Shown piece by piece: positions 1-64,000 of a stretch of 64,000 nt of DNA (within the stretch, counting starts at the first letter, position 1; each line of letters begins with the position of its first letter). Source of the stretch: Streptococcus suis (GTDB lineage: Bacteria; Bacillota; Bacilli; Lactobacillales; Streptococcaceae); the NCBI GenBank assembly GCA_024583055.1, contig CP102145.1, forward strand, positions 1,240,001 through 1,304,000, written 5' to 3'. The translations under genes and the position numbers were made by a program. The notes below the pieces were generated by a model. That model ran no database searches. It had not been told where the DNA came from and saw only the letters and a list, made by a program, of their open reading frames with translations.

Positions 1-3000
1 GTAGTAATAAAGCGGATGATGAACCTTGAAGTAGGCTACCCGCAGGGCCATCATAACGTAGGCCGCCGCATGGGCTTTGGGGAACATGTACTTGATTTTT
101 CCACAGGATTCGATGTACCAGTCCGGCACCTTATTGTCCTTCATGGCTTGGATGTAGCCGTTGCGCTCTTCCTCGGAAATTTTCAGCCAGAGGCCCTTCC
201 GCACCCGCTCCATGATGTTAAAGGCCATTTTCGGTGGCAAACCAGCATGCATGAGATAGACCATAATGTCATCCCGACAGCCGATGACGGTGGATAGGTC
301 GGCAATTCCCGCCTTGATCAAATCCTGGGCATTGCCCAACCATACGTCCGTACCGTGAGATAGTCCAGACAGCTGGAGTAATTCAGAGAAGGTGGTCGGC
401 TTGGTTTCCTCCACCATGCCTCGAACGAAGTTGGTCCCAAACTCGGGAATCCCCAACATACCGGTCGGTGTGCCAATCTGCTCTGGGGTAACTCCCAGAA
501 TTTCCGTGCCAGAAAAGAGGGCCATGACACCTGGGTCATCCGCCGGAATAGTCTGTGGATCGATGCCAGACAAGTCCTGCAATTTACGAACCATGGTCGG
601 GTCATCGTGCCCTAGGACATCGAGCTTGAGAACGTTCTCGTCAATATCGTGGAAGTTGAAGTGAGTAGTCTGCCAGTTGGCGGTCACATCATCGGCCGGG
701 TACTGAACAGGCGTAAAGTCATAGACATCCATGTAATCAGGGAACACGATAATCCCCCCTGGATGCTGGCCTGTCGTCCGTTTGACACCAGCCGCTCCTG
801 CCGCTAAGCGCTCCACCTCTACATCCCGGTAGAATTTACCATAGTCCCGCTCGTAGCCACGGACAAAACCGTAGGCTGTCTTGGCCGCAACCGTACCTAC
901 CGTTCCTGCCCGAAAGGCATTTTCCGCGCCGAAAATATCTCGCACATCCAAGTGGGCAGAGGGCTGGTCATCACCAGAGAAGTTCAAGTCAATATCGGGT
1001 ACCTTGTCCCCATCAAAACCAAGGAAGGTCTCGAAGGGAATATCCTGGCCGTCCTTGTTGTACTTGTTGCCACACTGGGGACAAGGCTTGTCCGGCATAT
1101 CGAAGCCCGAACCATAGGAACCGTCTGTGATAAATTCACTGTGTTGACAATTTGGGCAGACATAGTGAGGAGGCATAGGGTTTACTTCCGTAATCCCAAT
1201 CATGGTGGCAACGAAACTGGAGCCAACAGACCCCCGTGAACCAACCAGATAGCCTCGTTCATTTGACCGTTGCACCAACATCTGCGATGCTAGGTAAATC
1301 ACTGCGAAACCATTACCCAGAATGGACGTCAATTCCTTTTCGATCCGGAGGTCGATGATGTCTGGCAGAGGATTGCCATAAATCTCGAAAGCCTTCTGGT
1401 AGGTCAACTCCGCCACTGTCTCTTCTGCCTTTTCAATATAGGGCGTGTAGAGGTCAGTCTTGACCACTTCCACATCCTCGAAACGGTCCAGCATGGCATT
1501 TGGATTAGTGATGACAATCTCACGCGCCTGCGCCTCGCCTAGGAAGGCAAATTCATCCAGCATTTCACTGGTGGTACGAAAATGCGCCTTGGGTAGGGGA
1601 GCCGGCTGGGCATTCTCACCATTGCCGATAGTCCAGTTAATCGGCGAACTTTGGCCCAAGGCCCGCACAATAATTTCACGATAAATTTCTTCCTCGGGGT
1701 CAATATAGTGGACATTACCCGTCGCAAGAACAGGCAGATTAGCCCTGCGACCTACCTCAATCAACTGCTTGATGGTCTCCTCAATCTCGCCCATGTTCTT
1801 GAATTGCTCCTTGGCAATCATGGGCGCGTAGAGGGCTGGAGGCATGACCTCGATAAAGTCATAGTAGGTAGCCTTCTTAACCGCATCGTCAATGCCCTTG
1901 GACAAGAGTTCGTCGAAGACTTCACCCTCTTGGCAGGCCGTTCCCAAAATCAAGCCTTCTCGATGAGCATCCAGCACCGTCCGCGGAATCCGAGGAACAC
2001 CCTCAAAATACTGGGTATTGGACAGGGAAACCAGCTTGAAGATATTTTTCAGCCCGACCTGATTGATCACATAGACCGTCGCATGCTTGACGCGGGCTTT
2101 TTTGTAGGAATCCTCAGCAATCAGGTCACGATTGAGCTGATTGAGATTGGCAATAGCGTGCTTTTCGAGTGCATCTTTCAAGAAAATAAAGAGTAGACGA
2201 CCAGTCGCCTCGGCATCGTAGTTGGCCATGTGGTGGTGCTCCAAGGCAACCCCAAACCGCTTAGTCAGCGGCCCCAAACCGTGCCGTTTGAAATCTGGAT
2301 AGAGATTGCGGGCAAATTCCAGCGTATCAATGACCGGCTGCGTAATGGTCGGCAGACCCGCCCGTTCATAGTTGACATCCATAAAGCCGACGTCAAAGCT
2401 GGCATTGTGGGCAACCAGAACGCTGTCCTGACAGAATTCCTGAAACTCCCGCAGGACCTGCTCCAAGGGCTTGGACCCCTGCACATGCTGGTCCGTAATT
2501 CCCGTCAACTCGGTCGTGAACTGGCTGAGTGGGTGCCCCGGATCAATAAATTCATCAAATTCTGCAATGATATTGCCCTTGTACATCTTAGATGCCGCAA
2601 TCTGAATCAGAGCATTGTTGACCGCAGAAAGTCCGGTCGTCTCCACGTCAAAGACTACATAAGTCGCATCTAACAAAACCAAATCCGTCTCATTGTAGAC
2701 AATAGGCACCGAGTCCTCAACGATATTGGCCTCCATCCCGAAAATCGGCTTGATACCCGCTTTTCTGGCAGCGTGGTAACCATGAGGGAAGGACTGGACA
2801 TTGCCGTGGTCGGTAATAGCAACCGCCTTGTGCCCCCAGGCTGCAGCCCGTGCCACCAAGTCCTCAACGGCAGGAAGGGCATCCATGGTTGACATGTTGG
2901 TATGGGCATGAAATTCGACCCGTTTCTCACCTTCTGGCATCAGGTCCTTGCGGATCTCCTTCTTGACTTCTTGGATTTCCTGGACATTCATGGTCAGATC

Positions 3001-3936
3001 ACGGGTGAAATTGTTGGTCTCCACATTTCCCCGCACCCGGAGCCATTGCCCCTTCTTTATCATGCTAAATTTCTGGGCCTCTTCCTCATTTTTAGCCCAT
3101 TTTTGCAGGGTAAACGAAGAGGTATAGTCGGTCATCTTGAAGTTGATAATGACCCGTCCCGTCTTGGTTGTCTTGTGCTCCGCTTCAAAGACCAGCCCCT
3201 CAAAGACCACGCGGTTTTCCTCACTGTCAACCTCAATCATAGGCGTAATCTCCGCCTTATCGATGGCTACCTTGGCAGGCCGGTTGGCCTTCTTATATTC
3301 TGGGACAAATGGCTGAGCTGCCTCTGGTGGTGGCGCCATCTGTGCTAGTTGTTCCAGAGCAGCCAGATTTTCCTCATTGGCCTGCTGGTAAATTTGCTCA
3401 TTCTGATTCTGGAAGTCCGCAGCCTGTTGCTCGGTCATGGTTTGACAAACTTCGATGTCCACCTTGAGATTTGCAAAGCCGAAACGGGCGTATTGCTCGA
3501 CTAGATTTGGCAGATGATTCTTGCGAAAATGAACCGTGTCAATGGTTTCAGGTCCCTTGATCCAGAGAACACCATCCCGATAGACGACTTCCAGCGGCTG
3601 AAAGAGGGCCTTGAAACCAGCACTCTGGCAGAGCTCCTCCGTAAAGGCCTCCGGATAGTAGGCCACCAGCAAGTCACCGTCGTAGGCTTCCAAATCCGTC
3701 ACAATGGCAAAACGGACCCTATTGCCCATCTTTTCAAACTCAGTAGCTAGCCTTGCCTTGAAAAGCTGATAATCCAGAAGGGGCAAGGGAGCAGGCAGGC
3801 GGAAGGTAAATTCCCAGAGCTTGCTGACCTTGTGCAGGACAACCTTCTCAATCTTTCCAGATGAAAAAGCCTCTGATTGCCGAGCATCAAGAGGCATATT
3901 GATCTGTTGGAGCAAGAGTTGAAACTTATCTGACAT
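1..3936 (-). CDS. polC: DNA polymerase III PolC (alpha subunit, Gram-positive type), 3' end outside window
   Basis: Replicative DNA polymerase with built-in 3'-5' proofreading, used for chromosome replication in low-GC Gram-positives. The frame is open from an ATG at 3936 to the window edge, giving 1312 residues of a protein usually near 1460. I read, in order, an N-terminal domain and OB region, a PHP segment with EFHAHTNMS near residue 337, a DnaQ-like exonuclease with VFDVETTGL near 423, a CPNC...CPQC zinc motif near 924, and the catalytic PDIDLNF near 978. The RBS is AAAGGAA. A -10 (TAAAAT) preceded by TG lies at 3966-3971 on the minus strand. Recognition is secure; only the C-terminus is missing. 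Confidence 0.97.
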
Positions 3937-3965
3937 GTTGATTTCCTTTGAATGTTGTTAGGAGT

Positions 3966-3976
3966 ATTTTACCACA
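3966..3976 (-). promoter_or_regulatory. Extended -10 promoter of polC
   Basis: On the minus strand TGTGGTAAAAT gives a TGn-extended -10 about 30 bases before the polC start. No good -35 is visible, as is usual for extended -10 promoters. Confidence 0.5.
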
Positions 3977-4032
3977 ATCCAGCCCAATTTTCGAGGGGAA
4001 GACTATGGCAAGTCCTGACCGCATTCACCTTT

Positions 4033-5028
4033 CTACCAGGCAGCCGCATCCGTATCCGCCAGCAGATAATCCAGCCACTTACGGTCTTTCAAGCGACAGA
4101 GGGTCACCGAAATCCCAGCCATGTCTAAGCTGGTCATCAATCTTCCCTGCTTGATAAAAGGAAGCTGCAGGCCCTGCAAATCTAGAAATTGGCAGATAGC
4201 ATTCGTGAAGATTCCCAATTCTAACTCTGAAACGGTACCCAAATTGTTGACCAAAAGGATATAATCTTCACCCTCTCGCCAGTGGAATTTTATCTTTAAT
4301 TTGTTGACGATTTCATTGGCCAACTGCTCAGCCGATTCAAAAGTGACCGTCCGGTAACCTTCCTCCCCGTGAATCCCCATGCCATAGGAAATCTTGCCCT
4401 TTTCCAGCTGAAAGAGGGGTTGGTCATGCCCAGGAAAATGAGCAGACCTGGTCGCAAAGCCAATGGTAGCAATCTCCGTCGCCAATTCTAGGCCAAGGGC
4501 CTCCAGTTCAGCCAAACTGGCCCCAGCCTGAGCCGCAGCACCTAAGATTTTATGCAAGAAAATAGTGCCTGCCAGCCCCCGATGCCGCATCTGAAATTGC
4601 TTTTTGGGCTCGACAGAAATATCATCGTGGGAAACAATATAGCGGACATCGATTCCTTCCTGACGCGCCTGTTTAATGGCCTGGCCGAAGTCTGCTAAAT
4701 CAGCCTCGAAATTCTTGACAATGACAAAGACACCCTGGCCTCTATTGATATGGCGGATGGCTCTTAAAATCTGCTCTGGAGTCGGTGGAATAAAGATTTT
4801 CCCATAGACAGCGGCAGTCAGCATACCCTGGCCGACAAAACCAATATGAGCCGGTTCATGCCCGGAACCACCACCCGACAAAATAGGCACCCGGTCCTCG
4901 GCCTGATGTTTATCCACAATAATGGGATAATTCTCCAGTTGCTCCAAATGAGGATGAGCCAGCAAGAGCCCATCTATATAGGATTGTAGCAAGTCTTCCT
5001 CCTGATAAAATAATGGCAATTGACTCAT
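4033..5028 (-). CDS. dhaQ: DhaQ, DhaK-like Dha-binding co-activator
   Basis: DhaK paralogue of 331 residues. It keeps the substrate pocket signature GGGSGHEP and a GIHGEEG segment whose His220 aligns with the Dha-binding His218 of the DhaK encoded at 5727. In Lactococcus lactis the equivalent DhaQ is not a kinase subunit: it binds Dha and then joins the TetR-family DhaS to activate the dha operon. That role is assigned here from family knowledge and position. Its ATG overlaps the dhaS stop by four bases, so the two are translated together, divergent from dhaKLM. A second true DhaK is the alternative, but no extra DhaL or DhaM accompanies it. Confidence 0.85.
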   Translation of the reverse strand: MSQLPLFYQEEDLLQSYIDGLLLAHPHLEQLENYPIIVDKHQAEDRVPILSGGGSGHEPAHIGFVGQGMLTAAVYGKIFIPPTPEQILRAIRHINRGQGVFVIVKNFEADLADFGQAIKQARQEGIDVRYIVSHDDISVEPKKQFQMRHRGLAGTIFLHKILGAAAQAGASLAELEALGLELATEIATIGFATRSAHFPGHDQPLFQLEKGKISYGMGIHGEEGYRTVTFESAEQLANEIVNKLKIKFHWREGEDYILLVNNLGTVSELELGIFTNAICQFLDLQGLQLPFIKQGRLMTSLDMAGISVTLCRLKDRKWLDYLLADTDAAAW

Positions 5029-5579
5029 TGTCCTCTCCCTCCTTCAAGTGATTGCAACAAGACGGAAACTAGGTTCCGATAGGAAGTATGTAGCTGGTGA
5101 TTGGGGTCAACCACCCCCGCCTCAATAAAGCCCACCAAACCCTTGGTATGGTAGGCTAATAGGAAGAGCCTTAACGACCCTACTACTTCTACCTCTTGCT
5201 TAACAGACCACTCATCTATGATTTTTTCCAACAAAAGCCTAACATAGTCAGATAAATAGCTCCTGAAGTCATTCTGCTCATTGACTGAAAAAATCCGTGC
5301 ATAAAAAGACTGGTTGCTGTCGAAATAGTAAAGTAACTCATCCAACAACTTCCATCCACTAATATAATTCAAATTATCCGTAATCTGCTCTTCCAGCTCC
5401 GTCTTAAAGATCCAATCTAAGAGCTCATACTTGTCTAGGAAATGATTGTAGAAGGTCTGGCGACGGATAGCAGCCTCCTGCATAACCTCTACCACAGACA
5501 CCTTCTCAAATCCCTTTTCAATCAACTGCTTTTTAAATGCCTTTGCGATGCGCTTTTTGGTCAGCAATGAAGTGCCCAT
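5025..5579 (-). CDS. dhaS: DhaS, TetR-family activator of the dha genes
   Basis: TetR-family regulator, 184 residues. The N-terminal helix-turn-helix covers about residues 7-50 (KRIAKAFKKQL...VSVVEVMQEAA...QTFYNHF). The helical C-terminal part would contact DhaQ. It is divergent from dhaK with a palindrome between them that closely matches the DhaS operator I recall from Lactococcus. Unlike most TetR proteins, DhaS is an activator when complexed with DhaQ-Dha. The assignment rests on neighbours and operator as well as on the fold. Confidence 0.86.
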   Translation of the reverse strand: MGTSLLTKKRIAKAFKKQLIEKGFEKVSVVEVMQEAAIRRQTFYNHFLDKYELLDWIFKTELEEQITDNLNYISGWKLLDELLYYFDSNQSFYARIFSVNEQNDFRSYLSDYVRLLLEKIIDEWSVKQEVEVVGSLRLFLLAYHTKGLVGFIEAGVVDPNHQLHTSYRNLVSVLLQSLEGGRGQ

Positions 5580-5608
5580 GCTGCCTCCCTTCTGGTCTCT
5601 CCTATCTT

Positions 5609-5695
5609 ATTATACATTATCAGATACACTTATGTACAAAAAGGGACAAAATTGACCAATTGTCCCTTTAATTTGTCTACACAATACAATATAAT
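5609..5695. promoter_or_regulatory. Divergent dhaS / dhaK promoter region with DhaS operator
   Basis: A perfect inverted repeat AAAGGGACAA...TTGTCCCTTT has arms at 5640-5649 and 5660-5669. Its core GGACAAAA-N6-AATTGTCC (5644-5665) fits the GGACACAT-N6-ATTTGTCC half-site layout I recall for L. lactis DhaS. A TATAAT at 5690-5695 (plus) has no matching -35, which fits activator dependence. A minus-strand TATAAT at 5614-5609 serves dhaS. Confidence 0.75.
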
Positions 5696-5726
5696 AATCT
5701 TAGTATTATATCACGGAGGTTTTCGC

Positions 5727-6716
5727 ATGAAAAAAATTATCAATCAACCTGAAAATGTTGTTGACGAAATGCTCAATGGCCTGGTCTTTATGCACAATGA
5801 CCTGGTAGAACGTCTAGAGGGCTTTGAAGTCATTGTCCGCAAGGCAGAAAAGACTGGCAAGGTCGGTATCATCTCAGGAGGTGGTTCTGGTCACGAACCT
5901 TCTCATGCAGGCTTTGTAGGCAAGGGCATGTTGTCTGCCGCTGTGTGTGGCGCAGTATTTACCTCACCAACCCCAGACCAAATCTTGGAAGCCATCAAAG
6001 CAGCTGATGAAGGGGCTGGAGTCTTCATGGTCATCAAAAACTACTCTGGCGACATCATGAACTTTGAAATGGCCCAAGAATTGGCAGAAATGGAAGGCAT
6101 CGAGGTCGCAAGTGTAGTTGTCGACGATGATATTGCCGTGGAAAATAGCCTCTATACCCAAGGTCGACGCGGGGTTGCTGGAACCATCCTAGTTCATAAA
6201 ATTCTCGGACATGCTGCTGAACAAGGCCAGTCTCTCGCTGCCATCAAAGAGTTGGCCGACAAATTAGTTCCACAGATTAAGACAATTGGTCTGGCCCTAT
6301 CTGGTGCAACCGTTCCTGAAGTAGGAAAACCTGGCTTCGTTTTAGAAGAAGATGAGTTTGAATATGGGGTCGGCATCCACGGCGAACCTGGCTATAAGAA
6401 GGAAAAATTGCAACCGTCCGCAACATTGGCAGCCGAATTGGTTGAAAAATTAGCCCAAGGCTTTGAGCTCAAAGAAGGCGAACATTACGGTCTTCTCATC
6501 AATGGTCTAGGCGCAACCCCACTCATGGAGCAGTATGTCTTTGCCAACGACGTAGCTAAACTATTGCTGGAAAAAGGCATTGAGGTAGACTACAAGAAAA
6601 TCGGCGATTACATGACATCAATTGATATGGCTGGCCTATCATTGACCCTTATAAAATTAGAAGAACCAAGCTGGATAGAGGCTTTAAACGCCCCTGTACA
6701 AGTAGCCGGCTGGTAG
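5727..6716 (+). CDS. dhaK: PTS-dependent dihydroxyacetone kinase, Dha-binding subunit DhaK
   Basis: Binds dihydroxyacetone covalently through a histidine and presents it to DhaL-ADP for phosphorylation to DHAP. The protein has 329 residues. It shows ISGGGSGHEPSHAGF near residue 50 and GIHGEPG with His218, the number of the nucleophile in E. coli DhaK. The start at 5727 is chosen because GGAGG lies 7 bases upstream; the frame also runs back to a TTG inside the operator at 5652, which I reject. It is followed after 10 bases by dhaL. Confidence 0.95.
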   Translation: MKKIINQPENVVDEMLNGLVFMHNDLVERLEGFEVIVRKAEKTGKVGIISGGGSGHEPSHAGFVGKGMLSAAVCGAVFTSPTPDQILEAIKAADEGAGVFMVIKNYSGDIMNFEMAQELAEMEGIEVASVVVDDDIAVENSLYTQGRRGVAGTILVHKILGHAAEQGQSLAAIKELADKLVPQIKTIGLALSGATVPEVGKPGFVLEEDEFEYGVGIHGEPGYKKEKLQPSATLAAELVEKLAQGFELKEGEHYGLLINGLGATPLMEQYVFANDVAKLLLEKGIEVDYKKIGDYMTSIDMAGLSLTLIKLEEPSWIEALNAPVQVAGW

Positions 6717-6726
6717 GAGAAAAACT

Positions 6727-7305
6727 ATGGATGTAAGAACAGCATTGGCTTGGATGACACGATTCAACGAAAAAATTCAAGCAAACAAGGATTACCTAAG
6801 CGAGCTGGACACCCCTATTGGTGATGGTGACCATGGAGGCAATATGGCCCGTGGGATGGCTGCTGTGATGACTGAACTGGATGGCAAGGAATTTGCCAGT
6901 GCGGACCAGATTTTTAAAATTGTAGCCATGCAACTACTCAGTAAGGTAGGTGGTGCCTCTGGTCCCCTCTACGGTTCGGCCTTTATGGGTTTGTCCAAGG
7001 CTAGCCAAGCTGGTGCTGAACTGGCTTCTATGTTACAAGAAGGCCTGGATATGATTCAAAAACGCGGCAAGGCGGAGCTGGGCGAAAAAACCATGGTCGA
7101 CGTCTGGACCCCTGTCATCTCTGCCATTAGGGAAGACAAACTCACTTCTAATCTGATTCAGGAAATTGTCCAAGCTACTGCTGATACACTTGCGACTAAG
7201 GGACGTGCTTCCTATGTTGGCGAACGTTCTGTCGGCCACATCGATCCTGGTTCTTACTCATCTGGCCTACTCTTTGAATCCCTCCTGGAGGTGACAGGTT
7301 CATGA
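6727..7305 (+). CDS. dhaL: Dihydroxyacetone kinase ADP-binding subunit DhaL
   Basis: Nucleotide-carrying subunit of the Dha kinase, 192 residues. ADP stays bound and is rephosphorylated in place by DhaM. The magnesium-binding aspartates are visible in DTPIGDGDHGGN (Asp28, Asp33, Asp35), followed by GGASGPLYGSAF and the C-terminal GRASYVGERSVGHIDPG. The stop overlaps the dhaM start by four bases, so dhaL and dhaM are translationally coupled. Confidence 0.95.
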   Translation: MDVRTALAWMTRFNEKIQANKDYLSELDTPIGDGDHGGNMARGMAAVMTELDGKEFASADQIFKIVAMQLLSKVGGASGPLYGSAFMGLSKASQAGAELASMLQEGLDMIQKRGKAELGEKTMVDVWTPVISAIREDKLTSNLIQEIVQATADTLATKGRASYVGERSVGHIDPGSYSSGLLFESLLEVTGS

Positions 7306-7676
7306 CAAAAACTGGCATTTTACTAGTCTCCCATTCCAAAAATCTTGCCCAGGGGATTATCGATTTAGTCTCGGAAGTAACTCAGGACGTTTCTTTGACC
7401 TACTGCGGTGGCTTGGAGGATGGTTCAATCGGCACTAGCTTTGAGACCGTCCAGGCAAAGTTAGAAGAAAATGATGCAGACACCATCTTAGCGTTTTTCG
7501 ACCTAGGAAGCGCTCGGATGAATATCGAAATGGTTGCTGATTTTTCAGAAAAAGAAGTCCTGATTCAGACTGTTCCCGTCGTTGAAGGCTGCTATACAGC
7601 TGCCGCTCTCCTGCAGGCAGGAGCTGATTTAGAAACCATTTTGCACCAATTACAGGAGCTTGAAATCAAAAAATAG
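7302..7676 (+). CDS. dhaM: DhaM, PTS phosphoryl donor (EIIA-mannose-like) for Dha kinase
   Basis: Single-domain EIIA-type protein of 124 residues that passes phosphate from HPr to ADP on DhaL. The phosphorylatable histidine is His11 in LLVSHSKNLAQG. It is the short Gram-positive form without the HPr and EI-like domains of E. coli DhaM. It is the last gene of the operon: its terminator begins 14 bases after the stop but is split by an insertion sequence. Confidence 0.93.
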   Translation: MTKTGILLVSHSKNLAQGIIDLVSEVTQDVSLTYCGGLEDGSIGTSFETVQAKLEENDADTILAFFDLGSARMNIEMVADFSEKEVLIQTVPVVEGCYTAAALLQAGADLETILHQLQELEIKK

Positions 7677-7734
7677 ATTCATTATTAAAAGAGCCTGGGC
7701 AAAATGAACTGACCCCAAAAAATTGGACAAATAA

Positions 7735-8568
7735 TTATTGAAAGGATTTAGTTCTGTATTGGACAGGACTAAGTCCTTTTAATTTTGCTTTGATTCGTTT
7801 GTTGTTATAGTAAAAAATATAATCAGTGATAACTTTCTCCAGTTGATCCAGAGACTTGAAACTCTTTTCAAATCCGTAAAACATTTCTGTTTTCAAGACG
7901 CCAAAGAAAGACTCCATCATCCCATTATCTGGGCTATTCCCTTTGCGGGACATGGATGGTCGAATGCCTTTTGTTTCCAAAAAGTAATGGTAAGACTGGT
8001 GCTGGTATTGCCAACCTTGATCGCTGTGGAGAATAGTCCCACTGTATAAATCTGCTGGAAAAGCCTTCGCAAGCATGGTTTGAACCTGTTTCAAGTCAGG
8101 TGACCGAGACAGGGTAAAAGCAATAATCTCACTATTATAGCCGTCAAGAACAGGCGATAAGTAGAGTTTCCCTTCAGGCAAAGCAAACTCCGTCACATCG
8201 GTATAACATTTTTCATAAGGCTTAGATCCCTCAAACTGACGTTTAATCAGATTATCAGCCTTCTTACCCACCTCACCTTTGTAAGAAGCATACTTGCGCT
8301 TACGACGAATACGAGCCGCTAAGCCCATTACTGTCATCAAGCGCTGCACCTTTTTGTGGTTGATGAAGAAACCTCGATTTCTGAGTTCTAAATAAATCCG
8401 ACGATAGCCGTAATTACCTTTATGGTCATCATAAATGGCTTGAATTTCAGCCTTAATTGCTTTGTTCTTTTCGGGTTTATCCAGTTGCTTGACTTGATAA
8501 TAATAAGTTGAGCGAGGCATTTTAGCTGTCGCAAGTAGGAGGTCTAGTCGGAATCCTCCTTGGACCAT
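7735..8568 (-). CDS. IS3-family transposase OrfB (DDE integrase domain)
   Basis: Catalytic half of the transposase, 277 residues in the frame shown. It has an HTH_21-like N-terminal part ([16 protein letters not shown]) and an rve core with the acidic residues in [15 protein letters not shown] and [12 protein letters not shown]. It overlaps orfA by 25 bases in the -1 frame. It is probably made mostly as an OrfAB fusion by frameshifting at 8631-8637. It ends 30 bases from the left inverted repeat. Confidence 0.92.
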
Positions 8569-9080
8569 ATCTCTAATTGTTTCTGCTGTTCGCGCACTAG
8601 TGCTTCGTCCCTCAAGCGAAGTTCTCTCAACTTTTTTAGGAAGGCCACCTCAGTTCGAAGACGTTCATTTTCCTCTTGAAGGCGCTCTAATTCCGTCATT
8701 TCTTCCCAGGTTTTCTTGCGTTTACGTCCCATCTTGCTCGGTCTCCCTCTTGTTTTTTCAAGAATAGTATACCCGTTTTTCTTGTATTGTGCTATCCAAT
8801 TGGGAAGCATTCCTCGATTTGGCAAGGCATAGTCAAGGGAAACTGAGAGTTGAGAACATCCATGAATCAAAACCTTATCCATTATTTCTTGCTTTAATTC
8901 GGGTGAATAATACCTATTTTTACCTTTTTCAACGATTTCCACGCCATATCGATCCATGAGTTTTATCATGTAGGTGAGATTGGCAATAGTGACCTTGTAT
9001 ATCTGGCTAAGGTTGACCCACGACACGCCACTCTTTCTCAGCTCATATATTTCTAGTTTATCTTCATAACTTAATTTCAT
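8544..9080 (-). CDS. IS3-family transposase OrfA (HTH plus leucine zipper)
   Basis: DNA-binding half of the transposase, 178 residues. Two helix-turn-helix units lie in the first 120 residues and a coiled coil in [22 protein letters not shown]. At codons 148-150 the mRNA reads C-UAA-AAA-AG, so the IS150-type slippery heptamer A-AAA-AAG is in frame (8637-8631). From there the -1 frame is open through to OrfB, which I checked by translation. Confidence 0.9.
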
Positions 9081-9175
9081 AAGAAAAACACCCCAATCGT
9101 TAGATTTTGTGTCTAACTTTTGGGGTGCAGTTCAAAAAGCCTAGGCTCGCTTTCTTTAGTTTGTGTCACCATCTC

Positions 9176-9406
9176 AGCGCAGGGGTTGATTGGCTTTCAC
9201 AATTTGGGGAACTGTGAAAGGTGGGAAATTGGGATTGTGAAACAATCCTCAGCACTTCGTATTTTACGCTCCGAACCAGACCTTTACGTATGATGCGAAC
9301 TGAGTTCGCTCAATTTCCGACCTTCAACTGTCTCCCAAACAGTTGAAGCTGTGCGGGGAAAACGAACTCTCTTTTCATCTATCGAGTTCTTTCTCGCTCC
9401 CGAACT
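9176..9406. repeat. Modular intergenic repeat, long copy
   Basis: This fills most of the 9149-9429 gap, where I see no gene. It opens with AGCGCAGGGGTTGATT and closes with a tail containing GAAGCTGTGCGGGG and AACGAACTCT. Both parts recur at 39791-39889. Three hairpins lie inside: CTTTCACA/TGTGAAAG (9194-9220), GATTGT/ACAATC (about 9234-9248) and TTCAACTG/CAGTTGAA (9323-9347). It resembles BOX/RUP-like streptococcal repeats in style. Confidence 0.6.
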
Positions 9407-9429
9407 AAAAATCACATAATAAAATAGTT

Positions 9430-9456
9430 AGAGGCTGGACTTTATGCCCAACCTCT
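9430..9456 (-). terminator. Terminator of proS
   Basis: On the minus strand AGAGGTTGG and CCAGCCTCT pair around a 9-base loop, followed by AACTATTTTATT. It lies just after the proS stop. Confidence 0.7.
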
Positions 9457-9466
9457 CCTTTATTTG

Positions 9467-11356
<1,890 letters not shown>

Positions 11357-11396
11357 TTAGGAAACTGGCGCAATGTGCTTGCACATCAGTCAGTTT

Positions 11397-11838
11397 ATCT
11401 ATTTTCCGAGTTTTTAGACCGAGTTCAATTACGAACCTCCTTAATTCCTTTCATCATTTGTTGTCAGGAAGACACAGGTTTCAGCCCGTGTTCAATTCCT
11501 TTCGTAGTTTTTCAGAAAATCCTGCGTTTAGCACACATTCAATTCCTTTCGTAGTTTACTTGAGTTGGAAGACAAAGAATTAACTTTTCTAAACCCCTCG
11601 CTGACGCTCGAGTTCAAATCAAAAAACTCTCTGTTCCTTTCTTTTTCTTAGTTTTCAGAACGTCCTGCGTTTAGCACGCATTCAATTCCTTTCTTATATT
11701 CATCATCAGGAAATCCAGAGGCGTAGCTCTCAATCTATTTTCCGAGTTTTTAGACCGAGTTCAATTACGAACCTCCTCTGTTCCTTTCATCATTTGTTGG
11801 TCAGGAAGACACAGGCTTCAGCCCGTGTTCAATTCCTT
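11397..11838. repeat. Tandem/dispersed repeat array in the rseP-proS gap
   Basis: The 530-base gap holds no credible gene. A 105-bp block at 11397-11501 recurs, about 95% alike by eye, at 11733-11838. A shorter unit at 11511-11557 recurs at 11653-11697. TTCAATTCCTTTC or a close variant ends each unit (11491, 11528, 11681, 11828). Variants ending TTCCTTTC are at 11441, 11631 and 11778. Most units carry a small hairpin before this motif, such as TGCGT-ttagc-ACGCA. A separate hairpin ATGTGC/GCACAT lies at 11373-11386. Confidence 0.75.
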
Positions 11839-11851
11839 GCTTAGCGAGATT

Positions 11852-13111
11852 TTAGAAAAATACACGCATAATGTCATTCCAAGTCACGACCAGCATGAGG
11901 ACAACCATGATTGCAACTCCTGCTAGAGTGATATAGGATTCTGTTTCTGGTTTAAGTGGTTTTCTGCGAATACCTTCTAGAATATTCATAACGATTTTAC
12001 CGCCATCAAGGGCCGGAATCGGAATGAGATTGAAAATTCCTACGTTTATCGACAACATAGCCATCAGTCCAATAATGGACATCCAACCATCTTGAGCCGC
12101 TTGATTGCTGACAGAGTAAATAGCCACAGGACCACCTAGTTGCTTGACATCAAAGCCGGCAATCAGATTTTTCAAGGCTGTGACAATCATGAGAGCTGTC
12201 GCTCCGGCCTGCTGGACACCACCAATAATCTTGTCCAAGACACCCGTCTTCAAAATAGGGGAAACACCTAGTCTGTAGGTGCCATCTTCCTGCTTGGCAG
12301 TCACAGACACATTCTTCTCAGTCCCGTCCTGCTCCACAAGCAAGTCAAACTTAGGAGCACTGCTAGCATCCTGAACTGCCTGCCCAATCACCTTAGAAAT
12401 ATCGGCGTAAGAATCTGTTACCTGACCATTGACCGAGAGAATCTTATCTCCAGTCTCTAATCCAGCAGCTGCAAGGGCACTACCCTCTACAACTGTCACC
12501 TGATTGCTAGACGTGTCGGCCACACCGCCCTGCATGAACATAAGCAGGATGAAGGCCAAAACACCGAGGATAAAGTTGTTCATGGGACCCGCAAAGTTAG
12601 TCATGAGCCGACCCCAGATCGTCGCATTTTGATACTGGACATCCAGCGGTGCAATGCGGACTTCCGTCCCATCTTCCTCGACAATGGTCGCGTCGTGGTC
12701 CACCTTATAGGTCTTGGTCTCATCCAGGACAAGACCAGTGATTTCCAGCTTATCTTCAAAGTCAAAGCCGGTCACATTCATGGGCAGACTGTTGACATCA
12801 AAGCCCTTACCCGATAGGTTGATTCGAGTCACAATGCCGTCTGAATTGAGGGTCAAACTGGCCGGTGTCCCGGTCTTAATCTCCATCTTGTCCTCGCCCC
12901 AGCCAGCCATACGAACATAGCCGCCAAGCGGAAGAATACGAATCGTATAGACCGTCCCGTCCTTGCCCGTATGAGCGAAAATTTTCGGACCCATACCAAT
13001 GGCAAATTCCCGAACCAGGATGCCTGCTTTTTTGGCGAAATAGAAGTGACCAAATTCATGGATAACCACAATCACGCCAAAGATAAAAATAAATGCTAAA
13101 ATTCCCTTCAT
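11852..13111 (-). CDS. eep: Site-2 membrane zinc metalloprotease RseP/Eep
   Basis: Intramembrane protease, 419 residues. The zinc motif is HEFGH (His18, Glu19, His22) in the first membrane helix. A PDZ domain covers roughly residues 185-270 ([23 protein letters not shown]). The second active-site motif [10 protein letters not shown] sits in a late helix. In streptococci and enterococci Eep cuts lipoprotein signal peptides and matures peptide pheromones of the SHP and ComS kinds. That matters because a candidate pheromone gene lies 2.7 kb away. It starts 9 bases after cdsA and belongs to the same transcript. Confidence 0.95.
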
Positions 13112-13120
13112 GGAACCTCC

Positions 13121-13927
13121 TTAAAATAAGCCGAAGAAGTGCATGATTGGAAAGACAAAAATGACACTGTCAAAACGATCCAAGATTCCGCCATGCCCTG
13201 GAATCAGATTACCAGAATCCTTGACACCAAAACGGCGCTTGATAGCACTCTCAACCAGATCTCCAAACTGGGCCACGACAGAAAATACAGCCGCCAAGAC
13301 CAGCATCAAGGGAATTGAATAGACGTCACGAATTTCCTTGGAGAAGATGAGATATATGGCTGCCACTACAACTGCCGAAGCAATCCCACCGAGAAAACCT
13401 TCAATAGATTTATTAGGTGATACCAGAGGAGCCAGCTTGCGTTTGCCAAACTGACGACCAAGCATATAGGCACCGATATCCGTCGCCCAGACAAGCAGCA
13501 GGGCAAAGAATAGCTTGTTGAGACTATCCATACGCGCCAGGGCCAGATTGTGGAAACCAACCCCGATATAAAAACTGCTGGCAATAGGATAGACCACTTC
13601 TGAGTAAGTATAGGTGCCTATATGGAAGACGATGGAACCCATCAGAATAAAGACAATGACCGTAAAGGCCACATAGTTCCCATCCGTCGGCAAAAATGGC
13701 AGATAGTTCTCAAGCGGAAGGGTCAAGACAAAACTTCCCAGCATGGCCAGGATACCCTCAATGGAATTAGGCGCCAGCTTGTACATCCGCATCAATTCCG
13801 CAGTAGCCAGCATGGCCAAGAGCCCCAGCACCAACTGGAAGGTCACCCCACCAATATATATAACAGGGATAAAGAGGGTCAGTGCAACGACCGCCGATAT
13901 CACCCGTGTTCTTAGTTCCTTTGTCAT
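13121..13927 (-). CDS. cdsA: Phosphatidate cytidylyltransferase
   Basis: Makes CDP-diacylglycerol from phosphatidate and CTP, the branch point of phospholipid synthesis. It is a membrane protein of 268 residues with about eight hydrophobic segments. The C-terminal CTP-transferase signature runs from KRRFGVKDSGNLIPGHGGILDRFDS. Two adjacent ATGs exist (13930 and 13927). I take the second because AAGGAG then lies 5 bases away rather than 2. It sits between uppS and rseP in the usual firmicute order. Confidence 0.95.
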   Translation of the reverse strand: MTKELRTRVISAVVALTLFIPVIYIGGVTFQLVLGLLAMLATAELMRMYKLAPNSIEGILAMLGSFVLTLPLENYLPFLPTDGNYVAFTVIVFILMGSIVFHIGTYTYSEVVYPIASSFYIGVGFHNLALARMDSLNKLFFALLLVWATDIGAYMLGRQFGKRKLAPLVSPNKSIEGFLGGIASAVVVAAIYLIFSKEIRDVYSIPLMLVLAAVFSVVAQFGDLVESAIKRRFGVKDSGNLIPGHGGILDRFDSVIFVFPIMHFFGLF

Positions 13928-13936
13928 CATTTCTCC

Positions 13937-14692
13937 TTACACACCACCAAATCTTCTATGGCGACGATTGTATTCTTTTATGGCTAATAGCAGAGCTTCT
14001 CCATCAAAGTCCGGCCAGGCCACGTCAGTGAAGTAGAGCTCACTGTAGGCTATCTGCCAGGGCAAAAAATTACTGAGACGGAGTTCACCACTGGTCCGAA
14101 TGACCAAATCAGGGTCTCGCAGGGAAACCGGCAAACTACCTGTATACAGATAATCAGCAATCAGCTTGTCATCAATATCCCCTGGATTGAACTTAGCATC
14201 CAAAATATCCTGCGAAATCGCCTTAATCGCACGAGACAGCTCATCACGACCGCCATAATTCAAGGCAAAATTGAGGATGAGACCGGTATTTCTCCTGGTC
14301 TTTTCTTCTGCCATCCGCAGTGCCTTCAAGGTCGCCTCTGGCAGGCGAGAATGGTCACCAATCATCTGGATTTTCACATTGTTGGCATGAAGCTCCGGCA
14401 CGTATTTATCGTAAAATTCAACCGGCAAATTCATGATAAATTTGACTTCCTTCTCAGGGCGGGACCAATTTTCCGTTGAGAAGGCATAGACTGTCAGGAC
14501 CTTGACCCCTAGTTTAGACGCTGTTTTTGTTACCTTTTGCAGGGCATCCATACCGGCCTTATGACCCATAATCCGAGGCTGCATCCGTTTTTTGGCCCAG
14601 CGCCCATTCCCATCCATAATGATGGCAATATGTTTGGGCACCTCCACAGGCGTCTCAAACTTCTCTTTTTTCTTAAAATTCCACTTAAACAT
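13937..14692 (-). CDS. uppS: Isoprenyl transferase (undecaprenyl diphosphate synthase)
   Basis: Builds the C55 lipid carrier used for peptidoglycan and teichoic acid synthesis. The 251 residues include HIAIIMDGNGRWAKKR with catalytic Asp27 and the C-terminal RTSGELRLSNFLPWQ segment. It is the first gene of the uppS-cdsA-rseP unit. A TG-extended TATAAT lies at 14725-14720 (minus). In other streptococci yajC is often the neighbour upstream; here a 3.4-kb cassette separates them. Confidence 0.96.
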   Translation of the reverse strand: MFKWNFKKKEKFETPVEVPKHIAIIMDGNGRWAKKRMQPRIMGHKAGMDALQKVTKTASKLGVKVLTVYAFSTENWSRPEKEVKFIMNLPVEFYDKYVPELHANNVKIQMIGDHSRLPEATLKALRMAEEKTRRNTGLILNFALNYGGRDELSRAIKAISQDILDAKFNPGDIDDKLIADYLYTGSLPVSLRDPDLVIRTSGELRLSNFLPWQIAYSELYFTDVAWPDFDGEALLLAIKEYNRRHRRFGGV

Positions 14693-14719
14693 GACTTTTC
14701 CTCAAGCTATAATCAGTCT

Positions 14720-14730
14720 ATTATACCACA
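14720..14730 (-). promoter_or_regulatory. Extended -10 promoter of the uppS operon
   Basis: The minus strand reads TGTGGTATAAT about 30 bases before the uppS ATG. The operon therefore has its own promoter downstream of the inserted cassette. Confidence 0.6.
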
Positions 14731-14772
14731 GTCTCTAGTTTTTAAGCAAAAAGCACATCATGAGGATAAGAT

Positions 14773-14798
14773 AAAAACCAAGGATTCCCCTGGTTTTT
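14773..14798 (-). terminator. Terminator after the rgg-type gene
   Basis: AAAAACCA and TGGTTTTT pair around AGGATTCCCC, which can extend the stem, with a T run on the minus strand. It separates the cassette from uppS. Confidence 0.7.
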
Positions 14799-14849
14799 CT
14801 GTCCATATTGTTCTAACCGAATATTTTGAGTTTGAGACAGGATTAGAAA

Positions 14850-15707
14850 CTAATGTTGCATAAAGCTACGGTCAATCTCCATTTTAATTTGCTGCAAGGC
14901 AAGATTATCACCGCATAGTTCAAGTAAATCGACACCTTTTTCAATCAGAGATTGGTTTGATTGGCAAATGCCTAGTCGAACCCATGCAAATCCTAAAAAA
15001 TCGTAACGTTTCGTTTTTTGAGCAACATCCAGCATTCTATCAGCAAACTCAGTTGCCTGTTTTATTCGTCCGTTAGCTAGATAAACCGTCGATAGGTTAG
15101 CATAAATACCAAACTTTTTATCAATCACCTCTATAAAGCCGTCATACTTATCAAGTGTTAGTAAAATTTTATCTGTCAAATACTCCAACGACTCAAATGA
15201 TAAAGAAAATAACACTGCTGTCAAAAATTTCAAATCACTCAAATACCAAGTATCATGTTTTTCCAAATAAGTAAGAATTTGATCAACAAATTCTTGGCGC
15301 TCCTCCACCTTCTCAGTCAAACCATTTTCTCGAATATGATTAACAAGTCGCAAGCGTAAAAAAATATTTTGGATGGTAATATCATGACTCCTTTTCAAAT
15401 ACCGCTCACAGTCCTCCAGTATATCGCGGATTCCATTAGTTCCAAGCAACGCTGGAATATCTTGCATTTTGTCCAAAATTTTTTGGCGTTCCGATGGATG
15501 ATAAAGATTACAAATATATACAAACTCTTCGACAGTCATATCTATTTGGTCCAGTAAGTATAGCATGTGTTCAAAGCTAGGAATTGATTTACAATTTTCG
15601 AACTTAGATAAGGAGACACGTGAAATCTCATTACCACAAACATCCTCCTGACTCAAACCCTTAGACTTTCTAATATCTCTATAAACTTTGCCAACATCCC
15701 ATCTCAT
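14850..15707 (-). CDS. Rgg/GadR/MutR-family transcriptional regulator
   Basis: Regulator of 285 residues. An XRE-type helix-turn-helix spans about residues 5-60 (VGKVYRDIRKSKGLSQEDV...ISRVSLSKFENCKSIPS). The rest is a helical, TPR-like region of the Rgg type, which in relatives binds a short imported peptide. It is transcribed away from a 31-residue peptide gene, and their starts are 105 bases apart, the layout of Rgg-SHP, ComR-ComS and RtgR-RtgS pairs. The RBS is AGAGG. Its bases look more AT-rich than those of the uppS operon next door. Which Rgg subgroup it belongs to cannot be settled without a tree. Confidence 0.85.
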   Translation of the reverse strand: MRWDVGKVYRDIRKSKGLSQEDVCGNEISRVSLSKFENCKSIPSFEHMLYLLDQIDMTVEEFVYICNLYHPSERQKILDKMQDIPALLGTNGIRDILEDCERYLKRSHDITIQNIFLRLRLVNHIRENGLTEKVEERQEFVDQILTYLEKHDTWYLSDLKFLTAVLFSLSFESLEYLTDKILLTLDKYDGFIEVIDKKFGIYANLSTVYLANGRIKQATEFADRMLDVAQKTKRYDFLGFAWVRLGICQSNQSLIEKGVDLLELCGDNLALQQIKMEIDRSFMQH

Positions 15708-15725
15708 AGTAATCCTCTCTATACT

Positions 15726-15776
15726 TTGTAACTAAAGTTTACATTTTATATAAGCTCTTTTTATTTATGTTAAAAT
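15726..15776 (+). promoter_or_regulatory. Candidate Rgg box and promoter of the peptide gene
   Basis: An imperfect inverted repeat TGTAAC-TAAAG-TTTACA lies at 15727-15743. An extended -10, TGTTAAAAT (TAAAAT at 15771-15776), follows, and no good -35 is visible. The repeat would centre about 48 bases before the transcript start, where Rgg-type activators bind. ACTAAAGTTT from this site recurs at 15945-15954. Confidence 0.5.
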
Positions 15777-15811
15777 TATAACATAAAATACAACAATACC
15801 GGAGGTATGTT

Positions 15812-15907
15812 ATGAAAAAGTTTCAATTTCATTACTTTATACTAGCCTTATCAATGGTTATTACTACGCTTTCAGCTAGCGATTTCCCTTGGTTTTGGTG
15901 GCTATAG
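15812..15907 (+). CDS. Candidate peptide pheromone precursor (31 aa, Trp-rich C-terminus)
   Basis: Small gene with an ideal GGAGG 6 bases before its ATG. The product has a basic N-terminus (MKKFQFHYF), a hydrophobic middle (ILALSMVITTLS) and the C-terminus ASDFPWFWWL. It thus contains both a W-x-W and a W-W motif. Known Rgg-bound pheromones of the ComS (XIP) class end in a double tryptophan and RtgS-type peptides carry W-x-W, so the mature signal may be the last 8-9 residues. It is divergent from the rgg-type gene and followed by a secreted hydrolase. I do not recognise the exact sequence. No maturation site is proven; Eep at 11852 is the obvious candidate protease. Confidence 0.75.
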   Translation: MKKFQFHYFILALSMVITTLSASDFPWFWWL

Positions 15908-15986
15908 ATATTTATACTTTAGAAAGTCTAGGTGATTCCCATGTACTAAAGTTTCAACCACATCTCTAATTTCCCCCAGAAAAGAC

Positions 15987-16021
15987 CGTCATCTTTATCT
16001 GAGCAAATTCAAAAGATGACG
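15987..16021 (+). terminator. Hairpin between peptide gene and hydrolase gene (possible attenuator)
   Basis: Perfect 10-bp arms CGTCATCTTT and AAAGATGACG around a 15-base loop. A weak T-rich stretch follows (CTATTTCAATTTTCTTT). It may end most peptide transcripts and let some read on into the hydrolase gene. Confidence 0.5.
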
Positions 16022-16066
16022 CTAGCTATTTCAATTTTCTTTGCTTCCAATAAGGAGGAATTCAAA

Positions 16067-16780
16067 CTGAAAAATAAAAAATTATTGACAGCTTTCTCTG
16101 TCCTCTGTCTATCCTTGGCTTTACCTGTAGCTACAATAAAAGCTGAAGATAGCACTGACTTATATCGTGATGCTAATACTTCTGTCGGAAATGATGTACA
16201 ACTAACTCCTGAGCAAGAGTCTATTCTGGAAAATATGCCTAATTTAGAGCAGGAATATTTAGAATATGGTTTAACAGCACCTGTACAGGCCGATGTCAAA
16301 GATCGCACCCGTGCCCGCATCGGAACTTGGAGTTGGCGTGATGGACTAATCTGTGTTACCACCCAAGGCTTCGGAACCAAAAGTATTAATACATGGCATG
16401 CCGCTATTGTTGCCCCTCAAGATGTTCATGTTGTAGCTGAAGCTCCTAGAAAAGGCGAAAATATTAGACTTAAAAGCGGAGAATGGACTAGCAGTTCCCA
16501 CACAATCTGGCAAGTAGGTGTGAATGCAACTAGTGTGCAACAGGATTGGAACGCCGGACATTGGGCAGGACAGCAAGTTGGGAAACCTTATAACATCAAC
16601 TTCTGGAATGCCAGACAAACAGGAAGTTTTTACTGCTCTCAATTAGTTTGGGCAGCTTACTATTATACTGCTGGTGTTGACTTAAATAAAAGCGATAACG
16701 ATGCTGGAGCAGCTATTGCTATCCATCCTGGTGAGTTTGTAAACAACCCCAAAACAACCATTGTCTATAGGAACCGATAA
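16067..16780 (+). CDS. Secreted permuted-papain (YiiX/YaeF-like) cysteine hydrolase, likely CTG start
   Basis: A predicted exported enzyme of 237 residues. Counting from CTG at 16067, the N-terminus (KNKKLLTAFSVLCLSLALP) is a textbook signal peptide with cleavage after TIKA at about residue 26. The mature part carries NTWHAAIV (His111) and GSFYCSQLVWAAYY (Cys190), with the His before the Cys as in circularly permuted NlpC/P60-like enzymes. These act on peptidoglycan peptides or on acyl amide bonds; the substrate here is unknown. AAGGAGG lies 8 bases before the CTG. The in-frame ATG at 16016 has no RBS, sits inside the hairpin and would bury the signal peptide. The next gene follows after 12 bases. 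Confidence 0.7.
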   Translation: MKNKKLLTAFSVLCLSLALPVATIKAEDSTDLYRDANTSVGNDVQLTPEQESILENMPNLEQEYLEYGLTAPVQADVKDRTRARIGTWSWRDGLICVTTQGFGTKSINTWHAAIVAPQDVHVVAEAPRKGENIRLKSGEWTSSSHTIWQVGVNATSVQQDWNAGHWAGQQVGKPYNINFWNARQTGSFYCSQLVWAAYYYTAGVDLNKSDNDAGAAIAIHPGEFVNNPKTTIVYRNR

Positions 16781-16792
16781 TGGAGGTGGTTT

Positions 16793-17911
16793 ATGAAAAG
16801 GTTAAAGAAAATACTTTTATTAATTGTCGGATTGATGATAGCCATAAGTATTTATTTAATTGCAACCAAAATTCTATCCAATCCGACAATAGATATTAAC
16901 TCTGAGGCAGATTTCTATATCATCAGCAATAACAATATCACTGGATACCGCTTTGAAAACAAGGAATTTATTCCCGTCTCTACAAACTCAATTGAGCTTG
17001 TAAAAGGGCAAATAAACCCTACTGTCCATCGTGCAGAATTGGAAAATCGTTATTTGGTTTTTTCAGAAGAAGGTCCTCCGTTAGGGGTTGTCGGACGGAT
17101 TATTTCCATTGATTTTGAAGATGGGAAAATTCGATATAACAAAACACCTGAGTATGCCTACACCTCCTCGGGTCAATATCAAAATCTTTACTTCACATCT
17201 GAAGCCAATACAGGAGAAACCTTCATCGCCTCATTTGATTCGAATCTAAACAAAAAAAACAAATATATTTTTGAAGAACCCCTACTAGGAAATGATTTTA
17301 AAGCAGATGGAGACTATATCTACTTTCTGGGCACAAAGGTACATGGACAAGGAACTTTTCCTACAGATCTATATAAATTGTCTATCAATAATGGTGAAAT
17401 ACGTTTGGAAAGCAAGGAGACTCTTTTTGAAAACTCAGATACCACCTATTCTTTTGAAGACACTATTATAAAAAACAACAGTCTATTTGCTGTTGTGAAT
17501 GGGCGCCGAGATTCTCCCTATGCGTCATGGGTACCCATTGGTAAAATTCTCCACTATGACTTAGACTCTAAGCAAAGTGAATTTATTGATTTACCTGAAA
17601 TTTCACCAACCAACATCTACGACCTTGGTCAAGATATATTGGCAATAGAACACGAACGAAATGACTCTGGCAAGGTCTGCTTTAGCCTTTTCAATACCCG
17701 TGATTATTCTACTCAATTCGTAGACCTTTCTCAATATGGTCTTTCTAGTAATCAAGCTTACATAAAAGATGTAAAAAGAATTAATTCTGACACAATTCTC
17801 ATACTAGCTGGAAATCAATTAATTGCATACAATACAGACGCAAACGAAGCTGTTACTTCTATGGACTCTATCGAAGAAAACTCGTTTCACATTTGGTCAA
17901 AATTTAGATAA
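16793..17911 (+). CDS. Membrane-anchored beta-propeller-like protein of unknown function
   Basis: Protein of 372 residues with GGAGG upstream and an N-terminal membrane anchor (residues 6-27, KILLLIVGLMIAISIYLIA). The outside part consists of repeated short beta-rich stretches such as ITGYRFENKEF, GRIISIDFEDGKIRYN, DLYKLSINNGEIRL and GKILHYDLDSKQSEFIDL, which suggest a propeller. I do not recognise a family. It is co-transcribed with the hydrolase at 16067 and may hold or modulate it at the cell surface. That is inference from the neighbour only. Confidence 0.7.
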   Translation: MKRLKKILLLIVGLMIAISIYLIATKILSNPTIDINSEADFYIISNNNITGYRFENKEFIPVSTNSIELVKGQINPTVHRAELENRYLVFSEEGPPLGVVGRIISIDFEDGKIRYNKTPEYAYTSSGQYQNLYFTSEANTGETFIASFDSNLNKKNKYIFEEPLLGNDFKADGDYIYFLGTKVHGQGTFPTDLYKLSINNGEIRLESKETLFENSDTTYSFEDTIIKNNSLFAVVNGRRDSPYASWVPIGKILHYDLDSKQSEFIDLPEISPTNIYDLGQDILAIEHERNDSGKVCFSLFNTRDYSTQFVDLSQYGLSSNQAYIKDVKRINSDTILILAGNQLIAYNTDANEAVTSMDSIEENSFHIWSKFR

Positions 17912-18217
17912 AGTTTGTTTGTAAGTATACTTTTCAAAAATATACAATATTTACCGCTGCGGAGAGGTACCGCTACCACAGGAAGCAGTTGAAAAACTAA
18001 ACAATTAGCAATAACGAATCTTAGTAAATTCCTGCTAATACTCAAAGAAAATCAAAAGTAGCTGAGCCTAGGAAACGAAGTTGACGATAGAACTTAGGTT
18101 CATTGATAAGAGTTGAGAGTGGATAAGATGATTCTCCAAGAGTGAAATTTCTCACTTACAGAACGTAACACTCTCATGCAACCCATCATCTATCTCTATA
18201 CCTACCTATACACAAAA
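17912..18217. other. Intergenic stretch without a gene
   Basis: About 300 AT-rich bases between the cassette and the yajC terminator. No open frame with an RBS is seen on either strand. It holds the repeat-like segment at 18037-18117 and otherwise nothing I can name. Confidence 0.5.
18037..18117. repeat. Streptococcal-type intergenic repeat fragment
   Basis: The opening AATACTCAAAGAAAATCAAA is familiar to me from dispersed repeats in streptococcal genomes. The segment includes arms AGCCTAGG and CTTAGGTT that can pair with two G-U pairs. There is no second copy in this window to prove it. Confidence 0.4.
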
Positions 18218-18260
18218 AGAGTTATTGACTCCCAAAATTAGCTGGGCAGTCAATAACTCT
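18218..18260 (-). terminator. Terminator of yajC (bidirectional)
   Basis: AGAGTTATTGACT(CCC) pairs with (GGG)CAGTCAATAACTCT over more than 15 bases. T runs follow on the minus strand (TTTTTGTG) and partly on the plus strand. It closes off yajC from the inserted cassette. Confidence 0.85.
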
Positions 18261-18267
18261 CTTTTCT

Positions 18268-18591
18268 TCACTCTTCAATGACTGATTCTTGAACAGGTGC
18301 AGCGACTTCTACAGCTGGTTCTTCTGCCACTACTGTTGTCGTTGCAGCCGGTGTCACACGATTGCGAATGGCACCACGTTCGAAGGTCAAATAAACACCG
18401 TCCACATCCAGAACGACCTTCTTGTCGTCGATTTCATCAACGATACCAAACAAGCCACCTATGGTCACGATTTCGTCACCTTTTTTGATTTGACTAAGGG
18501 CGTCTTGGCGCTGTCTCTGTTGCTTACGCTGTGAATAAAACATGAAACCAACCATAGCCACCATGATTAGGGGTAAAAATAAACCTTCCAT
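18268..18591 (-). CDS. yajC: Preprotein translocase subunit YajC
   Basis: Small Sec accessory membrane protein, 107 residues. One membrane helix covers about residues 3-18 and is followed by RKQQRQRQDALSQIKKGDEIVTIGGLFGIVDEID, the YajC signature. The C-terminal tail is rich in Ala, Val and Glu. It forms its own unit here, ended by the long terminator at 18218-18260. Confidence 0.93.
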   Translation of the reverse strand: MEGLFLPLIMVAMVGFMFYSQRKQQRQRQDALSQIKKGDEIVTIGGLFGIVDEIDDKKVVLDVDGVYLTFERGAIRNRVTPAATTTVVAEEPAVEVAAPVQESVIEE

Positions 18592-18684
18592 TTGTAAACC
18601 TCTTTATTTTATAGAATCTAGTAAAATCTATTATAGCAGAATATCAAAAAAGAACAAGTTCAGATAGAACTTGCCCTTTAATCT

Positions 18685-19020
18685 TTAATTTGAATATAGA
18701 TCCAACACGGTTTCGGCAATCCAAAAAAGAGCTAGACCTGAACAAAGCAGCAATACCACCCCTACTATTATCAAGAAGGTTCTCCATCTTTTTGACAGTG
18801 GAGCAGAAATTCCATAACCAAGGCTAAAGCCAAATATAGGAAAAACCAAGGGTCCAATAAAGGGAAATAGGAGCAGACTTAGTAAGGAGCCTATCAAATA
18901 GTAACGATGTTGCTGTTTATCCTCCATACGTGGCAAACTCCAAGCAACCACGAAAACCAGGTAGCCCACCAATATGCTGAATAAGAACAGGACTCCAGTA
19001 ACACCCAATATGAGGAACAT
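18685..19020 (-). CDS. Small polytopic membrane protein, unknown
   Basis: 111 residues with about four hydrophobic segments (residues 3-27, 43-58, 62-74 and 82-105) and basic or polar loops (RMEDKQQHR, SKRWR). I recognise no family. It lies between yajC and purA on the same strand, 44 bases after the purA stop. It might be read through from purA. Confidence 0.65.
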   Translation of the reverse strand: MFLILGVTGVLFLFSILVGYLVFVVAWSLPRMEDKQQHRYYLIGSLLSLLLFPFIGPLVFPIFGFSLGYGISAPLSKRWRTFLIIVGVVLLLCSGLALFWIAETVLDLYSN

Positions 19021-19064
19021 ACTATTTTTCTCCTCCTAACTCTACTGATTTCCCGCTCAATATC

Positions 19065-20360
<1,296 letters not shown>

Positions 20361-20497
20361 TTAAGATACCTAGAACACCGCCAAATCGACTAGAAAGTCT
20401 GCCTTTAAACCTTTGACAGCTCCAACTTTTCCTTGGTGTCCAATTCCTTTCAAACACTTCTGGCAGGAATTTCACCTGCAAGTTTCGTTTACAATCT

Positions 20498-20556
20498 ATT
20501 CTATCAAAAAACGAACGTTTCATCAAGAAATAGCCCGTATTTCAAAAATAACGAAC
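20498..20556 (-). promoter_or_regulatory. purA promoter with PurBox-like sites
   Basis: On the minus strand TTGATG (20526-20521), a 17-base spacer and TAGAAT (20503-20498) form a good promoter. The spacer contains AAAAACGAACGTT read on the plus strand (CGAAC 20512-20516). A second copy, AATAACGAACTTT, has CGAAC at 20552-20556. The PurBox I recall is AWWWCCGAACWWT; the copies match about 11 and 12 of 13. Confidence 0.55.
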
Positions 20557-20707
20557 TTTTATTTTTTGACTGTTTCTAAAATAAGCAAAATACGATTGTT
20601 GGTGCTGTTTTTACAAAAATATTATGTCCTTTGATGGAAAATTCCGAAGTCTGAACCTTGCCTTTGGTCGGTTTCTCTGGATTTTCAAGCCAAAACGTAG
20701 CGAAAAT

Positions 20708-20736
20708 TTGTATTTCTTCAGCAAACTAGATAAAAT
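20708..20736 (+). promoter_or_regulatory. Promoter of gshF
   Basis: TTGTAT, 17 bases, TAAAAT, with gshF starting 31 bases later. The rest of the 409-base gap to purA holds the purA leader and promoter and no gene. Confidence 0.5.
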
Positions 20737-20766
20737 TGGAATAAGAAAATAACAGGAATAGACACT

Positions 20767-23010
20767 ATGCTGAAACACTTACCCTCTACCGCACCCATTC
20801 TTCAAGCAACTTTTGGCTTAGAAAGAGAATCTCTGCGGATTAACACTGAAAATCGTGTGGCTCAGACGCCCCACCCTGAAAAACTAGGTTCACGATCCTT
20901 CCATCCCTATATCCAGACCGACTACAGCGAGCCACAGCTAGAGCTGATTACGCCTGTTACCCAGTCGACCAAAGAAGCGCGTCGCTTTTTGGGCGCCATC
21001 ACAGACGTTGCCTGTCGATCCATGAACAAGGACGAATACCTTTGGCCCCTGTCCATGCCTCCTCACATCACCGAGGACGAAATTCAAATCGCCCAGCTAG
21101 AAAGCGAATTTGAGTACCAGTATCGGGTCGGTTTGGGGCAACGCTACGGCAAGCTCTTGCAGTCCATGTCGGGCATCCATTATAACTTTGAATTGGGCAA
21201 AGACCTGATCCAGCAACTATTTGAGACCAGCAGAGAGACGGATAGCGAGAAGGATTTTGTTACCTTCAAAAATGCCCTCTACCTAAAACTGGCCCAGAAT
21301 TTTCTCTATTATCGCTGGTTCTTGACCTATCTTTACGGGGCAAGCTCAATGGCGGAGAAGGATTTTTTTGCGGATGACATTGGTTGCGTTCGTTCCATTC
21401 GTAATTCCCAATACGGCTATGTCAATGCGGATGATATTTGGATCTCTTTTTCATCACTGGAACAATACGTCACAGACATGGAAGAGGCAGTGACCGACGG
21501 CCGCTTGTCTGCGGAAAAAGAATTTTACTCTGCTGTCCGTTTGCGCGGGGCCAAGGCCAGTCGCGACTATCTGACCAAGGGCATTTCTTATTTGGAGTTT
21601 CGGACCTTTGACCTCAATCCCTTCGACCAACTGGCCATCAGCCAAGGGACCTTGGACACAGTTCATCTCTTCATTCTCGCCCTCTTGTGGCTGGATGATT
21701 TAACCGATGTCGACGCACAATTGGCGCAGGCCCATCAGCTTAACAACCGCATTGCCCTCAGCCATCCCTTGACACCTTTACCAGCAGAGGCGGATAGCCA
21801 AACCATTGTTCAAGCCATGCAAGCGATTATTGACCATTTTGGATTGGACAGCTATTATCAAGATTTACTGACGACTGTTCAAGCCAGCTTGAGCGACCCG
21901 AGCCTGACTTTGGCAGGGAAATTGTTGGAAAAAGTCAAAGACCGGTCCCTTCAAGAATTTGGACGCAAGCAAGGTCTAGCCTTTCAAGATTACGCTTGGT
22001 CTGCGCCTTATGCCCTCAAGGGCTATGAAAATATGGAACTCTCCACCCAGATGATTCTCTTTGACGCCATTCAGATGGGACTGCAGGTCGAGATATTGGA
22101 TGAAGAGGACCAATTTCTCAAGCTTTGGAAGGGTGACCATGTCGAATATATCAAAAACGGCAACATGACTTCCAAGGACAACTACGTCATTCCTCTGGCC
22201 ATGGCCAACAAGGTCGTAACCAAGAAGATACTGGACCAGGCTGGTTTCCCAGTGCCTGCGGGAGCGGAATTCTCTCACAAGGAAGAGGCCCTGCGGTATT
22301 ACGGACAGGTAGCCAGCTCTGCTATTGTTGTCAAACCCAAATCTACCAATTTCGGACTAGGCATCTCTATCTTCCAAGAACCGGCAAGCCTTGCGGACTA
22401 TGAAAAAGCCCTTGACATCGCCTTTTCGGAAGATAGCCATGTGCTAGTGGAGGAGTTCGTGGCGGGAACCGAGTACCGCTTCTTTATCCTTGATGGCAAG
22501 TGCGAGGCTGTCCTGCTCCGCGTCGCAGCCAATGTCGTAGGGGATGGACAGTCAACCATCCGAGAATTAGTGGACCAAAAAAATCAAGATCCCCTGCGTG
22601 GCCGTGACCACCGTTCACCTCTGGAAATCATTAACTTGGGCGACATCGAACTGCTTATGTTGGAGCAACAGGGCTACACACCCGATACAGTTTTGCCAGA
22701 AGGCGTCCAAGCCTTTCTGCGTGGCAATTCCAATATCTCCACCGGTGGTGACTCTATTGATATGACCGACCAGATGGACCAGTCCTACAAACAACTGGCT
22801 GCCGCTATGGCAACTGCTATGGGAGCTTGGGCCTGCGGTGTAGATTTGATTATTCCTGACCGCACTAAGCCAGCCAGCAAGGAAGAGCCCAACTGCACCT
22901 GTATCGAACTTAACTTTAACCCTGCCATGTACCTGCATACCTATACCTACGCAGGACCTGGTCAGAGCATTACACCGAAGATATTACGGAAGTTGTTTCC
23001 TGAACTATAA
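20767..23010 (+). CDS. gshF: Bifunctional glutamate-cysteine ligase / glutathione synthetase
   Basis: One-protein glutathione synthesis, typical of streptococci and Listeria. The N-terminal half (about residues 1-470) is a GshA-type ligase, with GLERESLRI near the start and PQLELITPV. The C-terminal half is an ATP-grasp domain with VVKPKSTNFGLGISIF and EEFVAGTEYRFFIL, ending in IELNFNPAMYLH. Its 747 residues match full-length GshF. It stands alone, with a terminator right after the stop. Confidence 0.96.
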   Translation: MLKHLPSTAPILQATFGLERESLRINTENRVAQTPHPEKLGSRSFHPYIQTDYSEPQLELITPVTQSTKEARRFLGAITDVACRSMNKDEYLWPLSMPPHITEDEIQIAQLESEFEYQYRVGLGQRYGKLLQSMSGIHYNFELGKDLIQQLFETSRETDSEKDFVTFKNALYLKLAQNFLYYRWFLTYLYGASSMAEKDFFADDIGCVRSIRNSQYGYVNADDIWISFSSLEQYVTDMEEAVTDGRLSAEKEFYSAVRLRGAKASRDYLTKGISYLEFRTFDLNPFDQLAISQGTLDTVHLFILALLWLDDLTDVDAQLAQAHQLNNRIALSHPLTPLPAEADSQTIVQAMQAIIDHFGLDSYYQDLLTTVQASLSDPSLTLAGKLLEKVKDRSLQEFGRKQGLAFQDYAWSAPYALKGYENMELSTQMILFDAIQMGLQVEILDEEDQFLKLWKGDHVEYIKNGNMTSKDNYVIPLAMANKVVTKKILDQAGFPVPAGAEFSHKEEALRYYGQVASSAIVVKPKSTNFGLGISIFQEPASLADYEKALDIAFSEDSHVLVEEFVAGTEYRFFILDGKCEAVLLRVAANVVGDGQSTIRELVDQKNQDPLRGRDHRSPLEIINLGDIELLMLEQQGYTPDTVLPEGVQAFLRGNSNISTGGDSIDMTDQMDQSYKQLAAAMATAMGAWACGVDLIIPDRTKPASKEEPNCTCIELNFNPAMYLHTYTYAGPGQSITPKILRKLFPEL

Positions 23011-23035
23011 ACTGGCTAGTCATAGTCAGTTTTTT
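23009..23035 (+). terminator. Terminator of gshF
   Basis: AACTGGCTA and TAGTCAGTT pair around a short loop, and TTTTTT follows. Confidence 0.7.
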
Positions 23036-23070
23036 ACTTTCGGTCACTCCCTTTCCCCATTTTCCCCACT

Positions 23071-23089
23071 TGTGCTATAATAATCCTTA
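23071..23089 (+). promoter_or_regulatory. Extended -10 of hslO, suggesting a leaderless mRNA
   Basis: TGTGCTATAAT ends at 23081 and the hslO ATG begins at 23089, only 7 bases later. Transcription should start at or next to the A of the ATG. No Shine-Dalgarno fits between. Confidence 0.55.
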
Positions 23090-23955
23090 TGGATAAAATT
23101 ATTAAGACTCTATCAAAAAGCGGGCATTTCCGTGCCTTTGTGCTAGATAGCACAGAAACCGTGAAAACAGCCCAAGAAAAACACGATACTATGGCGTCGT
23201 CCACCGTTGCTCTGGGTCGCACCCTCATTGCCAATCAGATTTTGGCTGCCAATGAAAAAGGCGATACCAAAATCACCCTGAAAATCTTGGCCAGCGGTGC
23301 TGTTGGGGCTATCATCTCTGTTGCCAATACCAAAGGGCAGGTCAAGGGCTACATTCAAAACCCAGACTTGGACTACAAACGGACGACGACTGGCGAGGTT
23401 ATCGTTGGACCACTTGTAGGCAATGGTCAATTCCTGGTCATTACAGACTACGGAACTGGCCACCCCTACAATTCCATGACGCCATTGATTTCTGGTGAAA
23501 TCGGTGAAGACTTTGCTTATTTCTTAACAGACAGCCAGCAAACACCTTCTGCGGTGGGACTGAATGTCTTGTTGGACGAGGAAGACAAGGTCAAGGTAGC
23601 TGGCGGCTTCTTGCTCCAAGTTTTACCAGGTGCGACTGAGGCTGAAATTGTCCGTTTCGAAAAACGCATCCAAGAAATGCCTGCCATTTCAAGCCTGCTG
23701 GCTTCTGAAAACCACATAGAAGCTCTGCTATCCGCCATTTATGGCGACGACGACTTCAAACGCCTATCAGAAGAAGAAATCGGCTTTGTCTGCGACTGCT
23801 CTAAAGACCGCTTCCTCGATGCTCTAGCCAGCTTGCCAAAAGCGGACCTGCAAGAGATGAAAGAGGAAGACAAGGGCGTGGACATCACCTGCCAATTCTG
23901 CCAGACCCATTACCACTTTGACGAAAACGATTTGGAGGAACTCATCAATGGCTAA
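23089..23955 (+). CDS. hslO: Hsp33 redox-regulated chaperonin
   Basis: Cytosolic holdase switched on by oxidation, 288 residues. The C-terminal zinc-binding cysteines are CDCSKDR (about 254-260) and CQFC (about 270-273). The N-terminal domain runs from [22 protein letters not shown]. The last eight bases overlap the dusB start, so the two are coupled. The start appears leaderless. Placed beside gshF it makes a small redox-related group. Confidence 0.95.
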
Positions 23956-24952
23956 CCTCAATACCCCTTTCATGATTGGTGATGTGGAAATCCCCAATCG
24001 CTGCGTGCTGGCCCCAATGGCCGGCGTGACCAACTCGGCCTTCCGCACCATTGCCAAGGAAATGGGCGCAGGCCTAGTCGTTATGGAAATGATTTCTGAA
24101 AAAGGCCTTCTCTACAACAACGAGAAGACCCTCCACATGCTCCATATAGACGATAACGAATACCCTATGTCTATCCAGCTCTTCGGTGGCGAGGCTGAGG
24201 GCCTCAAACGTGCAGCTGACTTCATTCAGAAAAACACCAAGGCCAATATCGTAGATATTAACATGGGTTGCCCTGTCAACAAGGTCATCAAGAACGAGGC
24301 TGGTGCCAAGTGGCTCAAGGACCCTGACAAGATTTACCACATCATCAAGGAAGTGACTTCCGTCCTCGACATTCCCCTGACCGTTAAGATGCGGACCGGT
24401 TGGAATAATACCGACCTGGCGGTCGAAAATGCCCTGGCCGCAGAAAGTGGCGGTGTGGCTGCCCTGGCCATGCACGGACGGACCCGCGAGCAGATGTACA
24501 CAGGAACCGTTGACCTAGAGACCTTGACCAAAGTAGCTGGCAGCCTGACCAAGATTCCTTTCATCGCAAACGGCGACATCCGCAATGTAGAAGATGCCCG
24601 CCAGCGTATCGAGGAAGTTGGGGCTGACGCTGTCATGGTCGGCCGGACCGCTATGGGAAATCCCTACATCTTCAACCAGATTAACCACTATCTGGAAACG
24701 GGTGAAATCCTACCCGACCTATCCTTTGAGGACAAGCTCAATGTCGCCTTTGACCACCTAACCCGCTTGACAAATCTCAAGGGCGAAAGCATTGCTGTCC
24801 GCGAATTTCGTGGTCTAGCGCCCCACTACCTGCGTGGCTCAGCTGGTGCCGCTAAAATCCGTGGTGCCGTATCCCGTGCCGAAACCATCGAAGAAGTCCA
24901 AGAACTCTTCGACCAAGCACGCGCTGCCTATCAAGCAAAACAAGTTAAATAA
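23948..24952 (+). CDS. dusB: tRNA-dihydrouridine synthase DusB
   Basis: FMN enzyme that reduces uridines in the tRNA D loop. The 334 residues begin [21 protein letters not shown] at the ATG overlapping hsl[14 protein letters not shown], the catalytic-Cys segment [18 protein letters not shown] and [10 protein letters not shown] are all present. Reading could start earlier in the same frame at 23918, but that would lie wholly inside hslO. Confidence 0.94.
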
Positions 24953-24955
24953 ACA

Positions 24956-25056
24956 AAAGGAGATCAGTTCCAGCTGGTCTCCTTTGTCATCTCCGCAAAA
25001 GACGTGTTACTAAATAAAATATAAAGAAATGGTTGGGCATTCCTCAGCCATTTTTT
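24956..25056 (+). terminator. Two tandem terminators after dusB
   Basis: The first pairs AAAGGAGA with TCTCCTTT (24956-24985). The second pairs AAATGGTTGGG with CTCAGCCATTT (25027-25053) using two G-U pairs and then TTTTTT. Together they isolate the next gene. Confidence 0.75.
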
Positions 25057-25067
25057 ATGGATAGTTC

Positions 25068-25096
25068 TTGCCAAATACATATAATTATAATATACT
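25068..25096 (+). promoter_or_regulatory. Promoter of the C39-like peptidase gene
   Basis: TTGCCA, 17 bases, TATACT, 42 bases before the chosen ATG. Confidence 0.55.
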
Positions 25097-25137
25097 AATA
25101 TTGTGAAATGCTTTACAAAATCCTCCAGGAGGTGGCT

Positions 25138-25962
25138 ATGAAATCAAAAGTTATTCTTATCAGTCTCTGTCTGTCTTCTTTAGCTCTCATTCTTGCCTCT
25201 GCCAGCTTTTTTCTGCTTGTCCCTCGGCAGGAGCAGACCTCCCCTGAAGTAAAGGCGACAAGTAGCTCTGTTGTCAAAACAAGTGGAGAACAGACTAAAA
25301 ACCCTAGCTCTTCAAGCTCCAGTAGCTCTGCCATTACCCAAGAAAATGAACCAAATGAGACCACACCGAGTTCCGAACCAGAGCAGGAAAAGCCGGCATC
25401 CAAGCGAATCAAAAAACAGCTAAGTGTCCAACCGCAAATCCAAACTGTCTGGAACTATTGCGCTCCGACGACTGTCAGTATGATGCTATCTAGTCAGGGC
25501 GTCCATGTTGGGCAGAAGCAGTTGGCGTTTGAAATGGGAACCTACGAGCCTTTTGGCACCCATAATCGTGACGCCATTCGCATCCTCAATAAACATCTTT
25601 TCGGCTATGAATATCCTACAGATGGTCAGGCTGGCTATCGGCTGGCGACGGTGACGGACCCTAATCCAGCTGGACAAGAGATGGCCTTGTTTAAGCAGAG
25701 GGTCAGGGAAAATATTGATGTTGGCTACCCTATGTACTATACTTTTGACTCCGCTGTGATGTATCCTGGTAAAAAAGGGGAGCACAACGTCATTGGTATT
25801 GGCTATCTGACCACAGAAGACGGGAAGGATATTGAGCAGCTCTACTACCTCGACCCCTCTCCCAATGTCCAGGACCCTAGATACGGTGGGCTGAAAGTCA
25901 CTACGCCCGAAGAACTATTCCAAGCCCTGATGACCTGTGAAGAGCCAAATTATGGCTGGTAG
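25138..25962 (+). CDS. Membrane-anchored C39-like cysteine peptidase
   Basis: 274 residues starting at the ATG with AGGAGG 6 bases upstream. It has an uncleaved-looking N-terminal anchor (about residues 4-26), a low-complexity linker of Ser, Glu and Pro up to about residue 95, then a papain-like C39_2 domain. Catalytic candidates are the Cys in WNYCAPTTVSMML, the His in KGEHNVIGIGYL and the Asp in LYYLDPSPN. Such proteins are surface-held proteases of unknown target. It is a single-gene unit with terminators on both sides. Confidence 0.8.
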   Translation: MKSKVILISLCLSSLALILASASFFLLVPRQEQTSPEVKATSSSVVKTSGEQTKNPSSSSSSSSAITQENEPNETTPSSEPEQEKPASKRIKKQLSVQPQIQTVWNYCAPTTVSMMLSSQGVHVGQKQLAFEMGTYEPFGTHNRDAIRILNKHLFGYEYPTDGQAGYRLATVTDPNPAGQEMALFKQRVRENIDVGYPMYYTFDSAVMYPGKKGEHNVIGIGYLTTEDGKDIEQLYYLDPSPNVQDPRYGGLKVTTPEELFQALMTCEEPNYGW

Positions 25963-25971
25963 CAATAGCAA

Positions 25972-26002
25972 AACCTCCGAATGCTGACTCGGAGGTTATT
26001 TT
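25972..26002 (+). terminator. Terminator between the C39-like gene and pnuC
   Basis: AACCTCCGA and TCGGAGGTT pair around an 8-base loop, then TATTTTTG. The two genes converge here. Confidence 0.8.
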
Positions 26003-26023
26003 TGTATTTAAGTTTTTAATTTC

Positions 26024-26827
26024 CTACCCCTTTTTCATAGCCTTGGACCATTGGTACCAGCCGACGACACTATTGAGAGCGTAGACCCAGTACATGGCCT
26101 GCATGTGGATGGAATTTCCCCACCAGAGGTAGATAGAAAAGAGGTTGGTCGCAATCCAGAAGAGCCACTGTTCCCTGTAAAGATAAGTCATGAGAAATTG
26201 CCCTGTCCAGTTGGTTCCGTCTGTCACAGAATCTCGGAAGGGTCTGGCAGATCCGATAGATTGGTAGAGAAGACCAAAAATCCCCCAGACAAGAGCCGTG
26301 AAGCTCAGCCATTTGACCCAGCCAAAGAAAGACAGGCTGCGAGTTTCAAATTCGCTGATTTCAGGCGTCTCATCCTCGGTTTCATTGACACGGGCAGCCA
26401 ACCAAGTATAAAGGCCGATAGGCTGCATGACCAAGAAGAAAACAGCTGTCATCACTTCCCCATAAAAGGCACTATTATAGGAAAGCACAAAGTAAATCAG
26501 ACTGTTGATAAAACCAAAAACATAGTTACTAGCCCGGCCTTCTGCTACCATTATGACGCAGACAATCCCCGTCCAGGAGGCAAAGAGCCCCATCCAGTCG
26601 TGTTTGTCGCTACCGCTGGTAAACTCTAAAATCAGCGGCACACTGGATAGACCGATGAGATAGAGCCATTGAAAGGCTGTCCGTCCCAAAAACATATCCG
26701 CAAAGGCTGCCTTCAAGAGCCCGAAAAATCCTAATTCCTTGGCTGCCTGGCCTAATTTCGCAAAGGTGGCAGGGACATTTCGGATGCCCTCCACCCAGCC
26801 AGTCAGTATCTGTTTTATTTTTTCCAT
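26024..26827 (-). CDS. pnuC: Nicotinamide riboside transporter PnuC
   Basis: Facilitator that brings nicotinamide riboside into the cell. It has 267 residues with about seven hydrophobic helices and an aromatic-rich NMR-pocket region (FLMTYLYREQWLFWIATNLFSIYLWW). It starts 16 bases after nadR, whose kinase traps the imported riboside, so the two form one salvage unit. Confidence 0.92.
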   Translation of the reverse strand: MEKIKQILTGWVEGIRNVPATFAKLGQAAKELGFFGLLKAAFADMFLGRTAFQWLYLIGLSSVPLILEFTSGSDKHDWMGLFASWTGIVCVIMVAEGRASNYVFGFINSLIYFVLSYNSAFYGEVMTAVFFLVMQPIGLYTWLAARVNETEDETPEISEFETRSLSFFGWVKWLSFTALVWGIFGLLYQSIGSARPFRDSVTDGTNWTGQFLMTYLYREQWLFWIATNLFSIYLWWGNSIHMQAMYWVYALNSVVGWYQWSKAMKKG

Positions 26828-26842
26828 ATCTCCTATTTTCTC

Positions 26843-27880
26843 CTAAAATTCCTGATAGATGGCATCAATCAGATCAATGGATTTTTGATAGTTTTCCAGA
26901 TAGGACCCACCGATAAAGGCCAAATGCGCATCTGGGTGATTTTTTGCCACTAATTTTTTCAATAACTCCGTAAAAGCATGGCGAACTTCCTGGTCGGCCA
27001 TAGACATGTCCCGAAAACCGTCGTCCACATAGTTACCTGTCGGCAGGACAAAGATAATCAAGTCCCACTTTTCATTCTTGACCGTGTCAGCACAGAGGGA
27101 ATGGAAGGAGCTGGAGCTTTCGCCGATATAATAGTTATAGTAGGCCTCGGTCACAGTCGCATTGGTATCCGCAATGACCAGCCCACGATTGGTGTCTGAG
27201 TCAATCAAGTCAGAGGTCTGGCGATACTGGCCCGTCAGCAAGTAATTGTAATCCTTGCCTGTCAACTCATCGTCACGAACATTGTAGCGCTTTTGGTAAT
27301 AGCGGGCGTACTCTAGGGAGACAGGACAGGAATAATAGCGTCCCAAATCCTTGACCAGGGTAGTCTTGCCGTTTGAGGCCGAACCAACCACCAAGACATT
27401 TTTTGAAAAATGCCGTCTGAAGGGCTTGGCAATCAGGTTCCAGTGCTTGGCTGGATTTTCCCGAATTAGGGTAGCCGAAATACCGAAATTACGCTCGGTG
27501 AAAGATGCTCTGAAGCCACGCTCTTCCAGCTCCGCAGAGTATTCTTTTTCAGAAACATAGAAGACCAATTCCTCGTCTTCGCCAGCCTGCACCAGCTGTT
27601 GTAAGGCCTCTAGCCAGGGCGCCCAACCTTCTGGATAAGGAGGCATGCCTGTTTCGTCTAGCTTATAAACCGAAATCAAGGACTCGTCATTAAAAGTTTC
27701 ACGAATATAGCGAAAACGCTTTTGCAGACCCAGGCCAATCTTGTCCCCACGGTCATTTTCATAACCAGATACGATGACCACCGCTCGGTCACAGGCTCGC
27801 TTGGCCCGCTGGATTAGGTCAATGTGACCCTTGTGCATAGGCGCAAAGGTCCCAAAAATAACAGCAACAGTTTTTTTCAT
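26843..27880 (-). CDS. nadR: NadR-type NMN adenylyltransferase / ribosylnicotinamide kinase
   Basis: 345 residues. The N-terminal nucleotidyltransferase shows FGTFAPMHKGHIDLI with the HxGH-type motif. The C-terminal kinase has the P-loop VVGSASNGKTTL near residue 168. It lacks the DNA-binding N-terminus of enterobacterial NadR, so it is an enzyme only. It phosphorylates nicotinamide riboside to NMN and can adenylate it. The transporter gene pnuC follows directly. I see no NiaR palindrome here, unlike at niaX (57740). Confidence 0.93.
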   Translation of the reverse strand: MKKTVAVIFGTFAPMHKGHIDLIQRAKRACDRAVVIVSGYENDRGDKIGLGLQKRFRYIRETFNDESLISVYKLDETGMPPYPEGWAPWLEALQQLVQAGEDEELVFYVSEKEYSAELEERGFRASFTERNFGISATLIRENPAKHWNLIAKPFRRHFSKNVLVVGSASNGKTTLVKDLGRYYSCPVSLEYARYYQKRYNVRDDELTGKDYNYLLTGQYRQTSDLIDSDTNRGLVIADTNATVTEAYYNYYIGESSSSFHSLCADTVKNEKWDLIIFVLPTGNYVDDGFRDMSMADQEVRHAFTELLKKLVAKNHPDAHLAFIGGSYLENYQKSIDLIDAIYQEF

Positions 27881-27940
27881 AAGATACCTATTTACATTTT
27901 ATATTTTAGGAAAATGACGAATACGTTCTCCCTTTCCTTC

Positions 27941-30391
27941 TTACACTATGTCAAATTTCAATTGGCCAGCTTTGACGCCCACTTTAAGGGTTTGACCGCC
28001 AACCAGGTCACCACGCAAGAGCATTTCTGCCAATGAATCTTCCAGCTTGGTCTGCAAGAGACGGCGGAGCGGACGGGCACCCATTTCTGGATCGTAGCCT
28101 TCTGTCGCTAGGAGTTTGAGAGCAGACGGTTGCAACTTGAGGGTCAGACCACGCTCGGCCGTGATAGCTATCAGCGGCTGCACCATGACCTTGACAATAT
28201 CCTGCATATCCGCTTCAGATAGGCTGTGGAAGACAACCTTTTCATCAATACGGTTGATAAACTCTGGGCGGTAGGCCTTTTTCAATTCCTCGAAAATCCG
28301 TTTTTCCACATGCTCCTGGCTCTTGGACAAATCAAGGGCACCAAAACCAACCGTCTTGTCGTCCCTCAGGGCAGTTGCCCCAAGGTTGGAGGTCATGATA
28401 ATAATCGTATTAGAGAAATCTACCTTACGCCCCTTGTTGTCTGTCAAGACACCGTCGTCCAAGACCTGGAGGAGGACATTGAAAATATCTGGGTGGGCCT
28501 TTTCAACCTCGTCAAAGAGAAGGACAGAGTAAGGCTTGTTGCGGACTTTTTCCGTCAACTCGCCACCCTCTTCATAGCCAACATAGCCTGGAGGCGCACC
28601 GTTGAGGCGGCTGGCCGCAAATTTCTCCATATACTCGGACATATCAAAGCGGATTAGTGCCGACTCATCATCAAAGAGGACTTCTGCCAGGGCCTTAGCC
28701 AGCTCGGTCTTGCCGACACCTGTTGGCCCCAGGAACATAAAGGAACCGATTGGACGGCGACCGGTCCGAATGCCAGACTGATTGCGTCGAATGGCTCTGC
28801 TGACGGCTGAGATGGCCTGGTCCTGACCGATGACCCGCTTGTGGAGTTCTGCTTCCAGGTTCAGGTATTTCTTGGCATCTGTCTGGCTGAGTTTCTGCAC
28901 TGGAATACCCGACAGGCGACTGAGGGTCTCCAAAATATCTGCCTCCGTCACTTCTAAGTCGTAACCTTGGCCGGCTTTAACAGCCTCTTTCTCAGCCAGG
29001 AGGAGCTTGCTGACCGTTTTGTATTTGCCAGCCATGAGGGCCTGGTCAAGGACTGTCAAGCCTGTCGCAACTGGCTGACCCTTGACACGGTTCTGCACCC
29101 TTGCCGCTGATTCGTCTAGTAAGTCAATTGCTGAATCCGGCAGGCGTTTGCTAGTCAAATATCGCTTGGCATAGGTCACGGCCGTCTCTACAGCACTATC
29201 TGTGATTTGGACCCTGTGGTATTTTTCAAAAGTCCCTTTGAGACCTGCCAAAATGGCAATGCTGTCCGCCACTGTTGGCTCTTCGATGATGACCTTGGCA
29301 AAACGGCGAACCAGAGCAGCATCCTTTTCGATATGTTTCTGATATTCCGACTGGGTCGTCGCACCAAGCGTCCGCAGAGTGCCACGCGCCAGAGCAGGCT
29401 TGAGGATATTGGCCGCATCCATGGTCGAATCAATCCCAGAACCAGAGCCCATAATAGTATGAAGCTCATCGATGAAAAGAATCACCTGACCATCTTCTTC
29501 GATGTCGTTTATGATATTGTTCATCCGCTCCTCAAAATCCCCACGGAAACGGGTCCCAGAAACCACACTCATCAAATCCAGCTCCAAGACCCGCATCTTA
29601 GCCAGACTAGGCGGAACATCTCCCGACGCTATACGCTGAGCAAGTCCCAGGGCCAGGGCTGTTTTCCCGACACCCGCATCACCGACCAAGACAGGATTAT
29701 TCTTGGTCTTGCGCGATAAAATCTGCACCATACGCGAAATCTCAGTATCACGACCGATAACAGGCTCCATCTTGCCTTCACGAGCCAAGGCAGTCAAGTC
29801 ACGGGTGTAATCTTCCAAACCACCTGTCTGGGGCTGAGGCATACCGCCACCCATCATCTGCCCCATGGTCTGTTGAGGAGCCTTGCGCCCCTTCAAGGCC
29901 AGACGAATGGCCTTAAGATCTTCCTTGTTGAAGCCTGCACGGGTCTCAAGATTTTTCCGCAAATCTAGCAGGCGAATCTTATCATCCGAGTCTTCATGGT
30001 GAAAACCAACCTTGTCCAAAATCTGACTGGCCACTGTTTTCTTGTCCAAAAGCATGGCTAGGAAAAGATGCTCTGTTCCTACTTCCTTAGCCTTGACGGC
30101 CTGCGCAATGGTTTTGGCATTGGCTGCCTTCTCATCCAAACGCTTGGACGACGGCAAAATCTTGAAGGACTCTATGTCCTCCTGATAGACTTTTTCGGTC
30201 ACGACAAAGGTAGCATGCTCATAGTCTGCCACACTAGGTGGATAATCTGCCAGAACCGCTCCAGCCACCGTATCTTGGTTGATAACAAAGGCCAAGAGCA
30301 CATGCCAGGTCTCCAACAAATCACTACTATAACGTTGGGCAATCAGCTGGGCATCCTCAAAGACCCGTTTCAATCCCTTTGAAATATTCAT
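27941..30391 (-). CDS. clpC: ClpC AAA+ unfoldase
   Basis: ATPase partner of ClpP, 816 residues. An N-terminal Clp_N repeat domain comes first, then AAA module 1 with [10 protein letters not shown] and AAA module 2 with [10 protein letters not shown]. The coiled middle domain lies between residues about 410 and 460. It starts 4 bases after ctsR and shares its CtsR-controlled promoter. It has no mcsA or mcsB neighbours, as is usual in streptococci. Confidence 0.95.
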
Positions 30392-30395
30392 TCCC

Positions 30396-30854
30396 CTAAT
30401 CCTCTTTCCTATCTAAGCGCCGTAAAATCTGACGCATCATGCGGGCCCGGATACCTGCCGCTTCCTTGCCGAGCACCTCATCTGTACCCGTCGCAAGAAA
30501 CAAATTGCCCTCTCGTTCTGTCATCAATTTCTCATCAAACAAGAGCTGTAAAATATCATTATAAACGGTCGCAGACAACTGGTCGCCCATATTATTTAAC
30601 AAATCACGAACCAATTCATGCTTGTCCGAAAAGGTAATGCGGCCAATTCGGATATAGCCTCCGCCACCGCGTTTACTTTCCACAATATAACCCCGACTGG
30701 CTGTAAACCGTGTCTTAATGACATAGTTTATCTGACTGGGCACGACCTCAAACCGACTAGCCAATTCACTCCGACGGAGTTCCGCCACATTGACCTGCTC
30801 CAAGATAGCCTTGATATGCTCTTCGATATAGTCTGATGTATTTTTCATCGCCAT
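30396..30854 (-). CDS. ctsR: Transcriptional repressor CtsR
   Basis: Heat-sensitive repressor of clp and chaperone genes, 152 residues. The winged HTH includes LRRSELASRFEVVPSQINYVIKTRF and the glycine-rich wing ESKRGGGGYIRI. I take the first of two nearby ATGs because AGAGG is 7 bases from it. The CtsR box sits at its own promoter, so it represses itself and clpC. Confidence 0.96.
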   Translation of the reverse strand: MAMKNTSDYIEEHIKAILEQVNVAELRRSELASRFEVVPSQINYVIKTRFTASRGYIVESKRGGGGYIRIGRITFSDKHELVRDLLNNMGDQLSATVYNDILQLLFDEKLMTEREGNLFLATGTDEVLGKEAAGIRARMMRQILRRLDRKED

Positions 30855-30869
30855 GGAATCGCCTCTTTC

Positions 30870-30892
30870 TTTGACTTTCTTTGACCATTATA
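30870..30892 (-). promoter_or_regulatory. CtsR operator and promoter of ctsR-clpC
   Basis: Minus strand GGTCAAA-GAA-AGTCAAA (30886-30870) fits the CtsR heptad repeat. It lies just downstream of TATAAT (30892-30887), so bound CtsR would cover the start site. Confidence 0.9.
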
Positions 30893-31033
30893 CCCTAAAA
30901 AGAGGATTTTTTAAAGTAAAACTCTTTTCCAAGCAAATGGGAACATATAATATGCCTGAAAAACATTTATTTTTTAGTTTTTCTTCAAAATATCTACCAA
31001 GCAAGGAAAACAATAAAGACTGGTCAAACCAGC

Positions 31034-31294
31034 CTAATAAATATCTTTACGGTGTCCAAACTCAAGGGCCAGAATAACCAGCTTATCCTCTTGAATATCG
31101 TAAATCAGTCTGTAATCGCCGATACGATAGCCCCATTCATTAGCTCGGTTATCTGTCAAGCCCTTGCCATGCTGCCTAGGATTTTCTGTACCGTCCAGAT
31201 GTTTGTCAATCCAGGTAAATAGTAACCTCTGTACCTGCTTATCCATTTTACGAATCTGACGCTGTGCTCTTTTGGAATAGTCAATACGGTACAT
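31034..31294 (-). CDS. RelE/ParE-family toxin
   Basis: 86 residues of the RelE fold: MYRIDYSKRAQRQIRKMDKQ at the start, GYRIGDYRLIYDIQEDKLVIL in the sheet, FGHRKDIY at the end. RelE-type toxins cut mRNA on the ribosome. The antitoxin gene lies one base upstream. A small hairpin CTGGT-ttg-ACCAG follows the stop. Confidence 0.88.
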   Translation of the reverse strand: MYRIDYSKRAQRQIRKMDKQVQRLLFTWIDKHLDGTENPRQHGKGLTDNRANEWGYRIGDYRLIYDIQEDKLVILALEFGHRKDIY

Positions 31295-31295
31295 G

Positions 31296-31517
31296 TTAAA
31301 AACCTAGCTCTTTCTTGAAGTCAGCGTGCGAAATGGTTTCAGGGTCGTCTTGGTACTCCTTATAGGCTTGGTGGTAGATTTTTAAATCAAACTCATCTTC
31401 TATAGTCCGCTCCAGCGCCTTCTTAAATAAACTCGAGAGGCTTTGGCCTGTCAACTGCGCGTAACTTTTGAAAAAAGTTTCCTCTTCTTGGTTCAATCGA
31501 ACTGTCACTGTACTCAT
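31296..31517 (-). CDS. RelB-like antitoxin (ribbon-helix-helix)
   Basis: 73 residues. MSTVTVRLNQEEETFFKSYAQ is a ribbon-helix-helix DNA-binding N-terminus, and the acidic tail would wrap the toxin. TACAAT at 31545-31540 (minus) lies inside a near-palindromic TGTTACATTGTAGCACA stretch that may be the autoregulatory operator. Confidence 0.87.
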   Translation of the reverse strand: MSTVTVRLNQEEETFFKSYAQLTGQSLSSLFKKALERTIEDEFDLKIYHQAYKEYQDDPETISHADFKKELGF

Positions 31518-31545
31518 GCTTATCCCTCCATTATGTTACATTGTA

Positions 31546-31770
31546 GCACATTTGCCAAAAAAGGCAAACTATCCCCCCTCTTATATGGTTCTACTTACGC
31601 CAATTCTGCGCCCTCTATTTTTTCCCCACCCTGTCCGACGCTCTAGGAGGCCAGTGACGTCAAGAATTAGAAGACGGTTCAGGAGTTACAAACACGGGAC
31701 AAGAGCAATAACTACAGAAGATAAAGCTCCCAACGTAGCAGACTTTTGTAATTCTTGCTAAATTCTTCTA
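31546..31770. other. Intergenic stretch without a gene
   Basis: About 225 bases between the toxin pair and the thioredoxin-like gene. The plus-strand frame has no RBS and biased composition, and I see no hairpin or repeat. Confidence 0.5.
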
Positions 31771-31796
31771 TAATGTAAAAAAAAGAGGTGAACATT

Positions 31797-32132
31797 ATGG
31801 ATTTCCAAACTTACATCGAAGATTTTACAACTGTTACTGTGCAAGAGGCTGAAAAGCTCTTGGCAGATAAAGAGGGGGACATTCTCTTCATCGGTCGCGC
31901 CACCTGCCCCTACTGCAATCGCTTTGTACCGAAACTCCACAAGGTCTCTCAGGAAAATCAGCTGACCATCAACTTCCTGGACTCTAGCCAGATGAGCCCA
32001 GCTCTTCAAAACCTTCGTGACCACTACGGTGTCCCAACTGTACCAGGTCTCCTCGTCGCCAAAGCAGACGGTGTCCAAGTTCGTTGCGACTCTAGCATGA
32101 CGGAAGAAGAGATTTTGAATTTCCTTTCTTAA
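31797..32132 (+). CDS. Thioredoxin-like protein (bacteriocin-accessory type)
   Basis: 111 residues with the active site ATCPYCNRF and the cis-proline loop VPTVPGL of the thioredoxin fold. It resembles the PedC/BrcD type once linked to bacteriocin export and common as a stand-alone gene in streptococci. No signal peptide is present, so it acts in the cytosol. The start is set by GAGGTG 7 bases before the ATG. Confidence 0.8.
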   Translation: MDFQTYIEDFTTVTVQEAEKLLADKEGDILFIGRATCPYCNRFVPKLHKVSQENQLTINFLDSSQMSPALQNLRDHYGVPTVPGLLVAKADGVQVRCDSSMTEEEILNFLS

Positions 32133-32140
32133 TTCAGCAC

Positions 32141-32171
32141 AAAAGCACTGACCATCACGGCCAGTGCTTTT
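32141..32171 (+). terminator. Terminator of the thioredoxin-like gene
   Basis: AAAAGCACTG and CAGTGCTTTT are perfect 10-bp arms around an 11-base loop. Confidence 0.8.
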
Positions 32172-32252
32172 AAGGAGATTATGAAAAATATTTAGGATTG
32201 GTATTAGTATACCCCAAATTTTCCATCTCTCCATCAGTCTTGAGACGGATTA

Positions 32253-33071
32253 TTACTTGCTATCAAAAATATTTCCCAACTCAACGTCCACTCGGTTTTC
32301 TTTGACATTGATATCGGTCACGGCTAGCAGAGACTTGTAGTTAGCCACACTGCGGTCGCCTTTTTGATTTTCCGCAAAAACTGCTACACCGACCAAGGTC
32401 GAGTCAAACTCTGTCAAGAGGCTAATCATACCGTTGATAGTGCCACCATTTTTCAAAAAGTCATCGACAATGAGCACCCGGCTACCGGCCTTGAGACTGC
32501 GCTTAGAGAGGAACATCTTCTCGATCCGGTCGCTAGAACCCGACACATAGTTGACCGAAACGGTCGAACCTTCAGTAATTTTCAAGTCCCGACGAACGAT
32601 AACAAAGGGAACATTGAGGACGTTGGCAACGGCATTGGCCAAAGGAACCCCCTTGGTCGCCACGGTCATAACAGCATCAATCTTCTCTGCCTTAAAGGCA
32701 TCCGCGATAATGCGGCCAACATTTTTTAATACATGGGGCGTCGACAGCAAATCCGACGAATAAATATAGCCACCAGGCAGGATACGGCTACTTTCCGCCA
32801 TCTGATTGCGAAGGCTCTGGGCAATCTCGATCGACTCTTCCTTAGAAATAGACGGCGTAAAGACAACACCCCCACTAGCACCCGTAATGGTCTCGATATG
32901 TCCGATAGAGCTCTCTTCAAAAGCTTTTTTGATAATGGCAATGTCCTCTGAAATCGAAGACTTGGCTGATTCGTACTTTTCCGCAAAGGTATTCAAACTG
33001 GTTAATTCATAGGGGTGGTTAATCAGGTAATTGGAAATAACCACCATCCGTTCACTTCTTCTTAATTTCAT
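32253..33071 (-). CDS. purR: Purine operon regulator PurR (PRPP-binding)
   Basis: 272 residues: a winged HTH in the first 75 (MKLRRSERMVVISNYL), then a phosphoribosyltransferase-like domain with VLIVDDFLKNGGTI, the PRPP loop. PurR controls purine synthesis genes and responds to PRPP. The ATG at 33071 follows AGAGGAAA; the frame also opens at a GTG at 33089, which is less likely. Confidence 0.94.
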   Translation of the reverse strand: MKLRRSERMVVISNYLINHPYELTSLNTFAEKYESAKSSISEDIAIIKKAFEESSIGHIETITGASGGVVFTPSISKEESIEIAQSLRNQMAESSRILPGGYIYSSDLLSTPHVLKNVGRIIADAFKAEKIDAVMTVATKGVPLANAVANVLNVPFVIVRRDLKITEGSTVSVNYVSGSSDRIEKMFLSKRSLKAGSRVLIVDDFLKNGGTINGMISLLTEFDSTLVGVAVFAENQKGDRSVANYKSLLAVTDINVKENRVDVELGNIFDSK

Positions 33072-33097
33072 AACAATTTCCTCTTTCACTTTTTTTC

Positions 33098-33157
33098 ATT
33101 ATACCACACCAACACACAAAAAGCGAACTTTTTCTATCAAGAAAGTCCGCTTTTTTC
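33098..33157 (-). promoter_or_regulatory. purR promoter, PurBox-like site and terminator hairpin
   Basis: The minus strand has TGTGGTATAAT (TATAAT 33103-33098). At 33118-33130 AAAAGCGAACTTT fits a PurBox in 12 of 13 positions. That same stretch is one arm of a hairpin (AAAAAGCG...CGCTTTTT, to 33157) that ends the preceding kinase gene. Terminator and operator therefore overlap. Confidence 0.5.
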
Positions 33158-33162
33158 GTTTT

Positions 33163-34047
33163 TTATCTGTTTTTACCTAGATACCAGGAGGGAATGACCT
33201 CCTTATAGCCCTGATACCAATCAAAAAGCTGTTTAGCCTGCGTTTTCATCAGAGGAATCTGGTCTGGATTCACCTCTTCCGCCCAGACCAAGGCTCCAAT
33301 GCTATTGACCGTCAGATAAAGGGCCAGCAGCTGCCAAAATTCTTCTGGAATAGCCTCTTCAAAATAGGCATCCAGCATCCCTCGAGCCAAAGCTGGAGAA
33401 GTTTCCACTGTAAATATCAGTCGATTGAACTCCTCCCAAGGATCGCCCTTGTCAAAACGATCAAAATCCAGCAGGTAAAGCTGACCATCCTGGCCCACCA
33501 ACATATTCCCATCATGGAAATCCCCGTGGTGATAAGCAATCGGACGACCCCCTACCAAGTGACGACTGCGCTCGATGAACTCCAACATAGCCTGCCCCTG
33601 CTCATAAGCATGGCTAGCAGTCTGGTAAGCCGCAGTCTTTTTGTCAATTTTAGCCTGATAATAGCTCTCCCAATTCAAGCTAGTCTGGTCAATTGGGATT
33701 TGATGAAGGACTTTTAATAGCTTCCCCGCTTGGCAACCTAGCTCATAGAGAGTTTCATCCGACAAATTCGGAGCCGCTTGTCTCAAATCCTCCCCCTCAA
33801 TCCACTCAAAAATCTGGTAGACTGACTGACCATCATAAGTCAATTCGACTGTTTTTTGCACTGGCAAATTCCTCTCAAACAAGATTTTGAGTAGGGCAAA
33901 TTCAGCCTGCTTATCGGCCAACTTTTCCACAAGCGCAATCCGTAATAAAAATTTCTGACCATGTTCATCCACAGCCAGAAACTTTTGGTCAGCAGACCAG
34001 CCCTTGGTGATGGGCTGGCACGCAATCAATTTGGTTTTCATCTTCAT
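33163..34047 (-). CDS. APH-family phosphotransferase, substrate unknown
   Basis: 294 residues with the aminoglycoside/choline-kinase fold. It shows IAYHHGDFHDGNML (catalytic loop) and YLLDFDRFDKGDPWEEFNRL (metal-binding Asp). Streptococci carry such a gene in this housekeeping block, so a metabolic or repair role is more likely than drug resistance. It overlaps yhaM by four bases and ends the transcript. Confidence 0.82.
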   Translation of the reverse strand: MKMKTKLIACQPITKGWSADQKFLAVDEHGQKFLLRIALVEKLADKQAEFALLKILFERNLPVQKTVELTYDGQSVYQIFEWIEGEDLRQAAPNLSDETLYELGCQAGKLLKVLHQIPIDQTSLNWESYYQAKIDKKTAAYQTASHAYEQGQAMLEFIERSRHLVGGRPIAYHHGDFHDGNMLVGQDGQLYLLDFDRFDKGDPWEEFNRLIFTVETSPALARGMLDAYFEEAIPEEFWQLLALYLTVNSIGALVWAEEVNPDQIPLMKTQAKQLFDWYQGYKEVIPSWYLGKNR

Positions 34048-34988
34048 TGGTCAATATCCGGTTTGTAGAAGGCGCGATTGTCCATGGCAAAGATACGGCT
34101 GGTCATCTCGCCCGGTCCCACCTTTTCCAGAGCCGTCAGCATCATCATCATTTCCGCATCAATGTTGTCAATCATGTGGAGAATTTCTGCCTCCATGATT
34201 TGCGGACGAACAGGACTACCATATTCCAGCAAACCATGATGGCTGAGAATGACATGGCGGAGAACGGTTACATCTTCCAGACTATCATCAATGCCCAATT
34301 CCATCAGAACCTTGGTAATTTCTTCATCAATCAAGGAAATGTGCCCAATCAGATTTCCCCGAACAGTATAGCCCGTATTGTCTGGACCTGTCAATTCAAT
34401 GACCTTGGCTAAGTCGTGCAACATAATCCCGGCAAAGAGCAGGCTCTTGTTGAGCTGCGGATAGACATCGCCAATCTTGTCCGCCAGACGAACCATGGTC
34501 GCCGTGTGGAAAGACAAACCGGAGTAAAAGGCATGGTGATTGGTCTTGGCCGCTGGATAGGAATAAAATTCCTTTTCGTACTTGCTGTAGAGAGCCCGAA
34601 CGATGCGCTGCCAAGTCGCATTTTCAATCTGGAAAATCATCTGACTCAGGTAGTCCTTGGTATCCTTGACATCAACAGGCGGTTTTTCCTTGAAATCCGC
34701 TGGATCATTTGGCTCGCCAGCTTTCGGCAAACGGATCACCAACTGATTGACCTGAGGCGTATTATTGTAAACCTCGCGGCGTCCTTGGACATGAACGACC
34801 ACTCCAGCCACAAAATCCTTGATTTTTCCCGGTTGGGCATCCCAAACCTTGCCATCAATCTCGCCCGTATCGTCTTGGAAAGTCAGGGCTAGATAATCCT
34901 TGCCAGCTCTGGTCTGACGAACATCGGCTGACTTGATCAGATAAAATCCTTCGAAGAACTCATCTGCTTTCATTTGGTTAATTTTCAT
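34044..34988 (-). CDS. yhaM: 3'-5' exoribonuclease YhaM/Cbf1
   Basis: 314 residues: an N-terminal OB-fold (about 10-95) and an HD domain with FHTATMVRLADKIG and IMLHDLAKVIELTG. YhaM trims short tails from RNA 3' ends in Gram-positives. It overlaps rmuC by 11 bases and the kinase gene by 4. Confidence 0.92.
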   Translation of the reverse strand: MKINQMKADEFFEGFYLIKSADVRQTRAGKDYLALTFQDDTGEIDGKVWDAQPGKIKDFVAGVVVHVQGRREVYNNTPQVNQLVIRLPKAGEPNDPADFKEKPPVDVKDTKDYLSQMIFQIENATWQRIVRALYSKYEKEFYSYPAAKTNHHAFYSGLSFHTATMVRLADKIGDVYPQLNKSLLFAGIMLHDLAKVIELTGPDNTGYTVRGNLIGHISLIDEEITKVLMELGIDDSLEDVTVLRHVILSHHGLLEYGSPVRPQIMEAEILHMIDNIDAEMMMMLTALEKVGPGEMTSRIFAMDNRAFYKPDIDQ

Positions 34989-36216
34989 CTAAATCCTCTT
35001 CTAATGGGGACAGGCCGAGCAGACCCTTGGTCTGGTCGTCTTCGTAGAGTTCAATGGTGCGCAGGGTCCGCTCAATGGCTGACGTCCGTGTCGTCAGGAG
35101 CTTGTCAATATTGGAGCTAGCTTGGTTAATCTGGCGCTGGGCCTTGATTAATAGATCGCTGAACTTGCCAAATTCCAGCTTGACATTGCCTAAGACCTTG
35201 CTGATGTCGTCGGCCGACCGCTGAATATTAAGGGTCTTAAAGCCGACGGACAGGGAATTGAGCAAGGCAGATAGGGTCGTCGGACCTGCCACTACAATGT
35301 TTTCCTGCCGGCGCAGGTCATCAAAGAAAATGGGATTGCGGACCACTTCCGCATAGAGCCCCTCGGTTGGCAAAAAGAGCACACCAAAATTGGTCGTTTC
35401 AGGCGGGTTCAGATACTTGCTCTGAATATCCTTGGCAAAGCGCTTGATAGCCGCCAACAGTTGCTTGCGGTGAAAGTCAATTTGGTCCCTGTCGCCGGTT
35501 TCATAAGCATCTTCCAAACGGTAATAATCCGCCAGTGGAAACTTGGAGTCAATGGGCAGGTAGACATAATCCTCTGCTGATTGCCCCGGCAACTTGACAG
35601 CATATTCGACCCGCTCTCCGGAACCCTTAACCGTCGCAAATTCCCTCTCGTACTGGCTGGGCGTCAAAATATCCTCGATAATCTGTCCCAGCTGGAGCTC
35701 ACCCATGATGCCTCGCGACTTGGTTCCGGACAAAACCTTATTGAGGCTACCAACATCACGCGCCACTGTCTGCATCTCACCCAATCCACGATTGACAGAT
35801 TCCAACTGCTTGGACACTGTTTCAAATGAGGCTTGCAGGCGAGTTTGCAGGGTTTTTTCTAATTTTTCTTCCACCGTCTGGCGCATCTCTTCCAAGCGTT
35901 TTTCGTTGGACTCCTGAATGGCTTGGAGGCGCTGGTCAGTGGCATCACGATTTTGCAGGAGACTGTGGTGAATATCCTGCCGAATGTCTGTTAATTGTTG
36001 ATAGAGTTCGCGCCGGAGTTCATTGACTTCGCGACTGAGAACCTGTTGCTGCTTGAGACTGGTTGATTCCAATTGATAGGTCAACTGGTCCGACAATTGG
36101 TCAGCAGTGTCCTCGGCCTGGTCTTGCAACATCAGAGACAAGCTCTGCCATTTTCCATAGAGAAAGACCAAACCGACCACCACCAAAAGCAGCAAGATGA
36201 TTTGTAGTATTTCCAT
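34978..36216 (-). CDS. rmuC: DNA recombination protein RmuC
   Basis: 412 residues: one N-terminal membrane helix, a long coiled coil (about 30-190, many Glu, Gln and Arg) and a nuclease-like core with GIMGELQLGQIIEDILTPSQYE. RmuC limits DNA inversions. It starts right after thiN and overlaps yhaM. Confidence 0.9.
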   Translation of the reverse strand: MEILQIILLLLVVVGLVFLYGKWQSLSLMLQDQAEDTADQLSDQLTYQLESTSLKQQQVLSREVNELRRELYQQLTDIRQDIHHSLLQNRDATDQRLQAIQESNEKRLEEMRQTVEEKLEKTLQTRLQASFETVSKQLESVNRGLGEMQTVARDVGSLNKVLSGTKSRGIMGELQLGQIIEDILTPSQYEREFATVKGSGERVEYAVKLPGQSAEDYVYLPIDSKFPLADYYRLEDAYETGDRDQIDFHRKQLLAAIKRFAKDIQSKYLNPPETTNFGVLFLPTEGLYAEVVRNPIFFDDLRRQENIVVAGPTTLSALLNSLSVGFKTLNIQRSADDISKVLGNVKLEFGKFSDLLIKAQRQINQASSNIDKLLTTRTSAIERTLRTIELYEDDQTKGLLGLSPLEEDLDEN

Positions 36217-36849
36217 CTAATCCTTATCCTTGCTGTAAATCAGGACCACATAGCCTGTGTCCAGACTGATGTCCATGTCCCTACCTATAAATTCGTTAGA
36301 GGCGTAGCATTTTTTGTAAAAATAATTTTCGTCGTCCAAGGGATACTTGGCATGTTTGATGGTCAAGCGACTGCCGTCGGACGGCATGAAGGAAATATAG
36401 GTCATACCCGCAATCGGTGAAATCCTGTGCTGTCCAGCAGGCCGAAAACGAATGACATTCTGCTGGTCCACTAGCTCGATATGCTCCATAAATGGCGCCA
36501 AATCAGGTTCTGCTGCCAGAAACAAATTGGTCATGGCATGGTCCATTCGACCGCCAAAGGCTGCGTAAATCTGAACCTGTGCCGTTTGATGCCGCTTGAA
36601 AATCTCCTTGAGCGCCAATTCCAAGTCCGTATCATCCTTCTCAGCTGGGGCCTTGATAACCAGCTCTGCTCTTTCCTCAATCCGCGATAAATCCGCTGGG
36701 CTGACCGAGTCAAAATCGCCAACTGCCATATCAAGAGGAAGGTCATTTTCCAAAAGCCGTAAACAACCCGCATCTACGCCCACATAGAGGTCCACAGGCG
36801 CAGGCAAGCTTTCAAACTGTCCACCAGCGACGACTGCGGCCCTAATCAC
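36217..36849 (-). CDS. thiN: Thiamine diphosphokinase
   Basis: Converts thiamine to thiamine diphosphate. The 210 residues include AVGDFDSVS and EKDDTDLELAL, the metal and ATP-binding signatures, and FGGRMDHAMTN. It overlaps rpe by 8 bases in the usual rsgA-rpe-thiN-rmuC order. Confidence 0.93.
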   Translation of the reverse strand: MIRAAVVAGGQFESLPAPVDLYVGVDAGCLRLLENDLPLDMAVGDFDSVSPADLSRIEERAELVIKAPAEKDDTDLELALKEIFKRHQTAQVQIYAAFGGRMDHAMTNLFLAAEPDLAPFMEHIELVDQQNVIRFRPAGQHRISPIAGMTYISFMPSDGSRLTIKHAKYPLDDENYFYKKCYASNEFIGRDMDISLDTGYVVLIYSKDKD

Positions 36850-37501
36850 GAAGAGCAGCTCTCAACTTGGCAACATTGGCCTCCAAGTCACCCTTGAAGA
36901 GGAAGGAGCCAGCCACAAAGACGTTAGCGCCCGCGTCCTTGGCAGAATGAATGGTCTTATCATCAATACCACCGTCGACCTCGATGTCAAAATCCAATCC
37001 CTTAGCCTTGCGCATTTCCACCAAGGCTGCAATCTTTTCAGCCACCTCTGGAATGTAGGCCTGACCGCCGAAGCCCGGATTGACTGTCATCAGGAGCACT
37101 TGGTCCACCAAATTGAGCACAGGCTCAATGGTCACCAAAGGCGTACCCGGATTGATAACCACGCCAACCTTCATACCCGCCGCATGGATTTTCTGCAAGG
37201 TTCCATGCAGATGTAGGGTCGCCTCAGCGTGAATGGTTAAAATATCCGCACCCGCACGGGCAAAGGTTTCGATATGATTTTCTGGATTGGACACCATCAA
37301 ATGGCAGTCAAAGACCAGTTTGCTATGGGGACGCATGGCAGCCACCACGTCGGCACCGAAACTGATATTGGGCACAAAATGACCGTCCATGACGTCGATG
37401 TGGACATATTCAACACCAACCGCCTCTAGGCGCTCCAGTTCTGATTGAAAATTTGCATAATCTGCCGCCAAGATAGATGGCGCAATCTTGTAATGTGACA
37501 T
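36842..37501 (-). CDS. rpe: Ribulose-phosphate 3-epimerase
   Basis: Pentose phosphate enzyme, 219 residues from MSHYKIAPSILAADYANF. It shows HIDVMDGHFVPNISFG, DCHLMV, VNPGFGGQ and EVDGGI, all typical of the TIM-barrel epimerase. The frame extends three codons upstream to a TTG at 37510; the ATG is preferred. It lies 14 bases after rsgA. Confidence 0.95.
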   Translation of the reverse strand: MSHYKIAPSILAADYANFQSELERLEAVGVEYVHIDVMDGHFVPNISFGADVVAAMRPHSKLVFDCHLMVSNPENHIETFARAGADILTIHAEATLHLHGTLQKIHAAGMKVGVVINPGTPLVTIEPVLNLVDQVLLMTVNPGFGGQAYIPEVAEKIAALVEMRKAKGLDFDIEVDGGIDDKTIHSAKDAGANVFVAGSFLFKGDLEANVAKLRAALRD

Positions 37502-37514
37502 AGGAACCAACTTT

Positions 37515-38390
37515 CTATTTGAATTTCTTACTAACTTTGCTATAGGTTTCGCGCTGATTTTGGATTTCGCTCAAAAATTGTAGGTAATTGTCAAAGCGAC
37601 TTTGGGAAATGGCAGAGCTTTCTACCGCAGCCTTGACTGCACAGTCCGGCTCGTGAGTATGAGTACAAGTTCTGAACTTGCAAGCCTGACTGGCCTCCGC
37701 AATTTCTGGGAAACAATCCGTCAGAGCCTCTGCCTCCTTGACCTCGTAGTCCAAGGATGAAAAGCCCGGTGTATCCGCAATTTTCCCGCCGAATACATTG
37801 TAAAAACTGACCGCACGTGTCGTATGGCGACCGCGACCAAGGCTGTCTGAAATCGCCCCCGTTTCTAAGGCCAAATCTGGCGCAAGGCGATTGAGCAAGG
37901 TCGACTTGCCCACACCTGTCTGACCCATAAAGACCGTGACCTTGTCGGTCAAGAGCGGCGTCAGCTCCTCCAAGCTGAAAATGAAGGGATAGCCAATTTT
38001 TTCATAGATGGCCTTGAAGGCATCCATTTCCGCATGGTCCTCCAGCAAATCCATCTTGGAAATGTAAACAATCGGTTCCATCTCCTTTTGCTCCAAGAGC
38101 ACCAAAAAACGGTCTAAGAGATTGGCATTAAAATCCGGCTCCTTGGCCGACATAATCACGACCGCTTGGTCAATATTGACAATGGGTGGCCGCACCAAGC
38201 TATTCTTGCGCTCATGGATTTTTAAAATATAGCCCTCCGACTGCTCCTCAGCCGAAAAGTCCACAAAATCTCCAACGTAGGGCGTCTGGACTTTCTTGCG
38301 AAAATTTCCCCGCGCTCGGGTCTGATAAATCTGTCCATCCGCCTCGACATAGTAAAAACCAGCCAAGGCCTTAATAATTCTTCCTTGCAA
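37515..38390 (-). CDS. rsgA: Ribosome small subunit GTPase RsgA
   Basis: 30S maturation factor, 291 residues. It has an OB-fold N-terminus, a circularly permuted GTPase with [14 protein letters not shown], and a zinc motif in [16 protein letters not shown]. It begins at a TTG codon with AAAGGAG upstream. In related genomes ksgA precedes it; here 6 kb of other genes intervene. Confidence 0.94.
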
Positions 38391-38525
38391 ACAAGACTCC
38401 TTTGGGTATTCTTATAAGTATTATACCAAAATTCCCTAGAAAAAAGGGAATAACAGGTGTTTAACTGCTACTCCCTCATCTAAAAACTGACTCTTTTTAT
38501 CCATAGTGCGTTTTTCTACTTACGG

Positions 38526-39717
38526 CTATTTTTCTAGTAATTCTTTGCCAAATCGGTCCAGCGGGATAGCCCCTAGAAGTGCGGTGACTAGAATTCCCAA
38601 GACAGCCACAGATAAAATCAATTGCCCACTAGCCAGACCGGCCACCAGGGGAATACCACCGATAGCCGCCTGAACAGTTGCCTTGGGCAGATAGGCAATG
38701 ACACAGAACAGCTTTTCCCGCTTACTAAAGCCATTGCCACTGACGCTAAGCCAGACAGCCAGGGAGCGGATGACCAGGGTCAGAGCAATTAAGCCCAGCG
38801 CTGGCAAACCAGCCACTGCAACGTAGGAAATATCCACGATGGACCCGACCAAGGCAAAGAGGAAAATTTCCCCAATGACCCACAAACGGCTAAAGAAACC
38901 AGCAAACCCTGCAACCTCAACCGGCAAGGCCTGACGATTAACCACCATGGTCGCCACCAGAATAGCCAACAAGCCTGAGAATGGAAACCGATTGGCATAG
39001 CGAGCCTCAATCGTCGCCAACAAGAAGGACAAACTAAAGAGCAAGAGGTATTGGTAGATAGGAGGAAGGCTGTCAGACTGGCGAATTGTTTTCAAGAACC
39101 TGGCAAAGGCTAAGCCTGCCAAGACCCCCACTAGCATACTGGTCAGAATAGTCAGTGGAATATTGACCAGGGATAGGACTTGGAAATCCCCCTTCTGAAC
39201 CAGGCTAAGGAAGGCCGTAAACAGGACAATCACCACCACATCGTCAAATGAGGCCCCCGCCAGTATCATTTGGGGAATTTTCTTCTGATGGCCAACTTTA
39301 TTTTCAATCAAGTCCACCATGCGCGGAACAAAAACCGCAGGAGATACTGCTGCCATGACACTGCCCATCAGAGCGGCCTCCCCATAGGACAGGTCAAAGA
39401 AAAGAGGCGCAGCCGACCAACTCTGCACAGGCTGGTAGGAAGGACATAAGCACGGCTGACCGACCAATGGTCTTGAAATCCGATAATTTTATGGTCAAAC
39501 CTGCCTTTATCAAAATAATAATCAGGGCAATCTTACGAATATCTGCTGAATTATCCAATAAACTCCTATCAATCCAATTCCCAACATAGGGTCCCAGCAG
39601 CATACCAACAAGCAGGAAACCAATGATTTTAGGCAGACCACCCTTTTGGCATAGCCAAGAAACAGTAACCGCTGCTATACAAATTAAGGCCAAAGACAAT
39701 AACATAAACCCCCTCAT
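38526..39717 (-). pseudogene. Cation:proton antiporter gene broken by a frameshift
   Basis: Two frames together make one membrane antiporter. The first (39717 to 39394) codes for MRGFMLLSLALICIAAV through SFLPACAELVG and then runs into a stop. The second, open down to 38526, continues with APLFFDLSYGEAALMGSV and later helices including GASFDDVVVIVLF. The switch lies near 39400-39425. The frames differ by one base, so one extra base or two lost bases explain it. The rest of the sequence is well kept, so the break looks recent, or it could be a sequencing error. Confidence 0.8.
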
Positions 39718-39790
39718 TTCTCCAAGAAAAATTCAAATCTAGATTGGTATAAACTCCTACACCAAACTATTTGATTAGGAGAAACACATT

Positions 39791-39889
39791 AGCGCAGGGG
39801 TTGATTGTTCAAAAGGCTCGAGGAACCTTTGAAGCTGTGGGGGCAAACGAACTCTTTCAACTTTCTGAGTTCTGGCCCACTCCCAGTAT
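39791..39889. repeat. Modular intergenic repeat, short copy
   Basis: It has the same head AGCGCAGGGGTTGATT and tail (GAAGCTGTG, AAACGAACTCT) as the copy at 9176-9406, but only one inner hairpin, TTCAAAAGG/ACCTTTGAA. It lies between the broken antiporter and tRNA-Leu. The rest of the 39718-39967 gap holds only the tRNA promoter. Confidence 0.6.
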
Positions 39890-39967
39890 AAGCCAAATAG
39901 AGAAAGATGTAAAGTTGCATTTGCCTCTAGCCAAATGAAGAAAAACGTAGTATAATAGTATCTATAA

Positions 39968-40049
39968 GCGGAGGTGGTGGAACGGCAGACACGCATGCTT
40001 CAGGCGCATGTGCCCATCGGGTGTGAGGGTTCAAATCCCTTCCTCCGCA
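39968..40049 (+). tRNA. tRNA-Leu (anticodon CAG)
   Basis: 82 bases. Acceptor stem GCGGAGG/CCTCCGC with discriminator A, anticodon stem CATGC/GCATG with loop TTCAGGC, so CAG at 40001-40003 reads CUG. The long variable arm and T-arm GAGGGTTCAAATCCCTT are present. CCA is not encoded. A TATAAT lies at 39951-39956. Very secure. Confidence 0.97.
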
Positions 40050-40066
40050 TATCATGATAAAAACTC

Positions 40067-40098
40067 AAAACCCAAGTCAGACAACTGGCTTGGGTTTT
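40067..40098. terminator. Bidirectional terminator, tRNA-Leu / LtaS-like gene
   Basis: AAAACCCAAGTCAG and CTGGCTTGGGTTTT pair around ACAA, with A and T runs on both sides. Confidence 0.85.
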
Positions 40099-40102
40099 AG
40101 TG

Positions 40103-42535
40103 TTATTCCGTAACCTTAAAGAAATTCTTTTGTTTGAGCAGGTAGCCCTTGCCTGCCGATAGGTCGTACTGGACCATCTTGAGTTCTTCTGCTACCTTGG
40201 CATCGCGCTCGGTCAAACCCACTCGGTCCTTGTGGAGGACTTCCGTCAAGAGGGCATAGTAAGGGCTGACCTTGGCATTGGTGGTCTCTAGCATGAGGGC
40301 ATTCATATCGCTTGAATTGACCAACTCGTAATGACGGTCCTCCGTCTCAAAATTGCTCCAAATGAAGTAATCCGTCTTGTATTGGAGGCTAGGGTCTGTC
40401 ACAAAAGCTGACTCAGGATAGAGCCCCGGCAGGTGGTCGCCATAGAAGACAACCGTTACCTTTTGATCCAACTGCTTGAGCTGGTCCAAGAAATCGCGGG
40501 TCGACTGGTCCGTAAAGGACAAAAGTCTTGCATAGCTGGTCAAATTGGCATTTTCCTCAGCCGTGAAATTGACCCCTGTACCTGTAATGGCAACTGGCTC
40601 CTCTGAGTGCCACTGGACATGGTTTTGCATGGTTATAGCCGAGACAAATCGAGGATTACCTGACCGCACCTGCTCCAGTATCAAATCATAGGTCTTCTTG
40701 TCGCTGACAAAATTCCCCTGATAATCCTCAGCCGTCACCGCAATAGGATGGGTCGTAGAGTTCAAGGTGTAAAATTGCTCAATCCCCAGCTGCTTGTAGA
40801 TGGCATTGCGGTTGTAACTGGTATCAAAATAAGGATGGATGGCCACACGCGCCGTGTCCGCATACAAATCACTGATACTTGGCAACTTCTTCATCCGAGG
40901 TGCCACATCCAGATAGACAGACGAAATGGACGAATTGTAATTGTAAAAAGGCAAGCCACTGTAAACCTGAAACTCAATATTAGCCGTACCCCCACCATAA
41001 TGGTCACTCTTCATGAGACCGCTGGTCGTCTGGCTCATAATCTGCTCAATATTTGGCAGGACATTTTGGCTCAAGGTCACACCCGGAATCCGTCTCGGGT
41101 CCGCCAGACTCTCGCTGAGAATGTAAATAACGGTCTGGTCGGTCAGCTGATTGGCACGTTCGGCGTTGATTTCCTCTGCCAGCTTTTCATATTTCTTGAC
41201 GATAGCCTTAATGGTTTTCTCCGAATATCCCTGCGGTTCTTCCATGCTGGTCTTACTCAACTGTTGCAGCCAGAGGAAGGATAGCGTGCGATAACGAGCC
41301 ACGAAAGCATAGCCCTTCCAATCCACGTTCCGCCAATTATTGACCTGGGACAAAATCGGTATCCAACTGGCAATCTTGTGGTCTTTTTCCTTGCGGATAG
41401 CAAAGCCCATTCCCACAATCAAGAAAACAATTATGGCAACCGTCACCAAGCGCTTCCAGAAGGTCTTTACAATTGGCCCCAGGAAATAGCGCCTGTGAAT
41501 ACGACGATAGAAATAAGCGGCGATGATTAGAAAGACGACTGATACAAGGACAATGCGCAAACTGATGAAGCTGAGAATCATCCCCATATTTCCAATCCAC
41601 TTGAAATCATTTGGAGTCAGAGGCTCTGACCGGTAGCGGAATTTGAGGAAATTGGCTGTAATCAAGGTCACATTGAGGCTGGCAATAACAGCCGCCGACA
41701 GGACCTGACGATTGAGCACTAGGCTGATGATGACGTTGAGCAAAAAGAGACAGCCTATCTGAAAAATGATGGCACCAGGGAAGAGATGGCGGGTAAAATA
41801 AGACCCCGTCGCCCCAGCCATGGAGACCTGATAGCCGATATGGGACAGGCTTGCCAGCACCAGACTGATAAAGACCATGCTGTGGACATTGGTCCTGTGG
41901 GCCCGAAACTCCTGCCAGGTCTTTACCAGATAGCGTAGGAAGAAATAGATCGCCACAAAGTGTAGCACCGCAAAAATCGGTACCTGTACGAAGAAGTCCG
42001 TGTAGATGCCTTTTTCCACCAGCGTTTCATAGTGGCTGTCCTTCCAGTAGGAAATGGCCAGAGGGCTCAAGGACAAGAGACTGGTCAAAAGCAGGTAGCC
42101 ATCTGCCACCAGATACTTGTCTGACCAGCTCCTCAATTTCCCACGGATTCGCCCATTATTTCGCCAGTAAATAGCCAACAAAAGAGGCAGGAGCAACATA
42201 AGCACCAACTCATACTGGAAGAGATTGTTGCGGAAGATGTTCCAGGGCTGGAATTTCTTAGCGTTGAGGCGATAGACCAGATTGACCAGATAGAGGCCAC
42301 CGATGAAGTAGCCCACATACTTGGCAAAGACCTTGGTTTTGATAAAGTCTTCATACCTATCCAGCAGGACCAAGATATAAAAAGTAAAAATAAGATAGGC
42401 AAGCAAGGGCAGGGGGATAAACCAGAGCGGGAAAGATACTCCACTTAGCAATAGAGCCCGACCCATCGCCAGCAAAACGGTCATAATCATAACCAGAATA
42501 AATTGCTTGCTTGCCTTTGGATTGATTTGTTTCAT
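40103..42535 (-). CDS. LtaS-like membrane sulfatase-fold phosphotransferase
   Basis: 810 residues: about ten membrane helices in the first 420, then an outer domain of the alkaline phosphatase/sulfatase fold. VIYILSESLADPR is followed by GGGTANIEFQVYSGLPFY, in which the nucleophile Thr of the LtaS family would lie, and VVFYGDHLPGLYPE near the end has the metal-binding Asp-His. Lipoteichoic acid synthases have this plan but are shorter, about 600-700 residues. The likely role is adding a phosphoglycerol-type group to a surface polymer. It starts 12 bases after the next gene, a polytopic protein, and is probably co-expressed with it. Confidence 0.82.
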   Translation of the reverse strand: MKQINPKASKQFILVMIMTVLLAMGRALLLSGVSFPLWFIPLPLLAYLIFTFYILVLLDRYEDFIKTKVFAKYVGYFIGGLYLVNLVYRLNAKKFQPWNIFRNNLFQYELVLMLLLPLLLAIYWRNNGRIRGKLRSWSDKYLVADGYLLLTSLLSLSPLAISYWKDSHYETLVEKGIYTDFFVQVPIFAVLHFVAIYFFLRYLVKTWQEFRAHRTNVHSMVFISLVLASLSHIGYQVSMAGATGSYFTRHLFPGAIIFQIGCLFLLNVIISLVLNRQVLSAAVIASLNVTLITANFLKFRYRSEPLTPNDFKWIGNMGMILSFISLRIVLVSVVFLIIAAYFYRRIHRRYFLGPIVKTFWKRLVTVAIIVFLIVGMGFAIRKEKDHKIASWIPILSQVNNWRNVDWKGYAFVARYRTLSFLWLQQLSKTSMEEPQGYSEKTIKAIVKKYEKLAEEINAERANQLTDQTVIYILSESLADPRRIPGVTLSQNVLPNIEQIMSQTTSGLMKSDHYGGGTANIEFQVYSGLPFYNYNSSISSVYLDVAPRMKKLPSISDLYADTARVAIHPYFDTSYNRNAIYKQLGIEQFYTLNSTTHPIAVTAEDYQGNFVSDKKTYDLILEQVRSGNPRFVSAITMQNHVQWHSEEPVAITGTGVNFTAEENANLTSYARLLSFTDQSTRDFLDQLKQLDQKVTVVFYGDHLPGLYPESAFVTDPSLQYKTDYFIWSNFETEDRHYELVNSSDMNALMLETTNAKVSPYYALLTEVLHKDRVGLTERDAKVAEELKMVQYDLSAGKGYLLKQKNFFKVTE

Positions 42536-42547
42536 AACATTTCTCTC

Positions 42548-44278
42548 TTAGGAAAGGCTTGATTTTCGGTAAATAAAGATGTAGTACATCGACCAGACTA
42601 GCCATCCAGTCAAACTGATAATGATAACTGGCAGTAACCACCATTGTTGTTTGTAGGATAGGACAAGGGTATTCTTCCCCGGTTGGCTGGTAACCGTTGG
42701 CACACCGATTTCGGAAAGTTCTACAGCCTCTCTATCTAAAACGGTGTTATTCAAAACAAGCTGACTGTCTTGGTAAACAATAACTGGTACCGCAGTTTCT
42801 TCTGCTTCTGACGCCGTCCAAGTCACCACCAGCTGATTACCATCAACTTCTTTGGCAAAATCTTGATTTGGTAAAATCACTTGGTCACGATAGGTAAAAT
42901 AGGTATTATCCGACTCTTCGTTGGTCAGATGTCCAGTCTTTTCTGATAAATCTGGTACATAGTCCGGCGTGGATTTCTGAGCAATCTGGATAAATTCGCC
43001 CAAGTCTTTAGAATGAAATGAAGCCTGTAACTCTTCCGTCGTCCCGTACAAGGTCGTATGAATTCGTTTTTGCAGGAAAGTATCACTGTAATAATGCCCA
43101 TTGATTTCCTTATAACTTTCATTCCAGAGGAAACCAACCGAAACAAGCAAAGAAATAATCGTCAAACCAGAAAAGATTTTCTGCATTTTTTCTGACAAAC
43201 CAGAAACCTGGACCCCTACGACTGCCAGTAAAAGAGCATTGGCATAGAGGAAAAAGCGGAATGGAAATTGGATCAACTCAACTAAGTCAATCCCCTTGCC
43301 AGCTACTAATTGCCAAGGGAAGAGGTTGGTTGACAAAATCAAAAATACTGCGTAGGTAAAAGCAAGACCAGCCAGAACCAGCGATTGTTTCTTCCAATTT
43401 TTCACCAAGAAATAGAGATAGGTCCCAAAGAAAATTGGCAATGGATATGGATAGTATAGAAAGGCTGTTTTGAGCCACGTTACGGTATTGAGTACAAATT
43501 TTTTGTTAACAAATGGTGGTACCAAAGCGTTGGTTGCATTGATATAAACCAGTGGCAACCAGATATTGATAGTCAGGAGCAGAAAAATCCCTACCGACAG
43601 GGCTACTTGCCCAATAATCTTCATTTTTTGGTCTGATTTCCACCAACCAATAAGGAAGAGAATGCCATAGGCAATGACCAAGAACAAGGTCGATAGCATA
43701 TGAACCTGCAACATGAGCCCTACCGCTCCTGCCATGAGGAATTTCGGTACTTTTTTGGTCTGCAAGAAACGCACTGCAGGGATTAAACAAAGCGGAAAGA
43801 GAGCCACTCCCCAGCTGGTAAATCCTTGGGTTGCCCACCAATACTGAATGGAGTAGGTCGTCACAAAGAACATAGATAAGAGAATGGAATGAGTATATTT
43901 GACCTTGACCTCACGCATGAGGAAATAGAGGGAGGTTGCACTCAGAGTTCCCAAGAAAAGATTGGATAAAATCTGATAGCGGAACCAGGTCCCACTTAAA
44001 AGAACTAGCGCCCCCTGTAAATAGGCAAAATAAGGTCCATAGAGAGCATTGACAATCCGTCCTGACTGCTGGTAGCCATACAAACTGATGATATAGGAGA
44101 AATTCCCCTCCTTCATCTGCATAGCCGCATCATAGAAACGATTGTAGTGGAAAATCAAGTCCGCACCTGTCACCATGCCCTTAGTGAGCAAGTGGGGAAC
44201 CAATAATAATAAAGAAAAGCCCACAAATAGGCCCAGGGCTACTAAATGGGGATGCTTTTTTAGCATAGTTTTTAACAT
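42548..44278 (-). CDS. Polytopic membrane protein, GT-C/YfhO-like
   Basis: About 576 residues from MLKTMLKKHPHLVALGLFV, with about 11 hydrophobic helices, an outer loop domain near residues 390-540 and a last helix. The layout suggests a GT-C-type glycosyltransferase or flippase-like partner. The early VTGADLIFHYNRFYDA has acidic residues where GT-C enzymes bind substrate. The frame runs back to 44359, but the ATG at 44278 has AAGG upstream and the extra part is a hairpin with a T run. Probably one transcript with the LtaS-like gene. Function not established. Confidence 0.7.
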   Translation of the reverse strand: MLKTMLKKHPHLVALGLFVGFSLLLLVPHLLTKGMVTGADLIFHYNRFYDAAMQMKEGNFSYIISLYGYQQSGRIVNALYGPYFAYLQGALVLLSGTWFRYQILSNLFLGTLSATSLYFLMREVKVKYTHSILLSMFFVTTYSIQYWWATQGFTSWGVALFPLCLIPAVRFLQTKKVPKFLMAGAVGLMLQVHMLSTLFLVIAYGILFLIGWWKSDQKMKIIGQVALSVGIFLLLTINIWLPLVYINATNALVPPFVNKKFVLNTVTWLKTAFLYYPYPLPIFFGTYLYFLVKNWKKQSLVLAGLAFTYAVFLILSTNLFPWQLVAGKGIDLVELIQFPFRFFLYANALLLAVVGVQVSGLSEKMQKIFSGLTIISLLVSVGFLWNESYKEINGHYYSDTFLQKRIHTTLYGTTEELQASFHSKDLGEFIQIAQKSTPDYVPDLSEKTGHLTNEESDNTYFTYRDQVILPNQDFAKEVDGNQLVVTWTASEAEETAVPVIVYQDSQLVLNNTVLDREAVELSEIGVPTVTSQPGKNTLVLSYKQQWWLLPVIIISLTGWLVWSMYYIFIYRKSSLS

Positions 44279-44291
44279 ATCGATACCTTCA

Positions 44292-44316
44292 TAAAAAAAG
44301 AGGGAAATCCTCTCTT
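44292..44316 (-). terminator. Terminator-like hairpin in the leader of the membrane protein gene
   Basis: Minus strand AGAGG-atttc-CCTCT followed by seven T, ending 14 bases before the ATG at 44278. It could attenuate the downstream pair, or end a transcript from upstream. Confidence 0.5.
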
Positions 44317-44441
44317 GTTTTTGTAAATATTCTGCCAATTTGCAGACAATATTTTTCAAAAGTTAGTCACTTTTCAGTATAGCAAGCTTTCCACCCACTG
44401 TCAACGAACAAGGCAAACAGAAAAAAATTTTCCATTAAAAT

Positions 44442-44477
44442 AAATATTGATTGCAGATTTCTCCGCAATCAATACTT
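44442..44477 (-). terminator. Terminator of ksgA
   Basis: Arms AAATATTGATTGC and GCAATCAATACTT form a 12-13 bp stem right after the ksgA stop, with TTTATT on the minus strand. Confidence 0.75.
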
Positions 44478-44479
44478 GC

Positions 44480-45352
44480 TTATAAACCGACTTCCTGCAG
44501 GCTGTAAGACAGACGTGCGAAGTCAGCCATAGAAAGCGCTTCTCCACGGACACTGGCTTCCAGCTCTGCCATGCCAAGTGCCTGCGTCAGCTTATCCTTG
44601 ACCTCTTCGGACTTGCCAAAATGGTTGGTCAGGTTGTTCCACAGGGTCTTGCGGCGGTGAACAAAGCTGGCCTTGGACACCCGGAAGAAGAAATCTTCGT
44701 CTTTGACACTAACCAAGGGTTGGTCACGACGGACCATTTTGAGAATGGCGGAATCCACGTTTGGAGCGGGCACAAAGACAGTGCGAGGCACGATGAAGGC
44801 CACCTTGGCAGTCATGTAGTACTGGACCGCAATGGACAGGCTACCATAGGCCTTGGTGTTTGGCTCGGCAGAGATGCGGTCGGCCACCTCCCGCTGCATC
44901 ATAACCACGAACTCGCTGAAGGGGATCTTGCTCTCAATCAGGTGCATGAGGATGGGGGTGGTGATGTAGTAAGGCAGATTGGCCACGACCTTGATGGGCA
45001 GATCTGGATTCTTGAAGTTCTGAATCTGGGTCTGCAGATCGGTCTTTAGGATGTCTTGGTTGACTACGGTTACATTGTCAAAGCGACCCAAGGTATCCGC
45101 CAAAATCGGAATCAGGCGGTCGTCAATTTCAAAGGCCATGACCTCAGCAGCACTCTCTGCTAAAAATTCTGTCAAGGCCCCGATTCCAGGACCGATTTCG
45201 ATGACATTGACATTCTGGTCAATCTCTGCCGTGTCCACAATCTTCTGTAAAATATTGGTATCGGTCAAAAAGTTCTGACCGAAGGATTTCTTAAAGGTAA
45301 ACCCGTGACGTTCCAGGACGGCACGAGTAACGTTTTTGTCTGCGATTCTCAT
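44480..45352 (-). CDS. rsmA: 16S rRNA dimethyladenosine transferase
   Basis: KsgA/RsmA dimethylates two adenines in the 3' helix of 16S rRNA. The 290 residues show [21 protein letters not shown] (SAM loop) and [12 protein letters not shown] (catalytic NLPY). In related genomes it follows rnmV directly; here it is 2.6 kb away and has a TPR gene 11 bases upstream. Confidence 0.95.
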
Positions 45353-45363
45353 GTGTGTTCTTT

Positions 45364-45996
45364 CTAAATAATTCTGTAGGTAGTCATTAATTCTCTAACT
45401 TCTTCCACCCCAATATCATCATCTGCTTCTTCAAAAGCAGTAATGGATTGCATAAATGCTTGTTCAGCTAAGTCAGTTATTCTGCTTGTAGCATAGATTT
45501 CCCCCAAACCTCGATAGGCACAAGCTTGGGCAATGAGGTCATCTGTCATCAAAGCATTCTCTAAACTTCGTTTCATAAAATGCAGAGCAGATTCTAGCTC
45601 TCCTAATTGCAATCGCAAATAGCCTTGCTCATACTCATTAACCGACCATTTCAATTTGTCTTCTGAAAAATCAGTTGCTAGCAACTTAGCCTCTTCCTCA
45701 ATTAACTCCAAAGCCTTCTCAAAGTTACCTTGACTCCGATAGACCATGGCAAGTTGGTGCAAACCGATATGCTCTTGCTCCACGTCTTTTTCATTGCGAG
45801 ATAGTTGAATGTAGCGTTGACAAGCTAATAAAGCTTTTTCAAAGTTTTGTTCGTCAAGATAAATGTAGGCAAATAAATTGAGAACAGCATATTCCAAACA
45901 AGTCTCAACCCGATAATCTTCCTCAATCAACTGCTTTGCTTCTACTATTTTTCCTTCAAAAAAATACTCCCATGCCTTGTCTATAGTATTACTCAT
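45364..45996 (-). CDS. Tetratricopeptide repeat protein, unknown role
   Basis: 210 residues from the ATG that follows GGGAG. It has about five TPR-like helix pairs ([66 protein letters not shown]). TPR units bind peptides or proteins. It has no DNA-binding domain, so it is not a full Rgg/Rap-like regulator. It directly precedes rsmA. Confidence 0.7.
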
Positions 45997-46081
45997 ATAC
46001 ATCTCCCATCGTATCTTCACATTATTCTGAGTTCATAATCTTGATTTTACCAACGGTTACTAGATAGTCTCCATTCTATCC

Positions 46082-46339
46082 TCACTTATAATGGTCCTTT
46101 AGCGACAAGATATACAACTGGTCGGATTCTACCATATAAATCAACCGATCCTCCGCATCAATCCGTCTCGACCAGGCACCCTGATAATCATACTTCAAAG
46201 GTTCTGGTTTGGCAATGCCTTCAAAAGGATGTCGTTGCGTATCCTTGATAATCTTATTGATTCGCTTCAGTGTTTTCTTATCCTGACCCTGCCAATAAAG
46301 ATAGTCTTCCCAAGCATCCTCTGTAAAATGGATTCCCAT
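46082..46339 (-). CDS. yoeB: YoeB-family toxin
   Basis: 85 residues with the YoeB pattern: FTEDAWEDYLYWQGQDKKTLKRINKII, PFEGIAKPEPLKYDYQGAWSRRID, EDRLIYMV and the C-terminal HYK. YoeB cleaves mRNA at the ribosomal A site. The antitoxin gene lies one base upstream. Confidence 0.93.
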   Translation of the reverse strand: MGIHFTEDAWEDYLYWQGQDKKTLKRINKIIKDTQRHPFEGIAKPEPLKYDYQGAWSRRIDAEDRLIYMVESDQLYILSLKDHYK

Positions 46340-46340
46340 G

Positions 46341-46601
46341 CTAGTCAGCCTCTATCAGGTTTCGTTCTTGAGTTTGTCCCGCTTTGACTTGAGCCATACC
46401 ACGTAGAACTTTTTGGGACAGATAAGTGTTCCGAGCAACAGCAAGGGTTTCTTGTAAACTATCCCACTCACTCTTTGAGAGTACAACAATATCTTCCTCT
46501 GGATTTTTATTAACCACGACCAAGGGCTCAAACTCGTCATTGACCTTTTTCATATAGTCCTTTAAGTGGTTTCGAAAATGGGAATATACAATAGCTTCCA
46601 T
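46341..46601 (-). CDS. yefM: YefM-family antitoxin
   Basis: 86 residues from MEAIVYSHFRNHLKDYMKKV, with VVNKNPEEDIVVLSKSEWDSLQET in the Phd/YefM fold. AGAGG is 8 bases upstream. It neutralises YoeB and represses their shared promoter. Confidence 0.92.
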   Translation of the reverse strand: MEAIVYSHFRNHLKDYMKKVNDEFEPLVVVNKNPEEDIVVLSKSEWDSLQETLAVARNTYLSQKVLRGMAQVKAGQTQERNLIEAD

Positions 46602-46630
46602 AAGCAATACCTCTCATCATTTCTAGGCTT

Positions 46631-46677
46631 ACTATAGCATAGAAAAAAAGAGTTGTCAAACTTATTGTACAACTCTT
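46631..46677 (-). promoter_or_regulatory. yefM-yoeB promoter and operator
   Basis: Minus strand TTGACA (46659-46654), 17 bases, TATAGT (46636-46631). An inverted repeat AAGAGTTGT/ACAACTCTT spans 46648-46677 and contains TGTACA at 46666-46671, the core YefM is known to bind in E. coli. Confidence 0.7.
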
Positions 46678-46815
46678 CATCAATTCTTATGCGTGTTTCT
46701 CATTTTTTGCCTTTTATTTTAAAAAAGCGGAACAAAATACTTGTTGTTTTCCGAATTAATCTAGTGTAGGGAAGTTCCGAAGGCGGGACGGAAATCTGAT
46801 GCAGGAGGTGAGGCC

Positions 46816-46860
46816 ATGGCACAACTCCTTAGAAAGGTGACCGTCGATGTCAGTTTATGA
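46816..46860 (+). CDS. 14-codon leader ORF overlapping the type I toxin
   Basis: AGGAGGTGAGGCC leads straight into ATG for MAQLLRKVTVDVSL and then TGA. The toxin start at 46847 lies inside it in another frame. The strong RBS suggests that translating this leader controls or couples toxin translation. The protein itself may have no role. Confidence 0.5.
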   Translation: MAQLLRKVTVDVSL

Positions 46861-46930
46861 GGCAATTGAGCTAATGATAAACTTTGGCATTCTTTTACTG
46901 GCTATTTTAACATTTCAACGAAAAAAATAA
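46847..46930 (+). CDS. Holin-like type I toxin (TxpA/BsrG type), 27 aa
   Basis: MSVYEAIELMINFGILLLAI then LTFQRKK: one membrane helix and a basic tail. It matches the BsrG/TxpA style (M-x-V-Y-E-S/A-x-x-x-M-I-x-F-G). Such peptides insert in the membrane when freed from their antisense RNA. AAAGGTGA is 8 bases upstream. A convergent promoter and two terminators complete the locus. Confidence 0.8.
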   Translation: MSVYEAIELMINFGILLLAILTFQRKK

Positions 46931-47053
46931 ACAGTAAAACCGCACTTCCAACTTTGACAGGTCTGTAAGTAGCGGTTTTTCTGTTATCTACAAATACGTC
47001 CCGTCTTTAAAACGGTCCTATGGGTCATCAGGTGAAAACTTGGTGACCTTTCT
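46930..47053 (-). ncRNA. Predicted antisense RNA antitoxin of the type I toxin
   Basis: A perfect-spacing minus promoter, TTGACA (47088-47083), 17 bases, TACAAT (47065-47060), points at the toxin 3' end. The transcript would begin near 47053. It would end at the hairpin AAAACCGC...GCGGTTTT (46979-46936) with a T-rich tail, about 120 bases in all. It would pair with the toxin mRNA 3' region, as RatA pairs with txpA and SR4 with bsrG. Confidence 0.65.
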
Positions 47054-47061
47054 GTTTTTAT
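47023..47061 (+). terminator. Terminator of the toxin mRNA
   Basis: GGTCATCA and TGGTGACC pair around a 10-base loop, then TTTCTGTTTTTATT. The toxin mRNA would thus overlap almost the whole antisense RNA. The gap 46931-47115 holds no other gene. Confidence 0.65.
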
Positions 47062-47115
47062 TGTAGGCTTTTTAAGTGAAATTGTCAAGTCAATCGGCAG
47101 TTTGCTTCGCTAAAC

Positions 47116-47571
47116 TCACTTATTCTCCACCTTCCACTCACCATCTTCAAACCAGTAGAAATTCTCCGTCAGCTGTGGCTGTTCAAAGATTTCCAACATA
47201 GCTTCAAAACCGTCTGCCAGCTGAACATTCTTCAGGTCCGCACGATCAATCCAAAAGACTTCTCCCTCATCAGAAGATTGGAGAACACCTGAAAACTGGT
47301 TGGTTTTGTAGCAAAATACCAGATAGCGATACTGGTCAGTAGGATCCGTCCAGTTTTGAATGCCACAGAGTTCGAGATTGGATACAGTTAAACCCGTTTC
47401 TTCCTTGATTTCACGAATGACAGAGGCAATAAGCGACTCATTTGGCTCGATATGCCCTCCAGGAAATGTGATTCCCGGCCACTTTGCTGACTTTCGTTCC
47501 TGGACCAACACCCGCTGACCCTCGCTAATCATACACATATTGGTTAAGACAACTTGTTCTCGTCTAGACAT
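47116..47571 (-). CDS. Nudix hydrolase (MutT/8-oxo-dGTPase-like)
   Basis: 151 residues with a full Nudix box, GGHIEPNESLIASVIREIKEETGL. The flanking WPGITFPGGH resembles enzymes that clean oxidised nucleotides, but substrate cannot be read from sequence. It lies 3 bases after the gene at 47575. Confidence 0.88.
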   Translation of the reverse strand: MSRREQVVLTNMCMISEGQRVLVQERKSAKWPGITFPGGHIEPNESLIASVIREIKEETGLTVSNLELCGIQNWTDPTDQYRYLVFCYKTNQFSGVLQSSDEGEVFWIDRADLKNVQLADGFEAMLEIFEQPQLTENFYWFEDGEWKVENK

Positions 47572-47574
47572 TCC

Positions 47575-47943
47575 CTATCTCCCCAAATCATCAAAATAAT
47601 AGAGATTCAAAAATTCTTCCTCAGTAACTAGACGTTTAAAATTGTAAAACCAGCGATAGACTTCCACGGCTGGTCCATCAAACTCTACCCTGTCGTCCAT
47701 TTCTTGCACACCAGCAATATGAAACAAACGACTCTGTTTCCAAATCCCATCCGCATTGACATAGCCATCTTCAACTGAACCACGCAAATAGTCTGCTAGT
47801 TTGTTCTTATCAACCTGCTCATCCTCCCAAACAAGGACATCAGCCGGCAGCAAATAGGTCACTTCTTCATAAGATGAGTAATTCTCATAAGTAGGCTCAA
47901 ACTCGTTTTTTACCAAGCACTTAACAGCGTAAACTCTATCCAT
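47575..47943 (-). CDS. Hypothetical protein, 122 aa
   Basis: I do not recognise this protein. It is acidic and rich in Tyr, Trp and Glu, with no membrane helix or signal peptide. It overlaps rnmV by 8 bases and precedes the Nudix gene by 3, so all three are likely co-translated. Confidence 0.6.
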   Translation of the reverse strand: MDRVYAVKCLVKNEFEPTYENYSSYEEVTYLLPADVLVWEDEQVDKNKLADYLRGSVEDGYVNADGIWKQSRLFHIAGVQEMDDRVEFDGPAVEVYRWFYNFKRLVTEEEFLNLYYFDDLGR

Positions 47944-48505
47944 GATAGCTCACCATACACTCCTCCACTTCCACCAAACTTATCCCAAACAGCTCCAAGC
48001 GTTTGAGGAGTTGCTTGCCGTTGCAGTAGCCGATACGGAGCTTCTCTCCCAGATGTTCTCTCCGCTTGCGGCTGTCGCCCCCCATAAGCAAGCCTAGGCG
48101 AATCAGGTCTGACTTGCTGATGTCAAAGTTTTTTTCATCATCATAGTAGCCACGAACGCCCGCCAGGGCCTTTTCCAAGTCTTCAAAGCTGGCGTGCTCA
48201 ATCCCCAGGGATCGTCCTTTTGTTTTGGACTTGGGGGCAGCCTCGTCCCGCTGTAAGAAGGCGTGTTTGACTGTGGGAATGGTCTGCATAATGATCTTCC
48301 GAATCCGCTCGCCATTGTAGTCTGGGTCAGTAAAGACAATGACGCCACGCAGGTCATGGAGTTTCTCAATGCGTTCCAAGTCATCGTCTGATATGGCAGA
48401 GCCTCTGGTTTCGTAGGTATCTACCTCGTAAAACCTTTTCAAGTTTGCCGTATCATCCTTGCCCTCGACAACGAGGACTTCTTGAATCTTAATTTTCTGA
48501 GTCAA
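47936..48505 (-). CDS. rnmV: Ribonuclease M5
   Basis: Matures 5S rRNA in Gram-positives. The Toprim core is visible: EVLVVEGKDDTANLKRF (catalytic Glu), IVFTDPDYNGERIR (Asp-x-Asp) and LGIEHAS. I start it at TTG 48505 (189 residues, the family size), with AAGGAG 11 bases upstream. The open frame runs further back to 48628, but that part is only the shadow of tatD. It overlaps tatD by 17 bases. Confidence 0.9.
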   Translation of the reverse strand: MTQKIKIQEVLVVEGKDDTANLKRFYEVDTYETRGSAISDDDLERIEKLHDLRGVIVFTDPDYNGERIRKIIMQTIPTVKHAFLQRDEAAPKSKTKGRSLGIEHASFEDLEKALAGVRGYYDDEKNFDISKSDLIRLGLLMGGDSRKRREHLGEKLRIGYCNGKQLLKRLELFGISLVEVEECMVSYHG

Positions 48506-49274
48506 TTCTGAACAAGCTCCTTGCATTCTCGTAGGTTGCTCTCGCCACCTCTTCGACCGACTGGTTGCGAAGTTGGGCCAGCATATCCACCACATATCTG
48601 GTGTAGCCGGTGCGATTTTCCCGACCACGCTTGGGAACAGGCGCCAAGTAGGGTGCGTCCGTTTCGACCAGGATTTTTTCTAGGGGCAATGCTTGCGCCG
48701 CCTCCTTAAGTTCGACGGCTTTTTTGAAGGTCACCACTCCCGAGAAGGAGATGTGCATGCCCAGTTCCATGAAGGCCTGAGCCTCCTCCAGCGTGCCAGA
48801 GAAGGAATGCATAATGCCTCCGCGCGGACCGACGCCGACTTCCTTGATGATCTGGTAGGTATCTTCCAAAGCATCACGAGTATGAACCACAAAGGGCAAA
48901 TCCAACTGCTTGGCCAACTCCATCTGTCGCTTGAAGATATGGGCCTGGGTTTCCTTATCTGCCGTCATCCAGTAGTAGTCCAGCCCAATCTCCCCCAGGG
49001 CAATGACCTTGGGATGCTTAAGAGCCTTGAGTAGATAACGTTCAACTTCTTCATCATAAGTGCCAGCCTCAGTCGGATGCCAGCCCAATGTCAGATAGAT
49101 TTCAGGATGCTGATCAGCAAGCTCCATAGCCTTGTCAATGGTTGCTCGGTCAAAACCGACGACGTTGTGGAGGGTGACCCCCATCTCCTTGGCAAAATCT
49201 AGTTCTTCTTGGACCCGACCGTCAAACTGCTCGACGTTGAGGTGGGTGTGGGTATCAAATATGTCTATCATCAT
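48489..49274 (-). CDS. tatD: TatD-family metal-dependent DNase
   Basis: 261 residues of the TatD TIM barrel: FDTHTHLN, GEIGLDYYW, FVVHTRDA, GIMHSFSG and ETDAPYLAP carry the metal ligands. It is the first gene of the tatD-rnmV group. A TG-less TATAAT (minus, near 49300) precedes it. Confidence 0.94.
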   Translation of the reverse strand: MMIDIFDTHTHLNVEQFDGRVQEELDFAKEMGVTLHNVVGFDRATIDKAMELADQHPEIYLTLGWHPTEAGTYDEEVERYLLKALKHPKVIALGEIGLDYYWMTADKETQAHIFKRQMELAKQLDLPFVVHTRDALEDTYQIIKEVGVGPRGGIMHSFSGTLEEAQAFMELGMHISFSGVVTFKKAVELKEAAQALPLEKILVETDAPYLAPVPKRGRENRTGYTRYVVDMLAQLRNQSVEEVARATYENARSLFRIDSEN

Positions 49275-49328
49275 ACTTCTCTTTCTTTTCTACCATTATA
49301 CCATAAGCCACCTCTGTATTTGGCTGAG

Positions 49329-49360
49329 AAAAAGCACCGAACCCTGTCCGATGCTTTCTT
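49329..49360 (-). terminator. Terminator between the M20 peptidase gene and tatD
   Basis: AAAGCACCG and CGATGCTTT pair with one G-U around ACCCTGTC. Minus strand continues TTTTTC. The rest of 49275-49501 holds no gene. Confidence 0.65.
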
Positions 49361-49501
49361 TTATGGTCATTCTTCAAGCTGGCCGTCCTTAAATCCTGTG
49401 AGATCTTTTCTGTCTCTAGTATATTATATTTTTGAATAGAGTATAAACAGATGACGCCTATAACAGTTTTATCTTTCATCAGTATCCAGCAAACATTCCA
49501 A

Positions 49502-50728
49502 TTATGAAAGATAGTCAGATAGAATGGCTTGATAAATCGCAATAAAATCCCAGTACTGCTCCACCGGTAAACGTTCATCAATCTTGTGATTGAGCATGGG
49601 AATGCCTGGGCCATAAACGGCCACGTCAAACGTTTTCTCCGACAGAGTAAATTGGGCTGCATCGGTTGTTCCCGACACCGCTAGAGGGACTAAGGTGGTT
49701 GGCAGATCGTTTTGTCCTGACAGGTCACCTCCTAAAACCTCTTCCATCTGCTTCAACTGGGCAGGAACCTGTAAACTAGGAAACTGCTGCTGTACTTTCA
49801 AAATAGACTGAATGAGTGGAGAATTCTTATCACTAACAACTGGTTTTTGATCAGCAGTCACCTCTATACTTAAATCAAATCCTTCTTGCTCATTCAGCTC
49901 TTCAATCACTTCCTTGACTGTTCGAATTACGTCTTGGTTATCAAAAGCAGGGATTGTCCTGGCATTAGCTTCAAAACTTGCCCAATCGGGAATAGAATTC
50001 ACCTGTTGGCCCCCAGTTACCACCGTAATATTATGAAAGGTTTGCCCTAACTCTGGATCAGTATGCTTTGTTGCTTCTTGTGCAATAGCTTCTGATATCT
50101 TCAGCATAGCATGATTGAGGTGCTCAATGGCATTGTTCCCGAGTTCTGGCATGGAAGAATGGGCTGCCGTACCCTTGGAAGTGACCTTGTAGTTCAACGA
50201 TCCTTTATGAGCATAAATAATCCCAATATTACAAGGTTCTCCAATTAGCATACCATCTAAATCATCCACATAGCCCAGCTTCGTTAGCTGCTTGGAACCA
50301 TATTCTCCAACTTCTTCACCAACAGTCGCCAACAATCGAATGGTCCCTGAATAGTCTTGTGATTCATGGAGGGCAACCATAGCCAGAACAAGAGCTGCAA
50401 GACCCGACTTCATATCTGAAGCTCCCCGTCCCCAAAGAATCTTGTTTTCATCAACGAAACCTGAAAAAGGAGAATGGGTCCAATCCTCGGCATTTCCAGC
50501 ACTGACAACATCCAAATGACCAGTTAGACCCAATTTTTTCCCAGGCCCATTTGAAATTTCCGCTACTAAACTGGCACGTCTTGGCGCAAATTCCACTAAC
50601 TCGCTCTCGATGCCATGAGCAGATAAAAACTCTTGAATATAGCGAGCCAGTTCTTCTTCATTGTCATTTTCTGTATTAATCTGTATCATGTCCTGTAACA
50701 ATTGGACTGCTTCTTCTTTTGTTACCAT
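49502..50728 (-). CDS. M20-family peptidase (ArgE/DapE type)
   Basis: 408 residues with the M20 zinc ligands in LTGHLDVVSAG, WGRGASDMKSG and TVGEEVGEYGS. A dimerisation domain occupies about 180-290. Annotated relatives are called ArgE/DapE deacylases, but dap genes are not nearby, so the true substrate is open. A single-gene unit. Confidence 0.88.
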   Translation of the reverse strand: MVTKEEAVQLLQDMIQINTENDNEEELARYIQEFLSAHGIESELVEFAPRRASLVAEISNGPGKKLGLTGHLDVVSAGNAEDWTHSPFSGFVDENKILWGRGASDMKSGLAALVLAMVALHESQDYSGTIRLLATVGEEVGEYGSKQLTKLGYVDDLDGMLIGEPCNIGIIYAHKGSLNYKVTSKGTAAHSSMPELGNNAIEHLNHAMLKISEAIAQEATKHTDPELGQTFHNITVVTGGQQVNSIPDWASFEANARTIPAFDNQDVIRTVKEVIEELNEQEGFDLSIEVTADQKPVVSDKNSPLIQSILKVQQQFPSLQVPAQLKQMEEVLGGDLSGQNDLPTTLVPLAVSGTTDAAQFTLSEKTFDVAVYGPGIPMLNHKIDERLPVEQYWDFIAIYQAILSDYLS

Positions 50729-50875
50729 ATCGATTCCTCCTTATAATATCCTAGTATATCACTTTTAATTGTTTTTTGATATATTGAATTCACGTGACAA
50801 GGAGCTCCTCTTTGCAATCACAGTCCAAATACCTTATAATATAAAGGTAAACTATATTCTTGAAAGGAGACTCGC

Positions 50876-51757
50876 ATGAAAAAAGCTTTATTAGTAGTGA
50901 ATCCTAGTTCTGGTGGGGAACGTGCCCTGGAGTTTAGAGACTTGGCCCAGGTCAAATTGGAGGAATATTTTAACCAAGTCCTTATAAAAGAAACTCAAAA
51001 AGGCGGAGATGCTTGCCAATTCGTCAAGGAGGCTGCACAAGAAGGTTTTGACAGTGTCTTTGTCATGGGCGGAGATGGGACAGTTAACGAGGGCATCAGT
51101 GGTCTGGCTAAGGAAGAATATCGACCGAATTTTGGATTTTTCCCACTAGGTACGGTCAACGACTTAGCGCGAGCCTTGGGAATTCCCCTTGATCCAGCGC
51201 AAGCTATTAAACAATTTGATCCGAACCGTAAGCGCCCTCTTGATATTGGCCAGGTCAACGATAGCTACTTTATGAATGTCGTGGCAATCGGCGCTATTCC
51301 ACAAGCTATCAATAATGTTGATCCAGATGAGAAAACCCGCTATGGGAAGATGGCCTATTTCATCAATGGCTTCAAGGAATTGATAAACAACCAACGCTAT
51401 GAGTTTCAGATTCAATTAGACGGTGAGACTAAGGAAATTGCCTCGACAACCATCCTGATTGGACTGACTAATTCCATTGGTGGGTTTGAAACCCTTCTTC
51501 CAGATGCCAAGGTAGATGACGGCCTTTTACACCTGCTCTATCTGAAAGATAGCCACTTCTTAAATACGGTATCTGCCATTCCTCAGCTGATGGGCGGCGT
51601 CACAGAAGAAAGTAATAGCCTGGGTTATGAAACCTTCAAGGAAGGGGAAATCAAACTTCTCGATGGGGACCTACAAATCAACATTGATGGAGACGAGGGA
51701 GATCGTCTTCCTATTCGTATCTCGGTCCTTCCATCTCACCTATCTGTTTATTATTAA
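50876..51757 (+). CDS. Diacylglycerol/lipid kinase (DgkB/YegS family)
   Basis: 293 residues: LVVNPSSGG at the start, VMGGDGTVNEGISGL (nucleotide loop), FFPLGTVNDLARALG and a C-terminal sandwich with LQINIDGDEGDRLPIRI. It phosphorylates diacylglycerol or a related lipid at the membrane face. It has AAAGGAGA before its ATG, and a perfect terminator after it. Confidence 0.9.
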   Translation: MKKALLVVNPSSGGERALEFRDLAQVKLEEYFNQVLIKETQKGGDACQFVKEAAQEGFDSVFVMGGDGTVNEGISGLAKEEYRPNFGFFPLGTVNDLARALGIPLDPAQAIKQFDPNRKRPLDIGQVNDSYFMNVVAIGAIPQAINNVDPDEKTRYGKMAYFINGFKELINNQRYEFQIQLDGETKEIASTTILIGLTNSIGGFETLLPDAKVDDGLLHLLYLKDSHFLNTVSAIPQLMGGVTEESNSLGYETFKEGEIKLLDGDLQINIDGDEGDRLPIRISVLPSHLSVYY

Positions 51758-51764
51758 AAAAGAA

Positions 51765-51796
51765 AAAACCAGCAGACTCGAGTTTCTGCTGGTTTT
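51765..51796. terminator. Bidirectional terminator, lipid kinase / rpmH
   Basis: AAAACCAGCAGA and TCTGCTGGTTTT are perfect 12-bp arms. It serves the two convergent genes. Confidence 0.9.
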
Positions 51797-51808
51797 ACAT
51801 TCGACTTC

Positions 51809-51946
51809 TTATGCCACTGCAAGCACTTTGCGTCCTTTACGACGACGAGCTGCTAATACACGACGGCCGTTTTTAGTTGACATACGGTTACGGAATCCGT
51901 GTTTACGAGCACGACGGATTTTACTTGGTTGAAAAGTACGTTTCAC
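51809..51946 (-). CDS. rpmH: Ribosomal protein bL34 (GTG start)
   Basis: 45 residues, [17 protein letters not shown] through GRKVLAVA. It is too short and basic to mistake. The start is GTG at 51946 with AGGAGG 8 bases upstream; no ATG exists in frame. As in S. pneumoniae, rpmH follows jag rather than sitting before rnpA, and it has its own promoter. Confidence 0.96.
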
Positions 51947-52020
51947 GATGAATACCTCCTCTTAGATTCTTGTATTCGTTTAGCCGGCTAGTTTTGATCA
52001 GTTACTAAACATACCAAACT

Positions 52021-52049
52021 ATTTTATAAGAATTCTGACTGTTTGTCAA
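52021..52049 (-). promoter_or_regulatory. Promoter of rpmH
   Basis: TTGACA (52049-52044), 17 bases, TAAAAT (52026-52021) on the minus strand: near-consensus, with a leader of about 70 bases. Confidence 0.75.
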
Positions 52050-52083
52050 GGCATTTTGACCTATTTTCAGTAAGGAGTGTGAA

Positions 52084-52104
52084 AAAAAGAGGCTAAACCT
52101 CTTT
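52084..52104 (-). terminator. Terminator of jag
   Basis: Minus strand AAAGAGG-tttag-CCTCTTTTTTT begins within a few bases of the jag stop. Confidence 0.75.
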
Positions 52105-53114
52105 TAATCGTTGTGTCCTTCAATGTCCACGACCACATAGCGGTTAGGCTCGCTACCTTCAGAATAGCTGGTCAAGCCGTCCATTTTGGAAATAATCCGG
52201 TGGATAATCTTGCGCTCACTGCTAGACATCGGATCTGTGTGATAGGCCTCTTGTTCTGCCAGGACCCGCTCCGCCAATTTTTGAGCGTAGCCTTGCAAGA
52301 CTTCTGCACGATGTTCCACATAGTCATTAACGTTGATACTGATGTAGAAATTGCGCTCATAGCGGTTGTAGAGGAAGTTCTGCGCCAACAATTGCAACGC
52401 CTTCAAGACCTTGCCGTGGTAGCCGATTACACGACCAGGCTCATTTGTATCAACCTGAATGTTGATGGTACGGCGATTATGGCTGGTCTCGATCCGTGCC
52501 TCAACGTCCATGTCATCCAAGATTTCCTGCACGTAAGCTGATACTTCTGCCACCACCTGCTCAATGTCATGCTGGTACTCGATTTTAATGTCTAAGTCGA
52601 AAAACTCTTCCGATTTTGAAACAGGCTCTGTCTCCTCAGTAGCCTCAGGAGTTTCAACAACTACTTCAATTGTCTCTTCTGCAGTGGCCGGTTGCAGGAG
52701 TTCTTCTGGCAAAATTTCGATACGACCTGTTTCTTCTAAAATCGTAGTCGCTTCTTTTTCATTTTTCAGAATCTGAGCCTTGATATCATCCTCTAAGACC
52801 TCACCAGACTTTTCGTATTCCTTAACAGCGGCAACAACCTTACCAAGGTCAATCGTCGCTTCTGATACACTTTTCACTGGCTCGTTTTGCTCGTTGATTT
52901 CATCTGGAACGCCACGAACAGCCTTCTGGTTAGCCTTGACAACCGTTGTTTCATTGATAACATCAATATCGACGACCGCTGGTCTCTTACCAAAACCAAG
53001 GAAACCTTTTTTCTCACGAGCAACGACAGTAATATGTGCCTTCTTACGAGGGATATTTAATTCTGCCAAACCATTTTGGATGGCTTCTTCAACATTTGCA
53101 CCTGTAAATTTCAT
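52104..53114 (-). CDS. khpB: RNA-binding protein Jag/KhpB
   Basis: 336 residues: Jag_N domain (1-50, FTGANVEEAIQNGLAELN), an acidic linker rich in Glu, Thr and Val (about 65-170), a KH domain with NEPGRVIGYHGKVLKALQ, and an R3H domain near the end (RRIIH-type, SSSERKIIHRIISKM). KhpB with KhpA regulates cell elongation in pneumococci. It is 18 bases after yidC. Confidence 0.94.
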   Translation of the reverse strand: MKFTGANVEEAIQNGLAELNIPRKKAHITVVAREKKGFLGFGKRPAVVDIDVINETTVVKANQKAVRGVPDEINEQNEPVKSVSEATIDLGKVVAAVKEYEKSGEVLEDDIKAQILKNEKEATTILEETGRIEILPEELLQPATAEETIEVVVETPEATEETEPVSKSEEFFDLDIKIEYQHDIEQVVAEVSAYVQEILDDMDVEARIETSHNRRTINIQVDTNEPGRVIGYHGKVLKALQLLAQNFLYNRYERNFYISINVNDYVEHRAEVLQGYAQKLAERVLAEQEAYHTDPMSSSERKIIHRIISKMDGLTSYSEGSEPNRYVVVDIEGHND

Positions 53115-53132
53115 CTTTTCTCTCCTACTATC

Positions 53133-53942
53133 CTATTTCTTTTTCTGGGCTTTTTTCTGAGCTTTCCTAATTTTAGCCTGGCGCGCTTTCTCTGCATCAA
53201 TCTTAGCTTGACGCTCTGCTATGATTTTAAAAGGATTATTGAAAATCAAGGTTTGAACAACTTGGTAAGCGTTGGACACGGTCCAATAAAGGGCAACCCC
53301 GCTAGCTGACGTCACGGCAAAGAAGAAAATGAGAAACGGCATGACGTACATCATCACGGTCAGAGCACCATTTTTCTCTGGCGCAGCCTTATTGGTCAAC
53401 CAGGTACTAAGGAAGGTGAAGACCGCTGCCAGAATCGGCAAGATAAAGTACGGGTCCGGCTGCCCCAAGTTCATCCAGAGAAACTGGCCAACCTTGAGAG
53501 CATCCACCTTAGTCAGGGCTTGGAAAAGAGCCAAAAGAATGGGCATCTGGATCAAAAGCGGTATAAAGGATGACCCCATGCTGACGCCGTTTTCTTTGTA
53601 AAGACGCTGGGTCGCTTCAGCCAATAATTGGCGGCTTTCCATATCCTTGCCTGGATAGCGTTCCTGCAACTCTCTCAGCTGCGGCTGAATTTCCTGCATC
53701 TTGCGAGAGGATTTTGCCTGAATCTGAAAGAGTGGCAACAATAAGGTCCGAATCAAGATAGTGAAAAGGATAATCCCAATACCGATATGACCATTGATAG
53801 ACAAGAATTGGATGATGCTGGCAAACCACTCAATGAGTGAATCCCAGGCACCCGAAGATTGGTTGCTGGCTTGATTTCCACAGGCTGCTAACACGACAAG
53901 GGACAGGGTCAAGAGGCCCGCCCATTTAATTTTCTTTTTCAA
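53133..53942 (-). CDS. yidC: Membrane insertase YidC1 (lipoprotein)
   Basis: Inserts membrane proteins with or without Sec. It has about 269 residues with a lipobox LVVLAAC near residue 20, then the 60KD_IMP core of five helices ([31 protein letters not shown]) and a basic tail ending [11 protein letters not shown] start at TTG 53942 because AGGAAGG is 8 bases upstream and the signal sequence then begins with [10 protein letters not shown]; longer frames reach into rnpA. Confidence 0.92.
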
Positions 53943-54285
53943 TCTCAACACCTTCCTGGTAGAGTTTCGCAAGTTTCAAAACATGGAGCAGATTCTTCTT
54001 GATTTCTTGGTAGGTCAATTCCTCCACACCCTTACGGGCAATGATGACAAAATCCTCTGCCTGTATATCTTTTTTCAATTCAAGCAGAACATGCCGCAGG
54101 CGACGCTTGATTTTATTGCGTGTGACGGCATTTCCTAACTTCTTGCTGACAGATAAACCTACACGAAAATGCTCTTTTTGATTGGCTAAACGGTAGACCA
54201 CAAAGCGTCGATTGGCAACATTGTGTCCCTTGGAAAAAATATCATTGAAATCTCGTTCGCGCTTGACACGGTAGCTTTTTCTCAA
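53926..54285 (-). CDS. rnpA: Ribonuclease P protein component
   Basis: 119 residues: [25 protein letters not shown] and the RNR motif region [21 protein letters not shown]. It works with RNase P RNA (not in this window) to trim tRNA 5' ends. It overlaps yidC by about 17 bases. Confidence 0.95.
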
Positions 54286-54371
54286 ACTGTCACTCCATCT
54301 TTCAAAATTACCTCTATTATACCATAAAATTCAAAAAAGCCAATAAACATCACGTTTAGAGGCATTTTTCA

Positions 54372-55760
54372 TTATTTATCTGGGTTTAATTCCGCTGTCG
54401 CTTGCTGAATTTGGTGTTGAACTGACTCAAATCCTGTCCCACCCAGTGAGGTTCTGCGTTCCACCGCTGTACGAGATTGCAGGGCCTGGTAGATGTCCTC
54501 CTCAATCAAGTCCGTCACTTCTTGGTAACGTTTCAGCGGAATATCCTGCAAGTAGTGACCAGCCTTGGTGCATTCCAAGACTAGCTTGCCGACCACTTCA
54601 TGGGCCTGGCGGAAAGGCATTCCCTTGCTGGCCAAGTAGTCTGCCAACTCAGTCGCATTGGAGAAGTCTTTCTCGGTTGAAACAGCCATTCTATCCTTGT
54701 GAACGGTCATGGATTCCAGCATACCGGCCAGTATGTCAATGGCAACTGTAATGGTCTCCGCCGTGTCAAACATGCCCTCTTTATCTTCCTGGAGGTCTTT
54801 GTTGTAGGCCAATGGCAGAGCCTTCATGACGGTCAGTAAACCAACCAAATTGCCCACTACCCGACCCGATTTTCCTCTGATCAACTCTGCCATATCAGGA
54901 TTTTTCTTCTGCGGCATGATAGAGGAACCTGTTGAGAAGGTGTCCGATAGGGTGACAAATTGGTACTCATGGGAACACCAGTTAATGATTTCCTCGCATA
55001 AACGAGAAGCATGCATCATGAGAATAGAGCTATTGAACAAAAATTCCAAGATGAAATCACGGTCAGACACCGCATCCAATGAATTGCTGTAAGGTTTGGC
55101 AAAGCCCATCAAATCAGAAGTCAGTTGACGGTCAATGGGAAAAGTAGTTCCTGCAAGGGCCGCTGCGCCCAGCGGTGACATGTCCGCATGCTGGATATTG
55201 AAAGTAAAGCGCTCGCTGTCACGGGTGAACATTTGATAGTAGGCCATGAGATGGTGACCAAAAGAAATGGGTTGGGCATGCTGCAAGTGCGTATAGCCCG
55301 GCATAATGGTCTCCACATGTTCCTCAGCCAAATGGACCAAGACCTGACGTAGATTGGCCAATTTCTCAATCACCTCATGGAGCTTGTCCTTGAGATAGAG
55401 GTGCATGTCTGTCGCGACCTGGTCATTCCGTGAACGAGCCGTGTGGAGCTTGCCAGCCACTGGACCGATTTTTTCCGTCAAGAGCGATTCCATGTTCATG
55501 TGGATGTCTTCGTTGGTCACGTCGAATTCCAGCTGACCAGTCTCATACTCAGCCAAGAGCTCTTCCAGACCAGCCTTGATAGTGTCTGCTTCAGCCTGCT
55601 CGATGATACCTGTCTGACCCAGCATGGTCACATGGGCAATGGATCCTTGAATATCAAACTTGGCTAGTTTCTGGTCGAAGCGGATAGAGGCACCAAATTC
55701 CTCTACCCAGGCCTCCAAGCTGGCCTCAAAACGACCGCCCCATAATTTCTTTTCCATCAA
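54372..55760 (-). CDS. argH: Argininosuccinate lyase
   Basis: Last step of arginine synthesis. The 462 residues contain LWGGRFE at the start, THLQHAQP, and the [12 protein letters not shown] signature loop. It is 6 bases after argG and shares its ArgR-controlled promoter. Two ATGs are adjacent at the start (55760, 55757). Confidence 0.96.
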
Positions 55761-55766
55761 AATCTC

Positions 55767-56963
55767 CTATTGGTTTTGGTGATGTACTTCCGCATTTACC
55801 TTGGTTGGCAAGCCCCAGAGCTTGATAAAGCCGACTGCTGCTGCCTGGTCAAAGGTATCTGCACTTGTGTAGGTTGCAAGATTTTCATCATAAAGTGAGT
55901 TTGGTGATTTTCTAGCAACGACTTGAGCTGTACCCTTGAACAATTTAACCTTGGCAGTACCGTTTACCACTGACTGGGTTTGTTTCAAGTAAGCCTTCAA
56001 GGCATCTGTCGCTGGATTGAACCACAAACCGTTATAAATCAAGTTTGACAATTCATTGGAAATGATTGGTTTGAAGTGAGCTACTTCACGAACCAGGGTC
56101 AAATCTTCAATTTCCTTATGAGCTGTCAAGAGGGTAATGGCACCTGGGCACTCGTAGATTTCACGCGACTTGATACCCACCAAACGGTTCTCAACGTGGT
56201 CGATACGACCAACACCATGGGCACCCGCAATCACATTGAGTTTCTGAATCAAATTAGCCAGGCTCAGCTCTTCTCCATTGACGGCAACAGGTACACCAGC
56301 CTTAAATTCGATTTCGACATATTCAGGCGTATCTGGTGCCTTTTCTGGAGCAGTCGTGATACCGAATGCATCTTCTGGCGCCTCGTTCCATGGATTTTCC
56401 AAGACACCACACTCATTGGCACGACCCCAAAGGTTTTGGTCGATTGAGTAAGGGCTGTCCAAATTAGCTGGAACCGGCACACCATTTTCCTTGGCAAAGA
56501 TAATCTCTTCCTCACGAGACCAGTGCCATTCACGAACCGGAGCCACAACCTTTAAGTTTGGATCCAGGGCAGCGATTGCCACCTCAAAACGAACCTGGTC
56601 ATTTCCCTTACCGGTACAACCGTGGGCAATAGTCGTCGCGCCAGTCTGGTGAGCAATTTCAACCAGTTTTTTAGAAATCAAAGGACGGCTGAGAGCGGAT
56701 ACCAATGGGTATTTTTGCTCATAGTAGGCTTGAGCTTGGAGGGCAGGAAGCACGTAGTCATAGGCAAACTCTTCCTTAACATCGATAACATGGGACTCAA
56801 CCGCACCGATCGACAAGGCCTTGTCATGGATAAATTCCAAATCCTTACCCTCACCCACGTCCATGCAGACAGCGACAACATCATAATCCTTCTTCAACCA
56901 TGCAATAGCAACCGAAGTATCCAAACCACCTGAATAGGCTAGGATTAATTTTTCTTTCGTCAT
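55767..56963 (-). CDS. argG: Argininosuccinate synthase
   Basis: Joins citrulline and aspartate using ATP. It has 398 residues starting [20 protein letters not shown] with the PP-loop SGGLDTS, then [13 protein letters not shown]. The frame also opens at earlier ATGs (to 56975), but MTKEK fits the family. Only argG and argH are here, so citrulline must come from elsewhere. Confidence 0.96.
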
Positions 56964-57009
56964 AATCATTCTCATTTCTATTTAAATTAGCAAATAAAAC
57001 TTAGTGACT

Positions 57010-57052
57010 ATTATAGTGTATATTTATACTTTTTGCAACATATTTATACACA
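57010..57052 (-). promoter_or_regulatory. argGH promoter with two ArgR-like boxes
   Basis: Minus strand TTGCAA (57038-57033), 17 bases, TATAAT (57015-57010). The AT-rich near-palindromes TGTATATTTATACT (57017-57030) and CATATTTATACACA (57039-57052) resemble ARG boxes and flank the -35. Confidence 0.6.
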
Positions 57053-57154
57053 TTTTTTAAAAAAATTGAATAAATCTCGTACATTTACAGAAAAAACAAG
57101 AAAAAGCCAGAGATTTTTCTCCGACTTCTAGACTATATTTTATCTCAACTCATA

Positions 57155-57703
57155 TTAAGGTTGATAAATTTTCCGTTCTTTCAAGATTTTCCAAAAATAA
57201 TATGCCAAACTAAAATCGAGCAATCCATGAAGTGCAGAACCTAGACCAACTAAGCCAAGCATAGTCATCCAATAAGTATCTGAAGTCTGCCCGCCCGAAG
57301 TCAGGGCCATAACTACAATATACTCCCCTAAGCCATGAAGTAGATTGAGACCAATCCCTAATAGGAAGAAACGCTTGGTGTCCATAAAACTTGGAAATCG
57401 TTTTATTAAAAAAGCTCCCAGAGTAAGAAAAATCAAGTGGGTTAATGCACGAAATACGATGACAATAGGAAATCCTGCTAAAAAGAAGCCTAGACTGGAG
57501 CCCAATGCTACCAATATGGCCGTTGCTGGTGAAATAAACATTGCAATAAACAAGGGAATATGACTAGCAAGTGTGTAGGATGCTGGACCAATAACAATTT
57601 TAATCGGCATTATCAATGGAATCAAAATAGCAAATGCAGTAAGAATCGCACTAATGGAAAGCTGCTTGACGGAACTTTTAGATGATAGTGTTAATTGGGA
57701 CAT
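57155..57703 (-). CDS. niaX: Niacin ECF transporter S component NiaX
   Basis: 182 residues with about six helices; SISAILTAFAILIPLIMPIKIVIGPASYTLASHIPLF is the N-terminal S-component pattern. It would use the shared ECF energising module (not in this window) to import niacin. The niaR gene upstream and a perfect palindrome at its promoter make the niacin assignment strong. Confidence 0.86.
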   Translation of the reverse strand: MSQLTLSSKSSVKQLSISAILTAFAILIPLIMPIKIVIGPASYTLASHIPLFIAMFISPATAILVALGSSLGFFLAGFPIVIVFRALTHLIFLTLGAFLIKRFPSFMDTKRFFLLGIGLNLLHGLGEYIVVMALTSGGQTSDTYWMTMLGLVGLGSALHGLLDFSLAYYFWKILKERKIYQP

Positions 57704-57729
57704 AAGGAACCTCTCTTTCTATAGGTTCG

Positions 57730-57775
57730 ATTATAAACCAAAACATTACAGGTGTCAAGACACCTGTAATGTTTT
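57730..57775 (-). promoter_or_regulatory. NiaR operator overlapping a consensus promoter of niaX
   Basis: A perfect palindrome with 17-bp arms, AAAACATTACAGGTGTC and its complement, spans 57740-57775 around AA. On the minus strand it contains TTGACA (57758-57753), which with 17 bases and TATAAT (57735-57730) is a fully consensus promoter. It also overlaps the niaR stop and may act as that gene's terminator. Confidence 0.88.
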
Positions 57776-58301
57776 ATTGATTTTCTAGCAAAATTCCTGC
57801 AGCCTTTAATACCAAAGAAAGTTCTTGGTAGGCTTGAACCGAGGGAAATGAGACAGTATGAGTATGAACTCCTTCTGTTAAATTACTCAATAGTACTCCT
57901 TTATAATGACTCAAATCATCTAAAAAACGGTCCCGATCTTCAAAACTGGTAATATTTAGTTTGCCAGATAATAGACCGTAAATAGGATGTTCAATTTCGA
58001 CATCAAGGATTTGAGCTCCTCCCTCTAATAGGATAGTCAACTCTTTTTCAACATCTTCTGGTCCATGTTGACAAGCTATTTTACGAATATAAGCACCTTC
58101 AAGAGGCGCCAGAGAGGACTGCAGTAGGTAGCCTCTCGGAGTCGCCAAAACCAGATCCCCCTCTGCTCGAAGCAGGGCTATATCTCCCACAATCACCTGA
58201 CGGCTCACTCCAAATTCTTTTGCTAGGTAATTCGCTGAAAGTGGTTGAGATGTTGCCTGTAAAAATGATAAAATGCGCTTTCGTCTTTCTATTGCTTTCA
58301 T
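57774..58301 (-). CDS. niaR: Niacin-responsive repressor NiaR
   Basis: 175 residues: an HTH_11 domain (RRKRILSFLQATSQPLSANYLAKEFGVSRQVIVGDI) and a C-terminal 3H domain with the His residues in IEHPIYGLLSG, LSHYKG and EGVHTHTVSFPS, which bind metal. NiaR with niacin shuts off NAD precursor uptake. Its own promoter has TATAAT near 58330 (minus). Confidence 0.9.
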   Translation of the reverse strand: MKAIERRKRILSFLQATSQPLSANYLAKEFGVSRQVIVGDIALLRAEGDLVLATPRGYLLQSSLAPLEGAYIRKIACQHGPEDVEKELTILLEGGAQILDVEIEHPIYGLLSGKLNITSFEDRDRFLDDLSHYKGVLLSNLTEGVHTHTVSFPSVQAYQELSLVLKAAGILLENQ

Positions 58302-58365
58302 ATCGTCTCCCCTCTACTTTCTTTCATTATACCAAAAACCGAGCCAATTCATTCTTGTCTAATAA

Positions 58366-58396
58366 AAAAACAGAAACTGCTATCCAGTTCCTGCCA
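58366..58396 (-). terminator. Terminator of the VOC gene
   Basis: Minus strand AGGAACTG-gatag-CAGTTTCTG followed by seven T. Confidence 0.8.
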
Positions 58397-58403
58397 ATCT
58401 TGA

Positions 58404-59279
58404 CTAATTTAATATCGTTTGAATAGTTGCGAAATCTAGACGTTTCATGGTCAACACTGCATCATTAACAGCCTTGATAGTTTCTGGGCTAGCCGTATCG
58501 TATGCTGCCATCAACATACGCGGTACAATCTGCCAAGAAATCCCAAACTGGTCCTTGACCCAACCGCACATTTCCGCCTCTGGCACTGCTGATAGGAGGT
58601 CATAATAGAAATTGAGCTCATCCTGACTATCCACATAGACCATGAGCGAGAAGGCTTCGTTGAATGAAGCTTCACCACCGTAGCCGTGGTCCATGACAAT
58701 CAGTTTCTGTCCACCGACGAGAAGTTCCGCATAGTTCAGTTTGGCAGCCTCAACAGCAGCCTCCCCTTCACCATAGTAGGAAAGTTGACCGACACTAGCC
58801 TGAGGGAGCTTGTCCTTGTAGTAGTCCAACATTGGCTGGGCCAAACCAACCTGATCCTGAGAGAAGAGCAGGCAGATGTCAAACTGATAAGGCTTGTCCA
58901 AGTCGGGTGCATAAGACAGTTGCCAAGACAGACCAAAGCGGTCTTCCAACCAGACATAGTAAGGGCTGAAGGGATACTCTCCCAAAGGCATGAGAATACG
59001 ACCACCTTCTGACAAGGCTTGGTACAAACGTGCCACTTCATCCTTGTTGGCTACATTGACCATGAGGGACATGGACTCATTGAGCTTAAAGTATGGACCC
59101 GCACTAATAGCCGCCAAGGTCATATCGCCCAGTTGAAACTGAATCAAATCAGAATCACCCGAAGGCGTATCCGTAATGGTGTAGGTCCAGTCAACATTGC
59201 CACCGAAGAGGTCCACATAAAAAGCCACCGCTTCTTTTGCCTCTGTATCATACCAGAGATGAGGAATAATAGGTTGCAT
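58404..59279 (-). CDS. VOC-family (PhnB/glyoxalase-like) protein, two domains
   Basis: 291 residues from MQPIIPHLWYDTEAKEAVAF, with AAGGAG upstream of the ATG. Two related halves of about 140 residues (IPHLWYDTEAKEAVAFYVDLFGG... and FDICLLFSQDQVGLAQPMLDYYKDKL...) each end in a FGLSWQ or FGISWQ motif. The family includes PhnB-like and 3-demethylubiquinone-methyltransferase-like proteins; the reaction is not known. Confidence 0.82.
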   Translation of the reverse strand: MQPIIPHLWYDTEAKEAVAFYVDLFGGNVDWTYTITDTPSGDSDLIQFQLGDMTLAAISAGPYFKLNESMSLMVNVANKDEVARLYQALSEGGRILMPLGEYPFSPYYVWLEDRFGLSWQLSYAPDLDKPYQFDICLLFSQDQVGLAQPMLDYYKDKLPQASVGQLSYYGEGEAAVEAAKLNYAELLVGGQKLIVMDHGYGGEASFNEAFSLMVYVDSQDELNFYYDLLSAVPEAEMCGWVKDQFGISWQIVPRMLMAAYDTASPETIKAVNDAVLTMKRLDFATIQTILN

Positions 59280-59386
59280 AAGATTTCTCCTTTTCTTTCG
59301 TCTGCCCATTATACCACACACTTGTCCGTACAAGTTCACAGAAAAACTTCCTATGCTATAATAGAAAGATAGAAAAGGAGCAAGCT

Positions 59387-59887
59387 ATGGAAATCTGGAA
59401 CGCCTACACAGCCGACGGTCACTTGACCGACCACACCCTCACACGAGGAGAAGCCATTCCCGACGGCCTCTACCACCTAGTCGTCGAGTGCATCATCCGC
59501 CACCACGACGGCAGCACCCTCTTCATGAAACGCGACAGCACCAAGCCCTCCTACCCTGACTATTATGAAGCGACAGCAGGAGGTTCGGCATTGTTTGGGG
59601 AAATAGCAGAGCAGGCTATTTTACGCGAAGTCCGCGAAGAGACAGGCATTGAGCTGACAGCTGACCAACTCCGCCACCATACACACTTTGTCGCCCATGA
59701 TGACCAGTGTATCTTCCACTGCTACTGGGCTGAAACCGACTGGGACAAAGCTGCTATCCAACTCCAAGCCGAAGAAACCAGCAACTACATCTGGGTCCCA
59801 CAAGAAAAGTTGAAAGATTTCCTGGAAACAGAGCTCGTCATTCCAAGGCAGAAAGGCTATGTGGAGAGGCTATTTTTAGAAAGCTAA
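59387..59887 (+). CDS. Nudix hydrolase
   Basis: 166 residues with the box GGSALFGEIAEQAILREVREETGIE. The start NAYTADGHLTDHTLTRGEAIPDGLYH resembles isopentenyl-diphosphate-isomerase-like Nudix proteins (YfcD type); the substrate is unknown. It has an extended -10 (TATGCTATAAT) about 30 bases upstream and AAAAGGAG before the ATG. Confidence 0.88.
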   Translation: MEIWNAYTADGHLTDHTLTRGEAIPDGLYHLVVECIIRHHDGSTLFMKRDSTKPSYPDYYEATAGGSALFGEIAEQAILREVREETGIELTADQLRHHTHFVAHDDQCIFHCYWAETDWDKAAIQLQAEETSNYIWVPQEKLKDFLETELVIPRQKGYVERLFLES

Positions 59888-59902
59888 ATTCCCCTAACAG
59901 AC

Positions 59903-59936
59903 AAATCCCCGCCGTCATGTGACAGCGGGGATACTT
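59903..59936. terminator. Terminator between Nudix and mmuM
   Basis: ATCCCCGC (59905-59912) and GCGGGGAT (59925-59932) pair around a 12-base loop, then ACTTTTA. An almost identical hairpin lies at 62370-62400. Confidence 0.75.
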
Positions 59937-60884
59937 TTATTTCAAACCTGCAACTAGGCTAGTTATATCAGCTGGTCGGGTACGGCAACACCCTCCAACT
60001 ACCTTGGCACCCAGTTTGTGCCATTCAAGTGTATTATCCAGAAGGGAATGGCTATCGTCTGCTTTTTCCTTCCAAGTTTGAGTGGCTCCATCATAGACTT
60101 CCCCAGAATTCGGATAAGTCACAAATGGTTTATCCGTTTTCTCTCTTAACTTGCTAAGGAAAGCTGTGAACAGCGAAGGAGCTGTACAGTTAAGACCAAC
60201 TGCTAAAATCTGCTCACTGCCGTTAACCAGCTCTGCTATTTTCTCAATTGATGTTCCGTCAGAAATCGACTGACCATCCTGCGAGGTGAAACTAATATAG
60301 GCTTCAGCCTCTGGAAAATCCTCTGCCAGCAACTCTACCAAGGCTTGTGCTTCAAGAACATTGGGAATGGTTTCCAAAGCCAAGAGCTCAGCCCCATGTT
60401 CTAAGAGAAGCTCAATTCGGCGACGGTGGAAGTCTTTTAACTCTGACAGACTAATGTTGCCATAGTCACCCGTGTATTCAGCACCGTTGGCCAAATAGGC
60501 AGCGTAGGGACCCACATCACCTGAAATGAGAGGGTAGGTTCGTTGTACTTTTTCAGCTTCAGATAATTCTGTCCAGACCTCATCACGCGCTTCCTTCGCC
60601 AAATCAACGGTCAAGCGAATGAGTTCCTCTGCCTCTGCTTGTGACAAGCCAACTTCTGCTAATCCTTCAAAGGTCGCCTGATAGGTGGAGCTTGTCACCA
60701 AGTCTGCCCCAGCACGAACGTAGTCCTTATGAATATCCTTGATGTACTGGGGATTTTCCAATAGATACTTGGCAGACCATAGCTTGCCCGATACATCATG
60801 ACCTCGAAACTCTAATTCTGTTCCCAGAGCACCGTGCAAAATAATGTATTCCTTTTGTTCTAATAGTTCTTTAAAACGACCCAT
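59937..60884 (-). CDS. mmuM: Homocysteine S-methyltransferase
   Basis: Uses S-methylmethionine to methylate homocysteine, giving two methionines. The 315 residues have LHGALGTELEFRG at the start, VGLNCTAPS and the zinc site VVGGCCRTRPADI. It is 9 bases after the permease gene. Confidence 0.92.
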   Translation of the reverse strand: MGRFKELLEQKEYIILHGALGTELEFRGHDVSGKLWSAKYLLENPQYIKDIHKDYVRAGADLVTSSTYQATFEGLAEVGLSQAEAEELIRLTVDLAKEARDEVWTELSEAEKVQRTYPLISGDVGPYAAYLANGAEYTGDYGNISLSELKDFHRRRIELLLEHGAELLALETIPNVLEAQALVELLAEDFPEAEAYISFTSQDGQSISDGTSIEKIAELVNGSEQILAVGLNCTAPSLFTAFLSKLREKTDKPFVTYPNSGEVYDGATQTWKEKADDSHSLLDNTLEWHKLGAKVVGGCCRTRPADITSLVAGLK

Positions 60885-60893
60885 ACTCTCCTC

Positions 60894-62270
60894 CTACCAC
60901 TTTTTAAAGCGGATATAGTGATAAATATAGCAGCCAATCATGAAAGGAACACCGAAGTATAGACCGGCACGCTGTGAAGGATCCCAGCCGATTCCGATGA
61001 TGGAAATAACCAGCAGAACAACCGTAATCCATGGCAAGGTCGGTGAGAAGGGCGTCTTGTATTCCAATTCATCTTCGCTGTGATTCTTTAAAAATTCACG
61101 ACGGAAACCGATTTGTGCAAGCGGAATAGCCAACCATGCAATGACAACCGCAAAACCAGCGATAGAAACCAGGGCCAAGAAGATGGTATCTTCTGCATAA
61201 ATTGAGGCAATCAAGGCGATCACAACACCAATCATGGACAAGATCATGCCACGCATAGGCACACCGTGCTTGTTAATCTTCACCAATTCCTTACTGATCA
61301 TGCCTTCATTGGCCAAGGACCAAAGCATACGACTTGAAGCGTAAAGTCCTGAAGTTGAGGCCGATAAGATAGCTGTCAAGATGATAAAGTTCATAATGTC
61401 AGCAGCATAAGGAAAACCTATCTTGTCCAAGACAAGTACGAACGGTGCTTCTGTCACACCTGCTTCTGACATAGGAAGTAGGGCTGCCAAAACAACGATT
61501 GTTAGGACAAAGAAGATGACCAAGAGACCGATTGTCGATTTAATGGCTTGCGGTACAGCTTTCTTGGGATTATCTGTTTCACCTGCCGCAATTCCGATCA
61601 TTTCCACACCTGAAAAGGCATAGTTAACAGACAGCATGACCGTGATAAAACCAACCAGACCGTTAGGAAGTAAGCCGTTACTTGTGATATTGTTAAATAG
61701 CGGCGCAGCTTTGGTTCCCTCAAATGGCAAAATACCAAAAATAGCCAAAGTCCCAAGCACGATAAAAGCTGCTATGGCATAGACCTTGATAGACGAGAGT
61801 GCATCCTCCGCCTTGGCAAACCAGCCAACAGATAGGGTGTTCAAACCAAAGACAATAACTGCAAAAATCGTCGCAAAAACCCAAATTGGCACACTAGGAA
61901 ACCAGCGTTGCATGAGCTGGGCTGCCCCAACAAACTGCGAGGCCAGAGCAACGACCCAGCAGAGCCAATACATCCAGGCCACCATGAAACCAGTACCTGG
62001 ACTGATAAACTTGGTCGCATAGGTGTGGAAAGATCCAGTCACCGGCATTGCAACCGACAATTCACCTAAAGAGAACATGACCAAGTAAACCATGACAGCT
62101 CCAAATAGATAGGCCGCAATAGCTCCAAATGGCCCAGCCTGTGCAATGGTATAGCCTGAACTTAAGAATAAACCAGTTCCGATTACCCCACCGATAGACA
62201 ACATCTGCAAATGACGACTGTTCATCTCGCGATTAAAGGTCCCTTGATTTTCAAAATTATGATTTTCCAT
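60894..62270 (-). CDS. mmuP: Amino acid permease, likely for S-methylmethionine (MmuP)
   Basis: 458 residues of the APC superfamily with twelve helices; MNSRHLQMLSIGGVIGTGLF is the N-terminal consensus and GVEMIGIAAGETDNPKKAVP the conserved loop. Substrate is inferred from mmuM next to it. An imperfect methionine-regulator box lies upstream. Confidence 0.85.
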   Translation of the reverse strand: MENHNFENQGTFNREMNSRHLQMLSIGGVIGTGLFLSSGYTIAQAGPFGAIAAYLFGAVMVYLVMFSLGELSVAMPVTGSFHTYATKFISPGTGFMVAWMYWLCWVVALASQFVGAAQLMQRWFPSVPIWVFATIFAVIVFGLNTLSVGWFAKAEDALSSIKVYAIAAFIVLGTLAIFGILPFEGTKAAPLFNNITSNGLLPNGLVGFITVMLSVNYAFSGVEMIGIAAGETDNPKKAVPQAIKSTIGLLVIFFVLTIVVLAALLPMSEAGVTEAPFVLVLDKIGFPYAADIMNFIILTAILSASTSGLYASSRMLWSLANEGMISKELVKINKHGVPMRGMILSMIGVVIALIASIYAEDTIFLALVSIAGFAVVIAWLAIPLAQIGFRREFLKNHSEDELEYKTPFSPTLPWITVVLLVISIIGIGWDPSQRAGLYFGVPFMIGCYIYHYIRFKKW

Positions 62271-62350
62271 ACACTCTCCTAAATTCTTGTGATTATTCTA
62301 TCATATCATGGATTTTCAGAAAACTCTTATATCGTTTTCAACGCAACGTT

Positions 62351-62367
62351 TATAACTGATAACTATA
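62351..62367 (-). promoter_or_regulatory. Candidate MtaR/MetR box of mmuPM
   Basis: Minus strand TATAGTTATCAGTTATA matches about 12 of 16 defined positions of the streptococcal methionine box I recall (TATAGTTtnaaACTATA). It lies some 60-70 bases before a probable -10 (TATGAT 62305-62300 or TAGAAT 62300-62295) with a poor -35. Confidence 0.45.
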
Positions 62368-62369
62368 AC

Positions 62370-62400
62370 AAATCCCCGCTATCACAGGACAGCGGGGATT
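62370..62400 (-). terminator. Hairpin after gltX
   Basis: ATCCCCGC (62372-62379) and GCGGGGAT (62392-62399), nearly the same as at 59905-59932 including the loop. It ends gltX just before the mmuP control region. Confidence 0.7.
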
Positions 62401-62406
62401 ATTTCA

Positions 62407-63861
62407 TTACAAACTCCTTAACATATTCTCAATATGCTGGATAGATTTTTCACGACCGAGCAGGTAAATGGTATTTGGCAACTCTGGTCCGTGCATTTCG
62501 CCTGAAACGGCGATACGGATTGGCATGAAGAGGTTTTTGCCCTTGATGCCTGTTTCTTTTTGAACAGCCTTGATTTGCGGGAAGATGTTATCTGGTTGGA
62601 AATCTTCGTCCGTCATGGCTTCCAATTTTTCCTTAAGAGCATTGAGGACAGTCGGAACAGTCTCACCTGCCATGACTTCTTTTTCTTCATCCGTCAATTC
62701 TGGAAAATCAGAGAAGAAAAGGTCTGTCAAACCAACGATTTCATCCGCAGATGACATTTGTGGCTTGTAAAGTTCCACCAATTTTTCTGCCTTGTCTGTC
62801 AAGCGACCAGCCTCTTCCAAGAATGGTTTAGCAAGGTTGAAAATGGTCTCCAAATCAGCTTTTTTGATGTATTCATTGCCCATCCAAGCCAACTTTTTCG
62901 GATCGAAGGAAGCAGGAGACTTGCTGAGGCGTTTTTCATCAAAGAGTTGGATAATCTCCTCTTTGGAGAAGATTTCTTCCTCACCACCAGGAGTCCAACC
63001 CAAAAGTGTGATAAAGTTGAAAACAGCTTCTGGCAGGTAGCCTTTTTTGCGGTAATCTTCGATAAAGGCAAGGGTATTGGTGTCACGTTTGGACAATTTT
63101 TTACCGGTTGCAGAGTTGATAATCAAGGTCATGTGGGCAAACTCTGGTGCTTCCCAACCAAGTGCTTCATAGACCATGAGTTGCTTAGGTGTGTTGGCGA
63201 TATGGTCATCTCCGCGGATAACGTGCGAGATTTCCATCAGATGATCATCCACCACCACGGCAAAGTTGTAGGTTGGGTAACCGTCACGTTTCTGGATAAC
63301 CCAGTCACCACCGATGTTGCCACCTTCAAACTCAATCTCGCCCTTAACCATGTCATTCCACTTGTAGATGCCTGCTTCGTTGACAGCCAAGCGGACTGTT
63401 GGAACGATGCCAGCTGCTTCACGCTCTGCGATGTAAGCTGCTTTTTCATCCTCAGACATGCCTAGAAACTCATTGATATAACGTGGTGTTTCCCCAGCTG
63501 CTTCTTGGCGCTCACGCTCTGCTGCCAGCTCTTCTTCGGTCACATAAGATTTATAGGCCTTACCTTCAGCCAAGAGTTGATCAATATATTGTTGATAAAG
63601 TTCCAAACGCTCTGACTGACGGTAGTTCTCATGTGTCTCTGGGCTTTCATCCCAATCAATCCCCAACCAACGTAGGTTTTCCAACTGAGAACGCTCACCA
63701 TCCTCCACATGACGTTTGCGGTCAGTATCTTCGATACGGATGATAAAGTCACCACCGTGATGACGGGCAAAAAGATAGTTAAATAAAGCTGTACGGGCAT
63801 TACCGATGTGTAGTAGCCCTGTTGGACTTGGTGCATAACGCACACGAATTGGTTTAGTCAT
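62407..63861 (-). CDS. gltX: Glutamyl-tRNA synthetase
   Basis: 484 residues from [15 protein letters not shown]. The HIGH-type motif is [13 protein letters not shown] and the KMSKS-type motif [11 protein letters not shown]. As in other Gram-positives it probably charges both tRNA-Glu and tRNA-Gln. AGGAGAG precedes the ATG at 63861; the frame extends back to 63894 without an RBS. Confidence 0.96.
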
Positions 63862-63923
63862 GTTTCTCTCCTGTAAAATTTCAATCAAGAACATTATAGC
63901 ATAGTTGCCCCGCAGATAACAGA

Positions 63924-63951
63924 AAAATCAGCCTAAGCAGACTGATTTTGA
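63924..63951 (-). terminator. Terminator overlapping the stop of the partial gene
   Basis: Minus strand AAAATCAG and CTGATTTTT pair around a 10-base loop that includes the TAG stop. Confidence 0.6.
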
Positions 63952-64000
63952 GGTGTTTTTTGCTTGCGGGCCAGCCAGTAGAGGACGTATAGGACTAAGA
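63933..64000 (-). CDS. C-terminus of a membrane protein gene, 5' end outside window
   Basis: The only frame that fits reads LVLYVLYWLARKQKTPQNQSA then TAG: the end of a hydrophobic helix and a basic tail. The 21 visible codons do not allow a family call. A terminator overlaps its stop, so gltX is a separate unit. Confidence 0.5.
   Translation of the reverse strand, partial: LVLYVLYWLARKQKTPQNQSA

Follow-up and report, generated by a model that had tools for sequence, protein, structure and literature searches.

A candidate Rgg/WxW quorum-sensing cassette with a C92 enzyme and a membrane-anchored propeller in Streptococcus suis

The locus described here lies in a 64,000-nt stretch of Streptococcus suis contig CP102145.1 (hereafter the window) and combines an Rgg-type regulator, a divergent 31-codon gene, a secreted cysteine enzyme and a membrane-anchored protein (Table 1). 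It raises the questions of whether the short peptide and the regulator form a signalling pair and what the two genes behind the peptide gene are for. All the genes described in an initial annotation of this DNA are present. In our best reading, to which we assign a probability of roughly 60%, the locus is an Rgg/WxW quorum-sensing cassette driving an antibacterial enzyme and its immunity protein. After export, the 31-residue precursor would be processed to a C-terminal peptide close to (SD)FPWFWWL, which would re-enter the cell through an oligopeptide permease and bind Rgg. The complex would then act at the inverted repeat between the regulator and peptide genes and switch on the peptide gene, in a positive feedback, together with the co-oriented enzyme and propeller genes. 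The Sec-secreted enzyme, a YiiX-type permuted NlpC/P60 protein, would most likely attack the acyl lipids or lipoproteins of bacteria nearby, and the propeller would most likely protect the producer. The signalling half of this reading is well supported, and we infer the toxin/immunity half.

Table 1. Features of the locus, with positions in the window
Feature	Position	Strand	Remarks
Rgg-type (RtgR-like) transcriptional regulator	14850..15707	-	285 aa; relatives of at most 46% identity, full length, in other Streptococcus genomes
Predicted operator, imperfect inverted repeat	15724..15748	+	core TGTAACTAAAGTTTACA at 15727-15743; found with a motif from 26 further loci
Candidate -10 element TATAAC of the peptide promoter	15777..15782	+	aligns with TATCAT-like elements elsewhere
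Putative pheromone precursor gene	15812..15907	+	31 codons; product C-terminus SDFPWFWWL
Secreted YiiX-type permuted papain-like enzyme (C92)	16067..16780	+	probable CTG start 16067; ORF from ATG 16016
Membrane-anchored beta-propeller, candidate immunity/partner protein	16793..17911	+	372 aa; AlphaFold2 pLDDT 89, propeller matches; partners of like size and anchoring directly follow other C92 genes

The regulator and its divergent peptide

The regulator is 41-43% identical over its full length to regulators encoded beside peptides that match RtgS, SHP1518 and SSA_2251, and its closest Rgg relative is that of S. plurextorum (L097; 46% identity). In its own genome, at an E-value of 1e-3, it matches besides itself only a paralogue (37%) and one other Rgg (23%), and a scan of the named genomes with the protein gave no match. 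Comparisons were made over 108 Rgg loci, namely those of the window and its paralogue, the full-length matches listed down to an E-value of about 1e-50, and two loci found via their C92 enzymes (L098 and L093, the latter from S. ovis with a fragmented regulator); fragments and weaker matches were excluded. In a tree of 38 of 106 rows, obtained after merging sequences more than 88% identical, with L093, L159 and L182 omitted as too short and a single outgroup on a very long branch, the branches around the window Rgg had moderate support (SH-aLRT 92 and 81). The regulator scores below the curated cut-offs of PF21259 (26.6 bits, cut-off 27) and TIGR01716 (28.4 bits, cut-off 36.9). Neither cut-off marks the limits of the WxW group, since the regulator of L165, which has an RtgS-type peptide, fails both, while those of L011 and L097 pass PF21259 only and that of L110 passes both models.

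The peptide gene is on the opposite strand, 104 nt from the regulator start, and the FPWFWWL end of its product contains WFW. Short peptides with at least two near-terminal Trp residues are encoded at the same place in 36 of the 108 loci, compared with 0.3 in shuffles. Against the pairing, the other 72 loci gave no peptide with at least two Trp under the scan criteria; no Trp-rich peptide was found in the subgroup L190-L196 plus L198-L206 (L197 not included). Several of the peptides match published ones. That of L165 (…AIIFPWGWPI) has the C-terminus of RtgS type A and is divergent from a regulator 41% identical to that of the window, and those of L110 (…WFETWFWG) and L129/L139 (…SVFPWWW.WW), likewise divergent from Rgg relatives, are of the SHP1518 and SSA_2251 types, respectively. 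The peptide of L098 (…GGWILIWPIINK) contains two Trp and lacks WxW. In SDFPWFWWL the single Asp is the eighth residue from the C-terminus; Rgg/WxW peptides are distinguished from SHPs by the lack of a conserved Asp/Glu in their mature form.

Rgg/WxW pairs were proposed as a distinct group by Wang et al. 2020 (PMC7018657). According to the sections of that paper used here, RtgS is a proven pheromone whose C-terminal 8-12 residues activate through RtgR, and activation requires PptAB and Ami. Candidates for such machinery, an EcsB/PptB-like gene and genes for two SBP_bac_5 proteins, are present in the genome analysed here. The comparison supports the earlier proposal that Rgg and peptide are a matched pair, and the peptide probably induces the promoter of its own gene and, with it, the two downstream genes. 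The suggestion of a novel signalling combination is not supported, because the group had been published; nor is the joint presence of WxW and WW distinctive, since the SSA_2251 peptide (…SVFPWWWLWW) carries both (PMC7018657). Regulator and peptide therefore appear, with good support from these sequence comparisons, to be a new member of the Rgg/WxW group and not a new kind of signalling. A ComR/ComS assignment was set aside on gene arrangement alone, as a peptide gene divergent from its regulator is a stated difference from ComS (PMC7018657).

The inverted repeat upstream of the peptide gene

The inverted repeat between the regulator and peptide genes is shared with related loci. Training on 26 distinct inter-start regions, the window excluded, with one site per region forced and training scores of 13.5-31.0 bits, produced a motif that gives 17.0 bits at this repeat, a score reached by 0 of 5000 shuffles, and the next-best site in the window had 7.6 bits. 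The best site of S. plurextorum, which was outside the 26, is at the same place, with 15.2 bits and 3 of 25 positions different. Its genome also has a second upstream stretch and peptide copy (82 of 95 upstream nt alike) directly before the enzyme-propeller genes; this copy looks decayed, since its operator scores -0.6 bits and the enzyme there is broken. Among eleven scanned loci the best other score was 11.5, inside L098, and the paralogue without a peptide (L100) has 6.8 bits before its start.

The core TGTAACTAAAGTTTACA has its only exact genomic copy here. A site with one mismatch (G000:C1:247851) is found some 40 nt upstream of an ORF, and no peptide or cargo was recognised in its surroundings. 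As the reversed control pattern gave more matches with up to three mismatches than the core itself (15 vs 7), only the exact site was counted. The candidate -10 element was not detected by a sigma-70 consensus scan, and a TATAAC promoter without a good -35 has the look of an activator-dependent one. A palindrome at the -10 element, TTATGTTAAAATTATAACATAA, was also considered as the operator and set aside, because it was not seen in other loci, whereas the repeat is shared.

A C92 enzyme and its membrane partner

The enzyme scores above the cut-off of PF05708, has its His before its Cys and is predicted to adopt the YiiX fold, which places it among the Peptidase_C92 or YiiX-type permuted NlpC/P60 proteins. 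Its probable CTG start may entail weak expression. YiiX was crystallised with a fatty acid (PMC7387801), and an amidase role on fatty-acylated peptides has been suggested for it (PMC3142127, in the part of the paper used here). The C92 enzyme of the window would most likely cut a lipid or another envelope component.

A membrane-anchored ORF lies directly downstream of the C92 gene in 46 of 54 named loci, compared with 51 of 454 control ORFs. This tally covers the best 54 of 80 named loci and uses a scripted rule that was set after a first inspection of the loci; manual reading gave 47. L212, L219, L225, L229, L242, L243 and L249 are clear exceptions. The pairs range from Streptococcus and Lactococcus to Clostridia, Paenibacillus and Actinomycetota (Clostridium, Microlunatus). 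All 16 Streptococcus C92 loci have a membrane partner or its remains directly downstream, although 5 of these partners have no BLAST match to the window propeller, and only four of the loci (the window, L093, L097 and L098) adjoin this regulator type. The propeller fold was predicted for the window protein alone.

The propeller also occurs without the enzyme. No C92 match was found in 38 of 48 propeller-positive genomes, many of the 48 matches being just 20-28% identical and possibly having other roles. At 40% identity or more there are 11 genomes, 6 of them without a C92 match, one of which has a C92 remnant. L088 and L089 have a whole propeller gene and a clean absence of the enzyme gene, at a site that shares 96-97% identity with S. 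pseudopneumoniae; L090 is similar and more diverged. In each of the 17 pairs compared, similarity is lower for the partner than for the enzyme.

In 30 of the 108 Rgg loci, the position behind the promoter is taken by small proteins whose N-termini resemble signal peptides and which fall into five clusters. One cluster, C6 (12 of the 108 loci), is PF09683 Lactococcin_972, as judged by a scanned representative. In S. parasanguinis SK148 (L210) a lactococcin-972 cassette is followed by enzyme-propeller genes. The enzyme-propeller pair of the window thus occupies the slot where relatives have small secreted, partly bacteriocin-type, proteins. This widespread conserved pair is the more unusual part of the locus, which the initial annotation had overlooked.

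Possible functions and comparison with known systems

The enzyme and propeller might, with signalling unchanged, remodel the producer's own envelope, for instance at the acyl groups of its lipoproteins or lipids; the propeller would then be a partner for localisation or substrate binding instead of an immunity protein. We consider this unlikely, though it is a serious alternative. The YiiX-like protein LnsA is required for lipoprotein N-acylation (PMC7387801), the fatty acid in the YiiX crystal and the suggested amidase activity would suit such a role, and the pairing is very widespread. No bacteriocin context was found for the pairs of Clostridia, Paenibacillus and Actinomycetota among the few such loci inspected, and this would fit an envelope role too. 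In S. bovimastitidis (L096/L242), moreover, an intact enzyme is retained beside a frameshifted partner, which would be odd if the partner were an essential immunity protein. However, propellers without enzyme, including the two clean absences of the enzyme gene, fit immunity genes, and the lower similarity of the partner and the small secreted proteins in the slot of related loci also argue against remodelling. A quorum-controlled role of the pair against animal host cells or lipids, in colonisation or virulence, seems rather improbable. The DNA is 91.7% identical over 4.4 kb to S. suis YS161, S. suis is animal-associated, and the enzyme is secreted with a fold tied to lipids; yet related pairs are found in Lactococcus, Clostridium, Paenibacillus and Microlunatus, and a downstream membrane partner that is also found alone better fits bacterial targets.

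There is very little to recommend reading the 31-codon frame as a Trp-rich leader that senses translation or tryptophan supply by attenuation instead of encoding a pheromone. The three Trp codons close to its end, and a hairpin between the peptide gene and that of the enzyme, would suit a leader, but the fold does not surpass that of shuffles (z -0.5), and neither a + strand terminator in 14700-18300 nor an Rfam match was found. Furthermore, the N-terminus of the peptide is hydrophobic and export-like, and the pheromone status of RtgS, of the same group, also speaks against attenuation (PMC7018657). The antibacterial reading extends, more tentatively, to a general proposal: C92 enzymes with propellers could form a widespread Gram-positive class, undescribed as far as a limited literature search goes, in which the enzyme is exported by Sec and acts against bacteria through their lipids and the propeller confers immunity; in some streptococci this class would have come under WxW control in the lactococcin-972 slot. 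That search, partly loose and hence weak, recognised no C92 enzyme as a bacteriocin. We know of no pheromone control or propeller partner for E. coli YiiX (2if6) or the B. cereus cysteine peptidase 3kw0.

Among known systems, RtgR/RtgS of S. pneumoniae likewise combines an Rgg-type regulator, a divergent gene for a short WxW-ending peptide, an inverted repeat before that gene and targets behind it, the likeness of the repeats being one of position. The genes controlled by RtgR encode a peptidase-containing ABC transporter and double-glycine peptides, in contrast with the secreted enzyme and anchored propeller of the window (PMC7018657, as far as its text was available). The W-rich peptides of Rgg1518/SHP1518 (S. 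pneumoniae) and SSA_2251 (S. sanguinis), of the same published group, are followed by other genes and end in …WFETWFWG or …FPWWWLWW, unlike the …FPWFWWL of the window. Lactococcin-972-like streptococcins, behind this regulator type at the 12 loci mentioned above, also comprise a secreted product followed by membrane proteins, but consist of a small bacteriocin, a large permease and an ABC ATPase. Tox-Act1/Imm-Act1 of the Salmonella type VI secretion system (T6SS) likewise joins a permuted NlpC/P60 enzyme, an antibacterial phospholipase, to a membrane immunity protein. Tox-Act1 is, however, a T6SS effector in a clade apart from YiiX in the published tree, and Imm-Act1, a protein with two transmembrane helices, is not called a propeller in the sections used here (PMC12994826). 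LnsA/LnsB of S. aureus resembles the window pair in that a YiiX-like permuted enzyme needs a second protein; LnsB is a CPBP-like membrane protein encoded elsewhere, and the system acts on the cell's own lipoproteins (PMC7387801, in the part available).

The little-studied Rgg/WxW group thus gains a member with an enzyme cargo and a candidate operator motif. The comparison also brings to attention a broadly distributed enzyme-propeller pair, either antibacterial with immunity or devoted to envelope remodelling. If the pair is toxic, Gram-positives would have, with Sec as the export route, an equivalent of the lipid-cleaving NlpC/P60 toxins of type VI secretion systems.

The cassette was probably acquired. 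Searches for a mobile element gave no near match in the plasmid collection and only three Listeria phage records (24-34% identity) in the phage collection. The G+C content is 0.357 for the regulator, 0.422 for the C92 gene and 0.352 for the propeller, compared with 0.46-0.48 in four flanking genes, which suggests transfer without proving it.

The cassette and its surroundings

The gene order described in the initial annotation, with an Rgg-type regulator, a divergent peptide gene, and then an enzyme and an anchored protein, is present (see table). The enzyme (C92) is a predicted secreted YiiX-type permuted papain-like protein, and its partner a membrane-anchored beta-propeller. The start codon of the enzyme seems to be the CTG at 16067, which a strong RBS (AAGGAGG) precedes by 8 nt and whose position matches the starts of close relatives; the ATG at 16016 lacks a good RBS.

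Features of the cassette and its neighbourhood (window positions)
Feature	Position	Strand	Remark
ORF resembling part of an IS3-type transposase	8544-9080		by eye
Membrane protease gene	11852-13111		~1.7 kb from the regulator gene
Regulator gene	14850-15707	-	divergent from the peptide gene, 104 nt apart
Predicted operator	15724-15748		
Candidate -10	15777-15782		no good -35
Peptide gene	15812-15907	+	divergent from the regulator gene
Operator-like string	15942-15956		degenerate, 3' of the peptide gene
C92 enzyme gene	16016-16780	+	probable start 16067; same direction as the peptide gene, behind it
Anchored propeller gene	16793-17911	+	same direction as the peptide gene, after the enzyme

The G+C contents of the regulator (0.357), peptide (0.344), C92 (0.422) and propeller (0.352) genes are below those of four flanking genes (0.46-0.48), and the cassette was thus probably acquired. 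The source genome is that of a Streptococcus of S. suis type: elsewhere in it, a 4.4-kb stretch has 91.7% identity to S. suis YS161. The neighbouring genes are presumably uppS, yajC, purA, eep, hslO and dus; we take the membrane protease gene to be eep/rseP-like, the type that trims such pheromones. An ORF similar to the IS3-like one of the window interrupts the propeller gene at another locus (L084).

Regulator, peptide and predicted operator

Regulator matches at E 1e-10 or better were found in 121 of 197 genomes of the genus. Our set comprised 108 regulator loci, among them the window, the 37% identical paralogue from its genome and two loci reached via the enzyme. At 36 of them, the divergent side has, within 350 nt, a short ORF that is preceded by an RBS and encodes two or more Trp among its 11 final residues. 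In 20 shuffles the count of such ORFs averaged 0.3 and never exceeded 2, and the opposite strand has none at any of the loci. The other 72 loci gave no Trp-rich peptide under the criteria used. Among the latter is the paralogue of the same genome (L002:1501-2361), whose context is common to S. suis-like genomes.

Some of these peptides are familiar: one ends in AIIFPWGWPI, the same as RtgS type A (L165), another in WFETWFWG, the same as SHP1518 (L110), and two differ little from the SSA_2251 peptide (L129 and L139). As the regulators beside them are 41-43% identical to that of the window, the signalling half, with its peptide ending in SDFPWFWWL, is predicted to be a new member of the known Rgg/WxW group. 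The initial annotation put the cassette forward as a candidate new signalling combination, but Wang et al. 2020 (PMC7018657) already propose such pairs as a distinct group; they also report that the RtgS C-terminus works through RtgR, and that activation requires PptAB, Ami and an inverted repeat located ahead of the peptide gene. The window regulator falls narrowly short of the general Rgg models PF21259 and TIGR01716, which also miss the regulator beside an RtgS-type peptide.

When the regions separating the regulator start from the peptide start were aligned, a common inverted repeat emerged, with consensus AAATGTGAatAAAgTtTACATTTTt. With a motif trained on 26 loci, one site per locus being forced and the window left out, the predicted operator of the window scores 17.0 bits, within the range of the training sites (13.5-31.0 bits). 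None of 5000 dinucleotide shuffles reached this value (largest, 13.9), the second-best site of the 64-kb window scores 7.6 bits, and the source genome has a single exact copy of the core. The lack of a good -35 at the candidate -10 would be expected of an activator-dependent promoter. It is probable (about 0.85) that a WxW-type system operates here, or did so until recently, and controls the two genes behind it. The operator-like string TGTACTAAAGTTTCA is perhaps the remnant of a duplicated promoter, like that of S. plurextorum.

The closest regulator outside the source genome, at 46% identity, is that of S. plurextorum (L097/L258), a locus outside the training set, where purA, hslO and dus also lie nearby but in a different order. 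Its best predicted operator, at the equivalent place, scores 15.2 bits, and 22 of its 25 positions agree with the window's site (3 differ). The locus has two copies of upstream stretch plus peptide, the 95-nt stretches being alike at 82 positions. Copy one precedes the gene of a small secreted C41-cluster protein, with no Pfam match above cut-off, and an ABC cassette; copy two directly precedes the enzyme and propeller genes, which appears to tie the pair to a regulator of the window type. With an operator of only -0.6 bits and a broken enzyme, this second copy looks decayed. In a tree of 38 of the 106 regulator sequences, obtained by merging at 88% identity and omitting three short sequences, the window and S. 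plurextorum regulators form a pair (SH-aLRT 92) that groups with those of L188, L189, L098 and L197 (SH-aLRT 81); as neither branch attains 95 and the outgroup branch is very long, the tree is unfit for counting independent captures of the enzyme pair.

Function of the enzyme and propeller

We lean towards the cargo being an antibacterial enzyme with its immunity protein. At 30 of the 108 loci, the place behind the promoter is taken by a small protein from one of five clusters, with signal-peptide-like starts as judged by eye, the cargo of most others being unclassified. The representative of cluster C6 (12 of 108 loci) is a lactococcin 972 (PF09683, 79.3 bits); those scanned for C14, C28, C41 and C43, and one of C38, had no Pfam match above cut-off. 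Rgg genes with adjoining bacteriocin clusters are already known, according to PMC6120550. In S. parasanguinis SK148, the enzyme and propeller genes come after a lactococcin-972 cassette (PF09683, 30.7 bits); in Lactococcus garvieae they lie near one that looks similar by eye.

The distribution of the partner would also fit immunity. At 16 of 16 Streptococcus places, C92 is directly followed by a gene of partner type or by what is left of one, although BLAST matches 5 of these partners to the window's propeller not at all. The pairing was also compared with control genes (a membrane-anchored ORF directly downstream at 46 of 54 C92 loci, the best matches among 80, and of 51 of 454 control ORFs); this points the same way and left our estimate unchanged. 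Of 284 genomes of the genus, 15 have a C92 match and 48 a propeller match, 38 of the latter without a C92 match, although many propeller matches are only 20-28% identical; at 40% identity or more there are 11, 6 of them without C92, including one with a remnant. At two sites (L088 and L089) with 96-97% identity to S. pseudopneumoniae L208 on both sides, the enzyme gene is cleanly absent, a difference that either loss or gain may explain, and the propeller ORF is whole; a third, more diverged site (L090, 76-92% identical) also lacks the enzyme gene.

Counting against the toxin and immunity reading, S. bovimastitidis has kept an enzyme whose neighbouring partner is frameshifted, such pairs are common in bacteria far removed from streptococci, and C92 lies beside a regulator of the window type at only 4 of 16 Streptococcus places (the window, L093, L097 and L098), the L093 regulator being in pieces and the L098 peptide lacking a strict WxW. 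The weak second S. plurextorum operator also speaks against it, with no change to our estimate. That the pair instead remodels the producer's own envelope seems less likely.

The source genome encodes a second propeller relative (L101:6612-7679, 21% identity), with no C92 gene recognized beside it. In another genome (G123), a C92 gene and a lipoprotein gene lie immediately behind the gene of a more distant Rgg-like regulator (25% over 122 aa), all in the same direction (L094:3838-5644); thus, other Rgg types may control the enzyme pair too.
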